Of a stretch of DNA of 64,000 nt, positions 1 to 64,000 are shown in pieces. Made by a program: the position numbers and the translations under genes. Under the pieces are notes generated by a model. The model was not told the DNA's origin. It saw only the letters and a program-made list of their open reading frames with translations, and ran no database searches. The stretch covers positions 2,356,001 to 2,420,000 of the forward strand of contig JAADJZ010000002.1 in assembly GCA_011032825.1 (NCBI GenBank), given 5' to 3'. Source of the DNA: Massariosphaeria phaeospora. Lineage: Eukaryota; Ascomycota; Dothideomycetes; Pleosporales. Positions within the stretch are counted from its first letter, which is position 1. Each line of letters opens with the position of its first letter.

Positions 1-3000
1 ACAGCCTTGCGGCTCCGAGGAGGTTGCCTACTCAGCTCAGGCAAAGCGCAGGGCTTCCAATTGCAACATCAGACCGGAAAAAAACGAGGCCAAGAGCAAG
101 GCAGGAAACCCTGCGTGCCTTCTTGCCAACAGACGACAAGAGAAAAGCCCACTCACCATTAGTATGCCTGTCGATCTCCAGATGCAGAGCGAAGGTCACC
201 GGTAGAACACAGCACAGCCATCAATCAGAGGACATGTTAGATGTTTTCTTCGCACAGCCCCACCTGCAGCTGCGCCCACGTAATCGGAAGACTAAGCCAG
301 ATATAGGGCGCTAAGCGAGGACTCTTGACAGCCTCACCGCGTGGTCTTGAACACAGGTGGTCAAGGTTCAAGGGGACTACAGGTGCTAGAATACGAACCA
401 CTGCACAGAACTGCATGTTGCCTAGTTGTTGAGGCTATCATGGCTGTTAGGTATGTGATAAACAGACAATGCGGATATTGCAGGCATATATACGTTATCT
501 ATCCACCCTACCTTTAACCGTCAACAACCTGTACCCCACGCATCTCCATCCATCTCCGCGCCTTCACACACGCGCTGCGCCCAGGCGCGTTCCTGATCCC
601 ATGTTTCGATGGTATCGACATCGGCGCCGGCACGGTGACGTTCATTTTGGAGCCAGGAGTGGCAGCAGTAGCAGTATCTGTCCATGCAACTGGACTCCTA
701 CCACTGCCTTTTCCCCTGCGGGCAGATGTGGGCTACTTCAGTGCCTTCAGTGCATGCCCTTAAGCCCACGCTGATCCAGCTGAACTCGTCATCCGTCATG
801 TTGCTTCCGCATGCCCGTGTATATCTTCTCAACGACTCCGGTACAGAGCACATCGCTCTTGGGTTGAGTATGGCAAGTCGTTGAAATGAAGAGAAACCAC
901 GACGGCTTGCCCCAGACGATGGTGGTTGTTTATTGCGGGATGGCGTTCGCGTGGAGGGCCAACGGACGAGAGCAATCAAGTTTCGTCGACGACGTGAGGG
1001 CTTGACGAGATGTATGCATGCGGCGGCTGAAGCTGAGGCTAGGAGCGGCGAGACTTCGTGCTGGAGCTGTGCCGCCCAAAATAGTCATACCTGAACTCTT
1101 GCAGCTCGATTCGCTTAAAATCTGAGTATGAAGGAAGCTCGCCGGTCGACGTTCCGCGGAGGTGTCGTGGTGATGAACAGCATCTCCCAGGACACTCCAA
1201 TTGCGCCGCCCCTTTATCAGGCGTTTGAAGTGACCCGTAGACATTGCTAGGATCGTTTTGGCGCTTTGCGTTCGTTGTCAGTGGGGAGAGAAATAGTAGA
1301 GTCGGTGAATAGTATCGGGACAGCGGCACGGCCAGAAGAAAGCGGCGTCGCCTTCCAAGGTTGGTAAGCTAGTCAAGAGCCAGTGCATGAGTCCAAGAGT
1401 CGGTATTTGAGCCGGTTGCAAGCTAAGCCATGCTCATTGAGCAGTTGAGAGCGACTACACGGGTAGGGGGAGACGTAGCACCGCAAGAACGACCCCCGCA
1501 GCCAGCCTCTTCTTGTTCCTCGAAACAAAGTCCCATGTCTGAACCCCCTTCTTTTTTACGCCAGCCCAGGTCCTTGTCAAGAAGTCTGGTGGCCGTGGCC
1601 CCAAGAAGTCTGGTAGCGCTGGTTCGGTCGGCGCGCGCGTCCGGTACCTGGGCCATGAGTGTCGGCGATCCTCTCGGCGGCGGGAGGCGTCGCGGGCGCA
1701 ACGTTCGTCCCAAAATTTCTTAGTATTTCTCCTCTGACGGTCGCGGGAGGGCCTGTTGATACCGACTCGGGCTGCTCGGGTCAGCACATGGACTTGATCG
1801 GAGGTTCAATAGCATACGCCTGTTCTGGGTAGGTTGGGGTAGCCCAGGTCTTTTCTTCTTGATTACGACTTTGACTCGGGAGATATCGTGTGGCTTGGAT
1901 GCTGCGACGCCTGTGAGGAATTAGCCATTGAACATATTGGTTGATGCCGAAAAGTATACTTGGACGAGGAGTGCGAGGCATGGCTCGAACTCATGCAAAT
2001 CTCGCTGAAAATGGGCAGATGGTGCGTGTCTGATAGGCGATGCTCTTAAGTAGTCTAGTGGAACAAAGCCACTCCTATGCTTTCTTTGTTCGTAGTTCCT
2101 CTTCCATACACACCTGTGCGACCGTACGGCAAGGCGATAGAACAACCCTAAACCCTAAAACTCACATAGACAAGGAGTAGTAGGCAGCAGGTACGGGATA
2201 GGGGATAGAAAAGCTGTGGGTTGAAATAGCCGTTCGGCGGGACATGGCGGACCTTGGAATCAAAATAGGCCACTGCCCATGGCTTAATCAAATATGGACG
2301 GCGGAGCTCACAGACACCTGTGAGGGCCTAAGGGACATGGCAAGCAAACAGAGCTACCGATCCTATGCATTATTTGATCCAGGTCTGAGCGTTGGGTTGT
2401 TCGACAGCGTAGCCCCCCCAAGATCAGCCTCACCTTCTACATATGGTTGACTGAGCGATTGTAGTTGGCGTTTCAGCGCGTATTGGCCCCCCACGTCCCG
2501 TCCTAGATTGCGGGAAAGACGTCGCACTGTGGTGAAGTGCGCCCATGGTACATAAGCCGGAAGGAATGTGGTGACGTTCCAGTGGGTCGGTCCGTGTTTC
2601 GAACGCAGGTGGCTATGTGGTGCGGTGCTGGATGAGAAGAGAAACGAGAAATGAAAGCAGAACTGCCGAAGAGAAGAAGCGGACGAGCAAAAGACAGTAG
2701 AGAGTAGAGCACTGTACTGGTAGAAATCACTTTGCACTTGGGTGCGCAGCTCTACAGGGCAACCCCCAATACTTGTAGGCTCGGTGGCCGATTTCGAAGG
2801 TATTTGAGATGAAGTTTGCCCGTATCTCGGCTCTCGGCGCAGTAGCCTCAGGGGCAGTTCGCCACCAATGTAGTCCCAGGTGATGGATAACCCAACGTGA
2901 GTTCCAGCAACCATCCCACAGTCTGCGTGTGCCTCCACTATAGCGTTGGATCACTTTTCAGTATACGGTGCGCCCGCGCCGACGTCAGCACTTGTCGTCC

Positions 3001-4950
3001 GAATCTCCAACGGGCTCGGAGTGTTGCTACGGTGCGTCGCTTGGGTGGAGTTGCAATGGGGCCGCGTCGACGAGCGAGTGCGGAGAGACATGTGGAGGTG
3101 CGGCGATGGGAGAAGGGGAATGCGGAGTTATGAGCGACCTCTGCGGTCGGTGCGAGTTTCGCGCGTTCCGGTGGTGTCTGCAGCGTCAGAGTGAGTGGTA
3201 GCCGGCATGGGATGGGAGCAGCCCGCGAACCACGCCAAGGAGCTACGGCAGAGCCGCAGCCGCAGCCGCATTCGGTTGGCCGTGCGGGGAAACGCTCCTA
3301 TCGTCATGGCCGCCTTGGACAGCGGCGTCATGCTGCTGCCGGGCCTTCTACGGCGACGACAACGACGACCACGCGCGCACGCTGGCTGACTTGAGCTGCA
3401 CCCAAGCCTCGACAACCACGGCCAGCACCGAGCACGACATCGGCCTCACGCCACACACCAGCGGCCCTCGATTCCACCGCCCGCAAGCTCAAGCCTCACC
3501 CCAAGGCCCCAAAGCCCCTCGTCCACCCCAAGGCCCCAAAGCCCCTCGTCCACCCCAAGGCCCCAAAGCCCCTCGTCCACCCCCTGCTCAGCATCTACTT
3601 GGGGACTGTCCGCGGCACCGGCAACCAGCCCGCCCCGTCGCGCGTAATGGCTCGCTGGCACTGGAGCAACGACTTGTGCTGAGCCCGGTTGTGGTGGCAG
3701 AGCAAGGCCCCGTAGCCCCGACGACGCCTGTGAGAACCGCCCAAGGCCATGATGATATCGGAGGGTATATGAGGTATCGGATGGACGGCCGCTGGGCTGT
3801 GCTGTTGCTTCGCACGGGGTTCGAGGTTGAACGGGAACGGGCCCGCGTGGATATGGCGGTTCTAAGGTAGGGCTTGGTTCGTGCGTCTAGAATATTTGGC
3901 GATGTGAAGGGGAAGAAGGGATGCGTGCCTACCGTAATCACAGCGGTGACCCCAAAGAGCCCTGCGTCAATCTGACGGTGAAAGGCAGTTGCACGCAGAG
4001 GGTCTGATTGGAGACTGCCTCTGCTTTCCGCCCAGGACCACATGCCTTCCTCGCGCCATTCCAGCCACATCGCGTCGAGCGTAGGAAGCCAATGTCCTCG
4101 CACCATAGACCGCAACACTAAGGGCCGCCCTTCCACCCCGTATTTCCCACTCCCTGTGGTTGCAACCCAGTGCAGGCGGAGAATGATGTTTCCATATCCG
4201 CCTCATCCATCGTTGTGCCCTTCTCTGCGGCGGGAGTCCACATGGTCGAGATGCCGGCGTTCTCGCGCTGAACTCGATTGAGGCGCCTCTGCCAACCTCA
4301 GCGACAGTGGCCGATGCCTGCCACCGCCATTGGGTGATGGCATATGTCGTATACCGGAGAACGGGTTGCTGGGTCTGCGCGGCTCGTCGGGAGCGTGGGG
4401 GAGGATGGTTGCGCAATGTAAGTAAGATTTGCCTGCAGAGGCTATACCTGGAAGCTTTCAGTCCGGAACAAAAGACACCGGTGATGGATTGAGTGCCTAC
4501 TGTGGTTGTGAAGATAGCCCACACGTCTGGAGGCCAGCAGCGGCGTCGGAGCCGATCCCGATCGGGTGGTGCAGAGGAGCACAGCAGCACGGTAGCACCC
4601 AGCACCACGGCGTTGGAATCTGGCCTGGACAGCAGTGTCCGCACCGAAGACGTCGTGGTCGGGGTCGGGATACTGGGGCTTTCTCTCTGGAGTCGATGCC
4701 AGACGTGGTGGTCTCGCCGTCCACGCACCGGGGGCTGCCAGTGCCAGCTTCCCAAGGCGCGCGGGGTAAATACGCTGGGCTAGGCATAGGGTAGGAAGGC
4801 CAGCACCTGTCGACCCTCTACCTACATCCCACTCTGGGGATGGGCATACGTTAACACTATATTTTTACCAGTTGCTGTCCGCGTTGCTGTCGACTACTCT
4901 CCACCCGGCTAGCCTTCCTTCGCCGGCGATCCGGCCTCTGCACTCGTCAA
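1..4950. other. Intergenic, no convincing gene
   Basis: Both strands were read. Open frames here are short, mutually overlapping and biased towards Arg/Ser/Pro as expected of moderately GC-rich non-coding DNA. The longest, on the minus strand at 3967-4755, has no recognisable domain. The only clear structure is a 27-base tandem repeat at 3499-3579. Exons of an unrecognised gene could be hidden here, but I cannot support one. Confidence 0.5.
3499..3579. repeat. 27-base minisatellite, three copies
   Basis: Three back-to-back identical 27-base units begin CCCCAAGGCCCC at 3499, 3526 and 3553. The unit length is a multiple of three, so one plus-strand frame reads a Pro/Lys/Arg-rich repeat (QGPKAPRPP). 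I see no other sign that this frame is translated. Confidence 0.9.
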
Positions 4951-7900
4951 ATGGCCTCGGCGTTCTTTTCGTCCAATTACCGGCAGTACAAGCAGGACAC
5001 CGAGTACATTGCGGGATGGCTCGCAGAAGGCGCCCAGAAAGCGGGCTACAGGCGGAGCACCGAGCCGCAGCCGCATCAGCAGCAGCTGCGGCAGCCCCAG
5101 CAGCCGCCGACTCGTCTGAAGGGACGAGCGAGGAAAGACGCTCGCAATGCCGCAGCAACCGCACCCGCGCCGGCTGAGGCAGCGACCACATACCGCATCA
5201 GTGTCGGTGAATTTGTGTAGGCAGACCTGTGTGGGCAAGTGGCGTTAGACGACCGCTAACTCCGTCCACCCACCTTTAGGCCCATGGCCGAAACCATTGC
5301 AAACCAGCAACCCAAGGTCGTTGTCCCTGGCGCGCTGAGCAGACTGTTCACCCGTGCAATCAAGGCTCGTCAGAAGGCAGCCGAATGGTTCGGGTCTTCC
5401 CACGAGAACACAATTGTAGACGAGAGCAACCGAACACATGCTCACTTCGTTGATATCCTTCAAAAGGTTGCCGCTATCCTTCGCCCGCTGGTCCCGGAGC
5501 CTGAGCCCCGAAAAGCGACCCAGCAGCGTCCTCACAAGTCGAAGCCATCCGCGACACACAAGCTGTCGAACGTCTTCTCCCATCTTGTTGTGGAAGATAC
5601 ACACGAGCTGGACGACACGCAAGGTGACGAGAACGGCGCCAGTGACACGGCCACCAAGTATGACGAGCCTCTGGAATCACTTCCGCCAGTAAATCCCGTC
5701 GAGATTCACCAAGATGAAACCGAGATCGAAGCCGAATTTTTCTTCGCTGTTCAGTCGTTCATCACTACCGTGCATGATGTTCGCGACATGGTTCAGGAGA
5801 CCTGGTTCGAGTACAAGGATGGAAAGGTCGACAGCATCAAGGCGTCACTCATTGCAAATACAGCCATAGATCTAGTACGCCACGCCGAGTCTGAGTTTGA
5901 CTTGCTTCTCAAACGCCCAACAAAATATCCCGCCCAGACGTTCCCAGTGTGTAAGTCAGGCCCCTGAAAAGCCCGGGCTAAGCACATATACTGATAGGCC
6001 ACTCACCATCCAAAGGGTCATTACCAGCTCTGCTTTTCCTTCATCAGCACCCAGGCTTCGTGGAGCACAACGATATCCTGGAATTCTGCCTCCCTTCTGG
6101 TCTTATGATGCCGAGGTCTCAGAACTGCACCCATGTCTACTGGTGCCTATGGCCTGTTTACTCCGGGCTCAAATATTACTTGGACGCAACTCTACGTGGC
6201 AAGAAACCAAAGACGGATGTTCTTAACGTGTCAAGGTCCGCCTTTGACCCGGTTAATGGCGCACACGAGGATGCCTGGCGCACGATCAAATTAGCAGAGA
6301 AGTTCCGCCACATCACTGTGCAGCATAAATCAGTCGTTTCAATCGATGAGATCACAAGAGGCATGGCGTACATGTTCAAGAGCCGCACCGTGCCAATCTG
6401 GGTGACCTTTGGTATGCAAATTTTGCTTGACGTTCAGGATATATTAGGGCCGTCTCAAGTCGAAGCTCCCTTCCAGGAACTGCACGACTTCTTAGATTAT
6501 CAGATCGCCGCAACCGAGGCCTTGAGGCAGAGCTGGTCTTTGCCCTTCGGGACCGGCGACGTCGAGGGTCCTGATCTCGATTTCATTGCGAGCAGACTGG
6601 AACAGTCCAAGTCGATCTCGGGTGATTCTTGCGATTCCCTGAGGCAAAACCCATTCCGCTGTGGCTTATTTAGATACGACGCTAATGTGCAATTGCGTGA
6701 GTCGTGGCTCGCGCTCGAGTTTCAGACAGCACAGATATGTGTGATGGCTCACCTCTATACTGCGACCAAGTTACTGCACCCAACGGCCCCGAAGTGGCCT
6801 GATATGGAGTTCCTGATCTCTGTGCAGGATCCAGATCGACTTTTCTTCGGAGGCACACCAACAACCTTGGGCGAAAGCCATAGAAAGGCTCGTCTGTTGC
6901 TGGGTCAATCTTCTGTGCATACTACTTTCAACCTGAGAAAGGGAAAGAGGCAACGCAGCGGGAAGCAGTACAAGGATCGATGGATCCGAGATACTAGCGT
7001 GCTTGCGCGTATCTTCAACGAGCGCACCTCGTGGGCCGTTTCCGATGAATCCGTTGACACTCAGGTCAAGCTTCTCAACAACAAACTCCAATCTCCAGCG
7101 GAGCTCACTCGGCTGGCCATAAAGCTAGGCACGACATCAAAATCCCTCGCATTTCATCTACAGAAACGCAGATGGCGCCCATACATTGAGGAACATATGG
7201 ACAACGAGAATGGACCAACCGCGATGCTGCGTGATCTCTCCGTATGGCTTGACGGTGATGCCGTGGACCTACATTTCAGCTGGCAGGCGTTACACGAGCA
7301 GTGCGGGAAGATGTGGAAGCATTTGATACGCTCCTTGCTCGACGATCCAGACTGGGACAGCCGATTAAGCCTCAATCCGGGCTTGGGTGTGTACATCATA
7401 GATTATGCTGCGAAGGATGAGGTAAAATGGGGAAGAACGGCTACTGAAGATCCAAGTTTTGCTAGACCGCTCCGCAAAGCATTCGACGCGATACAGGCAA
7501 CCATCTTGGAGTTGCAAGCCGATAATACAAGTGAACTGGGCGTCTTCGCCGTAGACGATGGGACCAGCGGGTGTAGCGTCAGAGGCGGCGATGTGTGCTT
7601 GACCCGGCTGATGGAAGAAGTCAAAGGCTTCGCGGACATGCAGTTCACCCTCGATAAATCTGACCTGCTCGCCGGCTATGCGAACTGGCCCAAGGACGCC
7701 ATGGCCAGTTCCCGCGTCTTCAAATTCATCGAGCTCGCTATCAAAGCCCGCTACGATGAGATGATGAGTATCTTCCGCAACCAGGCGAGATACTCCTTGG
7801 ATGAGCTTCTCGGCGACGAGTGTGGGATGGGTGACGACTTCGACGGGCACGATGCGTGTGATGCTTGTGCCAACTGTCCGAGATGTCGGCGGAGAGACTT

Positions 7901-7991
7901 TTTGGGTCATCGGTATCCGGGATACTACAAGCCGCAGAGATGGGATGAACACGGGCACAGTTCGGACAGTGATGACGATGGTGGGCTGTAG
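4951..7991 (+). CDS. DUF6604 domain protein, three exons
   Basis: Unknown function; fungal DUF6604 family. Exons 4951-5216, 5280-5950 and 6028-7991 join in frame to about 966 residues. Intron 1 (63 bases, GTAGGC...TTTAG) and intron 2 (77 bases, GTAAGT...CCAG) keep phase. The N-terminus has the family opening (YRQYKQDTEYIAGWLA), then the conserved YRISVGEF segment and a charged stretch. After intron 2 the reading frame carries the HPGFVEHNDILEFC segment. The C-terminus is cysteine-rich (CDACANCPRC) and ends in an acidic Asp/Ser tail. The start at 4951 is chosen because it precedes the family N-terminus. No catalytic motif is visible. The exact acceptor of intron 2 is the least certain point. 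The gene stands alone, with no close neighbour on either side. Confidence 0.85.
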
Positions 7992-9910
7992 GGCTTCGTT
8001 GAACAATATTCACCGCGGCGGAGTGTGTTCTTGTGGAACGAGCGATCACTTCATTATGTATGTGCCGGCTAAAATGTAATTCTACAGACCAATCCTCTTC
8101 TCTTAGCAGCATAATCCAGCGGGCTTTGGCTAGAAAATGTCCAGGCTAGTGATGCAATACTCATGAACATACCATGCGGGGTTGCATCAGGAAGAGACAT
8201 CGTGAAGAAGCCGGCGTTAAATGGGGACTATCTAGTGTTGCCGCTGACCACCGCACTCAGTCCAGCCGTCAACGAAAGGTACTACCTAGTTATACCAGGC
8301 TGAGCTTAATGTGTCGAGGGGGTTGTTGGAAGAGTAGCATTGCAATAGGATGGAGATGGGACTGAACCGAACCGAACCGCCGAGTGGGAGATTCATGGTG
8401 ATATCTCAAGGGAAACACTTGTGGGCGCGGTATTGGGTAGTGGTTTGATGATCGTGACTTATCGCTATCGTGAAGACGCAAATCTACATGCTGATTGGGA
8501 GGGGCTGTCGGGCTGGGCTGGGCCACGTACTAAACTATGCCTTCACTTCCAATGCCTGAACGTTAGGCTGCCCGATCAGTGTTTGTTGCAAATGTAGCGT
8601 ACTCCAGCGCCTTGAATAGCGGCCCATTCCCACTGCCGCTATCATCCACGACGCGGTGGGCGTGAGTTTGCCAGAGCCGATTATGAAGGAGAGCGTTTTG
8701 GCTGCTGTAGCGTGAAGAATGGAAGTCATGGGCTGGTGAGATGGGTGAAATGAGATGAAACTGCTGTGGTTATCTATTTGGGCAGGGTATGGAGGCCGAT
8801 TGCGGTTAAAGCTGCCGCTACAGTAACGGAGCTGAATCAGCCTTTTCCGACATCGTTCGTCGTCCAGAACTTCCTCCTTGCACCGTCTCGCACACTCCCC
8901 ACTTCCCATCATGTCCACTTTCGACGACTGCTTAACCCTCACCTATTATTTGACCGGGCGTTGTCTACACCACGATGGATGGACTTAAGACCGTGTGGGT
9001 GTGACAAGGTCGGCGAAACTTTTCTCTTCCATGAGTACGCCTACATATGCTCTGGAGTGGGTTGGGGGATGGCCTTTTCCGCCCGAGGAAACCTCCCCGA
9101 CGAGTATTTGTGAGATGATGACATAGAAACCATACTGATGGACGCCCTCCATTGACTTGTTCCTGCTCGCGCCTTGCCGTGGTGAAACATCGCCGTCGGG
9201 GTTGACGACCAGTGTATGATCGATGGCGACCATTGGCCAGCTTTCGTTCGAACAGAAATACATCCGTAGTGTTCGCAGATGTTTTACGGCTATCCTCGAA
9301 GGTGCCATGGCGTGGCTGACTTCCTCAGTTTTATCTGGCCCGACTCCGCGCGCGTTCTCGACTGGGAAGAGGGGAGACGTCTTATGCTCATGAGGATATC
9401 GTGAGCAACACAGGAAATCAATCCCAGACGAGCGAGCACGCGCCGGACTGGTAGAGTGGATGATAAGGCTGCGCGCTGGTAGGCTTCAGCATCAAAGACA
9501 CAACACAACCGAACCCTCCCCGAACCATGGCCTGCACAAGAGCTGTCGATGTTCATAATCTCACCAGTTAGACATCGCTATCACCTGGGAGAACAGTCGA
9601 AGCCTCACTTGTCTGTACCCTCACTCTTTCCCGGACAGCTTGGTTGAGCTTGAGTGCTTGCTCGCATGTGTCCCGCCTTGGTCTAAACTTACTACACCTC
9701 CTCCACGCCCCTCGCGGGTTCTAGGTTGAGTATATTCTCGCCTTCCGCACATCTCCCCACTGTCTCTGAAGTCTTACCCAAGGTAATACTTTTGATTTGT
9801 TAGGCCAGACTACCTGCACAGTTTTTACGATTCGAAGAGCTTTACTCGTAGCTACTACGACACTGGACAATCTCACTTGTCGCCCCACTTCACCACTGCG
9901 CAGAGTTCCG
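7992..9910. other. Intergenic
   Basis: No gene is supported. Short minus-strand frames around 8535-8728 look faintly protein-like in two different frames, which could be a worn relic, but neither has a recognisable domain. Confidence 0.5.
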
Positions 9911-9916
9911 ACGCCG

Positions 9917-9923
9917 TATAAAG
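9917..9923 (+). promoter_or_regulatory. TATA box of the DUF7587-type gene
   Basis: TATAAAG lies about 90 bases upstream of the ATG at 10008, followed by a pyrimidine-rich leader. Position and sequence fit a fungal core promoter. Confidence 0.5.
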
Positions 9924-10007
9924 GGCCTTCCTCGTCTGTTCCTCCCAACCACCTCCACATCTAATACACCTGCTTGAGCGCCAGGAGTTTCACCAATCGA
10001 CGACCAT

Positions 10008-11652
10008 ATGACGACAATGGCCTCGGAAGCCGGAGATGTCGCCGCCCCTTTGGGTGAAGACTCTCCATTGCATCCTAGCCCGACGAATGCAACAATCGAA
10101 AAGAAGAAGGCCGAGGATCGAATTACTAAAGAAAGTAAGTCACTCCTACACCTGCCACCAATCGAAGTATCTTACGTATGTTTAGTGCAGATGCTTCCGA
10201 CCGCACAAGAGATCCACGGTTCTATTCCGTCCAAGGGCATTAGCATAGCGGAGCTTGTTTCAAAATACGAGACGAGACTTACCGAATCTAACGTAAACCT
10301 CTTTACGCAGCTTATAAGAGCCGTCGCAGAATTCAGCACGAAAACATGGGTGACTCCGCTTCCTGAAATGCCATCATAAAAATATGTGCAAGAGTTCACC
10401 AGTCAAGCCAGAAATTTTGGTATATTTGTACCAACAACGCAGCGGGACAAGAAGCAAAAGATTACTTCTGTTCTCCTCGACCCGATCCAAATGTAAGCCA
10501 AGACTCTCGCTTTTGTGACCAATACTAACCTTTAGAAGAACCTTTGACGAGACATCAGAACTGATTCGTGCTATGACCAAGCGCCTTCCACCCTCGTTAT
10601 ACCGTGTCTTCTACGAGACTTCAGCTACTCTCTGTAGTTATGTCAACGAGCATACCCATCCCGAACATCGAGACAGCCGGAGTCTGAAGATTGCTAGCGA
10701 AAACGCATTTCAGGCAATTGGTCCCTTCAATTCTCTAACCGCCAATCTGACCCGGCAACGAATCGAGCGCCATTTGGGTTGGAACATAAAGAAGGACCCA
10801 TCGTCATACATCTCTGCATTCAACGCCATTGGTAAGTATAAATGGAACATATAGTTGGGTTGGAGCTAATGAATCCAAGAAGATGCAGAGAGGCGAGCTG
10901 GGTTCCACTTCAAGAAAAGCGGACGCATCGGATGGAGACTCTCCGTCGCCGAGATTAGGGCAACGGATCTCGTCCCCGCTACCATAAGAGCAAAGTTGGA
11001 GGAGACTATAAAGACTTTCAATGATCAAGGTACATTTGCCGACCAAGAGAAAATCACACGAAATGTCGAAATTCCGATATGGGTACGCGCCACGGCCGTT
11101 CCCCAAGACCGGTCATCAATTTCAGAGCAACAATTATCAGACTCCGGCGCAGACATCTGGCTGTCGATAACGGAGCTTCGCATCTCGGACCTCCAACTTT
11201 CCTCAAAGAAAGGTCATGACTATGAATGGCTTGCTTTCGGGCGAATTCCCAAGTCCTGCATCGTGAAGGTAATGCCTTTTGATGGTGAGACATTACATAA
11301 GACGGAAGGGCCCAAAAAGATACGCAGTGGGGGTGGGAACCTTCCCTGGAGTTTGATTGGTCTACTTCGACCTGGTATCTCGACCAGAATGAACCACGCA
11401 GGAGCCATGGTCAATCTACCAGCAAATCGAAAAAAGGTCGAGTTGGGAAGGACAGACAGGACAACGACGACGGACTGGAGGCGCGCAGGAACAAACGACA
11501 AAAGCTCAACGACAATCAACAAGAGCCGTCATCTAGTTCGCCGAAATCAGGTGGAGGTTGCTGCACGCGTTGTGGTTTCGCATGTCCCAAATGCGAGGAG
11601 GACAAGTCGTCGCCGGCGTCTTGTGTCTAGGAGTATCATGCCATACATATGA
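10008..11652 (+). CDS. DUF7587-type fungal protein, five exons
   Basis: Function unknown. The central and C-terminal exons show the DUF7587 pattern: an LYRVF opening, a HLGW segment, then SYISAF and an EDAERRAG helix, an EIRATDLVP strand, and a YEWLAFGRIP close. The N-terminal exons hold an IPSKGISIAELV segment, which resembles a winged-helix module. Best model: exons 10008-10134, 10186-10349, 10395-10492, 10536-10831 and 10880-11652, giving 485 residues. Introns are 51, 45, 43 and 48 bases. The 45-base intron (donor GTGACT at 10350) is needed to remove an in-frame TAA at 10377; phase is kept, and the neighbouring 43 and 48 base introns show that such lengths are used here. Without it the gene is broken. 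The C-terminus is very basic and may be nuclear. Confidence 0.7.
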
Positions 11653-11690
11653 GTATTCCGGGGGCCTTCTTACTACGCTTGCTCAGGAAT

Positions 11691-11710
11691 GGATTAAGCA
11701 GTCTTAATCC
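11691..11710. other. Perfect hairpin after the DUF7587-type gene
   Basis: GGATTAAG, a four-base loop and CTTAATCC form an eight-pair stem 39 bases past the stop. It could be a 3' end structure or chance. The following 480 bases hold nothing I can name. Confidence 0.4.
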
Positions 11711-12189
11711 GTGGTCTGGATACGTGATCTGGTCACAGTGCAGCTAAAAGTTTGGACTTTGGGGGTATCAATTGCAATTTCCTATAGTTTTCTAGCACAT
11801 ATAGCATGGGGTAGACGATGATGCCCGAGAGAGCTCAGATCTACGCTCGAAATAGTGACTGAATACTTCTCGTTGCTACTGTTCCAGGCTCGCGTTTGCT
11901 TCTCAGTAGAAGATTTTAACATGGAATCACTTGCAATCGCGGGCAACTCTACTGTTACACTCCTGTGGTTTGAATCAGTTGCATACTTGAGCTTACTGCC
12001 GGTTGAACTCAGGCACCTTCCTGTCAAAGTAAGCTGTTTCCAGAGTTGATTACACCCCTCCGCAACTAGCACGTTGTAGAAGGTAGAAGCACCAACCTTT
12101 TGTCGCCGTACTGCAAACTAATCAATCAACAAAACTACCAGCAATATATAAGGGCAAGCAGGTAGCCGGAGTAGAAATGTATCCCTTTG

Positions 12190-12694
12190 TCTCATACTAC
12201 TCGACATCATGCTACCAAGACGAGACTCATTCAGCCTAGTGTGTATCACGCGGCAGAAGAGTTGGCCAACAACATGCTCAGAAGCTGGAGATGCTATGGA
12301 AACAGTCAGATCAACGAACCTACATGATTTCTCGAGACGTTAGCCCCGAACAGAAGAGCCGTACCTCGGGCTCGCAGATAACCCCGGCATTGTCGCATGG
12401 ACCAAGCCTAAACCCGACCTGACTCGTTTCCATCCTCGTCAGGACTTCCCTTCTGATCGCTCACCACAACTCTCCACGGTACTAGTCCCACGCTGCGATG
12501 CCGTAGACCAAGCATGCCAGTACGCGAGCATTACTTCCTATCTGGTGCAGCACCTCAACGATAGCGATGTCCGTGCGGACTACGTTGTGTTTTGGACGCG
12601 TGGTGACGGGGTGAGGTCGGAGTGGCAGATGTTTCTTGATGCGTTGGCGGCGTGCAATATGGGGGGCACAGCTGTGTGTTGCAGTGTGGTGTGA
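12190..12694 (+). pseudogene. Decayed coding region, unidentified
   Basis: Protein-like sequence runs through three frames in succession: first a stretch with the motif HAAEELANNM (about 12248-12277), then from 12279 QKLEMLWKQ to MISRDVSPEQK, then from 12344 to the stop at 12694 a longer piece containing NPGIVAWTKPKPDLTRF and ADYVVFWTRG. No single splice model joins them, so small indels are the simplest explanation. A TATATAAGG at about 12145 may be the old promoter. I do not recognise the family. Confidence 0.4.
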
Positions 12695-14052
12695 GCGGGT
12701 GCATGGATGGACGGCGAGGAATCTGAGGGTAAGACTGGGGATGAGAGGGTTGGAGATAGGGGGATCGACGGGGAGGTAGGTAGGGAGGATGCGAGGGATT
12801 GGGTTGGTGTGTGTGATGTGGTGGTGAGTTACAATAGATAGGGGATGGGTTTTGCACAGTGTAGAAGTTCAATTCTCTATGGAGTCATGGGAAATATGAG
12901 AACGGGGCGGTTGATTTAGTCTAGTCGGGGGATGTGGTGATGCGGGAATGAATGCGGTACTTAGGCGATATGCATGACCTTCCCTTTGCATCTACCGAAG
13001 AGCAGAAGATCCAAAGTCGCGGCATTAGCCCGCAATTTACCTAGTATAGGGCATTTGTAGCGAATGCGTTCTGTGTTCAAGGCAGCATTGCTTCAGAGGA
13101 GTTTTCGCAGAGCTCAAACTTTTAGCGAGGGAGCCTTATTCGATTTCAGCGTGAACTAAGTAGGTGATTTATTTTGTTGAACAGCTTACATGCATGTAAT
13201 GCATTATAACGAAGAAGGATGTTTGGGAGAGTCGCGCTGATGGTGTGGCTCCAGTACGCTAACCTGTTCCGGTATGGCTGGTGCGCGGCCGGAATTGCCG
13301 TGCCTGCGCCCCCGCGCATGCCACACTCGTCCACCCATCCTCACCTTCATCAGCCAAAAAGGTTTATCATCCACTTCAGCTGAGCGACTACGAAAGAGGG
13401 AACGCGCTCCTTCTAGCCCGGTTCTGGACCAGATGGTTGCTCGCCATGACCCTAATGTGAGTATCCGCCAAGACCGCTCCACCGGCTTGCTGGCGTATCA
13501 GCTCCTCTCCTGCGAGAAAAAATCGGCTTTCCATCTCCGCCCGCGAGCTTTCCGCTCTCGTTGATGGGTGTCGTGTTTCCATCTTGGGCATGATGTCACA
13601 TGCTCACAATGGACTCGTCAGACTCCCGATTACCTGCGAGGAGATCACCAGACCCGGTTGCCTCTTAGTTCAAAAAACTGCTATAGACGCCCACCCCGAC
13701 GCACAAGACTCGAGGCCATAGTGGCTGATGATAATTTCTATCTTCAAGATACTCTATGGGGTTGACAGGCCAGCATGATCTCGCACACAGACAGACGCCG
13801 TCGTCCATCAAGCTGCCATCAGTTCCTGCGGGCCACTCCGGTACCGCGAAAATACCGGACGTGTGGGCCGTGCGAAAATGTATCCAGTTCCTATGGTGGA
13901 TGCGACTTCGCAGGCCTGACGGGAATGGAGATGGACATGGACGATCGTCGGCATTTTCCTGACGTTGAGCTGTGCATCGCGGCCACGCATGGAACCTGTT
14001 GCTCTTGCGCGCAAAAGCGTGTCTCCAACGTCACCTTGTACGAGTAGTTATA
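12695..14052. other. Intergenic
   Basis: No gene is supported. Bases 13092-13140 are clearly similar to 55997-56046 (a short dispersed fragment). Confidence 0.45.
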
Positions 14053-14277
14053 CCGTATAAACTGGTGAAACTCGGATTTGTCAATCGCACCTGATGTAGC
14101 AACATCTCCGGCGGCTCAGCTACTGTCCACTCAGCTACTACAGATTTAACCTCAAAGACGCCTCTTGTTGCAGCAGAAGGCGCAAACAGGTGCAAATATG
14201 TACCTTCTAGGGCATCCGCCGGAGATATTGCTATACCAGGTGCGATCCACCAATCCGAGTTTCACCAGTTTATACGG
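14053..14277. repeat. Long inverted repeat (62-base arms)
   Basis: The left arm 14053-14114 and the right arm 14216-14277 are reverse complements with about 56 of 62 matches; the arms start CCGTATAAACTGGTGAAACT. The loop is 101 bases. The structure resembles a foldback or miniature transposon, but I see no clear target-site duplication, so it could also be a rearranged palindrome. Confidence 0.8.
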
Positions 14278-15195
14278 CATTGCGATTTCATTTCCAAGTT
14301 TCTGTTCTACCACGTTAGGTCATCCATCCATGGCCAGATTCATACATGGTTTAGAGACGCATGCGGTCTGGCTTCTCATGTACCCCGATGAAAACCGATC
14401 ATCATTACTGCTGCTGTCATCGCCACAACCACCACGATTGCCCTGTCACGACAACAGTTAAACCATACAAGGCCACCGCCGCAACTCGATCACGACCGTT
14501 GCCCCTCAATACGGTGTGGCACATTACGACTGCGTGTTGTCTTTCACGTCATGTACTGGTACTCTACGCGAATATCACATGAGCGGGGACGGGTTCTCAG
14601 GTTACGATGTGGGCCCTTCACTTTCCCCCAGTTATGAAATCACCTTCCATGCGGCACTCGTCAGCATCGCCGACCTGACCGCCTGTCTCGAATGTCCGAT
14701 AAAACTAGGTTTTGGTATGCATATCACCTTGGCCGCACCGCCATGCTTTGATGGGCATTGCACCACCACACAATAACAGCACATAAAAGAGATATATGTC
14801 CACCGCTGACACCTGCTACCTAGCATGCCCGGTAGGGGGCCGAAATGACGGCAACAAGACCCCGAAGGGTCGGCTTAAGGCCATGCTTTCAGCACTGGAG
14901 ACTACAACAACTGCGAACCCTGGGGAATCCACTACCCAAGGTCCGTCCCTGCCAGCCCTCAGCTCCTGACGTCATAGTTCTCGTAACGACAGGGCACCAA
15001 ATATTAGCTCAATACGAGAGCCGCAGGGATGGTCTGACAAACGGTCCAGTCTTCGACACTTTCAAAGTTTCTTGCCCGATCTGGCAGGTTCATGGTTGGT
15101 GGCTTTACGTGGGGATGCAGGAGCGTGGCGCAGGCGGTTGGGAGGCATTGAAGTGCCACCTTGGCCAAGGTTCACTGCCCTTTCGATCTCAAGAC
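14278..15195. other. Intergenic or further decay
   Basis: No intact gene. The minus strand may continue the decayed gene that ends near 15196, but the reading becomes too degraded to follow. Confidence 0.4.
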
Positions 15196-16965
15196 TCACT
15201 CGGCCAAAAAATACGGATCGTGTGGAAGTACGATGTCGTCTATTTCGTACTTCTGGCCACGGAACGTTGAGAGCCGGATCCACCCGCTCACCTCGTTCAG
15301 ACGGTCGGGTATCATGTTCCGCAATATATGCCCGACATCTTGATCTCTCGCACCCTTTTCGACTAGAGCGTCGGCGTCCCGGAGTTATTATCGTCAACCC
15401 TGAGCCCAGTACTATTTGTGTCATACTTCGGGAGACGTGAAAACATTTTCCCTGTTACCTATGTCCCGCGTCTCGCCGCCGGCCCCGGGCCTCCTCTGGT
15501 TCACCCAAGACTCGCCGTTTTTGCAGCATCATCCCACTCAAAGCACATCGAATCGAGGGGAAAGATATATCAGGAAACCAGTTTTTCTGTGAACGTCAAA
15601 GTCTTGCACGCTTTCCGGAGCAACGAGTGGTACATCGCCCACGGCTCGAATATGGTGGATAGGTTATAACCTTCCCCATATGCACGGGTGTCATCGAAGA
15701 TCTTTCACTTGTGATAGGATACTCGCGCAATATCCGAGGGTATGGCATACTCGGGATCCTACCAAGCGGAAAGTGCCTGAAAACCTCAACCTCGGAGCTC
15801 CTGGCCAGCTCGAACCATCCGATCAAGTTTTTCTAATACCGCGTCGCTGGTTGTGCGGCAACGATCGAAAATCAAAGGATTTGGATGCTCTGGCGACCAA
15901 AGTTTCTATTCGATCCACACGGTATAACCGTCTTGATCGTGAACCAGGGGAACCTTCTCGTCCATGTCCAGCAAACTCGAATCAGCATCCAGACCGGAAA
16001 AATCGAGCGGAACAATCACCTGTGTCCTGGCGACTTCGGGAGCTTGTTTCAATGCGTGTCATTGGATTGTGGTGGCTGAAGTATCATGCTGAGTCGAACC
16101 TGGAATCTAAGAAGCTCCGGCAGGGAAAAGGAGCCTGGTTGGCTGGTACAGCTCTTGAAGATAGTGCTACGTTTCTAGAAACCTCGGAGTTGCTGAGTCG
16201 GGCTTGCGATTGATCCGGTTGATCGAACGCTCGATAGCAGGACGAGGCCCGTGGAGGTACTGATATGATTCCGGAACGTGTTCGACATTCAAGGAGTAGA
16301 GGATGCACGTTTGGATGCCAGCTGAGTTGAGCAGTAGTACTACAGGTCGCCACCTCACGTCTTCGTCACTGGAGTCTTCTGCAGGGAAATCCCACGTACA
16401 ACGTGCTTGGAAGGACCGCCTCTACCAGGACAATCAATTGGTTTCGGACACCATGCGACTCAACATAGGATGACAGAGTGAATCGTGTCTTGCACTCATA
16501 TCAGGCTATCGCTAGTTCTGTTGGATGAGGTTCGTCGATAGAGACTACTGGGTAAAGCGGACTCGATTGCGTGCGGTACCTAGTGACGTTGAGATCTAGG
16601 GGTACAGATTGGTTCATGTCGCTGTTGAGTGTAAACCTGATGATCCCAAGATGCTGCACCAGCGTTAGTCCGCTGAGCGGAAGGTCAAGGCGAGTGGCCC
16701 GATACGGGTCTCCATTGATTTGGTCATGTGATATGAGAAAGGGCGGACTTACATCTGCTCCATGCCTACAGAACGACCCACGGAAGAGTGTTTTGTACGG
16801 CCAGACTAAAATTCAACGGAGAGGCTCAGTCAGAAGCGAAGAAGTGGTGTACGATGATAGCAAATACGGAAAGAGGTACGAAGGCCTTCCAGGTTGGTAG
16901 TAGAGCAGGAAGTAATCTTGAATCCGGCGTTCGGGTCCACACCGGGGTTTGTGACGAAGAAATGG
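15196..16965 (-). pseudogene. Decayed protein-coding gene, unidentified
   Basis: On the minus strand, long stretches read as convincing protein but are interrupted by stops and frame changes. From the 5' side: FVTNPGVDPNAGF (about 16955), LPLSGLTLVQHLGIIRF (about 16680), NQLIVLVEAVLPSTLYVGFP (same frame, past an in-frame TGA), RWRPVVLLLNSAGIQTC (about 16350), QVIVPLDFSGLDADSSLL, then past a TAG to KLWSPEHPNPLIFDRC, then past a TGA to YGEGYNLSTIFEPWAMYHSL, and finally VGHILRNMIPDRLNEVSGW, ending near 15196. Several stops (CAG to TAG, CGA to TGA) are one C-to-T step from a sense codon, as repeat-induced mutation would make. Possible short introns complicate the picture. I could not assign a family. 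Confidence 0.55.
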
Positions 16966-17347
16966 TATTTTCTTCCAGATTATTCGTGATGATAATAACT
17001 TTAAAAGGAGAACGGGTTGGCTGTGATTCTGTTCCATGAACTAACGATGCAAACTAGAGCATCAACGGCAGAGCACCGAACATAAGAATTCAGATGGGTG
17101 ATGACGACACAGGAAGACACTTCAGATGCAAAATTAGAGGGTATGAGTGATAGGGACCGACCCTGGATCGGACTTCCGCTATTGGTTGTGGTTGCTCGGT
17201 CCTTTCTATTCTTAGCTGCAGCAACACTCACTGCTCTTTCCAGTTCAGATAATTCACCGGCACCTCACCTCAACCTCAAATCTCACCACGCCACGTCACC
17301 ACCTCCACCACTGCCGCCGTCAGCACCCTCTCCTCCGCCTCTCCACC
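16966..17347. other. Intergenic / leader of the next gene
   Basis: The last 90 bases are strongly pyrimidine-rich, typical of a fungal 5' leader, and run into CACCATGG at 17345. Confidence 0.45.
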
Positions 17348-18307
17348 ATGGCCTCCCCGACGCAGCCGCCGGCAACGCCACTGCCATTGAATGGCATCCT
17401 CAAGAAGGTCTGGGCCTTCGAGACGCCGTTGCGCAAGCCAACGGTGGCGGTCCCGACGACGCCCGCGCGCGCTCATCCCCCTCCCCCAACTCCGGGCTCG
17501 ATTTTGCTGAGCCGCTCTGCTCTGCGGTCTACGAAAGTTTCGACGCGCAACGGTATGAATGATTGCGCAGTCGTGGGGCAGATTTAGAGCTCATTGGAGA
17601 TGGTGTAGCACCACAGCCGCAATTCCGGGTTTTTGAACCGTCATGTAGGGTTTCCACTTTTCCTTTGTGTCCATCATTTCCCACTTTCTTTTTGGAGACC
17701 CTGTTGCACATCACGGCGTCAGAACTCAGCACGCCCTTGAAACCCTCCTGCATCCTCATACCTCGAACCTATTTTTTTTCCAACATCTTACCCTCACCAT
17801 GCGTTTTAGCCAACGGATCCCAGAGCCCACCCCATTACCACTTCCGCGCCCATTCTGATACTATGCACCAAGCAAATCTTTTCACAAAATCCTCTTTCGT
17901 GAAGATCCCTTCCATGCACGCTCTTACTAGAATATCTATTGAATATATTATCTCACACGCATACCACAGCGACCGGTCCCCAAGTCCGCATGCGCCATTC
18001 TCCCCGCCCGCTCACCAACCCCGCGACGCCTCTCCTCCGCGCGCCCATGCGTCGCCCGCTCCCACCACGCACCCTAACTGCGCCACCACCAGTCAAGCCT
18101 GCGACACCGCTTCGTCACCGTCCTCTCCGCCACCCGCTCCAGCTCGAGGCTGTTGAGCGCCCGGCGCTCAACGTGACGCCTGCGCGTAGACCGCCAGTGG
18201 TGAAACCACCTAGGCCTCGGCCGAGTCCGTTGAAGAAGCCGCCGGTGAGAAAGGGCGGCGGTGCTGGGTTTGGGACCACGCTCGGCCACATTGAGGAGGG
18301 TGAGTAG
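17348..18307 (+). CDS. Small proline-rich protein, two exons (tentative)
   Basis: The ATG at 17348 has a strong context (CACCATGGC) and a CT-rich leader. Exon 1 (17348-17552) encodes a Thr/Pro-rich segment with TPLRKPTVAVPTTPAR. A GTATGA donor at 17553 and a CAG acceptor ending at 17969 join it in phase to 17970-18307, another Pro/Arg-rich segment ending GFGTTLGHIEEGE. The total is 543 coding bases, about 180 residues. The 417-base intron is long for this region, and further small exons may lie inside it. Low complexity makes the model tentative. No domain is recognisable. Confidence 0.45.
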
Positions 18308-19027
18308 CTCGAAGTAGATATAGACCGCTCTGGCTTTGGCGGTTTTGCGAGGGCGTAGAGGCTGGCGTCAATGACATGTGTTCGTTTGCTCAGAGCCTCA
18401 ATATCCTCTAGCCCCGTGGCCATTTCGTTCGAAGGCTCTTTACGGAAGATCAAATAAAGCTCTCCGGAATGAGCTCGACGAACCCTTTCATCTTTTTGCA
18501 GGAATCCATACTAAATTGCTGTCCTTTAGCATCGGTGACCCTCGATGCGGTACATGATTGATCATGGCGAAAATGAGGTTTGTCGTAACACTGCTGGAGG
18601 ATGAGGAACGACAGCAGTAACAAGAGACGCGGAAACGAACCCTTGAGGAGTCAGAATCTAAGGCCGCAGATCTCCTGGGATCTCAGTCAGAGTCTGGTTG
18701 GGACCAGTACGTGTTCATTTGAAGCAGATGCTCGATTCAATGACAAACTCAGCCTGAAGATCTGAACCCTCAGCGCACGTCGAAAAAGAAGATAAGATTA
18801 GCGAATATTCCGATGCCGTCAAACTGCCATATGCGCGGATGTCGCTGGCTGACCAAGGAAACTGCGGGGCCGTGATCTGCCGCTATTCACTAGCTCCCTG
18901 CAGGGCTGCATAAAACGGCCCGCGATCGTGCATCGACTTCTCTCCGCAACGATCGGTTCGCTTATCACCGCCCCTCCATCCCACGTCCATTCGGCTCGGG
19001 CTGGCATTGCCACAGTCTCCCGCTACC
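18308..19027. other. Intergenic, promoter of the monooxygenase
   Basis: No gene is supported. A CATAAAAC sequence near 18908 lies about 120 bases before the monooxygenase ATG and may be its TATA element. Confidence 0.4.
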
Positions 19028-20164
19028 ATGGCGCCTCGACCCATCAGCATTGTTGGTGCCGGCATTGGAGGACTCACTCTGGGACGTTCCTTACTCAAGC
19101 AGGGCATCCCAACGGTGCTCTACGAGCGAGCGCCTTCTACTCCACGCCATGGGTATAGTATTACTCTGCATGCATCGGCGTACCGATCTCTTCTGGACGT
19201 GCTAGACATGGACGAACGGACTTTCCGTGGCCAAGTAGCTGTGGACAGGGCATCGGGCGGTGTCGGGGATATCAACCACGGCTCAATTGTGGATCCAAGA
19301 CATATCAGCACGACCTCGTTTCGAGCCCATCGAGGCAGGTTCGAACGCCTGTTGCGAGAAGGATTGGACATCCGATGGGAACATGCGGTTGAGGCGGTCC
19401 GGGAAACCTCCTCGGGCTTGGTTCTATGGTTGCAAGATGGCCGAAGGTTCGACAGTGGATGCGTTATCGCCGCCGACGGGCCGCATTCTCCCATCTGGAA
19501 ATCCCTCTCTTCAGCTACCTCGCTGCGTGTACTTCCCTTCGTAGCCTTCAGCGGGAAGCGTCTAGTCCCACGCGCGGTTTTCGACAGCATATACGCCTCC
19601 TCGCTAGAGTCCTCCAACCTCGTCGAATTGAATCGTGCTGGGGTTGTCTTTCAGGTCCAAGTGAGCGAGCACCAGGAAGAGCACGCAAGCATTAGCTGGG
19701 TCTACTCGCGATCAGCCAAGGGCCCTACCGACGTGCTCCACAAGCCTGACCGACCAATGTCAGGAGCAACGGATATGCCCAAGGAATTCTTCCACGAAAT
19801 CGCGGCGCTCCGGGACCTTCCACAGCCGTTCAAGGAGATGTTCGAAATCGAGAAGTTGAAGACGGACAGGATTCTACATTGGCTGATGCGCGTGGGACTT
19901 GTGAGTATGCAAGAGCTGCAACGGCTTGCGAAGAAGGAGGTCTTCTTCATGGGAGACGCGGTGCACGTCGAACCGATTATCGGCGGCCAAGGCGCCAATG
20001 TCGCTGTTACCGACGGCTTGGAGCTAGCCGAGTGCATCGCAAAGTCTGGAACGAAGGGACTATCAGAGTGGTACAAGGCTCAGTACCCTGACTGGGAGAT
20101 GGGGGTGAGCAGATCGGAAAGGGTGATTAGGGAGAAGCATGGTGAGCATGGGGCGGGACTGTAG
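19028..20164 (+). CDS. FAD-dependent monooxygenase (salicylate hydroxylase/UbiH type)
   Basis: Predicted flavoprotein aromatic hydroxylase of 378 residues, intronless. The N-terminal Rossmann motif is VGAGIGGL (GxGxxG at about residues 10-15), followed by an acidic residue after the second strand (VLYERAP). The middle carries the DG motif (VIAADGPHSP). The C-terminal GD motif is FFMGDAVHVEP, followed by GGQGANVAVTDGLELA, which binds the FAD ribityl/pyrophosphate. These three motifs in order define class A flavin monooxygenases using NAD(P)H and oxygen. The ATG at 19028 has the context TACCATGG; an upstream in-frame TTG is not needed. At 378 residues it is slightly short for the family but complete. 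The substrate cannot be told from sequence. No pathway partner lies next to it. Confidence 0.88.
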   Translation: MAPRPISIVGAGIGGLTLGRSLLKQGIPTVLYERAPSTPRHGYSITLHASAYRSLLDVLDMDERTFRGQVAVDRASGGVGDINHGSIVDPRHISTTSFRAHRGRFERLLREGLDIRWEHAVEAVRETSSGLVLWLQDGRRFDSGCVIAADGPHSPIWKSLSSATSLRVLPFVAFSGKRLVPRAVFDSIYASSLESSNLVELNRAGVVFQVQVSEHQEEHASISWVYSRSAKGPTDVLHKPDRPMSGATDMPKEFFHEIAALRDLPQPFKEMFEIEKLKTDRILHWLMRVGLVSMQELQRLAKKEVFFMGDAVHVEPIIGGQGANVAVTDGLELAECIAKSGTKGLSEWYKAQYPDWEMGVSRSERVIREKHGEHGAGL

Positions 20165-20583
20165 GGTGAGTGCTCGCGATGGCATGAGATATAACGGATG
20201 TGGGGGTGGGCTGGTGGTGAGGGGAGTGAGCCGGCCTTGGTGCCCGCGTATAGACCGTGGTTTGTTGCAGATGCCGCGAGGACGAGGGGGTGTAGTGGTC
20301 GTGTTGGTGGTGCTGTGAGTGGCAAGTGTGCACGAGGGACGATAAACTCTGGGTTTTGGATAGCAAGATGACAGGACGGGCGGAAGCGCGCGAGCGAAGC
20401 TTGAGTGTTGTACGGCAAAGGCGAGAGTGCGAGATGTAAAGACGGTGCAGCGAGTAGTCATAGTAGATGGTTCTTGCAATATAAGAATGGGGTGGGAGGG
20501 GGAACGGATGTTGAATTAGGAGTAGTTGTTTGGGACCTGGTCTGGCCTGGTCTGGTGGTGGATGCTGCTTCCCATGTCCGACA
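20165..20583. other. Intergenic
   Basis: GC-rich, no gene seen. The long open frames on the minus strand are low-complexity Ser/Pro/His. Confidence 0.5.
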
Positions 20584-20655
20584 CCACAAAATGGCCACCC
20601 ATTCAGCTTCCGCTGAATACAAATGAGGCTCCCCTTGAGCATCCGCGCGAACTTT
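20584..20655. repeat. 72-base dispersed repeat, copy 1
   Basis: Matches 32983-33054 with 69 of 72 positions. All three differences are transitions. The element contains a tiny frame, ATG GCC ACC CAT ..., encoding MATHSASAEYK and then a stop. Confidence 0.85.
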
Positions 20656-20888
20656 TATACACACATGGGTTGAGTCGAAGTCAAAGTCGGGGTGGGGGGT
20701 CGAGTCTCGGCCCTGTCATTGGTCAATGCACCTCCCCTGCCAGGGCCTAGCTACCGTAAGCGCTCAGACCACCTAACAGCATGCCGAGGTCTCACCAATA
20801 AACGTACTTCATGTCACACATAGCAACCAAACTCCTCAGCTAAGCTCAGCCCGAAATCCGTCTCAGGTTGAGGTTCAGGATCTGGAAG

Positions 20889-22036
20889 ATGCGGGGCAAA
20901 CCTTGTCCGTACAGTGCGCTCGGCGGGTTTGACTTTGGTTTCGACATGAACGACATGGCCAATCTACGGCGCTTTGCGATGCACGGCGGCCCCGATCTGA
21001 GCGACATCCGAGGGGTATATTGACTTCCAGCTGGGCTGCTGGGTGACGTTACTAATGGATTGACCTCTCCCAGCATGAACTCTATATCACTCCGCCTGGC
21101 CTTGAAAGAGGTCCCATTGCCGGTTCCCTGGAGAATCCATCTCAGTCTGGCTGGAGCCTCACTCCGACGGCAAAAACGTCCCCCTATAACGACGAGTTTG
21201 TTCAGGCATTCATCAAGTTGGGCATCTATCCATACATCGGCTTCCGCTACGATGATGGTTCGCGCCCCGCTCCCGCCCACAATCACGCCTACCTCAAGCG
21301 ACGTCTGTTGCGCGACCGGCCCCACTCGCCCCAGTGGACCAGCACTCATGAAGGGCGCTGCGACGCTCAAGACGACTTCTGCCAGCTCATGCAACGCACA
21401 GCCGAGAACTCGATCAAGACGGCGGCGGTCGCACCGTTGGAAGGGACTGGCGCAGCGAAAGCAGACAGCGGCGAATGGCACAGCGCCATGCCATTCGACA
21501 ATTGCGCAACTTTCGGAGAGGGGTTGCCGATTCCCTTAGCGGTGCCCGACCTGTACTGGGGCGCGGCGCCTGCGAAGATTCCACGTTCAGTTCTCGACCA
21601 TCTCTCGCGCTTCATTGTACCTGGCACAGAAGAGCACCGGCCTGTAGCGCCCAACTTCTTCATTGAGATGGGCAATTTTGCGGAGCGCCGGGCAGTCAAC
21701 GCGGGCGCCATCGGCGTGCGTGCTATTCATGCACTGGAGTCATATGGCCGTCCTAACGACGAGCCGGCGGCCCTCGGCGATATCAAAGCCATCTGCGTGA
21801 CGTACAGTGGTACTCTGACCATCTACGGATACCATCAGAATCCACGGAAGCCAGGAACGCCAGAGACAGGGCCAAGCACAGCTAGCTGCATTCTTGGCAC
21901 ATGGGCGATGAACAATCCCGAACCGCCGTATGGCCACGACGCCATAATGGCTGTACGAAACGCCATGGAATACGCGAGGGAGATTCGAGATGTTGCCATT
22001 CAAGGTGCTATTGCACGGCACCGAGAGGCTGCCTGA
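20889..22036 (+). CDS. DUF7924-like protein A, two exons
   Basis: First member of a local paralog family. Exon 1 (20889-21014) encodes SALGGFDFGF and LRRFAMHGGPDLSDIRG; exon 2 (21074-22036) follows a 59-base intron (GTATAT...CAG) in phase 0, giving 362 residues. Conserved blocks: FRYDDGSRPAP, PDLYWGAAPAKIP, APNFFIEMG, GAIGVRAIHALESYG, and a C-terminal EYAREIRDVAI helix. The family looks like a PD-(D/E)XK nuclease fold, with PDLYWG giving the Asp and PNFxxExK the Glu and Lys. Here the ExK motif reads EMG, so the Lys is lost with a small deletion, and catalysis is doubtful. It is also shorter at the N-terminus than gene B (no LTPDALRELE segment). Assignment to DUF7924 is from memory of the family pattern. 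Confidence 0.75.
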
Positions 22037-22450
22037 ATTTGTTGCCGCCGTGACTTGGAAGATTGATACCTTCGGTGAGCATGTTTTCACGCGCTGCATT
22101 CAAAGGAGTAGATCGGCACTCTCTTTCAAAGATACCCTGGGTTGTTTATCTGGTCTCTTTGGGGTACACAGCGTATAAGTGCAGCACTTTCTTTACTCTT
22201 GCTTGCCCCCATAGTGTAGATTCGACTGAAATATGATCCCCAACCCCTAGCATCCTTCACCGGACTCTACTACCCGATGAATTTGACCAACAAAACAATT
22301 CACGTGTACCGCCTCGGAAGGGAGTGCCTGGAGCTGAACACCTCGCCCCCTTATTGGACCCCACACCTTTGCCCACCAGCGTCACCACGTGTACTCTAAC
22401 TTGAACTCCGCTTAGCTGTGTCCTACGTTTGAAACCCCTGACGTTGTTCC
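22037..22450. other. Intergenic
   Basis: Space between gene A and the exon relic; nothing further recognised. Confidence 0.5.
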
Positions 22451-22610
22451 ATGGCTAAGTATAGCGACAGCAGAGCATGCAGTGCCTACAGCGCGCTCGG
22501 CGGACTTCATCTCGATCTCGACCCTGCGAACCTCGCTAATTGTGCGCCAGTTTGCTAGACATGGCGGACCGGACTTCAGCTCTAGTACTAATACATAACA
22601 AGTCAAGACT
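22451..22610 (+). pseudogene. Relic of a fourth DUF7924-like exon 1
   Basis: From an ATG at 22451 the sequence reads AYSALGGLHLDLDPANLAN, matching exon 1 of the neighbouring paralogs. The frame then shifts, and the adjoining frame continues RQFARHGGPDFSSS, the equivalent of LRRFA..GGPDL. A single-base insertion near 22540 explains this. No exon 2 follows. It is therefore a truncated, frameshifted copy. Confidence 0.75.
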
Positions 22611-22927
22611 GGAAGAGTATGTTATACTGCAAGTCTGTGCATTCTCTATTAATCTACACTTCGCACGCACGCAAAGAGCAAAGCAATTTCCGCTGTTATA
22701 CACACGTAGCAAGACGAAATCAAATCCCAATGTCCTACGCCTCGCTGACCTGATATCAGTGTGAACTAAACCAGTAAAAGAGCCCGGGTATCGTGATGTC
22801 CCCTAACGCCTTCCATATGCAGAATAAAAAGGAAAATGACCATCGACGATCTCGCCGGTCATGAAGGTAAGCCACAAACGCAAGGAAAAAGCCATCCCAG
22901 AAGCACTTGCAGGATGAACGGACTGAT

Positions 22928-24512
22928 TCAGGCAGCATCACGATGCCGTGAGATGGCACCCGCGAGGGCGGCCTCCCGGATCTCCCTTGCGTATTCCAGG
23001 GCGTTGCGGAAAGCCACTATACCTTGACGTGCCCAGTTGGGATTGCCTAGCATCGGCCACGTGCCGAGGCTGTTCATAGCGATGCTTGGCCGCGTCTCCC
23101 GTGTGCCCGGCTTGGGAGGATTATAGTGGTATGCGTAGATGTTGAGGGTGTCGTTCACAAAGGTAGCGCAAAGGGCTTTGACGTCTCCGATCGCTGCAGG
23201 GCCATTGAGACCATAAGACTCAAGTTCGTGAATGGCGCGGAGGCCAATGGCGCCGTCATGGAGCGCCTGTCGCTTGACAACTTCCCCGGTTCCGTTGTCG
23301 CCCTTCACCTCCATGCAGAAGTTTGGCGCGGCTGGGAAGTGCTGCTGGTTTCCAGGGATGATGTAATGGAACAGTTCATCGATGATGGGGCGGGGAATGG
23401 TTTCGGGCGCAACGCCCCAGTACAAGTCTGGCACAGCGGCTGTAGGAAGGGTAATCCCGTTCCTCTCAAACCTGGCACAATTATTGAAATGCATGCCACC
23501 ATGCCTCCTTCCGCCGTTTGCTTTGGCAATGCCGGTTCCCTCTAATTCCGAGGGCACAGTCATCTTCAAGGTCTCAGCAGATGCCTGCTCCACAAGGTCA
23601 GAAAAGGCCTCGTAGGTCTCCGTGGTCCACTGCGGGGTCGAAGGCCGATGGCTGGTCAGGCGTTGTACAACGTAAGCGCGGTCGCGGGCAGGCACAGGTC
23701 TGGAACCGTCCGGGTACCGGTATGCAGGGAGATAGATAAAGGCCCCGATGAAGAATTGGACAAAATTTTGGTTGTAGGGGGAGCTGCCGGTAGTCAAGCT
23801 GGTGTTTGCGCGTGGTTGAGATGCTCTCGTCGGTGGGTTCGTCACAGAGCGTCCGGCTGGAGCTCCACGGCCCCGCCTACCCCTTCCAGAACCTCGACTA
23901 GAAGCCCTGGCTCTGCTGCCGGATGTGCCGCTACGGGTGACCGGACCACCATCACCATTGGGCTGGCCGTTCGCCCGAGTCCGACTCCGGGTGACACGGC
24001 CGCGATCGGATTCACTGCCCGCTCCAGGTTGGGCTCGAGATTTAGGCGGCATGTCGTAGTAATATTCGCACTGGGTATCGTTGAGTTAGCAAAGCAAGAC
24101 AGCATGGGAGGGGAAGTGGAGAACATACCCCGCGGATATCGGTCAGATCAGGCCCTCCTAACCTGGCGAAGCGGCGTAATTCGGTGAGGTGGAGATCAGA
24201 GGCACAATCGAGGTCGAGACTGCTGAGCCCGAGGCTCGACCTCGCCTCAGACGAAGGCTGCGGATGTGGAGGGCGGAGATGAGTGGTGCGCCGTTCGAGT
24301 TCACGTAGGGCGTCTGGAGTTAGCCAGATCTTGCTGAGAGAGTCCCAGAAGGCGGCGGAGGGGTCGTTGTCGAAGTGGGACTCCGGCGGAGCGACCGAGT
24401 CGAGGGCCTTGAGTCGCTTCGGCGAGGATCCGTCCTTGCTTGCATACGTCGAGTCGTGATTTCTGGCTCGAGGTCGGGGGCGTTTGCGGCGCGAGGTGTT
24501 GGGCAGTGGCAT
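22928..24512 (-). CDS. DUF7924-like protein B, two exons, nuclease motif intact
   Basis: Exon 1 (24512-24129) and exon 2 (24070-22928) join in phase 0 across a 58-base intron (GTATGT...CCCAG), giving about 508 residues. The start at 24512 (MPLPNTSRRKRPRPR) is basic; an in-frame upstream extension is repetitive and unlikely. Exon 1 carries IWLTPDALRELERR and LRRFARLGGPDLTDIRG. Exon 2 opens with about 80 Arg/Gly/Ser-rich residues absent from paralogs A and C. Then come YRYPDGSRPVP, PDLYWGVAPETIP (Asp near residue 343), APNFCMEVKG (Glu382, Lys384), HDGAIGLRAIHELESYG and EYAREIREAAL. D...ExK is intact, so of the three only this one keeps a plausible PD-(D/E)XK metal site. The nuclease role is inferred. 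It is convergent with gene A and divergent from gene C. Confidence 0.8.
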
Positions 24513-24970
24513 ACCCGGTGAGAGTGGATAGGCGGGAGCGTTGGCAGCGGCGGGCTTATATAGATGGGGGTGGAGGCAGCAGTTGTCGTTGTCGAGTCGC
24601 AGGTGAAGGCAGCAGTGGTCGTTGTCGTTGTCGTTGTCGAGTCGCAGGTGAAGGTCGAGGTGGAGGTCGAGGCCAGCCACCTGGCCACGCAGGGACCCGA
24701 AGACGCGGAGGCGTGCGCTAGTCCGTGCGCCAATCCGCTACACGTCCACGGTCCACGTCACAACAAGACAGACGACTTCGCCATCCGCCATCCTTGTGTC
24801 AACCTCGGCGTTTTCAGCAGTAGGTAGGTAGTCCACTCCTGTCTTCACAAGGCCTATTTTATCCAGTGTCTAACCGCTCTCAGTCCAGACTACCCGATTC
24901 CACTAACTGGAAGAGCCGGCTGGCGCTGCACGTGAATCGCAGACCGGCAAGGCTGCAGCGAAAATATGTA
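24513..24970. other. Intergenic, repetitive 5' flank of gene B
   Basis: Contains GTCGTTGTC and GGTCGAGGT reiterations (24580-24680), a short degenerate tandem repeat upstream of gene B. No gene seen. Confidence 0.5.
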
Positions 24971-25313
24971 CAGTCGCTCCACCGGCTCGGGTGCATAGTG
25001 CAGCCACCTGGCCGGGGTGAGGGAGATCAACAGGGGGGGATCCTACTTCCTCTCGCTTCTTACAATCCGCACACGCTGAGTAGTTAATCTGACTCCTATA
25101 GACCACAGAGTACCTCTGCCGCTGTTAGCATACTCTTACAGGCAATATTTTAGCGTTGTTTATAACCTTACAGGCTCCGAAGGCCTCTCTATTTAACTCT
25201 GTTAGTTAGTTTAGCCTTACCTACCCCTTTACAGAGGCTTGAGGGCAATTGATGGATTAGCTAGAGCTCCCTGCTAGGTGGCTGCACTATGCACCTGAGC
25301 TGGGGGGCGACTG
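24971..25313. mobile_element. Tc1/mariner-type miniature element (343 bases)
   Basis: Terminal inverted repeats of about 42 bases: the left end begins CAGTCGCTCC and the right end finishes GGGCGACTG. The inner parts GGTGCATAGTGCAGCCACCT match almost perfectly as reverse complement. TA dinucleotides flank both sides (24969-24970 and 25314-25315), the target duplication of Tc1/mariner elements. There is no transposase frame, and the interior is AT-rich. Confidence 0.8.
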
Positions 25314-25464
25314 TAATGAAAGTTTGCGCCAATGCGCAAGGGGAGCTTTCCGATACTCCTGTACCTGACTAGACTGCATCAGGTCTTGTGTCTCTATATC
25401 ACCTAGGCACTATACCTCCTACAGTTATCTTATGAATGGTTTGATTGTTTTGGGCATCCAAAGA

Positions 25465-25775
25465 GGGGGTTGTTACCCCGCACTCTAACAGCGCAATATC
25501 GCGCACCCCAATAAGGATCTGGCTACAACGAAGACACTTTTCGAAGCAGAACAAGTTCAGATATAGAAACATTGCCTACCCAAGGTGAGTTGTCTTTTTG
25601 AAGAGAAATCTTCAAATCTGAAGGTGTTTTCTCTCATTTGAATTAGGACAAAAACGACGCTTTTGGCCTTGCGAGTAGCTTCAATCTATGTGGCGTTGAA
25701 GGCAGACACCTTAATTGGTGAACAAGGCCATATTAGGGTGCGCGATATTCTGTAGAGTGCGTGGTAACAACCCCT
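25465..25775. mobile_element. Mutator-like miniature element (about 311 bases)
   Basis: Long terminal inverted repeats of about 46 bases: GGGGTTGTTACC(C/A)CGCACTCT on the left and its reverse complement on the right, continuing through AATATCGCGCACCC. A nine-base direct repeat, ATCCAAAGA, flanks it at 25456-25464 and 25776-25784. Long inverted repeats with nine-base duplications point to the Mutator superfamily; an eight-base reading (hAT) is possible. No coding sequence inside. Confidence 0.82.
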
Positions 25776-25933
25776 ATCCAAAGACGCCTGTCCTATCCTG
25801 CACCTGTCCGTCATCTTGTCAACTTCCGGCCTCGTATCGGACTAGGCCGCATTGGGAATCACCTTAAGCTTAATCACTCTACGTTCTCTTACTCCATACT
25901 CCACCACTTCACGGAGTGACAATGTAGCGTCAG

Positions 25934-27060
25934 ATGATGCAGGATTCTGTCACTTACAGCACACTTGGCGGTCTCGACCTAGACCTCGACCTCGACCTCG
26001 ACATCGCTAATCTCCGCCGCTTTGCTCTCAGCGGCGGACCAGACCACGCCGACATACGCGGTGTACGTTTTTCCACTTCTCATTTCCCCTGCTAATGCAC
26101 TAAATCCAGTACCAAGCACTTATAATGTCTGTCTGGGCCTCTATCACGCCACCACCAAGCTCGGAGCAGACAAACCCACGCCTGATGTCGTCAAATCGCA
26201 GCTCTCCGCCTAGTTACGACACGGGCACCTTGGCCGACCTTCGCGACGCATTCATCCATGGAATCAATTACGCCGACCTGTTAGGCGATAACGAACCAGT
26301 CCGTCCCAACGACTTCGCTGCTGTAAGACAGGGTCTACGGCGCGATCGAGACGGGATTTTAGCGTGGGACGGCGCGAAGGTGCAAGCCTTCCGAGCAGCC
26401 ACCAGGCCATATAAATTGAAGACGTGGCAGCTTGCCGACGAACTGCCAGGTGGTACAGGAGACCCGACTACATCTTCGAGTGGGTTTCGCCATGGCCGCA
26501 AGGCGCGTTTCGAAAACCGCAAGCCGTTCGCAAACAACCTACCCACACCAGCGCCTGACTGGTACTGGGGGGCGGAGACTGCGGCCATCCCACTCGGTCT
26601 CCGCGACGCCCTAAACGAATACATCGTGCCGTTATCGCCAACCAGATCAGAGCCACCCTTTGCGCCCAACCTTTTCCTCGAGATCGGAGAGCCAAATAGC
26701 CGGCGTTACGGCATGCAAGCCCGGGTCCTGCACAATGGTGCCGTTGGCGTCCGCGCAATTCACAACCTTGAGATCCACCGACTAGGCTGTGCCGCGCCAA
26801 TCGGTGAAGTTAAATGCATCGTTGCGATGTATACCAATGAGACTCTGTCATTATATAGCTTCCACCAAATGAACATCAAACGGGTAACCGAGGGCGACAG
26901 ATCTGGAAGCCAACCGTGTTACGTTAGCACAATGCTTTGCGCATATGGGATGAATGACGATGAGTTCTGCTGCAGAGGCGTTTTGGCGTTTCGGAATGCG
27001 ATGGATTTTACCTCGGGCGTTGGGAATGCTGCTATTAGGGGCGCTGGAGAACGGAGTTGA
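25934..27060 (+). CDS. DUF7924-like protein C, two exons
   Basis: Exon 1 (25934-26062) encodes STLGGLDLDLDLDLDI and LRRFALSGGPDHADIRG. A 47-base intron (GTACGT...CCAG) joins in phase 0 to exon 2 (26110-27060), giving 359 residues. Shared blocks: PDWYWGAETAAIP, APNLFLEIGEPN, NGAVGVRAIHNLEI, IGEVKCIVAMYTNETLSLY. The ExK motif reads EIGE, so the Lys is missing, as in gene A. The splice site falls after DIRG in all three paralogs, showing common descent by duplication. The 5' side is separated from gene B by two miniature transposons. Confidence 0.75.
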
Positions 27061-27096
27061 GTGTACTGAATATTGGGGCTGCCCCTCTGGCCTCAG

Positions 27097-27583
27097 ATGA
27101 TGAACTTGATGGAAGCGGCGAAAAGATTAAGGACGGCGAAGAAGCTCAGGAGAACGTCGGAGGACCCCATAGCGGCAAAGCTCGAAGATGGCAGAGTACT
27201 GGAGAGTAAGGAAGAGCTCAGGGATGACGAAGAAGCTGGGAAGGACCTCGAAGGCCTCAAGGGCGACGAAGACCTCAACAAAAACGAAGGAATCCCCTCG
27301 TCATCACCATTCGTCGCCGCGCCCAACCAGAAACTGGGATTCTTCAGGAAGGTCTTCAGTGCTCGTGTATCCAAAGCCTAGCCTGGCCACCCACAAGCTC
27401 TCGGACCCCCCAGCAGCCTCGTTTGAGCGGAAAATCAGTTCGGCGTCATGGAAAGAGATAGAGTCGTTCTCTCGGGGCGATAGTGTTGAGTCTCTTCTCG
27501 CGATACCCGTGGAAGTGGGAAGGAAAATGACTCAAAACTGCATTGCGGAGATGCTACGGGCGGTCTGGCCTGCGGCATCTTAG
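27097..27583 (+). CDS. Small charged protein, two exons (tentative)
   Basis: Begins 36 bases after gene C ends. Exon 1 (27097-27364) encodes a Lys/Glu/Asp-rich segment ending KLGFFRKVF. A 52-base intron (GTGTAT...CAGCAG) joins in phase 1 to 27417-27583, encoding SFERKISSASWKEIESF and ending RAVWPAAS. Total 144 residues. No domain is recognised. Because it lies so close to gene C, it may instead be transcribed with it or be the worn tail of a longer gene. Confidence 0.45.
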
Positions 27584-28039
27584 CGCATGCGCGCTTTTGG
27601 TAAGTCTTACCTATTTCCTGCACAATGAACCCAGAAAGCACACAATGGGTTGTTGGTAGATAGAGCGTTTCGGTCCAGGATTGATGCGAAGAAAGTGAAA
27701 AAGTATAGACTTGCCGAACTGACCAAAATAATTGTAAGAACCTGAGATCTCTCACTAGCAAGGAGAGTTCAATACGTAGTTGTAGGTAGTGGATTAGAAC
27801 TTAACTCCGAACAAAACGATTGATCAAAGAGAGACATAGTAGAGTAAGCTAGTGGGTTGAGGCATCGTTGTCCCTGCTTTAAGATTGACATGGGTTTTGA
27901 AGCTCTACATGTGAATCTGCACCAAAGCCCGCTGGAAAATCAGAGCAAAATGAGTTGAAAGCCAAATGGGGGAACAAGCTTCCTTGGTCTTGATCACCAC
28001 TTTGTTACATTGTCACTTGTTGTCCCTGGAGCCCACCTA
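27584..28039. other. Intergenic
   Basis: No gene or repeat recognised. Confidence 0.5.
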
Positions 28040-28627
28040 TCATCGAAGGTGAGGCTTGATAATCTCCCTCCCAACGCCAGCTAAGAAACCGAGATGGATA
28101 AGTCTGGCCCTCATTAGCATACCGTAAAGCACATTTTCCAACCCTGCGAGACATACCCAACCGCGCCCTGGAGCCCTACAGCAAGATTTCTCCACGGATC
28201 CGCACGGAACCCTCGATGTTCCCCACCGTACCGAATTGCAGCTCCGAGATCCTCTTGAAGGCTTACGAGCCTCATCGATATGATCGCCGCAGTTACGAGA
28301 CCGAATATGAAGACTTCAGTCATCGAAAGCACGAGGTTGCTTAGGCGCTTGTGTTGCTTCCAGAGGAGGAACATGGAGGCGAGATCAAAGACGAGGGTCC
28401 ACGAAGCCTTGGTGTGTAATTAGGAGATGTACCATGTGGATGGAATGATCGAGATAAGAGCGTACTGAAGCATATCCCACGCCGAGCGTTACATCAAACT
28501 TCGCTGTGCAGTACAGGATGAAGATGAGAGTAACCAGACTGCAGAGTGCAGCAACGGCTCGGAAGGCCAAATGGACGGCTCTTTGCGGGGGGGTGATATC
28601 GATGAGTATGCTAGTCAGTATCGACAT
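28040..28627 (-). CDS. Four-helix membrane protein, three exons
   Basis: Exons 28627-28466, 28407-28157 and 28109-28040 join in frame across introns of 58 (GTACGC...CCAAG) and 47 bases (GTATGT...ATGAG), giving 160 residues. Four hydrophobic helices: AVHLAFRAVAALCSLVTLIF, the segment after the first splice (WTLVFDLASMFLLW), VLSMTEVFIFGLVTAAIISM, and LIHLGFLAGVG near the end. Spacing and the AVHLAFR opening resemble fungal MARVEL-like integral membrane proteins. Both splice phases agree and the last exon ends in a clean stop. Function unknown. Confidence 0.7.
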
Positions 28628-30499
28628 GCTTACGGGATTTCTGACAGGATATCGCGTGGAGGATGGTGGTCGCAGGTAGTTTATGAGTAAGAAGAAAGGT
28701 TGCCAATCACGATAAGTCACTGCTGAGGTTCGAACGTGGACATGTTGATGCGAACTTTAATGCGAACGTTCGATGTGAATGCTTGACGTGAAGGTCGGGT
28801 GCGAATGTTTAGTTTGCTCGCTTGGTGTGAATGTTTTGCCGTTGATAGGTAATAAATTATTCGAGTGTGAATGATATATGTCGATTTGTTGGAAGGATCA
28901 ATGTGAAGGATCGACGTGAATAAAGGCACAACAGTGTATATACAGCACCTATCGAGGCAGATACCTAGCCAAATCTTTCCGTAGACGTCCTCCAGCGCGA
29001 GATGGACCCGCGCATGCAACCGTAAAAGAGCTTTTAATTCAAATCCACAATTTTCCTTGAACACTCTTGAACTAGATTATAATGGGTTGCATTGCCACAA
29101 CGAAACGCCACATACCTGGTCCCTTGAGGCATCGACGTGGCAAGTCCGAATTGCCTCCGTGTGGTATGACTGAGCATCTATCCAGAGCAGTAGCCTCGGA
29201 CCGTCTCTCGTGTTCTGGCGCATCCTCAGGATCTTGAAACTCAGTCTCGAGTAGACCATCACCTGGACGTCTGCACTGAGCTGAGTGTGCGTAGGCTTCT
29301 CATGCGTACTAATCGCCTCGTCCAAAAGGGCCTTGTGTGATTTCCACCCCGCGGACGCATTTGGCCGTCCTAGAATCGATGAGTGGAAATCCCTCGAGGT
29401 GGTCGGGTCGCAGTGCCTGGGCCCGGTCTCCCCGAGGACTTGCAGAAACCGCATCGCTCGAGTTCGAGTCCAGCGGGGTTTTCTCTCTCGATGTATCTGG
29501 CTTTTCTGTCTGTGTCGGGCGGAGGCGTACCTGGTCTCAGAGCCTGCAAAGCATCGACTGCCTGCGTGCAGACGGCGGCGGCTGGCACCGCTTCCGGATC
29601 GCGCCGGCTCGCGTGTGGCACTGCAGAATCCGAGACCAAGAATGCCCGAGGCGCCCGTTCGCATGCAATCTGCCCGATGGACAAGTGTTGCGATGGAGGC
29701 CAAGGGCGGTGTCGTGATGAGTCCTGCTGGCGGTGATGAGGGAGAAGTTGCGAAGTTCGCTTAAATCCTTAGCTTGTCACGTGCTTGTCTATGATTTCAC
29801 TGCCGCGACCCCGCGGCGTTTCATCCACGTTCTGACCTGAGCACTTCACTTACTCCGAAACTTGGGCTGGGAGCTCCGCAAAATGTGGTTTGAAGCAGCT
29901 TCGGTCGCTCATTCACCCTCTTGAAGAACCTAAAAATGACATCAGTGCGATATCGGGATTGGAAGGTCGATGCCCACTTCCAACCGGAATAAGATCCGAA
30001 CATGCGCTGGGTTTATCGGACCCATGAGAGGCTGATTTATTCTGATGCAGGTACATCGCGAATGGGGATGAGTCGTAGTTTGGGCTACGGCCGCACCAGC
30101 TATGCGGCGTTTGATCGCGAATCCACGATAGGGCTGCCGGTTTTCTGGCGCCGACTGTGTCCACCAGTAAGCCGCCGATGCATCTCGGACCTCGTACAGG
30201 TACTTTTCTTGGACCTTAAAATGCGGCGAAGAAACAGGACATGACCGGAGTCAGCTCTTCCATACATCCTGAGGGCCACTCCAAGATCAAAATAGCACGT
30301 AAATACGCCAGTATCACGGTACGAGTTGAAGCAGCTGAATATCCGAGCGTGGCAGCAATCAGCAGCAATAACAAGTACTCCTATTACAAAAGTGTTGTGC
30401 GCTGTAGCGACTCTCGACTCTCAATCGTTCTGTTAGCTTATATGTCAACACTTTTTTACTTTCTCTGACTGCAGCCATATATATCTCAATCCAGCTGTC
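28628..30499. other. Intergenic, possible relics
   Basis: 28730-28880 holds a degenerate reiteration of GTGAATG/GCGAATG. The minus strand 29077-29460 has a protein-like frame with LLLWIDAQS, but it is too short and isolated to call. The plus strand at 30002-30240 has an open frame without a recognised domain. Confidence 0.45.
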
Positions 30500-30667
30500 A
30501 TGCACTTGTGCCTTCTTATTGGCCTTGTTGGTTTTGCGGCTGCTGACGGCGCAGTCCAGAATGCAACCGCACCCTCTCCTTCCAACGGTGTACTCATGCT
30601 CCTTCCAAGACCGGAGGCCTCTCCCCCGGATCGCAATACCCTCTCTCAGAAAAGACTACAATCATGA
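30500..30667 (+). CDS. Signal-peptide exon of the secreted protein (tentative)
   Basis: ATG at 30500 encodes MHLCLLIGLVGFAAADG, a textbook secretion signal, then a Ser/Pro-rich stretch, and stops at 30667. The frame matches that of the main exon at 30863 modulo three, and a Ser/Thr-rich frame lies between at 30664-30789, so one or two introns must link them. I could not find a splice set that keeps phase, so the join is unresolved or damaged. Confidence 0.45.
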   Translation: MHLCLLIGLVGFAAADGAVQNATAPSPSNGVLMLLPRPEASPPDRNTLSQKRLQS

Positions 30668-30862
30668 GCGCATTCCTTTCATCTACCGGGCTTCCTGACA
30701 TCTCAGTCAAGAATCCGATGATCGACAGTACGCTTCCAGAGGCCGAATCATTTGGTCCAACTTCCGCTGGCTCGAGTTCATTTAGCAGGGTAGGCCCCAT
30801 TCACATCGTTAACTGATACGCAAAGCATTTCCGGGTCGACAACTGCGGCCTCTGATATTCCC

Positions 30863-32397
30863 ATGGCATCTCCAAGTATTCCAGACAGTAATTCACTTGC
30901 CCCATCCTCGCCGACTCAATCCGAAAGCCCTTCCCCAGCGGATACAAAAGAAACACGACTACCCGAGGAAACACAAGTTTCGCTCCCGCCAACAGAAGCG
31001 CCACCTCCACCAGAGGAAACCGAAGGTCCACCTCCAGCAGAAAAGACCGAAGCCCCTCCACCTGATAACTCGGACATTCCACCCGCACCTACCGAAACAG
31101 GAAACCCACCACCTCCACCTCAAGGCTCTACCAATCCAACACCCACCGCGGGAGACAGCCTCCCTGCACAACCAACATTTGGACCAGAGTCCACGGAGCC
31201 TTGGGACTGTAAGCATGGCGACCCGGCCACACGATGCATTCAGACCTGTTCGTCTACTGACATACCTGCACCCACGACGGCATGTAAGGATCCAAGCTGT
31301 GTGACTGCTCTCCCGGCTGTCATCAACTCTTGCAGTCAAATAGCCACAACTTCTACCACCTTTGAAACTCCTATCCCGTCGGCCCGATGCGCCTATAAAG
31401 GCCCTAAACCCACGAAGTCTATACCGTTCCCTTTGCCGACTTTTACATACTGCCCAAACCCTGCACACGGGAAACTTACCCTGCCTCGGCCAGCGAATAT
31501 AAACAATTTCATCTTCAACGAACTGACTAAAGCGGATCACCAGGGTAACATCGTACCTTTCGCAGGTAGTGTCCACGCCTTCAATGCAATGGGCGGTTTA
31601 TCTTCGAGCAAACTTCTTGCCTTGAACCATGTGCCACTCAATGCTGGCGTTGATGGGATGCGTGGGTGTACTTCAGGTACGTTACCTTTCCTTAAAAGCT
31701 TCCCAGCCTTTAGCTTCTGCTAATCTGCTTCACTACTTCAGTCATCGTAATCGCAAAACGTGGCATTTGGATGTCGCACTTGTGGGAGGTGCCCGGATTT
31801 TTGAATATGGAGATCGATCCGGCCAGCAACAGGGTCTTCAAAGGCTCCGAAACACCTGTTAGTCCTGAAGAGTTCCAACATCGTGTACTGGATTTCCTCA
31901 GACATGGTCTCGATACGGATGATCCCGTGAACCCGGTAAGATTTACAGGTCTACGGGAGTTAACCGGCCCTACTGGAATCTTCGAGGTGCCTAGCGAGAT
32001 ATTAAAGGTCATTGTTGTCACTCCATTATTCACTCAAGATGTTCATTTCGCTGTCATTCCTACATCAAATACTATCAGGTTTCCGGTACACGTAAATCAG
32101 ATCATCGATGAGATCAAAAGCACGTTTCCAGGTGCCAGCCCTGTCATCAAGGCGTACGCTGCGATTCCGAGTACTGATCCTCTTCATCTTCTTGAGGAGT
32201 TCAGGCACGGCAAGATTGTTGTACAATACGATCCAAATCATCATCCACTTGGCCAACTCTATCCCAGGTCTATCGTCAGAGTTTGGGTGCAAGGAGAGCA
32301 AGTAGGTGATGATATCACATGGAATCCACTCCCACATCAACTGCTACAGAGGAATTCTCCACGCCAGGATCAGGATCCTTGTGCGGATACCGAGTAA
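30863..32397 (+). CDS. Secreted Pro/Ser-rich fungal protein, core exons
   Basis: Exon 30863-31676 and exon 31742-32397 join in phase 1 over a 65-base intron (GTACGT...CTTCAG). The first 110 residues are a Pro/Glu/Thr-rich, mucin-like linker. Next is a cysteine-bearing region (WDCKHGDPATRCIQTC, ACKDPSCVTALPAVINSC), then YCPNPAHGKLTLPRP, and after the splice VIVIAKRGIWMSHLWEVPGF followed by a soluble domain with VTPLFTQDVHFAV. The GCTSG-VIVIAKRGIW-HLWE block recurs in secreted fungal proteins I cannot name. An optional 48-base intron at 32302-32349 would shorten the tail. Upstream lies a signal-peptide exon, downstream a separate C-terminal domain. Confidence 0.6.
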
Positions 32398-32442
32398 TCC
32401 ACCACAATGGTAACACTACCAAGTCCTACTCTTACGTCCGAG

Positions 32443-32931
32443 AAATCTCCATCTTCCTTTCCTGCAATCGAAAGCAGACCCTCATCCCCAGTACCGCTTT
32501 CTCCTGCAGAACCAAACAAATTTCAGATTCGCATCCACCGATTGGTGAAGGGAAATAGCTCCTCTGTGAAATGGACGCTTCTGGACTCTAATGGTCAGGT
32601 TGTTGAAGGGCCAGACACTACGAACACAATACCTGGTAGCAGTGAAGGCGACGGTCGCAGTGAGGTTCGGATCTAAGTAAAAGATCCGTCAAACAAAGAC
32701 GGGATTGACGTTTTGTTTACGATGCAGGAGGGAAGCGGGAGCTGCACCCCTCATTTGTCGAGGAACAGGAGGAGATATGGAGAAATTTCGTGCGGTACGC
32801 CCCTGGCAAATGAATATGGGTGTGATGAAGAAGGCAAATCATCGGACTGGAAAAAAGTCAACGGAGCGTCTGAGAGGACATTCGTGTGCTGGTGGCTTGA
32901 CGTGTCCAAATTGTGGTGCAGTTATTGCTGA
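32443..32931 (+). pseudogene. Detached C-terminal domain with in-frame TAA
   Basis: One frame encodes SPAEPNKFQIRIHRLVKGN and KWTLLDSNGQVV, then meets TAA at 32674, then continues in the same frame as VKDPSNKDGIDVLF and SDWKKVNGASERTFVCWW. This is the cysteine-bearing C-terminal domain expected after the upstream secreted protein. The TAA is one C-to-T change from CAA (Gln). Either the gene is broken here, or an undetected intron removes the stop. Confidence 0.5.
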
Positions 32932-32982
32932 CTACAAAGACTTTATTGGAGTCATCCTGACGAACCATGGTTTTGAGAGGCT

Positions 32983-33054
32983 CCACAAAATGGCCACCCA
33001 TTCAGCTTCCACTGAATACAAATGAGGCTCCCCTTGAGCATTCGCGCAAACTTT
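32983..33054. repeat. 72-base dispersed repeat, copy 2
   Basis: Copy of 20584-20655 with three transitions. Its small frame reads MATHSASTEYK and then a stop. Confidence 0.85.
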
Positions 33055-33114
33055 GTCCTACAGAGAGAGAGATAGGGGGCGGAGCAGGGGGAACTCTCTC
33101 TATGCAGATCACTG

Positions 33115-33138
33115 CCCTTGAGCATTCGCGCAAACTTT
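33115..33138. repeat. 24-base third partial copy
   Basis: CCCTTGAGCATTCGCGCAAA plus CTTT repeats exactly the last 24 bases of the copy at 33031-33054. The 60 bases between carry GAGAGA and CTCTCT tracts that could pair. Confidence 0.8.
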
Positions 33139-33524
33139 TTATTGTTGACTACCCACTAATATCAGACGCAACAGATATGATTCGCAACAATATTTTTTTG
33201 CAGATGCTGCGCAACCACAGTTGGCAGGTGTTGAAGTTAGGCTCCATAACCCGAAACAATATTTAGAACCATGGATCAGATGCGCCCTTATGAAAAAGGC
33301 TTATCTACATATTGACACTTGTCATGAGGAGTTGAACGAATAAAAGGGTGAGTTCTGCCGACTATTCATGATGGTTTTCCCGTGGCGTGGTTGCTTTGCC
33401 TCACTTCCGTCGATTGTAAATTCCGCTCGGAGTTGATTCGTTAAGCGCCCTACTAAGCCACGCGCCCTGCCTTAGCCTTCCTCGCCTCACTTCTTCGCCA
33501 CACAATTTCTATATAGCCGCAGAG

Positions 33525-34535
33525 ATGCCTCATGATACTCTTGTGGACCTCCGCGACCTTTCCGACTTGGAACTCATCGATCCTGAACCTCTCCAAATGA
33601 CGAATATTCTCAGCTCGGGCCGAGTCTTACTCGCTCCAGCAAACCCGTTGAACCCCGAGCTGGCACCGGACCAATGGCATGGACTGTGTCAGAGATGCAG
33701 CACCAACGATCCTACGAACTTCGCCGCATACGTATCGAGTCTCCTCCCGCTGAGGCCTTGCTAGGGAGACCTGAACTGGTGTCTTCGCGAAGCCATCAAT
33801 CGTGGCCCTTTCTACGTCATGATGGATTATCTCGTCGTCCGGCATCGGGCCAGTGTGAACAAGGATCTGCTTCAGGAAGTTGTGCGGTTGAGCCTCCCTT
33901 CCTTGGAGAAAAGAACACTGCTCGACTGGATGTATACGAAGGGGCTCTGGGATGTCAACGAGAATATTGAATCTGGGTTTACTATTCTCAGGTATGCTAC
34001 CATAGACGTCAACGTTGTCGGATATTTCCTCGATCGCGGGGCAGATCCAAATCTCGGGAGACACTTGGACATCTGGCGCGCGTACTGGGGAGCTGACCGC
34101 CTTGTCCATACTTCAGGGGCTGCCCTCGACGCAGCAGTCCGTCACAGGAATGTAGAGACGGTCGAGATACTTGTACAGCGTGGCGCGACGATGGATAACG
34201 CAGATGTGATTCATGCTGCCATAGAGAACGACGATGAGATCATGCTAAAGAAATTGCTGGAACTGGGTGCAGATCTGTACCGTATCGAGCGGTTCTCGTT
34301 GGACTCCGGCGATGCCCCGCTGCTTAGTGCAATTACACAGGGCAAAGTGCGCATGGTGAGAGTACTGCTTGAGTGGGGGGCTGAGCTGTCTCGGAGTGGT
34401 AAACACGGTGTCACGCCGTTGGAAATGGTGACCAAGGGCTGGGTAAATCCGCAGATCAGGCAAATGGTTGTGCAGGCGTCTAGGGAAGAGCGATCGACTT
34501 CGACCAACGCTAGAGAGAGGTTAACTAGTCAATAG
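33525..34535 (+). CDS. Ankyrin-repeat protein with an in-frame TAG
   Basis: One frame runs from the ATG at 33525 to the stop at 34535, broken only by TAG at 33762. Downstream of it the repeats are clear: GDLNWCLREAINRG, VNVVGYFLDRGADPN, ALDAAVRHRNVETVEILVQRG, VIHAAIENDDEIMLKKLLEL, and PLLSAITQGKVRMVRVLLEW then TPLEM, i.e. about five ankyrin units. The N-terminal 70 residues look like a leader domain (DLRDLSDLELIDPEPLQM). Two introns could remove the TAG: 33732-33764 (33 bases, GTATCG, phase 0) is unusually short; 33688-33768 (81 bases, GTCAGA, phase 1) has a weak donor. Otherwise the gene is truncated, or restarts at the ATG at 33819. Protein-protein interaction role by family; no partner evident. 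Confidence 0.65.
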
Positions 34536-35334
34536 TAGTGCGTGCTTAGTCTTTGATGCTGTACCCCTTGTATACCATTGGTCTTCGTCTAGTTTCCTCG
34601 TCTGTTTGCGTTTACTAGATTTTCCAAGAGTCCCCAAGTGCGCACGCATCTCAAGGTCTAGAAGCAGAGAAGAGGAAAGAGGAAACGACATGCAATACCT
34701 GTGGGAGATATACCGGTAATAAGCTATCCCGCGCTCGCTCAATCTGGGGTGAATCGTTAAGCGTTCAAAGACGAATTTGTCGTTAATCGATAACATACAC
34801 TCCGTATGAGTATGTAGAACGCTGGGGTTTGCATGACATGGTTCCAATGGTCTTTCAAACAGGGAAAAACTAGTGGCATTCCAAACTCAACAATCTTGCA
34901 AGGAGTGAAGATTCGGTGGGTCGCACGTATGCAGTCGTGGAAGGACCATTTGAGTAAATTCCAGCCGAGGGCTATCACCATTAGGAAGTTGATATCCCTT
35001 GTAGGAGTATGTGAAGGTATTCAATGATCAACACAAGCTAGTGGAATGCTCATCTCGAAATATCGGCTAACACATGGAAAATCAACAGACAGTTTCTCAA
35101 ATGCACAGAAAATTGATTTCTCTCGTCTACCATCCCTGCAATCCCTCATTCACATCCTCTGTCCACCAACAGCATGCGATCGGCTATCATTGCACTCGAT
35201 CAAAGTGTACGGTACTTCGAGTCCAGCCTTTCAAACTATCCGTACATCCTGAGAAACATCTTGGCCGTCGTCGATTTTGTGGGCACTCGCGGATCTCTCT
35301 GCGATGCCAGATCGTTGCTCGGAAGCTTCCAGTA
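34536..35334. other. Intergenic
   Basis: No gene or repeat recognised. Confidence 0.5.
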
Positions 35335-35694
35335 TTACTCTGTGGATAATATTGGCCTCACAAACTCCTGACATAGCTGCACATACTGCTCATGTTCCTC
35401 GTCCAAGACCCCTACGGGCCCTACCCCCGCGACTATTCTTATCGGCAATCGAAATCGGTTCCTGCATCTGTCGCGGTCGGCAGTAATGGTCTCGAGCTGG
35501 TGCCTGAGTTGGATCGCTACATCCTCAGCGGCATTGGCACGGTCTCGCTCACTGTCCAGCTGGCCGAGTAGAATGTCGTTTCTGTGATTCAGTTCGGCGA
35601 TCTGCTGGACGAAGTGGTGGATGATGTCGAAACGATCCTCCGGCGGTGCCACGGCGGCTATAACTGGACCTGATGAAAACAAGACTGGCGCCAT
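35335..35694 (-). CDS. Short coiled-coil protein (tentative)
   Basis: 119 residues from ATG 35694. The centre (HHFVQQIAELNHRNDILL to QLRHQLETITADRDRCRNRF) is a heptad-like helix with many Glu/Arg/Gln. The last 35 residues are unlike it and might be read-through past an intron donor. It is similar in style to the coiled-coil protein at 38950 but not clearly homologous. Function unknown. Confidence 0.45.
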   Translation of the reverse strand: MAPVLFSSGPVIAAVAPPEDRFDIIHHFVQQIAELNHRNDILLGQLDSERDRANAAEDVAIQLRHQLETITADRDRCRNRFRLPIRIVAGVGPVGVLDEEHEQYVQLCQEFVRPILSTE

Positions 35695-36654
35695 GGGGCC
35701 GGAGATACTGTAAGAGTGTGCGGTCGGGGATGGAAGCTGACAGACGCTAGAAGAGTGGAGTTGCTAGCACTAAAACTTCTTATCAGCACCGCCAGGGAAA
35801 TGGACGCAAGGGCGACCAACTAATCCACGGAATGAGCCATGGCGTGGGGGTCACGCATTGATCTCACCCAGGCGGAATTCATGCTACTATTTTGATAATT
35901 GGAGTTAGTCACGCATGTGAAAAACGAACGGTAGCACCCAGAAGCCTGCCCCGGAGTCGTCGCAACGAGGTCGCGAGGATCTTCGATCTCAGAGCCCCGT
36001 TTTCCAGCATGTGCTCGGCTCGCTAAGTCACCCCAGGACCTCCCCTCAAGTGGCTAGTTTCCGGCCATAGGAATGTATGGAGTGGTCCTGCGGTCGAAGT
36101 TCAAGTCCTTTCGTTGGAACAAGGCTCGACAGGAGCCGCATGTCCACTTGCCGAAAATGGCACAAAAAGACTTTTTTCACCTGGCCCGTAGAATGAGTGA
36201 TAGAGGGAGTGGTGGTGACGACCTTCACGTAGTGAATTCTGGGTTTAGATAATGCAGAAACACGGTTGAGCTATTAATATACACGAAAAACCGTTTCATT
36301 GGTAGCTCACTTCCAAGGCTCGTTTGTGACCATTCAAAAAGGGAATTTGTGCCGGCGGTGTTCATAGAGCCAATTCACTTGAACTGCGGCGGCATGAATT
36401 GGGGCTATGGGACGCCTCCGTAGGGAAACGATCAACTTTATGTGCGAAGGGGCAGTGCGGGGAGGTGCAGGTGCTAGTGTCGTAGAGATCTCAGCGCATG
36501 TGCTAGTATGATAGTTTCTGGTATGGGCAAGTATACAACGAAATCTTTTGAAAAGTGTATTGTTCAACAGCAAAGTTCGAGCTAAAGTGATTCTTATACT
36601 TTACTGTAGCAACACAATGAGTAGGTATGTATGCTAACAGTGCTAGTTATTCGG
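35695..36654. other. Intergenic
   Basis: No gene or repeat recognised. Confidence 0.5.
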
Positions 36655-36662
36655 TATATAAG
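36655..36662 (+). promoter_or_regulatory. TATA box of the small membrane protein gene
   Basis: TATATAAG 130 bases upstream of the ATG at 36792, with a pyrimidine-rich stretch between. Confidence 0.5.
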
Positions 36663-36791
36663 TACACATGCTCTTCGATACCATCCTACAGTACAACAGT
36701 CTTTTAGTTTTCTCTCTAGGGCTTTCTAAACATCCTCCACATCATCTAAGCTAGGGAATCCTTCGAGCAGTGAAGCAATCTCCCTACCAGA

Positions 36792-37163
36792 ATGCAGGCT
36801 ACCGCTAAATACTGCAACATGCCCTTCGAATTAGCTACAGCTGTCCACAAGTACGTTAAGGATACCAATGTCTATAGCGGAACCATTCTTCTCCTATGTG
36901 CCTTTTTCATTACGCATTGGAAATCTATTAGTAGCTACATCAAGAACTCTACAGTTCAAGATATGATCTTCGATGCATACTATGTCTTTAGATTGCCCCT
37001 TGTAATCGGGTTAGTAGGTGAGGTGTTTAGCTATATCTACTGCTACCTATACCCGGATCCTGCTCAGCAACCAGGTCCTGCAGATGTGAAAAGTGCTCGG
37101 CTGATAGTACTAATCCTCGCGTTGGTGTTGATGCCCTTTTTTCGTAGCAAGGGGGGATTTTGA
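36792..37163 (+). CDS. Small membrane protein, 123 residues
   Basis: Single open frame with three hydrophobic segments: SGTILLLCAFFITHW, the region LPLVIGLVGEVFSYIYCYLY, and LIVLILALVLMPFF near the C-terminus. Short polar loops separate them, and the end is FRSKGGF. A TATA box lies upstream at 36655. No family recognised; two other short membrane proteins (53150, 57006) occur in the window but show no clear similarity to it. Confidence 0.55.
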   Translation: MQATAKYCNMPFELATAVHKYVKDTNVYSGTILLLCAFFITHWKSISSYIKNSTVQDMIFDAYYVFRLPLVIGLVGEVFSYIYCYLYPDPAQQPGPADVKSARLIVLILALVLMPFFRSKGGF

Positions 37164-38130
37164 CGTACCTAGTGTTCGTAGTACTGGCAGTGTACATACA
37201 AGTGCTTAGGGTCCAAATTCGCCATGGAGTTCCGTCTACGTTTCAGCTGTAGCCATGGTCCTCTCCGCGAGAGCTTGATGCAGAATGCAGATATCTGTAT
37301 AAGGGTCAAATTTTACTAAGCCGTAACACCGCGAACATCATGGAGTTTTGAACAAGATGTCGAAACATCATACATTCAACTTAGTATTGCAGAACATATA
37401 TGCAACACCCGACATAGAATTAGTAGAACAATTGCTACAGTGTTATTAGCGAGAACGCAGTGAGTGTGAACGATAGGTAGGGTCGCAGGTCTCTGTAGGG
37501 CGCTGAATTCATCGCCATTATAGCTCTTAGATTAGAATGAACCAACTCGCTTCACATTACTTCATGCGTAATTTATCTCACTACGTGATCATATCTCTCT
37601 TCATTCCTCAATCTAGGTTTTGTCGATCTCATTCGCTATTAATCATCAATTCAATTCATCAATTGGCAAACAACCTCGCATCACCGAACGCATCGCCAAA
37701 GGCACCGCCAACTCACGACCATAATCATTCTCTTTCACCACGACCGTCCACCAAAACCCCCTCAGTTTTCTTCGTGCGAAGGGACGCTTGCGAAACTAAA
37801 GCACTTTACCTCTTTCCAAATCGAGTGGTTAATCGAACAACTTCCAGCGACCTGCTCTCGCCACACCCTGTCCGCATGCTACATCGCCCACCCGCTATAC
37901 AAAAGTAACAACAGTTCAATCCCCATAGCTTCGGTTGTCGTGAGTAAGTTCCATTCAGCAGATAAGCTATATCTTCCAGCCTCCGAACAATTTCGGTTAC
38001 CTGTCTGGGATTTCCGAAGCTCAGGCTCCGTACCGCAAATAGAAACATTGTTAGTTTTAGAAATACAATGTGCTCTGATTAAGTAAGAGGAGGCGGAAGG
38101 TTGGTTATAGCGCTTCGGGTCCAGAATCAG
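37164..38130. other. Intergenic
   Basis: No gene recognised. The last eight bases (38123-38130) are one copy of the target duplication of the next element. Confidence 0.5.
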
Positions 38131-38485
38131 CAGCGTTCTGCATGGACGGGGGCGGAATCCGCCCATAGCCCATGGAAAAAATCCATGGATTTCCAAGGGC
38201 GCCGCGCCGGATATTCCGCCTATAGTAACTTGTATAGACTAGCTATCTGTACAGTCTAAGAGGCAAAGAGGCAAAAAGGAAGAGAAGCGTGGGGAGGGGT
38301 AGAGAGGGGTAGAGAGGCTAAGGCAGCTATGAAGAGAGGCTAATCCTATTAAAGCTAGATTATATCCTACTACAGTTATGATAATGACGATATATGAGCT
38401 TAGTACCCATGGAAATTCTCCATGGTCAACGGGCGGAGGTGGGCGGAGACGGAAGCTATGGAATGTCCGTCCATGCAGAACGCTG
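38131..38485. mobile_element. hAT-type miniature element (355 bases)
   Basis: Terminal inverted repeats of 19 bases (CAGCGTTCTGCATGGACGG and its reverse complement) are bounded by perfect eight-base duplications AGAATCAG (38123-38130 and 38486-38493). The CAG start and eight-base target duplication are the hAT signature. The interior holds GGCGGA repeats and CATGG/CCATG palindromes but no transposase. Non-autonomous. Confidence 0.88.
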
Positions 38486-38949
38486 AGAATCAGCCTGAAT
38501 TCTGGAGCTGCCATGGAGAAGACGATTATTTCTAGGGTTGCGAAAGTACGTGAGTTGGGGAGGAAGATGCTGTAGCCGACAGCTTGATGGTATTGAAGTT
38601 GCAGACAACTGTTGGACCATGTCGGCGCAGTACGTCAGATCAGAGTTCATCAAGACTATTTTGCTGAAAGGCCGGGGCGCAGGGGTTTAAGTGGCTTCTT
38701 ACGCAGCAAGATGTATTATTTCACAATCTTGTATTGATCCTAAGCAGCGCGGAAAAATCACTCGATCTATAGAAAAGCAGACCCAAACCCCTCCCGCATC
38801 TTGTCATTACAAACCAATATTGCAATATCTACCATTTTAGCCCTCATTCAAGTCGCCAGTTCGCATCTATGCATGCATCATTGGGAATACTAGCTACCGT
38901 CGTTGAGCGCGTGTGTTCATAACCTCGTGTCAATTGGGACTAGGCTCAC
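38486..38949. other. Intergenic
   Basis: No gene or repeat recognised apart from the target duplication at 38486-38493. Confidence 0.5.
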
Positions 38950-39684
38950 TCATAGCTTCGGTCTGATCGTCCGGATTGGTGACCCCGAGGAATCCACCCT
39001 GTCGTTGCAGTGATCGTCGCGCATGGGCTCGCCGTCGTCGTCCTGGGACTGCAGCTGAGCGAGTCTGTTCAGGATTGCCTTGTGAATCAGGCTGATTTGG
39101 AGGTCTCTACTACAGAGATATGCCTCCAAAGTCTTGATCCTCTCGTTCTTCTCTCTGATGAGTTCAATTGCAGGTGGCAAGACTGAGTACGCTGCGTTTT
39201 GGTCCCTGCATACTGTGTTGAAGTTGCTGCATACCGTGTTGAAGTTCCTGGATGCAGTGTTGAAGTTCAGTATCATAGCATCCTTCATCTCCAAGTACGT
39301 TTTGTACACCTCCTTCAATGTCTCCACGCTCTCCCTTAGCTCATCATCCTTTTCGGCCACAAGGCGTTCTGTAGCCTCCAAGTCTCTCTGGAGTTTGCGC
39401 TTTTCGACTTCGAGCCTGACGTTTTCGGCCACAAGACGTTCTTGTTCCAGCACATGGCTGATCTCCGCAGCCTCAATGTCTGTCTGGAGTTTGCAGTTTT
39501 CGACTTCGAGCTTAACGTTTTCGGCCATGACGCTGTCGAGCAAGACGTGGAGTCCGTCGTGCTCACTGTCCTCGATATGGGTCTTCAAGTTCTGGATCTC
39601 ATCCTCGCGCTCTATCAAACACCACCCTAGATATTGGATAGTAGCTTCGAGCTGGTTGATTCCGCCGGAGGCGTTCATGGCCAT
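38950..39684 (-). CDS. Coiled-coil protein, 244 residues
   Basis: Continuous open frame dominated by heptads from about residue 10 to 130 (LEATIQYLGWCLIEREDEIQ; repeated LVAENVRLEVEKRKLQ-type units, VKLEVENCKLQ and VRLEVEKRKLQ being near duplicates). A central break contains a small internal repeat (NFNTASRNFNTVCSNFNTV) and then a second helix (IELIREKNERIKTLEAYL). The acidic/polar C-terminus ends TIRPKL. No enzymatic motif. It probably acts as a homo- or hetero-oligomeric scaffold. Confidence 0.65.
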   Translation of the reverse strand: MAMNASGGINQLEATIQYLGWCLIEREDEIQNLKTHIEDSEHDGLHVLLDSVMAENVKLEVENCKLQTDIEAAEISHVLEQERLVAENVRLEVEKRKLQRDLEATERLVAEKDDELRESVETLKEVYKTYLEMKDAMILNFNTASRNFNTVCSNFNTVCRDQNAAYSVLPPAIELIREKNERIKTLEAYLCSRDLQISLIHKAILNRLAQLQSQDDDGEPMRDDHCNDRVDSSGSPIRTIRPKL

Positions 39685-40034
39685 GGTCTGGTTACGCTTG
39701 GGGGTTGGAGGGATGGGAGATAGAAGACTAAGTATTTAATCTGGTGGAAATGGAATGCTAGTAGTGTGGAAGACCCAGCAATATGGAATAGGCGTGTCTA
39801 TATACAGAAGGGACGTTTGACACATCACGTCGTGGCACAAAGAGCTTCTGAGACATCTGTGACAGAAGAAGCAAACATCGTCCTCATGTTTGGTCAAGCA
39901 AGCTGTATCACAAAGGGGAGCCGATGAGAACTATGATAAAGGATTCAAACATAGTTCTTGTGATCAGTCTAGCAAAGAAGGACGAATATCAATCTTGGTT
40001 ACAGTAGCTTGAGTTATGCAGAAACCGCCAAACT
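39685..40034. other. Intergenic, promoter side of the coiled-coil gene
   Basis: A TATATAG on the minus strand near 39800 may be the TATA element of the coiled-coil gene. Nothing else. Confidence 0.4.
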
Positions 40035-40402
40035 CTAGATGCTGTGTTGATTGTGCTCAGCCGAAGACTTCATGATTTCCCCAACGTCACTAGCCTCCGT
40101 CACGGCAACGTCGCCTCTACCGTGCACGGAGCCGGCAGTTGCACATGACCTACCTGCCCTGGCATGCTGTCCGGGTTGACCTTGAGCCTCAACATCAGAC
40201 AGAGAGCCTTCGCCCAGCCCTCGGGAGCCTCCGAAAGGGCTTGCGCGGAATCAATGAGAGTCGCGTTCTGGTTGCTGGAGATGGTAGCCCAGGATCCGTC
40301 ATTCGCAGCGTGTCCAGATCACTTGAAATGCGTGACTACCCTCACGAGAACTACCTTGGTCTTCGAAATGTTGAATACCTGTGGTTCGGACTGTGTGGTC
40401 AT
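40035..40402 (-). pseudogene. Broken small gene, unidentified
   Basis: From ATG 40402 the frame reads MTTQSEPQVFNISKTKVVLV and on to THFK, then TGA (40319-40321), then in the same frame SGHAANDGSWATISSNQNAT and APEGWAKALCLMLRLKVNP. A different frame carries GDVAVTEASDVGEIMKSSAE to a stop at 40035. The continuity across the TGA and the fine C-terminus in another frame suggest an old two-exon gene with a CGA-to-TGA change. No intron that keeps phase was found. Confidence 0.45.
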
Positions 40403-41253
40403 AGTCAGGGGACGGGAGGATAGGGTAGGTGAGTTAAGAGAGAGGGGGAGAGGGTGCAGATTCGGGTCGTGAACCGAATGGTAGTAGTCATCGTCCCGCA
40501 AATCTTCGTGGCGGTGCGCGAAGCACCACGTCTTTCGACGTTTAGCAAGAGCCAACAATTGCATGGGTGGCAGCTTAGGGACACAATGCATCCTTACTAC
40601 CCCTTTTGCCCCTATGTAAACAAAACGGCGTGCCTAACTTATAGCCGTATTTCCAAGTGACAAACAGGGGATAAGCATCCGTCATAATGAAGCTGCTGAC
40701 CGTGTGAGATGTGTGCCAACAACAAACGCTCGCAGCGCTGCCTTTCCGCCAATTCAACTTTCACCTTACACCGACCTGCCGTCCGCATGTCGTTTTTCTG
40801 TAACCTCGACAGCCCTACGTGCCCGCCACCCCCTCCGCCCAAGTTCGACGCTTTTGCCGCCGCCGTTATCCACCGGTGGCTCGCCTGCCAGCCAGACCTG
40901 AGAGGATGAAGGCCAGAGTATATTCCAAGAGTGATCGAAGCTAGAGTCACGTAATTGTCACTTTCACCCGTACCACACGGTACATTATCTGAAAGAAGAT
41001 GGATGCATGCGACAGTTTTTTCCGCTCGAGTAAAAAGATTCCTAGTGACCTATACTTGCGGATGTGGTGCACTAGCTGGGAAGTGAGCTGGCTTTCTAGG
41101 AGCTGTTGCTCTACAAGGACATGACGTCCGCCTCGCCTTGGCTCTGGCAAAGTTGTGTATATCTCTAATAGATCCGCTACCTCATTAGCAAGTTCCCAGA
41201 CCCACGCTCTCTCTCTCTTCGAAGCGGTAGACAGAGGAGGTCGTCCCTGCCCA
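40403..41253. other. Intergenic
   Basis: A plus-strand frame at 40787-40909 (MSFFCNLDSPTCPPPPPPKF) is short and could be part of an unrecognised small gene. Nothing else. Confidence 0.4.
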
Positions 41254-42708
41254 TCAGCCATCCGCCAACAATCGCGCCACGCCGCGAAGCCCAGGCATAA
41301 AGAAGTAAGCGCCACCGCGCACAGTGACGAATTGCGGGAGGCCGCCAATAGCACGGGGCCACGCGCCAGAATCCGTGTAGCTGAAAGCGTCAGTCGGCTG
41401 CGCGCCCGCGAGCGGCAGCCGGTTACCGAGCAGCGGGTCCTGCTCAGCGGCGAGCCCAGCGAACTTGGCGTTGGCAACCCAGGCGCCCTGCACGAACTCG
41501 AACTGGCGCGCGATGTTGGTGTTGAGGCACAGGAAATGCAAGCCGGATTCCTGGCCGGCGCCGGCGCCGGCGCCCGTGCCCTGCATAGCGGCGTGCGGGG
41601 CGACGACCGGGCCGTAGGGGCGGCCGCGACGGGAGAGGCGGTGGAAGCGCGCGGAGGCGACGGCATCGTGCATGGCGGTGCCGCTGAACCCGAGCGTGGA
41701 GATAAGGTTGCGTACGAAGCCGTGGCGCCCCTGCGGGTCGTCGGCGCTGCGCGGATTGACGCGGCGGATATGCGCGCCGATCGGGCAGACGAGGCCGTCG
41801 GCATCGTCAGCGAACAGGAAGGCGTTGCGCGCATCGTCGGTGCCCGTGATGGTGGCGGACTGAAGCCCGAGGAGGGGCGCGCCGTCGAGGCCACGGCCGA
41901 CCATGCGTTCTGCTAGCGCGATGGCACCGTCGTCGTCGCCGGCCTGACGCGCCAGCCATTGCCAGAAGCCAGCAACATCCTGCGCAAGCTGGCGGTAGAC
42001 GAGGTAGGAGCCGTTGCGGCCCAGCTCGTCGGCGGCAGGGTAATCGTTGACGAAGCCGTACTCGTTGGGATAGCCGAGCAGCAACTCGCCCATGGCCAGT
42101 AGATTGCGATAGTCGCGGTCGCGGGCGCCGCCGGGGGTGAGGGTGCCACTCCAATCGTACTCGGGCTGCGAGACGCCGTCGGCAAAGCCAAAAGGTTCGC
42201 GGCCGAGGGGGGTGGTGGTGGTGGTCGGGGTATTGCCGCCGATGACCGCGCAGCCGGCGGCCACGGCAGCGCTGCATGTGTCCTTTGCCAGGCTGTTGAT
42301 GGAGGTGTTTGCGGCCAGCAGGACCAGCAGGATATGCGGCTCTTGTTCGCCGACGCCCCAGTGCCAGTGAGCGGGGGAATTAGGGCCTTCGTCTCCCAGC
42401 TGGTGCGAGCGGCGCTCGTCGCCGGCCATGCCGTCGATGAATTGCGGGTCGAAGCCGGCCCCGGGGGTGACTTCGGTGCCCAGCGCGCGCAGGCCGGCGG
42501 CGGTGAAGGCCATCTGGCAGACTTGCGACAGACGCTGCGTGCGGGCTTGCGCCACCGAGGCGATGTCGACGGAGCGCAGCCAGGGTTTGGCTAGGGCGCG
42601 GTCTTGGATGCGCAGGAGCAGGTAGCAGGCGCCGGTGAGCGACCCGAAGCCGCGACCCGCTATCGCCTGAATATCGGCGGCTTCGTCGTTGGCGGCCATG
42701 CTCATCAT
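41254..42708 (-). CDS. DyP-type heme peroxidase, bacterial type
   Basis: Dye-decolourising peroxidase using hydrogen peroxide, 484 residues, intronless and very GC-rich. The hallmark GxxDG motif is FGFADG (catalytic Asp near residue 177), the proximal heme ligand is in CPIGAHIRRVNPR (His near 313, with the following arginines), and the family C-terminus is TVRGGAYFFMPG. Distal-side segments PEYDWSGTLTPGGARDRDY and YPNEYG also fit. No signal peptide. Its start overlaps the stop of the upstream gene by ATGA (42705-42708), an arrangement of bacterial operons and almost unknown for fungal genes. Composition differs sharply from the neighbouring fungal genes. Closest relatives are expected in bacteria; that is inference. 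A second Met lies one codon downstream. Confidence 0.93.
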   Translation of the reverse strand: MMSMAANDEAADIQAIAGRGFGSLTGACYLLLRIQDRALAKPWLRSVDIASVAQARTQRLSQVCQMAFTAAGLRALGTEVTPGAGFDPQFIDGMAGDERRSHQLGDEGPNSPAHWHWGVGEQEPHILLVLLAANTSINSLAKDTCSAAVAAGCAVIGGNTPTTTTTPLGREPFGFADGVSQPEYDWSGTLTPGGARDRDYRNLLAMGELLLGYPNEYGFVNDYPAADELGRNGSYLVYRQLAQDVAGFWQWLARQAGDDDGAIALAERMVGRGLDGAPLLGLQSATITGTDDARNAFLFADDADGLVCPIGAHIRRVNPRSADDPQGRHGFVRNLISTLGFSGTAMHDAVASARFHRLSRRGRPYGPVVAPHAAMQGTGAGAGAGQESGLHFLCLNTNIARQFEFVQGAWVANAKFAGLAAEQDPLLGNRLPLAGAQPTDAFSYTDSGAWPRAIGGLPQFVTVRGGAYFFMPGLRGVARLLADG

Positions 42709-43988
42709 ATCTCAGCGATCCAGGCTCGGAGCTCGGAGCCGGTCAGGTTCGCGGTGAGCCCCTGGCGGATGCGGGTGTTGCGGGCCAAATCGTACGTAGT
42801 CAGGCCGGGCATGGCCTTGTACCACACCTGGGTTGGGATCTGGTGGTGGAACAGGTAGCGCTTGAAGTGCTGCTCGTGGCGGGCGCCGTCGAAGACCAGC
42901 CAGTTGGTTTGCGGGTAGCCGAGGCCGTTGGAGAAGGAGAGGTTGAGGCCAAAGGCCACCTTGTTGATGAAGTCGTCGTTGTAGGCCTCGCGGCTCCCGT
43001 CGTAGTTGCTGGCGAAGAACACCCGCCGCTTGTCGTCGAGGAAGGTCCAGCTGGCGAAGTGGATGGTGTTGACGCGGCCCAGTCGACCGGCAGTGTAGAG
43101 GTGGCGGCCGCTCCAGTCGATGAGCCAGAGGATGGCGACGCTCAGCCAGCGGCGGAAGCGGCCTGGTTTGAGCGAGCCGATAGTGCTGTACTGGTTGGTC
43201 ACGTCGCGGTCCTCGGCCGCACTCAGCAGCTTGTTGCGCGCAATCGAGGGGACGGGGGCGAGCACCGGATCGTGGGTTTCGCGCCAGCGCAGCAGCAGGA
43301 CGAGGGCCGGCAGCGCGGGGACGAGCAGCGGCGCCAGGAGCGCGACGTACAGCGGCAGCCGCAGGAAGTCGCCCATGTGCGCCACCCGCTCGGCGACGGT
43401 GCGGGCGGGCGGCGGGGTCAGCGCGACGGTGCGGGCGGCGGCGAGCAAGACGGCGCGCAGCTGCTCGGGCGCGGCGGTAGGGTGGGCGAGACGGGCCTGT
43501 CGCAGGGCGTCGTGCAGCGCGGCCTCTTCGCGGACCTGGGCCATGGTGCGGCCGGGCCAGTTGGCGTAGGTGGCCGACGAGCGGATGCGGTGGGCGCGCA
43601 GCCAGGCGAGCAGGTCGGCGCGGGCGTGGGCGTCGAAGTCGCTGCAGTGGCCGAAGATGAGCAGCAGACCGGGGGTGGCGAGCTGGACGAGGTCGCGCAG
43701 CAGCCCGTCGGCGGTGCCGTCGCAGTCGGCGACGAAGGCCAGACGCAGCGGCTCCGCGGCGGACAGCTGGCGGGCGAGCTGGAGCTGCTGGCGGTCGGGC
43801 AGCGAGGGGTCGTCGAGCACCACGAAGCGGGCGACGTGGAGGCTGGCGATGCGGCCAAACGGCAGCAGCGCGTTGGCGGGGTCGGCGGTGCCCGGGGCCG
43901 CGTTCATCGAGGCAAGCACGCCCGCCAGCGCCTCCACTGCGCCCGAGCGCACCGGCGCGGCGACGAAGACGTGGGACTGGCCGGCCAT
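42705..43988 (-). CDS. Membrane-anchored protein with possible DyP/chlorite-dismutase-like C-terminus
   Basis: 427 residues, intronless, GC-rich, directly upstream of and overlapping the DyP gene. The N-terminal third is Ala/Leu-rich with LHVARFVVLDDPSL and ATPGLLLIFGHCSDFD. A membrane segment follows (LPLYVALLAPLLVPALPALV). The C-terminal half holds RVNTIHFASWTFLDDKRRVF, FFASNYDGSREAYNDDFINK and NGLGYPQTNWLVFDGARHE, a pattern seen in uncharacterised bacterial proteins encoded near heme peroxidases; the IHFA..FLDD..R.FF.SNYDGS core looks like a ferredoxin-like fold of the DyP/chlorite-dismutase type. Role unknown; it may pass substrate or peroxide to the DyP enzyme at a membrane. The fold and role are inference; the overlap with DyP is seen directly. 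Confidence 0.75.
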   Translation of the reverse strand: MAGQSHVFVAAPVRSGAVEALAGVLASMNAAPGTADPANALLPFGRIASLHVARFVVLDDPSLPDRQQLQLARQLSAAEPLRLAFVADCDGTADGLLRDLVQLATPGLLLIFGHCSDFDAHARADLLAWLRAHRIRSSATYANWPGRTMAQVREEAALHDALRQARLAHPTAAPEQLRAVLLAAARTVALTPPPARTVAERVAHMGDFLRLPLYVALLAPLLVPALPALVLLLRWRETHDPVLAPVPSIARNKLLSAAEDRDVTNQYSTIGSLKPGRFRRWLSVAILWLIDWSGRHLYTAGRLGRVNTIHFASWTFLDDKRRVFFASNYDGSREAYNDDFINKVAFGLNLSFSNGLGYPQTNWLVFDGARHEQHFKRYLFHHQIPTQVWYKAMPGLTTYDLARNTRIRQGLTANLTGSELRAWIAEI

Positions 43989-44723
43989 GGCTGGCTGCTT
44001 TGGTTCAGGGAGTTGGGCGGGAGTTGCCGAGAGGGATAGAGCGGTTCGAACCAGCTGCTACTTCTATGGGACCAGGACGACCGCTGAAGCCCCCGCTGCT
44101 TTATGCTTGCCAGCTTAGAAGACGGCATGGCCCAGGTCTTTCGCGGGCATCGCGTGTGCAGCTATCGCATTGGCGGGGCCATTGGGTGGCGGCTTGTTCA
44201 ACGTCCTCGGGCATGTCAGCTGGCTTTTGGCCCTCAACCACTTTCACATTTCAATTCCTGGAAGAAGCCGGCTGCCCAATCAGAGTTGGATGCGGCGCGT
44301 CGAACACGGTCCAGATTGCGTGATAACGGTCCAGCCGCAGCCTAGCTCCTCACTCCGCAAGGACGCATCAGCATTCACAGCAGGACTGATATGGTGCCGT
44401 TGTGGATGCTCTTCAGCTCTGATGCCACCTAGTGTATATGTTAGAACATCCAGCCGAACCAACGAAACCGCCGCATCTAGCGAAACAAATCCAGCCGACG
44501 CAGCCCCGAGTAACTGCACGTGTAGCTTGTTGTTCGTCCGACATCAAGAGTGAGCGAACGCCATGGGCTGAGCTCATGCAGCTGGTGTCGACGAACAGGC
44601 AAAACATCACTGAGCCCGTGTAGCTGGTGCCGACAAACCAGCAAAACACCAACATCAACCCCCTCATCCTCACCACCAGTTGTCCCCTCTCCCTCCTCTT
44701 CAGGAATCAGACAAACCCCCACA
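43989..44723. other. Divergent intergenic region of the peroxidase cluster
   Basis: Separates the minus-strand pair from the plus-strand 143-residue gene. Less GC-rich than the genes on either side and without bacterial promoter motifs I can recognise; it may serve as a two-way fungal promoter. Confidence 0.4.
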
Positions 44724-45155
44724 ATGACCTACACCCCCGAAAACCTCCTCACCATGTCCTCCTCCTCCCTCGCCACGCTCTTCTCCCACGCCCCCGCCGG
44801 CCCCATCCCCAACGGCTCCGCGCAAGGCACCGCCATCGTCGCGCCGGGCACCGCCTTCACTTCCGACATCGCCGCCTTCATCAACATCTTCGCCTGGCAG
44901 GGCAAGATCTTCAACGCCGAGAAGATGGCGCTGGTGAACAACATCACCGTGTTCGGCCTCGATGCCATCCTCGCGCACATCTCGCGCGGGCCGAGCTGGA
45001 TAGACGGCAAGGAGTGCATTGTCCTTGATTACTCGCAGACGTCGGTTGTGGCGCATTGGGTGCGCGATGAGATGCGCTGCATTGGGCCGGGGGTTTATCT
45101 AGGGAGGGTGTTTTGGAAGGAGAGGCATCTTATTTATTTTTCGCTGAGGTTCTGA
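44724..45155 (+). CDS. Bacterial-type small protein, 143 residues
   Basis: Intronless GC-rich gene; ATG 44724 in context ACAATGA (an in-frame upstream extension is Ser/Pro filler). Features: HAPAGPIPNG near residue 20, a TAIVAPGTAF strand, AFINIFAWQGKIFN, NITVFGLDAILAHISRGPSW, ECIVLDYSQTSVVAHWVRDE and PGVYLGRVFWKERHLIYF. This order of segments is what I recall from a family of uncharacterised bacterial proteins, often near lipid-oxidation or peroxidase genes. It lies head to head with the DyP operon and shares its composition, so I infer it came with it. Biochemical role unknown. Confidence 0.65.
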   Translation: MTYTPENLLTMSSSSLATLFSHAPAGPIPNGSAQGTAIVAPGTAFTSDIAAFINIFAWQGKIFNAEKMALVNNITVFGLDAILAHISRGPSWIDGKECIVLDYSQTSVVAHWVRDEMRCIGPGVYLGRVFWKERHLIYFSLRF

Positions 45156-45500
45156 GCCGGGGCGCTGGGCCATGGCCGGTACTACGGGGAGCTGGTGGAG
45201 GGAGAGCGAGATCCTGTTGTGGACTATTGTTCTGTAGGCAAGAACTTGCTCAAGAAGGTTGTCGCGGAAAGCGAGTTCGGGACATGTATATTCAGAAGAG
45301 AATCAACTCTGAACACGCAACGTAATGAATAATTAACGGTATATACGCTTCCAGCCCCCGGGATAGTTCCAACATGTCAATCTCAGGCCAACGCCCCATC
45401 AAGCTTACAAGGCATTTGTCTCTATCCCAGCGTACTGTTCAGATGCCGCTAGCTTCTCCCACAGTGCAAAAATACTCTCACTCTTCGCGATGACTGGTCC

Positions 45501-45525
45501 CAGTTCAGTTCAGTTCAGTTCAGTT
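45501..45525. repeat. (CAGTT)5 microsatellite
   Basis: Five perfect tandem copies of CAGTT. Confidence 0.95.
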
Positions 45526-46094
45526 CGGGAGAGTGTCTAGCCAGGACATCTTATATTTCCTCGTCGTGCACTGCACCCAATGAAACCCTTCTGACCTGTA
45601 AGTAAGTCTCCGCGTCCCACTACAAAGCAATAAACCCGTCACTCTTTAGTCTTCTTACTCGACGCCATGAGGATGAAGATGTGAAATGCAGTATCTATCA
45701 CTGAGGCCAAAGCCTTCTAGGCGCAGCGGAGCCTTGAGATTTTGGAGAAAATCCGGGTAGTTGTTGTTGGTGATGGCGCCAGGGTCGTTGCCATTGTCTA
45801 GCGGTCATGTGACTAATTGTCTCCGGGTGGGAGGGGAATGTCGAAAGTCCTCATCACTCTAATCACTCAACGTCAGTTTTCGAAATATAACTTTCCAATA
45901 CACAAAACCTCGACCCGAACCATGCTCAGCGAGTAGACTGCCAGGGAGGTGACGTACAGATTCATGAACCACCCCGTCATGAATCTGGAACTGAATCTAG
46001 GCTGCGGCTAACAGGTTCAAAGATACCAGTAGATAAAACCCTTAGCTTTTCTCTTCATAAACCGCTCGCTGACTACACGAGGATCCGGCGTCCA

Positions 46095-46124
46095 CAGCTC
46101 AGCTCAGCTCAGCTCAGCTCAGCT
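46095..46124. repeat. (CAGCT)6 microsatellite
   Basis: Six perfect tandem copies of CAGCT; differs by one base per unit from the array 570 bases upstream. Confidence 0.95.
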
Positions 46125-46632
46125 CTTCGTCAGTAGGTCTTTAAGTATGCTGTCGAGGAAAGTTGCACCCAAAGCGCATGCCAGCACAGCCCATGCGCGG
46201 AAGTTCCGCCGAAGTTGAATTTGCCATGCGAGTTCCGCGCGTTCTGGAAACGCTGCTCTAGCAAGGATTCTTCGATTGCATTTCCGTATGCGGCCCCGGT
46301 CAGGTATGTATCATAGAGGCTTCAGGCCTGAAGCTCAACACGGAGAAATGAATGCAAGGTTCAAAGCTCCTACAATCGGAGGTAATCTGTGCCATGGAGC
46401 GTGTTTGTTGACGATCTTGAATAGTGAGATAAAAACGCGTTCGGCGAAAGACGGCCGGAACGAATATGACTCCATTGCCGTAATTGATCAGGATGTGAGA
46501 ATGAAGAACAGTGGATACGAAGTATTGAGTCCAACTCTTGTTACTGTATAAACCGGTTTGTCTCATCAACTTCGAGTAATCTCAGCCTGATCTAGAACCA
46601 CGGTAAAATAACGCTATAAGATAAACAGACAC

Positions 46633-46785
46633 GTGCAGCTAGGCAGCGAGGAGCTGTCCACAGCTAAGCATGCTGGATATGGTGGCTTACCCTTTTTGCA
46701 CCTGGACAACGCCTCGTTCGGCTAAATAACGCCATTTCTGATGTTGTGCAGCTAGGCAGTGAGCTGACCCTCAGCTGGGCATGCT
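46633..46785. repeat. Imperfect direct repeat pair
   Basis: GTGCAGCTAGGCAG followed by an AGCTG...CAGCT...GCATGCT pattern occurs at 46633-46674 and again at 46746-46785; both copies are preceded by AAATAACGC. A decayed tandem duplication of about 115 bases. Confidence 0.65.
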
Positions 46786-47160
46786 CACCTCATGCCGCGA
46801 AAGCAATGAGACATTTCTCAGATGTTCAAGCACAACAAGAACATGACGGTGTATAACAAAAACTCCAGGAGGGTGAAACAGACATTGTAAGAGCCTTCGA
46901 GTTGTTTTTAGTAAAGAGAACATTTGTTGTGTAAAGATATGATTGATCGGTAGAGCTTGCTTTGCCGAAGTAAGCCAGAGTGTCTTTTTTTCTTATTCAG
47001 CGTGAGGTGTGCTGAGTTTGGTGGCTTACTGTGCAGTAAGCTGAGTAGGTCTGAGGAAAAAAGCCTGCAGAGGCCCAAAAACGAGAAAGCTGAAAATCGA
47101 CCGAACATTATGAGGCCTCGGTCGTTATAGTTACTGCGCTCCAAAACACCGACACACACA

Positions 47161-47945
47161 ATGGTGTTCGCTACTCTATTCTCTTTCCTGAAGGGCATCG
47201 TCAGTTTCAGGTCGCGGGAACGAAGTCAAGAGATTTCCAAAACCCAGCAAATGGATCATGAGTATGTTCGAGGGAACATTGACAATCGAGGTCCTTGTCC
47301 TGGCCTGAATGCACTAGCGAACCAGGGATACATGTACGTTGGCCGTCTTCTCCAGGCCTTCATTTTCATGCTGACAGCCATATGTACAGACCCCGAGATG
47401 GGAAGACCATCAATATAGCCCAAGTCGAAACCGCGTTGATGGCCGGCCTTCACATGAGCAGCACCCTAGCATCCACCCTGGCCCGCACTCTCCGCCCCCT
47501 CTGTCGAGCCGACGGCACATTTGACCTGTACGACATGAGAAAGCACAATGTGATAGAGCACGACCGGTCCTTCACTCGCCTCGACTTTCGGCAAGGAGAC
47601 AACTACACGTTCCAGCCCGCCATGTTCCAAGCCCTTCTCGACGATGCCGCGGGCGGACCCATCACGATACGGACCCTGGCCAAGACTTACGCCCGCCGCA
47701 AAAAGGAGTGCAAGCGTTCTGGTGCCCCTCGCCTTTCCCTCAAGCTCTGGGGCGTCAACCTCATTCAAACTGTTTCTTTCTATCACACCGCAGCCATGAA
47801 CCCGCTTACTAAAGAAACAATGACGACCTTCTATGTAGAGGAGCGGTTCCCAGATGCGATACTGCAGAACCCGAAGAAACGTACTCTACTTGGCTTGATA
47901 TGGGATACAGTGGTTCTTTTGACCTACATTGTGTTCAAGACGTGA
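47161..47945 (+). CDS. Heme-thiolate peroxidase (chloroperoxidase family), two exons
   Basis: Peroxidase family 2. Exon 1 (47161-47333) and exon 2 (47390-47945) join in phase 2 over a 56-base intron (GTACGT...TACAG), giving 242 residues. The heme-thiolate motif is RGPCPGLNALANQGYIPRDG (Cys near residue 46 ligates iron) and the acid-base/cation motif is EHDRSFTRLD (Glu near 114). Family reactions are peroxide-dependent halogenation or oxygenation. N-terminal hydrophobic stretch (VFATLFSFLKGIVSF) and C-terminal membrane helix (LLGLIWDTVVLLTYIVF) suggest membrane attachment. Unlike its four GC-rich neighbours it is spliced and has ordinary fungal composition, so it is native, yet it uses the same co-substrate. 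Confidence 0.9.
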
Positions 47946-48202
47946 GGGTGCTTCAGGGATAGTAGTCGCAGATTGCGCAGCAGATATTTTCGTTCGAGTC
48001 CAGAATCAATTCCAGCTATGCCTAAACCAATCCAACTTCACATGGCTCCTTTCAATCCATCTTGACCAAGGTCGCCTGTGAAAAAGACGGCTATTCCGAT
48101 GTGGAGTCTGAGAGTTAATTGCCCATTGTGATTTGCAGTCGCACGTCAATATACCTGACTTCTATATAATAACTCCCTGGATAGGGATACTCAAAATGTT
48201 CC
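47946..48202. other. Intergenic
   Basis: Short gap between converging genes; nothing recognised. Confidence 0.5.
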
Positions 48203-48397
48203 TCAATCAGCCCTACTCGTCTTCAAAGCAAATTTTTCTGTGCTTCCTTTGCCCAAGTGTTCCATGATAGGTAGCATCACGTCCGTGGTCTGCTTCACCC
48301 AATTCCGGATTTCAACCGCGGACTGCTTGTACTGCTCTGGGATCCACACTCGCTGCTGATGGTCGGCGGCGTGTACTCGTTCCATGTAACAACACAT
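48203..48397 (-). CDS. Small ORF two bases after the catalase-like gene
   Basis: 64 residues from ATG 48397, only two bases past the stop of the catalase-like gene. The middle (YKQSAVEIRNWVKQTTDVML) is an amphipathic helix and the composition is less GC-rich than the gene upstream. It could be the last member of the transferred operon, a native exon fragment, or chance. No family recognised. Confidence 0.3.
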   Translation of the reverse strand: MCCYMERVHAADHQQRVWIPEQYKQSAVEIRNWVKQTTDVMLPIMEHLGKGSTEKFALKTSRAD

Positions 48398-48399
48398 GC

Positions 48400-49593
48400 C
48401 TACAGCGGCAACGGCGGGTCGAAGGTTTCGCTGCCGTCCGGCTCAACGTGCGGCGTGTCATTCATGTGCTGGCGCAACAGCGATAGCGCCTGGTAGATCT
48501 TGAGCCGTCCGCGGTTCTGGTTGCCCAGCGGGCGATGCGCCGGCAGGCAATGCCACGGGTTGATGGACAACCGGCTGGCGAAGGCGAGCTGGGCGTCAGT
48601 GTCGAAGCGCTGGCTTGGCAGTTCCAGCGTCGCGACAACCACGGGCGGGCTGTCGGGCGCGTCCCAGCGCACCGATGCATGCTCGACGGGCATGCGTTGC
48701 GCGTCACTCTGCAGTTGCAGCAACATCTCGAAGCGCGCAGGCCGCGCGGTGAGGGTGCGTGCCATGGCATCGCGCAAGTAGTTGTCTGAAGGGCGGCCTG
48801 GCAAACCAGGAATGCGGCTGCGAGTGGCGCCCACGGGCCGGAAGTGGTACTGCATGGCCTGGCCTTCGCCCAGCAGGTAGGGCACGCAGCCCCAGTACTC
48901 GGTCTCAAGCGGGCTCGTCTGCGTGCGCGACCAAAGGGCCTGCATCAGCGCATCGAGGAAATGGCCGCCGGGGCCGACGAAGTAGAACAGCGGCAAGCCA
49001 CGGGCGACGGCAGCTTGCAGCTTCGCGTTGGCGGTCAGGTCAGGCGTGGTGAAGACTGGGGTGCTGATGCCGGTGAAGTCCTGCGTGAAGCGCTCGTCGC
49101 GTAGCAGCTTGGGGCCCGGCACGCCCATGACCTTGACGCCGATGCTCAGCACGCCGACATCCTCGATATCAGGTGGCAGCGCTGGCCCGGGCCCGCTGAA
49201 GCGCACCCAGACTGGGTATCGGTGCGGCTGCTCGAAAAGGCCGTGGCGCAGGTTCTCTGGCAGGCCGTCGTGGATCACCAGCTCGCCGCGCACCACACCG
49301 TGGGTCTTTGTGTTGCCGCCGCGCTGCGCCGTGCCGGCATCATAGTGCGTGCGCAGGTACTGCGACATGTTGGCGATGATGTCGGCGATTAGTTCGTCCT
49401 CGCCCGCCAGGGGCTGCTCCTCCGCGAGCCCGAGTCCGTGGTCTGGGAGACGGGCACGGATTAGCGCCTGCACCAGGCGCGTGAGCGGCTCACGTGCAAT
49501 CGCGTCGACGAACGGACGGAAGAACGGATCGATGCGCCGCTCGATATACATGGCGCCGACGAAGAAATCGTGCAGGGCCCGTAGGGCGGCCAT
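48400..49593 (-). CDS. Catalase-family protein (y4iL/SrpA-like), bacterial type
   Basis: Heme protein of the small catalase-related family, 397 residues from ATG 49593. The open frame continues 45 codons upstream without an ATG, so a short spliced leader exon is possible. Signature segments: GNTKTHGVVRGELVIHDGLP (distal His of the TxHG motif), HRYPVWVRFSGPGP, DIEDVGVLSIGVKVMGVPG, QDFTGISTPVFTTPDL, EYWGCVPYLLGEGQAMQY and NPWHCLPAHRPLGNQNRGRL followed by Tyr (probable proximal ligand). Intronless and very GC-rich like the DyP pair. Members break down peroxides or use them on organic, often lipid, substrates. The chloroperoxidase-family gene lies 455 bases past its 3' end in opposite orientation. 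Confidence 0.88.
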   Translation of the reverse strand: MAALRALHDFFVGAMYIERRIDPFFRPFVDAIAREPLTRLVQALIRARLPDHGLGLAEEQPLAGEDELIADIIANMSQYLRTHYDAGTAQRGGNTKTHGVVRGELVIHDGLPENLRHGLFEQPHRYPVWVRFSGPGPALPPDIEDVGVLSIGVKVMGVPGPKLLRDERFTQDFTGISTPVFTTPDLTANAKLQAAVARGLPLFYFVGPGGHFLDALMQALWSRTQTSPLETEYWGCVPYLLGEGQAMQYHFRPVGATRSRIPGLPGRPSDNYLRDAMARTLTARPARFEMLLQLQSDAQRMPVEHASVRWDAPDSPPVVVATLELPSQRFDTDAQLAFASRLSINPWHCLPAHRPLGNQNRGRLKIYQALSLLRQHMNDTPHVEPDGSETFDPPLPL

Positions 49594-50430
49594 GTTGCGA
49601 CCGGGCGTGCGGCCGCGGAGGCGGAGGTGGAGGAGAGCTAGGGCTGTCGACGACGGGACGTGCCAGGCCTTCTCGTCTAGAACTGTGTCTTGCAAAGTGT
49701 TGAAAGTACGTACTCCGCAGAAGCTCAAAGGTCAGCGAGCTGAACACTAACGGAAATACTAATGGAAAGCGCGGGCTGAAATGTTCATCAGGACGAGGAA
49801 AGCGATTTCAGCTGGCCTAGAATCCACCCGTTTTCGTACTAGTGCTTCTCCATAGGCTTGGGATGTGAGCGCTGCTACCCCGCTCTCTACGAGTTGTCCT
49901 GCAAGCTTGTAGACGAAAGGTTTCCTGGCTGTCGCGTTTCGGGGTTTCTCGTACCGTTCGGCGCGGATAGGATAAGAGTCTGTAGTTGTTGTCGAGGGGG
50001 TAGACGTCGAGGAAGTAGAGGAGAGATCTCCAGGTGCGATGCTGCACCTGCTGGGTCGAGTAGTACTGCTTCCTCTGGTCGAACCGATCCACATCGCTTT
50101 TGTGTGAACTGTAGCCATCTATCATCTCGGTGTTAGCCGAGCAGAGGGCAGCTCGTCGTCGCCATTTCTGTACGGTTAGCCGCTAGTCGTGTCAGCAATG
50201 TGGACAATGAGTTTGGGAACTGCTGATGTGTCGTAAGGATTGGACCCTCTCTTTTTCCAAACCCGGTATTGCGTGTGGCAAGTTACTCAGAAAGAAAGCG
50301 TTCCAGTAGCAGGAGCTTCCGTGCAGTCTGGTTTATATCAGGAGAACCATGCTGACGGGAGTCAAAGAATACTGCAGCTTTACACGATCCTAAAGCCCCA
50401 CTCCACAAAGACAGTCGTCAAGCATGGCAG
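49594..50430. other. Intergenic
   Basis: No gene is supported; Ser/Thr-rich minus-strand frames upstream of the catalase-like gene could conceal a leader exon (see GTACGT near 49710 on the minus strand). Confidence 0.4.
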
Positions 50431-51308
50431 GTGGGAGCCTCGCAGTGCCTCGGTGAGCCAGTCGCCAAGCCGCCAAGCCGACCCCGCCGGGCCGATGTTT
50501 CCCCGCTAAAGCCGTTCGAAGGCGGCCACCATTTCCTCAACAGCATGGAGGATCTCCATCTCAACCACGACTTCATGCCGCCAATTGTGGACGAGTTCGT
50601 GAAAGCCAAGAAGGCAGCAATTCCAATCGCCGTTCCCGACACCACCATTGGTTATACTATATCCCACCAAGTTTCCACGCCAACACCCTTCCTTTCACCC
50701 TGGCCCAGGAGCGCGTCATCAACAATTCGTACGTCATTCCTTCAAGCTCCTGTTCTAGCTAACGTTATCCCTCCAGCTTGCTCGTGCATCCGCGAATGTA
50801 CTTCCCGTTTATGACAGGGCAGTGGAAGCGCTCCCAGAACCACACCCATGCTCTACCTCAGGGCGCGCGCGACGGTGCTGTCATTGTCAATTATCTCCGC
50901 TCGTTCTTCAAGGAAGCCAGAGGGGACAAAGTCGGCGAGCCAGGCGTGACCGAGACCTGCCACTTTTCTATCACCTTCGATGGCTGGCTGGTCATGGTTT
51001 GGGTGCACTGGTACGATGCTAAGTCTGGCGCATACAACATGGAATCGATTCTTGACGCTGCCGTCAACAACAAACTGTCCAACATTCCGTACCGGGCTTT
51101 CTTGCGGAACCTGCAGGATCACGCCATGGGCTCACGGCTGGAGACCCTCAAGGACGCCGTGGACCAACTGCGGGAACATACCCTCGCCGAACAGGCACAG
51201 TCGTCGAAGCCAGCGCGGGCAAAGAGAGCCAAAACAAGCACAGATGCAGTCACCGATCTGCTGATCTCACCTCCGTCTAGCACGACACCCCCACCACCAT
51301 CGGGTTGA
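50431..51308 (+). CDS. Fungal nuclease-like protein, splicing partly unresolved
   Basis: The 3' part is clear: the frame ending FHANTLPFTLAQERVINN joins over a 48-base intron (50729-50776, GTACGT...CTCCAG) in phase 2 to LLVHPRMYFPFMTGQWKRSQ, then ARDGAVIVNYLRSFF, TCHFSITFDGWLVMVWVHWY and a basic/Pro-rich tail ending at 51308. The layout (FMTGQWK, then a helix with ARDGA) resembles fungal PD-(D/E)XK-like proteins in which the core reads FLTCEFK; here Glu is replaced by Gln. The 5' frame (MEDLHLNHDFMPPIVDEF from 50545) is one base out of register, needing a frameshift or an intron such as 50595-50671. It may therefore be damaged. Confidence 0.5.
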
Positions 51309-52583
51309 GACTCTGTTCAATGTGGGCGCGTCCGCGAGTCATCGAAGGCAAATACTCGACCTTTCCAACACTACTAGTTCGCTTCCACGACCTAGTTGAC
51401 TTCATTTTCTCTAGCACTAACTGGGCATTACTTATAGAGTTCATCATCGGTTAACTTCCTTCTCGTGGCACTACCCGCGACTGTTCTCTGGTCTTCTTTT
51501 TTTTTCTGTGTGCATTCAATATACGTTTTCCTGTGTGGTTACGGGTGGGTTAGGCTGTGCATCTCGATCTTGGCTTGCATTTCCGAGTCGGACCTCTGGC
51601 TAGAGTCTATGTTGGGGTTTTTTCCGGGGTCGGTTCTTGGTGTCTGGTGTTTCAGAGGATAAATAGATACCCCCATATTTGGATCAATACACATTCGACT
51701 TGACATCTGAAACGGTCTAAGTGGGAAATCAATTCGTTCCAATTTGATCTGCAGAGAGCGGATTCCGAGCACCGCCTCCCTCGGGAACGTATTGCATAGT
51801 TCGTCCCCCAAGCTATTAGGGGTTTAACCGAACTGGCATCGTGTTCACTACACAAGTTTTCCCGCCAATTCAATAGCCATTCCCCGCGAAGCGCCTACAC
51901 TGGTACCGTACCACGGAGAGGGAGCTCCGGCGTACGAGGATGATACATTCCTGCCAAGCTACTTCTATACTACTTACTCCCACTTCTACCCCCAAACTAC
52001 ACCTTGGACCAACATCTTACCCAAGCTATCATACATCAATCTCAATGTCCCTAGAAGATGTGACTTCCGGTTCAGGGGTATCCATTGCAACCTGTGTCTC
52101 GGCCGATTGTTGACGCAGGTGCTGGAGATGATGGATAACCTTGGAATAAGGACAGGAGGGGGAGGAGTAACCATCGGGAGATTGTTCATGCTGGCGATAC
52201 GGTTCGTTTGGGTGTAGGAATAGTGTTGGTTTTGACGTTGCTAGCCCAAGATGTATATTCAAATGCATACCTAGAGGCGTAGTCCTTAGCGATGATATGC
52301 AACGGTACTAGAGTGCAGCACAATCTCAGCTTCTAGCTGGAGACTCTATACTTCGTTTCTTGGTGAACTATGCTAGTATCTTACATACGTTGTCACGCTC
52401 ATTCAGTAGGAACTGGAGCTCTTGCCGGGTCTCACAATCTGATTATTCGCGGCCAGTTACTGACTTCATGTTCAATTTGTTCCTGGCCTGCTGCCAGAGG
52501 TTATATTACTAGATACGGGCTTCAAACAAGTACAGTAGACATGGTTTAGGAACTTTCAAGAAGGGTGTATAAGAACGAAACGT
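51309..52583. other. Intergenic
   Basis: A minus-strand frame at 52029-52268 (79 residues, acidic end EVTSSRDIEIDV) could be a small gene or a terminal exon. Nothing else recognised. Confidence 0.4.
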
Positions 52584-52591
52584 TAGATATT

Positions 52592-52741
52592 CAGAGATGT
52601 CAACAAGCCGGCCAAGCCGAGCATTTGAGGTCGAGTCTAACCTATCAAAGTAACTGCTAGGCCTATATAGGCTGTCGCTAAACTCTAAAGGGTAATCATC
52701 AAGCTGAAGTTGACCCTCTGGCCGGCTTGTTGACATCTCTG
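52592..52741. mobile_element. hAT-type miniature element (150 bases)
   Basis: Perfect 23-base terminal inverted repeats (starting CAGAGATGTCAACAAGCCGG) flanked by perfect eight-base duplications TAGATATT (52584-52591 and 52742-52749). The CAG start, TIR length and eight-base duplication identify a hAT-derived MITE. No coding capacity. Perfect ends indicate a recent insertion. Confidence 0.95.
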
Positions 52742-52749
52742 TAGATATT

Positions 52750-53149
52750 AGATCGGAGATATTGCATTAGCTCTAGACCGCGGCTGACTGCTGCGTCGAG
52801 GATGTTGGGAAAACAAGAGTTGCAAAGGAATCTGTTCAGTTGCATCGAACCCTTCTGATTTATAGGAGATAGACTTTGGAGCTCCTCTGAGGGTTAGAAG
52901 AAGAACAGTTCCTCTTTGAGACCATCTCCTATCCTTGGCTTCTCTTCGTGGGTGTCAATGACTTTGAACTTAAGCTAATGCCTGTGGGTTCATCAACGCG
53001 TGAGGACATTTCGAATTGAATTGTCAAGCCGCCTTGAAAATCAGTTTTGATGTAGACAGTTACAACTTACTGAGCCTAGTATCGTCGTAGTTTAACCAGC
53101 TTAGATGCATATGTGCATTCCCAGATCGTCAATTGCTTTCGGTTCATGA
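52750..53149. other. Intergenic
   Basis: Nothing recognised. Confidence 0.5.
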
Positions 53150-53425
53150 TCACACGTCGAGATAGAGCAGCACTACTGCGCTAAGCGCTAACTGTATAGC
53201 TAACTGTGTGTCCAAGACTTCAAGGAAAGCAGTTATGAACCCTACCGCAAATACTGTGGCACTGAACCCAACATAGGTAACTATAACAGCAACAGATATA
53301 ATCGCCTCGAAACTCTTGAAGACGTTTTGAACAATGCTAGGGTGGTATGGAGATGCGAATAAGGCGAATATGTACAACGCAATCCCTGCAAGGAGGAATT
53401 TCAGCACCGTATGAAAGAGGGCCAT
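53150..53425 (-). CDS. Small membrane protein, 91 residues
   Basis: ATG 53425. Three hydrophobic helices fill almost the whole protein: VLKFLLAGIALYIFALFA, IISVAVIVTYVGFSATVFAV running into FITAFLEVL, and AIQLALSAVVLLYLDV at the C-terminus. Single exon. No family recognised. Similar in size and design to the proteins at 36792 and 57006 but not alignable by eye. Confidence 0.5.
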   Translation of the reverse strand: MALFHTVLKFLLAGIALYIFALFASPYHPSIVQNVFKSFEAIISVAVIVTYVGFSATVFAVGFITAFLEVLDTQLAIQLALSAVVLLYLDV

Positions 53426-56400
53426 GTCGAACTATCTTGGAGAGCTTGGATGCAGACTTTCAGGGAAGGTTGTTGAATGCGGTACAAGTAAAGTAGGTGG
53501 AAGTTTGCGAATGTTGGCAGATTTATATCTAGCGTTTTGATAACGTTGTGCGTTTACGTGCTTTTAGTGTTAACATAACAATATATGTCAGGCTGATTGA
53601 TGTTGGATTCCTCTACGGCGGGATAAACAGTCGGTTGGCTACGGATCCTCATATCATATATGCTATTTACTGACGGATCATCGGTTATCAATAGCTTACT
53701 AAAGCGGGTTCTCCCGACTTCCACCATGTGTCTACACAATGCACAAAGTTCTGGAGGTTTCGAACACTCGCGTCTATTATATTCTCCTTCTTTGCGTTAC
53801 GTATAGGCCATACCCTCTATCCAAAGAGAACTGGGTCTATGCAGTGATGGCATTGGATACGTGTACGAGGTTTGGGAATCTGAGTGCTGAAATGACATTA
53901 AACTTTGGGCCGTCGTGGGGAATGTTTAGATGCTAGCCGCCGTTGAGCTCGACTTTAAGGATATGGGTGTAAAATTGTTAGTGCTAAGACTAGAACAGGT
54001 GTGTCTGACATGTACAAAAGACGGCCGAACGAGAACTCCGGCTTCATAGCTGATCACTAGATGCGGTTACTTGGTGTCACTCAAGGGCCAAGGGTCGCGA
54101 AATCACGGCCGTGCAGTTTGCGTAAAATATTCCAAAGTTTGCCCGACGCTGCTGTTGGCACGTACTGAGAGAACAATTGTCATTTGATTGTGAACGCACC
54201 ATCTTCGTGTTTATCTGAGACCGACTGATTCCACCCTGAGCGCCACCCAAGGTTTGCGTCAAGTGTTTGCTCGACCCTGCCACTGTTCTCTTGACACTGC
54301 CTTTCTGAAGCTACTGTACGCACTCTACTACCGAGGGACGTACCCAACGCAGCCGTGGGTGGATATTCTTTTTGATGGCGGTTGAAAACAAATGTGGGTC
54401 CGGTTCCTGCATGCGGCTGGGGCCGCGTAGGAAGCTCCACGGAGGGGCGCTCTGACTGTAGTCGACTTAGGTGACCGAAACCCTCCGAGGAGACGGTCTG
54501 ACTGTGGGAATCGCAGTGGATTTGCGCATTAACAAGAGGCGGGCTGCAGAGGGAAGCGCAGAGTCTTGAGGTGCTCTGAACGGGTGAAGTGAAGGCTGCT
54601 GTCATCACATGGCCATCTCTTTGACCTCTACCCCTTCTTCAGCATCCTCCCAAATTTCCACCCCTTCCCCAGCATCCTCCTTCCATCTTGCACCGTCCCC
54701 AGCATCCCCTTCTTTAATCCCCGCATAAGACCGCCACCGACGGCGCAGAGATTAGTCTCATCCCCTCCTCCTTAGGTACTCCAAGCGATAGTAAGGCTGG
54801 TACGTGCGGGACTCCTACGAGGAAAAGATACTGTCGTATACATGGTTCTGTGTGCACTGGGTGTCTTGATTCAGTGTCGTAACAACGGTGGCTGGATTGC
54901 ATGGAGTGGTGTTGTGAGATCCTATCTAAAGGGCTCGCCGGATTGCAGAGCAGTGATGCACGCATCCCTACTCTAAAACGGAAGGTGCGGATGCCACTAG
55001 AGTGTCCACTCACCATCCAGATCAACGAATATATGCAAAACCAACCAACACTGAAGGATTCGCGCGCCCATACAAGGACCTGATAGGCCGACAGAAGTCA
55101 GCGGAGACGACGTAGGGGGGAATCGTTGATAGGGACTGGCCGCAGTTGTGAGGTACACAGAGGCTTCCAGCTGCGTCGACGAGGTGCGAGATTGAGTTTA
55201 TAGAGGTAACGCAGTGGACTAAATCTCATGACCCACAGGCCAATTATCGCGACATGTTGAGCTGAGCAAATGACTCTCTCGCACTCTCTATTCGATCCGT
55301 TGATGTGGTGGCGCTCATAGCAAATGCATTAGAGAGTTTCCAGAGCATTAGCCGGTCAAGATTATCGGAGCAGGCGTGCAATTGCGCGAGTGGCTTAGGG
55401 GTGCATATCGCGATTGGAACAAATAGGAGTTCATATCGTTTCCATTGTGCGAGCTTTTGGGAAACTTTACATGTGAAGTTTCAATTTGGGGCTTGCTCTT
55501 CGTAAGGGGCTACAAGAAACCGATAACGAGCACATACGTTCAAGTCGTGTTTCCGCTTGCGCATTGATGCGGGAATCCCTGTTATAACGGTTCCCCTAAC
55601 AGCAGTATTCTGGGTGCGATAATAAAGTCGATGGGCTCGCTTTTGGTCAGCAGACAGCACTATGCCTACTGCAGTAGCGACTGTCGCCACACTAACGTGA
55701 CATTACCGCAGATCCTGTAGCTACAGCTCGTCGTTGGTCTCGAAAACGAGATCGCGCGGATTCGGCGTCGTGAGCGCTGCGCATTCGGTTTCGGCAATCA
55801 GCGTGCCATTGCACATCAGATGATAGGAGCTTCGAAGTCTCACCAGCACTTTGTTTGCTCGTGAGTTGAGTTGGGGGCACAGTGCGCGTCGGCATGTCGG
55901 CGAGCTAAACACTGGGACGACAACGAACCCCGAGCCGCGCCAAATTTCCACTCGAGCCTGTCCGTCTACTGCTGCAAAGACGTGAGTTTTTGCAGGTTCA
56001 GAGAGATTTTTCGCAAAACTCAAAGCTTCAGCGAGGGTGCCTCATTTGAAGGTTCGTGGGAGACGTTATTCGTATGCGCAACTTGATGTGATGTGCTGAG
56101 TGCCGCACTGGGTGGGTCGCGCAGCGCGGGGAAGCCCAGACTTCCGAACCCCAAGACTCTCGGTATGCCTTGCGAGCCCTGAGCCCTGAAGGGGACTGCC
56201 TCACGTAGTGGCAGTTGTTGATGCGGTCTTCGATAGTTCGAATACTTCTTATCTGCATTTAGAAGCGGTAATTTGTCGACATCTGCTCAACTCTATGCAG
56301 TCAAACACGAGAGACTTAGGAGTCATCGCTCAGTTTAACATCTTATCGACGGGCTTGGTTGGATTTTACACTGTATCAATGACGAGTATAGATAGAACCA

Positions 56401-57005
56401 CGGCAAGGGACGTCTTCTACTGAACTACACATGTGGAAGGAACCTGTGGACGGCCAACCCCCTCGAGCACGTTTTGATCGACAAGAAATCAGACATGAGA
56501 GTGATTGTAGGGCTACATTTTCGTTCAAAGACATGAGTAACTTAAGTTAGTATCGATCTTGGGGTTTCTGTTTTCTGAACACGGAACCATTCCACGTTTG
56601 GGTTTGACATAACGAGATCCGAGATAGATGGATGAAGTAGTGAAAAGAAAGCGGGGATAATAACCTAATATCCAGACCGAGGACCATGTGACAGTAAGGT
56701 TTGAACTTTGTTTAACAGCTACAAAAGCGAACTAGCGATGTGCAGAATTAGGAATATCAGGATAAAATGCAATATCTACTCCAGTTATCGGCATGAACAC
56801 CGATTCCCGTTTTCCAGATCTACATAGGAAATATGGTCTCCTCTTCTAACGTACTCCGCCATGTTGCGTTATCGGTGTGTTCGTGATAGTTCTGCACTCA
56901 TGTTAGCACATTAGTACGTTACGCTTTGTATATCAAGCTTACTTATTTACCATCGATGTCAAGCCAGTTCGGGAGAGGCTTCTCTGGCTCTGACTCCAAC
57001 CCTAT
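53426..57005. other. Long gene-poor stretch
   Basis: No intact gene is supported over 3.5 kb. 54640-54716 repeats CCCAGCATCC three times in a CT-rich context. The minus strand 55721-56023 has a protein-like frame (VFAAVDGQARVEIWRGSGF) without ATG or known domain, and it overlaps a fragment (55997-56046) also found at 13092-13140, so it may be part of an old repeat. Confidence 0.45.
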
Positions 57006-57293
57006 TTACACGACCATACGTACGGCAGCGAAGACGTACCAAAAGGCACAAGGGATGATGTGGAAGACGACGTAGATCAACAACAACATGTAAATAACCC
57101 AAGCACAGCAGCCAAGAACAGTCCACACGTCGATTCTGTCGTCGTGATGATTCGGGCCGGTATTACCAGCTCCGAGGTCACCATTGTGGCCGTTGTCTTC
57201 GTCTTTGACCTTGACTTTGATTGGAGCTTGTAGCGGATCCTTGTTTAGCCCCTTGCCTGTATACCACGCCCATGGTTTGAAGAACTTAGTCAT
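57006..57293 (-). CDS. Small single-pass membrane protein, 95 residues
   Basis: ATG 57293. A polar N-terminus (FFKPWAWYTGKGLNKDPLQ, then a Lys/Asp/Asn/Gly-rich stretch) is followed by VWTVLGCCAWVIYMLLLIYV and a second hydrophobic patch (IIPCAFWYVFAAVRMVV) ending the protein. Single exon. No family recognised. Confidence 0.5.
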   Translation of the reverse strand: MTKFFKPWAWYTGKGLNKDPLQAPIKVKVKDEDNGHNGDLGAGNTGPNHHDDRIDVWTVLGCCAWVIYMLLLIYVVFHIIPCAFWYVFAAVRMVV

Positions 57294-58220
57294 GGTTGGA
57301 GATTTACAGTGTCTTGCTGTGGTTGAATGTAGAGGGGATGGACGCCAAGTGGGTGAACGTTCACTGGGGGCCGTTGCAGCTGGCTAGGGTTGAATGAAAG
57401 TTCACTTGTATCCGGTTGAGAGCGTGTGCTTACCAAGTTGGTTGGCCAAAGAGTGGTGTATGTGGTATGGGGTCCGAGTAGAAAGGTCCGACAGTACGGG
57501 TAAGTTTACATAAAGATTGACCTGTTTAAGTGAAGCATTCACTCTTAAGTGACTACACAAAGCGCGTTTGGAAGCGTTTGGGCTGCGAGAAGAGTACAAG
57601 TTGGACCACAGTTGCTAACAATCAATTTGATCTGCACACCAATTTTTATCTTAGCATCCACGCAACACTTTCTAGCTTGTACTACCCTGCAAGTTCCTAC
57701 ATGTGGCCGTTCGTGTCGCGCGAATCAATCTGTAATTCAGATCGATTGTTAGCAAACTGTTGCTATGCAACCAAACTCACCCGCTAGCATTCATAATTCC
57801 AAATACCAAAAGCGAACCACTGCCGACATGATTTCCTACTTCAAAATGCAAGTTAGGAGGGAGGATATTAGTGTTCACCGCGATTCTCACAAGGTGGCTC
57901 TGGAGAGAGCTACATACGTCCGTAGTATATTGCTTAGGAGTAGCTTGAAACATACAAAGTCACGAATATTCTTGGAAATAGAAGATATTTGAAGGTTACA
58001 TGTTTATTTTGGAATTATCCTAATTGATCAATGTTGAATCACAGACTCTCAGTAGCGCTAGCCCCTTAAGGTCATCACAACTAGAGATCTCTTTGCTCAA
58101 CTCGACACTTTCCAACAGGCGGCTGAGCTTAGTCTAATGTGGTCGAGTGGGAAAACGGTTCTTACTTACAAGATGCGCAGTACTGTTCTCCGCCATCTTT
58201 GTGCCGTCCTTGGTGGTGGT
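57294..58220. other. Intergenic
   Basis: Nothing recognised beyond short open frames. Confidence 0.5.
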
Positions 58221-58865
58221 TTATTCGCCATTGGCTTCTCCTAGCAGAGCTTTGAGCTCTGAGATCTCCGCTTGCTGTGCTGCGTTGCGCTCCTGCAGCT
58301 CTAGAACAATTCCCGTATTTGCATCTTCCGTGAACTTCGTCTCATTAGGCGGAGGGGGGTATTTACCCTTGTCCAGCTCAACCGTGAGTCCTATTATCTC
58401 CTTGTTTGTTCGAACACACAGATCCAGAAAGTCCAACTTCTGCTCCAGCGTCTCGAAATCGCCATCGCAGTCTGTCTTCACGTTGAAGATTGGTAAGTCC
58501 AAGTCTGGCCGGGCCGGTTGCGTAGCAGCAGCAGCGTCTACGGGGGTCATGGATAGTTCAATATGTTCGAGGAAGTGGATCCACTGCGACTCTTCCTTGA
58601 GTTCTTGTCGGAGAGTTTTCGCTTGTTTGCTCTGGCTGGTTTGGGTCAGCTTCTTGCAGTCTGCGGTGCGTTTTCCATGGCTTTGATGCAGGCTCTGAAG
58701 ATGCGTTTGTGGTTGTTCGAAGAAGGGGTCCATCATTTCAAGCAACGAATCGAGACTGTGTAAGCCACCTTGAGCGTCAACAATGATTGCGGTCGGGTAC
58801 TGGTTCTGGGTCTGCTTGTCTGAATAATTGCTAGTATTCTCAGAGGAGCGGGTTATAGGGGCCAT
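58221..58865 (-). CDS. Hypothetical coiled-coil protein, 214 residues
   Basis: ATG 58865 in good context. Polar N-terminus (MAPITRSSENTSNYSDKQTQ), then DAQGGLHSLDSLLEMMDPFF, a Gln/Lys-rich helix (KKLTQTSQSKQAKTLRQELK), an acidic segment (DLPIFNVKTDCDGDFETLEQ), and a C-terminal heptad helix (VLELQERNAAQQAEISELKA). Single exon. No catalytic motif. Function unknown. Confidence 0.6.
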   Translation of the reverse strand: MAPITRSSENTSNYSDKQTQNQYPTAIIVDAQGGLHSLDSLLEMMDPFFEQPQTHLQSLHQSHGKRTADCKKLTQTSQSKQAKTLRQELKEESQWIHFLEHIELSMTPVDAAAATQPARPDLDLPIFNVKTDCDGDFETLEQKLDFLDLCVRTNKEIIGLTVELDKGKYPPPPNETKFTEDANTGIVLELQERNAAQQAEISELKALLGEANGE

Positions 58866-59337
58866 GGTGATAGCTTGTGGGGTTGTAACAGAAGACTAGT
58901 ATATTTTACAGCGTCATCTTATATGCTACAGAACAAAGTTTGCAATAAACAGCTCACAAACAATGGTATAGTTGAGTGAACACAGTACCCGGCATTATAG
59001 TTGCACAATGTTGAACTGTGTGATCTGGAACTAAGTCTCAGAAAACGTAGCCTATTGCTTGCTCCAACGACCACGGAGATGCATGGACGGCCTGCATTGT
59101 GAAAAGCCCGAGTAGATATAGTACAGCAATCCCGACTTTTGGAGGATGATGGATTTTTCGGATCAGTTTCGCAGTTGATAACGACTATCATTGAAACAGA
59201 ATGACAGGCATAATGGCAATGTGAGAGTGCATATCATGATTTCTAACTGACGAGATACCTGGACCTGTCTGAGTGAGCAGCTCCATGGACGGATTCTGGC
59301 CGCAATACCGCTCAACTGATCCAACCCATCCAAGTAA
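58866..59337. other. Intergenic
   Basis: Nothing recognised. Confidence 0.5.
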
Positions 59338-60314
59338 CTAGACCCGTGCCACGACGAACTGGGCCGCGGCGGGCGCATCAATCTCGTAGTTGCGGTGCTC
59401 AGGGGTGATGATGATGCCGTTGTCGCTGGAATCCTCGTTAGTCAATGGCCCTCACTCGACGGCTCAGTTCAGTTCCGGAAAAAACATACCAGATGTTGTC
59501 GCCCGAATGGCAGATGATGAGAACCTTGGACGCGGCAATGCGGCCGAACGTTTCGTCGCGGTCGGCATCGCCGAAGACGACGACTGTATGTGGGAGTGGA
59601 GTCAGCAGATGATCGATCGATTGCAAAGGAGATCAAGTTTTAACGTAAGGAAAGGATTAACTGACCGGCGTTGACTCGGGCAGCTGCTGTAGCGGAAAGC
59701 CTCTGCGCGGCGGTGTGAACGAGTTGCGCGCCCTGGCTGTACCCCGAGAGCACGATCTTGGTAGCGGGACAACGCGACACAGCCTTGCAAGTTGAGTCAG
59801 TCGGCGGCCAGGTTTACATTGCTATCAGATAACGCCATGCCACTCGACTCACCGTGTTGACCAGATTGAACATGGTCGTGGCCCCCGCAGCATCACCGCC
59901 GAGCAGAAAACCCCCGACTGTCGCTGGATACGTCACGCCTTGGATGGCCAGCCGCGCCGTTCCCCCAAGGCGACCTGCTAGAGCATTGAAGAATGTCGGG
60001 CCCTCGGTGTCTGGCGCGCCGACATTGCCGGCCTGTGTGGTGCCTCGGGCGTAGATGAGGGTGACTTCGCGGCAGGGGGTGCCGTTGGTGAGCTGGTTGT
60101 AGGTGTCACCAGCGTACTGGCGCTTGATTAGGGTTGTCGTATGTGTCTGCGCTTCGGCGTCGGCTTCGAGTTGCTGAGCGTATTCGGCGATAGTGAGGTT
60201 GGTGTCTAAGAGATCGGTGATGGGAAAGCTGGGACCCTTAGCGGGCGTGGGTGCGGTGAAGGCGATCGTGATGATGGTGGATAGAGCGAGGAAGGGGAGG
60301 GTGAGGAACTTCAT
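59338..60314 (-). CDS. Secreted cutinase, four exons
   Basis: Serine esterase of the cutinase family, hydrolysing plant cuticle polyester or related esters outside the cell. Exons 60314-59853, 59783-59666, 59583-59490 and 59425-59338 join in frame over introns of 69, 82 and 64 bases, giving 253 residues. Signal peptide: MKFLTLPFLALSTIITIAFT, cleaved near APTPA; a KR at about residue 65 may mark pro-peptide removal. Domain start: CREVTLIYARGTTQAGNVG (oxyanion strand). Nucleophile: GYSQG (Ser170). Acid: CHSGDNIC (Asp222, the two Cys being the usual disulphide). Base: TPEHRNY (His235). The third acceptor (ATTCCAG) is chosen because it restores the conserved second Cys. Complete and probably functional; fits a plant-associated or saprotrophic fungus. 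Confidence 0.93.
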
Positions 60315-61254
60315 CTTGTCGTGATGTACAGAGGATGTGCGTTCGGGTACTTTTGATATTCGATGACAGTAATGTTCAAGCCGTTCTAGTCTCCCTATTT
60401 GTAGATTCTAGTGCACACTCACATCTCCATGCTTTTGCGACACGTTGCTGGCTTCTGCGCCGCTGAGATGGCTGCTGGCTTTAGTGGCAACTCCTCGTCC
60501 CGGCCATGTGTACCATCGCTCCTGCCTATGTCGTCTCCTTCTCCGTCAAGCACAAAGAGTGACCTGGCCAAGACGAGCGGAATGCCTAGTCAGTACCCAA
60601 TCAGCCTGGGTGATTGGCTCACAAGGTCGAATTAGCCTAACAAAGTCGAGAGATCTGCATGCCGGCGTGGCTCGGCGCATCGGAGCCTTCTTTGACTTTG
60701 GGCACTTGTGGTTGAATGTAATAGTAGGCCGGACCTTCCTTTTGCGTTGGGCGGCTTACTTTGTGTCGTTGTTCGCACGTGGGAATCCCCCATTGTATGT
60801 TTGGATCGTCTGACTACATCTCACAGCGCGAGTTGGTAAACAGGTGTGGTGGTACAGGCGACGGGATTGACTGCGGAAGGATAGTCGCCGAAGGGAAGTC
60901 TCTCGCAGGCCAGGGACGTCGAGGAAAGCGAGCCGAGCCGCGGAGCACTTCGTTTCAGAGTATAAAGACCGGATGATGAAGATTGGACGACAAGGAGAGT
61001 TCCTGCAGCTGACCTCGAAGGTGGTGTGGCGTCTGAGTAGCATACGGGATAACATTACCCCGCATACCGAGGCGCTAGGGAACAGATCGCCCGCGCTGAT
61101 CGCTGCACGTGATTGGTCGCTCACAATGCCTGCAGTGCAAAATCTTTAGTTTCAATGCGCTTCAAAATACTAATAAACGAGGCTTGTTCATGGGCTCGCG
61201 AGAATCTTTCACGTTCAGTGAACTCAGAACTAGCATCTCTGGACGTGATTTAAT
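60315..61254. other. Intergenic
   Basis: No gene recognised; upstream region of the cutinase and 3' side of the kinase. Confidence 0.5.
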
Positions 61255-63075
61255 TCATGTATTGTCGCTATTACTGTTCAGCTGCAGCGCAGTCACCGGC
61301 GCGGCGGCGGCCGTCAGCTCTTCCACCAGCTTACTCGCGGTAATCCTGCGCTCGGGGATGCCCTCCAGCATCATGGCTACTAACGCAAACGTCTGGTTCG
61401 ACTCATGGTTCGACTCTGGTTCCACCTCGCCCTGCGCTTCCCCTGCCCCATCTGATGTACTTGTCTCCATCTGCCGCACGAGGCCATTAACCTCTGCCAC
61501 CCAGGCTGCCATGTTCCGATCTGCCTGCCTCCCACGCGCACCCCCTGCCCTCACATCCGCAATCACCCAGTGGTGTGCCGGCGCCGGCACCAGGCCAAGC
61601 ACGAACAGCATTGTCACGCCAAACGCCCAGACATCGCCGGCCGCGCCGCGCTCGGGCACCGCGAGGAACTCAGGCGGGATGTAGGACGGCGTGCCGCTCT
61701 TGGGCGCGGGCTCGTGAATGCCCTGGGCCTGACCGAAGTCGCAGAGGACGGCGCGGGTAGGGGCGAGGAGGATGTTCTGCGGCTTAATGTCGGTGTGCAC
61801 GACGTTGTGGCTGTGGATGAAGGCTATCGCATGGCTGATTTCGCGTAGTATCTGCGTCTGGACGGCGGGAGCAAAGGGTGCGGCTCTGTTGAGATCGGGG
61901 CCGACGTATTCGAGCTCGAGACTGAGGTTGCGCGCGTCGTGGTGCAGGAGGCGCGAGATGAAGGGGGAGCGGTTGCGCAGCTGGGTGAGGATGCGCACTT
62001 CGGTTTTCCACTCGCGCGCCATGGCGGCGAGGGACGGGTTGCGGGCGAGCTTGACGGCGGTGATGACGCCGTCGCGGCGGCTCTTGTAGACGAGGGTGCG
62101 GGTGTTGGCGCTGATGTGGTCGTGGATGACGGTGGGGGTGGAGACTTCGACCGTCGGGCTGCGTCGTGCCTGGGCCCGGTCGTCGGCGGGGGAAAGTACC
62201 GAAGCTTCGCGGTCTGGCTGTGGACGCAGTCCAGATTGCGTGATGTCGTCTTCCACGTCTACGGTCAGCGCGGCTGGGTGGGATGGTGCTGCGGTGGGTA
62301 GTAGCCCCGCGCCCTCATAAGTAAGTGCCAAAGGCTCGGGCGAGGGGCTCCGCGATGGCGGTGGGCTGGCAAGCAGAGCATTTGTCTGCTTGAGATGGGC
62401 CGGGAAGCTGAGGTCGTAGACGAATTTGGCGCCCAGATTCACGCGCCAGGCGCCGCGCTCCAGCCTGAAGCTCTGGCCGCGCTGCAACTCGACCCAGTCT
62501 GCAGTGAACGGGCGGGCGAGGGGGGAGAGGGGCGCCAGGCGGAAGACAGCGTGGGCGGAGACGTTGTGCAGCTCCAGGGCATCGTGGTCGGGGTCAGGGT
62601 AGAAGATGGCGTGGACGAAGTTGACGTAGGGCCGGTAGCGATAGAGGGTGTCCCGTCTCGGCTCGCGGTCGTCGTCCTCAGCAAGATGGACGCCGCCGCC
62701 GTCGCCGCCCGACTCGGATGCAGTTTCGACGTCGTCATTGTCGGAACCCGCAGCGCCATCGTCTTCGTAATCCGTATCATTCTCATCGTCGGTCTCGTGT
62801 TCGTCGGAAGTCGCGTCGTCCCCGTCCCCCGCGCCTTCCTCGGTCGCGTCGGCGCGCGAGTTGTCCAGCAGGATGGAGCAGGATACGGCGCTGCCGAGTG
62901 TGAACTTCTCCGTATACACGTCCTGGCGCAGCTCGTAGACCAGCGGGCCCGCGTGGAGGAGCTGGGCGGCGGCGGCGATGGCCAGCGCAGAGACCGGGTG
63001 CAGGAAGGCGCGCACGGTGCTGCTGTCGTCTGGCGGCGGCTCGCTCTGGTCGCGTGACGAGCGAGAGTCCGACAT
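61255..63075 (-). CDS. Protein kinase with FHA-like N-terminus
   Basis: 606 residues, intronless, GC-rich. The N-terminal 230 residues contain an FHA-like set of strands (EKFTLGSAVSCSILLDN; VNFVHAIFY; LELHNVSAHAVFRL; WRVNLGAKFVYDLSF) interrupted by a 60-residue acidic insertion (GDDATSDEHETDDENDTDYE). A Ser/Pro linker leads to the kinase domain from about residue 325: AVKLAR (Lys near 342), EWKTEV (helix C Glu), HTDIKPQN (catalytic Asp near 429, Lys 431, Asn 434), CDFGQA (Asp near 446), GTPSYIPPEFL (activation/APE) and GDVWAFG. The HRD arginine is replaced by Thr, which suggests activity without activation-loop phosphorylation. Ser/Thr specificity fits DIKPQN. Substrate unknown. Confidence 0.85.
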   Translation of the reverse strand: MSDSRSSRDQSEPPPDDSSTVRAFLHPVSALAIAAAAQLLHAGPLVYELRQDVYTEKFTLGSAVSCSILLDNSRADATEEGAGDGDDATSDEHETDDENDTDYEDDGAAGSDNDDVETASESGGDGGGVHLAEDDDREPRRDTLYRYRPYVNFVHAIFYPDPDHDALELHNVSAHAVFRLAPLSPLARPFTADWVELQRGQSFRLERGAWRVNLGAKFVYDLSFPAHLKQTNALLASPPPSRSPSPEPLALTYEGAGLLPTAAPSHPAALTVDVEDDITQSGLRPQPDREASVLSPADDRAQARRSPTVEVSTPTVIHDHISANTRTLVYKSRRDGVITAVKLARNPSLAAMAREWKTEVRILTQLRNRSPFISRLLHHDARNLSLELEYVGPDLNRAAPFAPAVQTQILREISHAIAFIHSHNVVHTDIKPQNILLAPTRAVLCDFGQAQGIHEPAPKSGTPSYIPPEFLAVPERGAAGDVWAFGVTMLFVLGLVPAPAHHWVIADVRAGGARGRQADRNMAAWVAEVNGLVRQMETSTSDGAGEAQGEVEPESNHESNQTFALVAMMLEGIPERRITASKLVEELTAAAAPVTALQLNSNSDNT

Positions 63076-63644
63076 TGTCTATGGAGGCATGGCAGGAGAT
63101 GAGAAAGATCGAGGTGCCAGTAACAGTGTGGCCCTACCCGTAGAAGCGCGGCGTCCGGCGTCGTGGTGTGTTGTGTGAAAGAGGCCCGGAGCCTGCAGAG
63201 AGGCCCACCCCCGCACCTTAACTACGCTCCTCCACCTTTGTAAATTTTTACAGCACATTACCTAGTATACTAGATATAACAAGGCTTTGTAAAGATAAAA
63301 GCAGCTTATCTATCTATTACTAGAACTTCCTATACTGTTAAGAGCATCGCCTAAAGCTCTCTCAAATCGGACCTGAATTCATGGACGGGTGCGCCGCCAC
63401 TGCCCCCGCCGCCCCCGCACGGCTGCACGCCAAGACGCCAAGACGAGATCGCTTTCTCCCGACGTCAGACGTCTCCAAACACCACCAAGTCCACCACCAA
63501 ACCACCAAACCACCACCAAACCATCACCAAACTACCACCATCCATATTAGCGTCGCCATTTCCACCGCCATCGGTCTCCGCCTCACCCTCGCCCTCGCTC
63601 ACACACCCCATCTCGCCGTCACACTCACGCTGCAACCCCTAACC
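63076..63644. other. Divergent intergenic region
   Basis: 63230-63360 is an AT-rich island (worn repeat or promoter). 63480-63545 is a CCA/ACC-rich simple tract in the leader of the next gene. Confidence 0.5.
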
Positions 63645-64000
63645 ATGGCAGCCGCCCATCTCCCGCCGAGCCCCCCCGCCTCCGAAGCGCGCTCCGTGTC
63701 GCCGGCGGCTGTGCTCGTCAACCTCAAGGAGCCCGGTGGCACGCAGTCGGCCGTCAGCAAGTGCGCTGGCTACCCCGTGTCCGACGCGCTCGTCGACAGG
63801 CTCCATCGGCGGCACAACCTGCGCGCCGTCCCGCTCCTGTCCGAAACCGACTTCGTCCGCCTCGTCGCGGCTGTCGTCGAGGACACTCCGCCGGCCGCCG
63901 TTGACGCCGAGGTCGCCCGCCGTGTGCAGCAGCAAGTCGACTGCGCGACCCAGCGAGCCAAACACGCAAAGATTTCGTTTTTCATCGACCCAGCACCACA
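63645..64000 (+). CDS. Partial CDS running off the window edge
   Basis: ATG 63645 in context AACCATGGC, after a CT/CCA-rich leader. The frame stays open to the last base: MAAAHLPPSPPASEARSVSP, then VLVNLKEPGG, YPVSDALVDRLHRRHNLRAV, LVAAVVEDTPPAAVDAEVAR and AKHAKISFFIDPAP. 118 residues are visible, no domain recognised. The 3' part lies outside. Confidence 0.55.
   Translation, partial: MAAAHLPPSPPASEARSVSPAAVLVNLKEPGGTQSAVSKCAGYPVSDALVDRLHRRHNLRAVPLLSETDFVRLVAAVVEDTPPAAVDAEVARRVQQQVDCATQRAKHAKISFFIDPAP

Follow-up and report, generated by a model that had tools for sequence, protein, structure and literature searches.

Four intronless genes that almost certainly originated in bacteria, as judged from protein searches, trees and comparison with bacterial loci, lie within an 8.3-kb stretch of a fungal contig. 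They encode a DyP-type peroxidase (DyP), a 427-residue protein (M427), a 143-residue protein (P143) and a catalase-family protein (CatL). The explanation that we favor, and consider probable, is that this module was gained in at least two transfers from bacteria, was kept in a subtelomeric position and would act as a peroxide-driven system, with DyP translated by reinitiation.

Organization of the locus

The window (the whole 64,000-nucleotide stretch analyzed) corresponds to positions 2356001-2420000 of contig C12, in an assembly of 42.08 Mb and 51 contigs. The contig (2,441,825 bases) has TTAGGG repeats at its end, and the distance from the four-gene set to this telomeric end is 36-45 kb. 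The sequence-only reading of this DNA had proposed four intronless open reading frames, and all of them were found in their places:

41254..42708, minus strand: DyP-type heme peroxidase, 484 residues, intronless, second cistron of M427-DyP (TIGR01413, PDB 8re3, motifs, tree)
42705..42708, minus strand: ATGA in which the stop codon of M427 and the start codon of DyP overlap (sequence)
42705..43988, minus strand: M427, 427 residues, intronless, first cistron (tandem ABM/SchA-like barrels in the model)
43989..44723, no strand: M427/P143 divergent intergenic region, 735 bp, presumed two-way promoter (coordinates)
44724..45155, plus strand: P143, 143 residues, predicted lipocalin/calycin-like, intronless
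47161..47945, plus strand: fungal Peroxidase_2 gene, 242 residues, one 56-nt intron at 47334-47389 (PF01328, splice check)
48400..49593, minus strand: CatL, catalase-family, 397 residues from the ATG, intronless (bacterial homologues, tree)

With an alternative in-frame TTG start, CatL would reach position 49728. Each of the four genes gave a single match in a search of the genome (E <= 0.001). They are very GC-rich, as had been claimed: GC amounts to 60.6-71.0% (DyP 68.9%, M427 71.0%, P143 60.6%, CatL 66.8%) and GC3 to 0.83-0.94 (0.83, 0.94, 0.85 and 0.84, respectively). GC3 of the remaining non-overlapping ORFs of the window (stop to stop, at least 150 codons) is 0.42-0.68, with two exceptions, namely 0.80 at 61258-63078 (kinase) and 0.74 at 63342-63998. 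Because these ORFs are also high in GC3, GC alone is no proof of foreignness, and we dropped GC3 as an argument of this kind.

The Peroxidase_2 gene, which stands between P143 and CatL and is not part of the bacterial set, is chloroperoxidase/unspecific peroxygenase-like (PF01328, E 1.6e-27 on the second-exon ORF), and its splicing keeps the frame. Pfam matches were obtained for three of ten scanned flank ORFs (FAD_binding_3, ankyrin, protein kinase), and Fungal_trans gave 100 exon-level matches in this genome versus matches in none of 14 control genomes. Transport as Starship cargo was considered and found to be without support (19 DUF3435 matches in the genome, none of them on contig C12).

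The proposal of bacterial operon genes in a fungus is supported, although the locus is not a single intact operon. M427 and DyP have the bacterial operon geometry ascribed to two of the genes, the termination codon of the first and the initiation codon of the second both lying in the ATGA at 42705-42708. Operon geometry is limited to this pair, because P143 is placed on the opposite strand and the Peroxidase_2 gene lies between P143 and CatL.

The four-family cluster in bacteria

A scan with M427 was used to fetch 53 bacterial loci (L003-L055), to which L074 and L075 were added later. The comparison of synteny proposed along with the sequence-only reading gave a positive result: the same four families adjoin one another in 41 of the 53 loci (L048 is counted only through a distant CatL type), with P143 in 46, DyP in 49 and CatL in 46. 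DyP was present in all 39 loci that measure 17 kb or more (5 kb either side), P143 and CatL in 36 each, and the complete set in 34. Since the same families are neighbors in bacteria, their grouping in the window is more than chance.

The fetched loci come from Pseudomonadota, Acidobacteriota, Verrucomicrobiota and other phyla. In L003-L007 and L009, P143, M427 and DyP follow one another in this order, and CatL comes next on the opposite strand; in other loci, CatL stands either upstream or, running in the same direction, downstream. In three proteins (P0133, P0136 and P0141) DyP is fused to a CatL-like domain with approx. 31-33% identity to the window CatL.

The window shares with the bacterial cluster the same families, the M427-to-DyP order and the ATGA overlap common to many loci, but differs from it in its divergent P143, in the fungal gene that sets CatL apart and in its mixed donor affinities. 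In the open-access literature (partly the best entries of longer lists) we found no account of a P143-M427-DyP-CatL cluster, whether bacterial or fungal.

Affinities of the individual genes

The bacterial origin suggested for DyP, M427 and CatL was borne out by protein searches and trees. Identity to the nearest sphingomonad loci (L003-L007) is 61-66% for M427, 55-60% for DyP and 47-51% for CatL, and for nine sphingomonad loci together it is 54-66%, 51-60% and 47-59%, respectively. The best named sphingomonad proteins (best 120 matches for each query) reach 69% for M427 and 62% for DyP. CatL is 82% identical, in both protein and DNA, to its counterparts in L074 and L075, two loci from the family of Leptothrix that contain the full cluster (M427 44-48%, DyP 43-47%, P143 55-60%), and 81% identical to that of a Burkholderiaceae MAG. 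Among the 399 genomes sampled from the order of Leptothrix, which we take to be Burkholderiales, a single one, Leptothrix itself, passes E 1e-140; in the family, 14 of 399 sampled genomes pass 1e-100, two of them at 82% identity.

Trees were built from (i) 54 of the best 120 proteins and 17 of the 53 loci for M427, (ii) 45 of the best 120 proteins, trimmed to 500 residues, and 17 loci for DyP, and (iii) 90 of the best 120 proteins and 14 loci for CatL. The window M427 falls, together with Melanomma, in a 12-row clade. A larger, starred clade of 59 rows encloses it, and the bacteria named there are all Sphingomonadales. The window DyP also belongs to a 12-row clade, inside a starred 51-row clade whose named members are Sphingomonadales and one Neorhizobium row. 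CatL forms a 7-row clade of window and Polyplosphaeria inside a 70-row clade containing the Burkholderiaceae MAG.

In AU tests, placing CatL with the sphingomonad CatL proteins was rejected (p-AU 5e-72), as was placing DyP with Burkholderiales-type rows (25-row tree; p-AU 0.012). The same constraint on M427 (26-row tree) gave a p-AU of 0.074, which is above 0.05, with a log-likelihood drop of 269. From these results the set looks chimeric, M427-DyP being sphingomonad-like and CatL Burkholderiales-like, and we consider it likely that the fungal set had two bacterial donors.

The bacterial nature of P143, also proposed earlier, is supported by comparison with the bacterial loci; its tree gives it no settled place. 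The first P143 tree contained the 46 loci with P143 and the later ones 23 and 24 of these. P143 constrained with sphingomonads had a p-AU of 0.052 in a quick tree and of 0.017 in a careful tree (L010 and two Burkholderiales rows added, P0007 remnant omitted). The values were 0.388 with ten beta-, gamma- and delta-proteobacterial and acidobacterial rows, 0.098 with the two Burkholderiales rows alone, and 0.097 for the P0007 remnant constrained with sphingomonads. P143 is a long branch (1.1-1.5).

P143 and CatL of the window face each other, as they do in L074 and L075, and the fungal Peroxidase_2 gene occupies the place held there by M427-DyP. This arrangement suggests a joint arrival of P143 and CatL and a separate arrival of M427-DyP. 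The window P143-CatL gap, searched for remnants of Burkholderiales-type M427 and DyP, gave only chance-like matches of 6-38 residues.

Relatives in fungi and metagenomes

Two Pleosporales have one member of the set each among the matches listed: M427 in Melanomma pulvis-pyrius (77% identity, in a partial model that covers 66% of the query) and CatL in Polyplosphaeria fusca (85%). The relatives of M427 and DyP in the two 12-row clades are near full length across approx. 9-23% protein divergence, with the exception of the partial Melanomma model.

In P0007, a metagenome protein of the M427 clade that includes the window, the reading frame immediately before M427 contains a broken piece of P143, with 70% identity to the L009 (Pontixanthobacter) protein across 46 residues and 53% to the window protein across 34 residues. 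Such a remnant makes it seem that the original first cistron, P143, decayed in this clade, leaving M427 first, and it hints at a way in which fungi may adapt the cluster. The window differs from P0007 in that its P143 is intact and lies on the other strand; the matches listed for a P143 remnant 5' of the window M427 were chance-like. Fainter traces were observed in P0005 and P0008.

Properties of the predicted proteins

DyP-type peroxidases have a catalytic Asp in a GXXDG motif, a proximal His and a distal Arg. By homology and motifs, the window DyP is a member of this family: GFADG (174-178), H313 and R354/R357/R360/R361/R363 are conserved in at least 95% of the rows of a 51-row alignment. 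The protein matched PDB 8re3 (E 2.9e-37) and, across its full length (31-478 aligned), PDB 4au9 (E 4.4e-18); of 7998 entries scored, 7176 were homologues. It shares the GXXDG, HIRR and RRG motifs and near full-length homology with known DyP peroxidases (TIGR01413; PDB 8re2/8re3, 7anv, 4au9), but falls below the NCBIfam cut-off (TIGR01413, E 1.8e-20; score 73.5 versus a curated cut-off of 100.5) and the Pfam thresholds for DyP domains, which places it in a divergent subgroup. Departures from the motif patterns tested, GXXDG among them, occur in several relatives.

R363 and Y367 of CatL, each kept in 95% or more of the 47 rows compared, presumably represent the proximal RxxxY heme ligand motif of the catalase family. 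N94, conserved within RGGNTKTHG, occupies what we take to be the place of the catalase distal His (equivalence by eye), and CatL therefore appears to lack this feature of a true monofunctional catalase. No Pfam family matched, even at E 10. Homology to the catalase fold is supported by the annotation 'catalase family protein' of the genes under many PLSDB tblastn matches and by a profile match to coral allene oxide synthase 1u5u (E 8e-4; one 60-residue stretch, positions 267-326), to which CatL thus seems weakly related. With the catalase-related allene oxide synthase-lipoxygenase (PDB 1u5u/3dy5) it shares this weakly similar stretch and RxxxY, but it has no lipoxygenase domain and apparently carries Asn at the distal His position.

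Structural models suggest tandem dimeric alpha+beta barrels of the ABM/SchA-like type for M427, the two barrel halves being separated by a hydrophobic helix (198-239). WhiE-ORFI (9lmn) and Abx(+)O (9ltx), which are ABM/SchA-like, show 10-12% identity to M427, which differs in the added hydrophobic insertion between the halves. For P143, the predicted topology suggests a lipocalin/calycin-like beta barrel; Tcur_1030 (4mve), among the closest known systems, has 14% identity, and its entry title gives no function. Profile searches of the PDB with M427 and P143 yielded no sequence relative at E <0.1. Conserved motifs are present in both window proteins. A match of P143 to an adenovirus-named family (E 0.086 in a family scan at E 10) was taken as chance. 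We also considered plasmid carriage of M427; of 44 plasmid records that it matched, none contains 80% of the protein.

The stop-start overlap

The junction GAGATATGA is identical in the window and in L004-L007 (Novosphingobium/Sphingobium), partly because their M427 proteins, like that of the window, all end in Glu-Ile. The M427 stop lies within ATGA or GTGA in 30 of the 49 loci with both genes, and M427 and DyP overlap by 4 bases in 22 of these, by the start codon chosen in this analysis.

Victoriviruses, whose hosts are filamentous fungi (PMC3597494), are described as reinitiating translation where a stop and a start codon overlap (PMC5972666), and in yeast, downstream cistrons can be activated through reinitiation (PMC11952965). 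M427-DyP shares with the victorivirus system the overlapping stop and start codons (ATGA, 42705-42708). On a fungal mRNA, M427 would be read first and DyP would then follow by coupled termination-reinitiation at the AUGA, comparable to the victorivirus stop-restart.

Discussion

We propose that at least two events brought the genes into a filamentous ascomycete that was probably related to Pleosporales. A sphingomonad-like donor would have supplied the M427-DyP pair including its stop-start overlap, and a Burkholderiales-like donor CatL and possibly P143, still in the bacterial orientation with the two genes pointing towards each other. The genes adjoin one another in bacteria, nest in bacterial trees (P143 without a settled place) and lie on a fungal chromosome, as expected of horizontal operon transfer; the nearest lineages differ between CatL and M427-DyP, which may reflect two donors or, less probably, one donor with a hybrid cluster. 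The number of transfers, like expression, translation, substrate and reaction, is what we infer.

The strongest alternative, which we nevertheless regard as unlikely, is a single transfer from one unsampled bacterium with a chimeric cluster, followed by inversion and insertion of the fungal gene. The four genes do lie within 8.3 kb, CatL varies in position and orientation among bacterial loci (a sign that reshuffling occurs), the top metagenome proteins come from hosts without names, and no Burkholderiales-type M427 or DyP remnant is present in the P143-CatL gap. However, in none of the 55 bacterial loci does a CatL with at least 80% identity occur together with an M427 or DyP that reaches at least 50% along its entire length. 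Among the 120 CatL versus 240 M427 and DyP rows, the only contigs of equal size have 2031 and 1759 bases, too short for both genes (by eye; longest contig per cluster).

Slightly less credible is that the genes are decaying, non-functional transferred DNA, with DyP untranslated as a second cistron. This would agree with the long branch of P143 (1.1-1.5), with the mere P143 remnant upstream of M427 in P0007, and with the departure of some relatives from the GXXDG pattern of DyP, but all four window ORFs are full length, their motifs are conserved where tested, and the M427 and DyP relatives are near full length despite approx. 9-23% divergence (the partial Melanomma model excepted).

Fusion of bacterial DNA to a fungal contig by misassembly or contamination might account for the high GC, the intronless genes and the overlap geometry; it is very improbable, because a spliced fungal gene lies inside the set and the 2.44-Mb contig carries terminal telomere repeats, and it is opposed also by the finding that Melanomma and Polyplosphaeria each have a relative of one member and that none of the 55 bacterial loci shows this mix. 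Vertical fungal inheritance with an ancient likeness to bacteria, in whose favor some fungi have DyPs and catalase-like genes, can be set aside with still more confidence in view of the nesting of M427 and DyP in starred clades in which the bacteria named are Sphingomonadales (in the case of DyP, also a single Neorhizobium row), of CatL with Burkholderiaceae MAGs (82% DNA identity to L074/L075), and of the fungal names in the best 120 matches (one for M427, one for CatL, none for DyP; most rows are nameless).

Under the favored reading of at least two transfers, the module comprises two heme-type enzymes with putative heme binding, a barrel of the type that binds ligands, and a second barrel protein linked to the membrane. 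P143 would bind a hydrophobic substrate, which M427, in or on the membrane, would present or convert through its ABM-like barrels; DyP would oxidize it using peroxide, and CatL would act on the resulting or an accompanying organic (fatty-acid type) hydroperoxide. Bacterial synteny and the three DyP-CatL-like fusions point to a shared role of the four genes. We tentatively suggest that hydrophobic peroxides or aromatics are oxidized or disposed of at the membrane. It is conceivable, at somewhat below even chance, that a filamentous fungus has drawn on two bacterial lineages to rebuild an oxidative module of four parts in a subtelomeric location, with AUGA-coupled reinitiation for the second cistron.

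If so, the locus would provide a naturally bicistronic mRNA of a fungal cell, as well as a eukaryotic setting for a widespread bacterial lipocalin/ABM-barrel/DyP/catalase-related system for which we found no prior description. If matching partners were gained independently from two lineages, this would argue that selection kept the module and not just single enzymes. The locus, with its stop-start overlap kept, is a natural test case of how fungi handle bacterial operons, and it is a pointer to a multi-phylum bacterial cluster for which M427 and P143 now have fold-based guesses.

Kominek et al. 2019 is reportedly the work cited on horizontal operon transfer into Wickerhamiella/Starmerella yeasts. 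PMC13376923 describes the transfer of siderophore and thiamine-salvage operons into these yeasts, together with a stepwise assembly of pathways. Because such transfer has already been published, the present locus is a variation on a known phenomenon, namely genes of bacterial operons residing on a fungal chromosome. It differs from the yeast cases in that the host is probably a filamentous ascomycete and the role of the module is a proposed one; what is new is this module, its apparently chimeric donors and the stop-start overlap that has been kept.

DyP and CatL homologues

In three metagenome proteins (P0133, P0136 and P0141), all belonging to the sister group of the DyP-type peroxidase, a short domain resembling the catalase-related protein CatL is joined to DyP. 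This fusion constitutes a natural link between both enzymes.

Several of the bacterial loci (L022, L024, L025, L032, L033 and L052) carry, in addition to the usual CatL gene, a distant CatL-like gene, which matches the CatL of the window at 28-34% and is located upstream of the gene for the lipocalin-like protein P143. Only the distant type was found in L048, within the short contig of this locus. In the family of Leptothrix, CatL was detected at 82% in 2 of the 399 sampled genomes (loci L074 and L075).

Plasmid matches and other ORFs

Some plasmid matches of the membrane-linked protein M427 (H1, and H5-H8, H10 and H11 of Sulfitobacter) fall in its C-terminal half and lie under features annotated as 'cytochrome P450', a label that perhaps reflects misannotation or a fusion.

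Further ORFs of the window are:
50778-51308, DUF7924 ORF (PF25545, E 2.3e-12)
61258-63078, protein-kinase ORF (GC3 0.80)
63342-63998, ORF adjoining the protein-kinase ORF (GC3 0.74)

The DUF7924 ORF lies approx. 1.2 kb past the start of CatL, and the last two ORFs are unusually GC-rich within the window.
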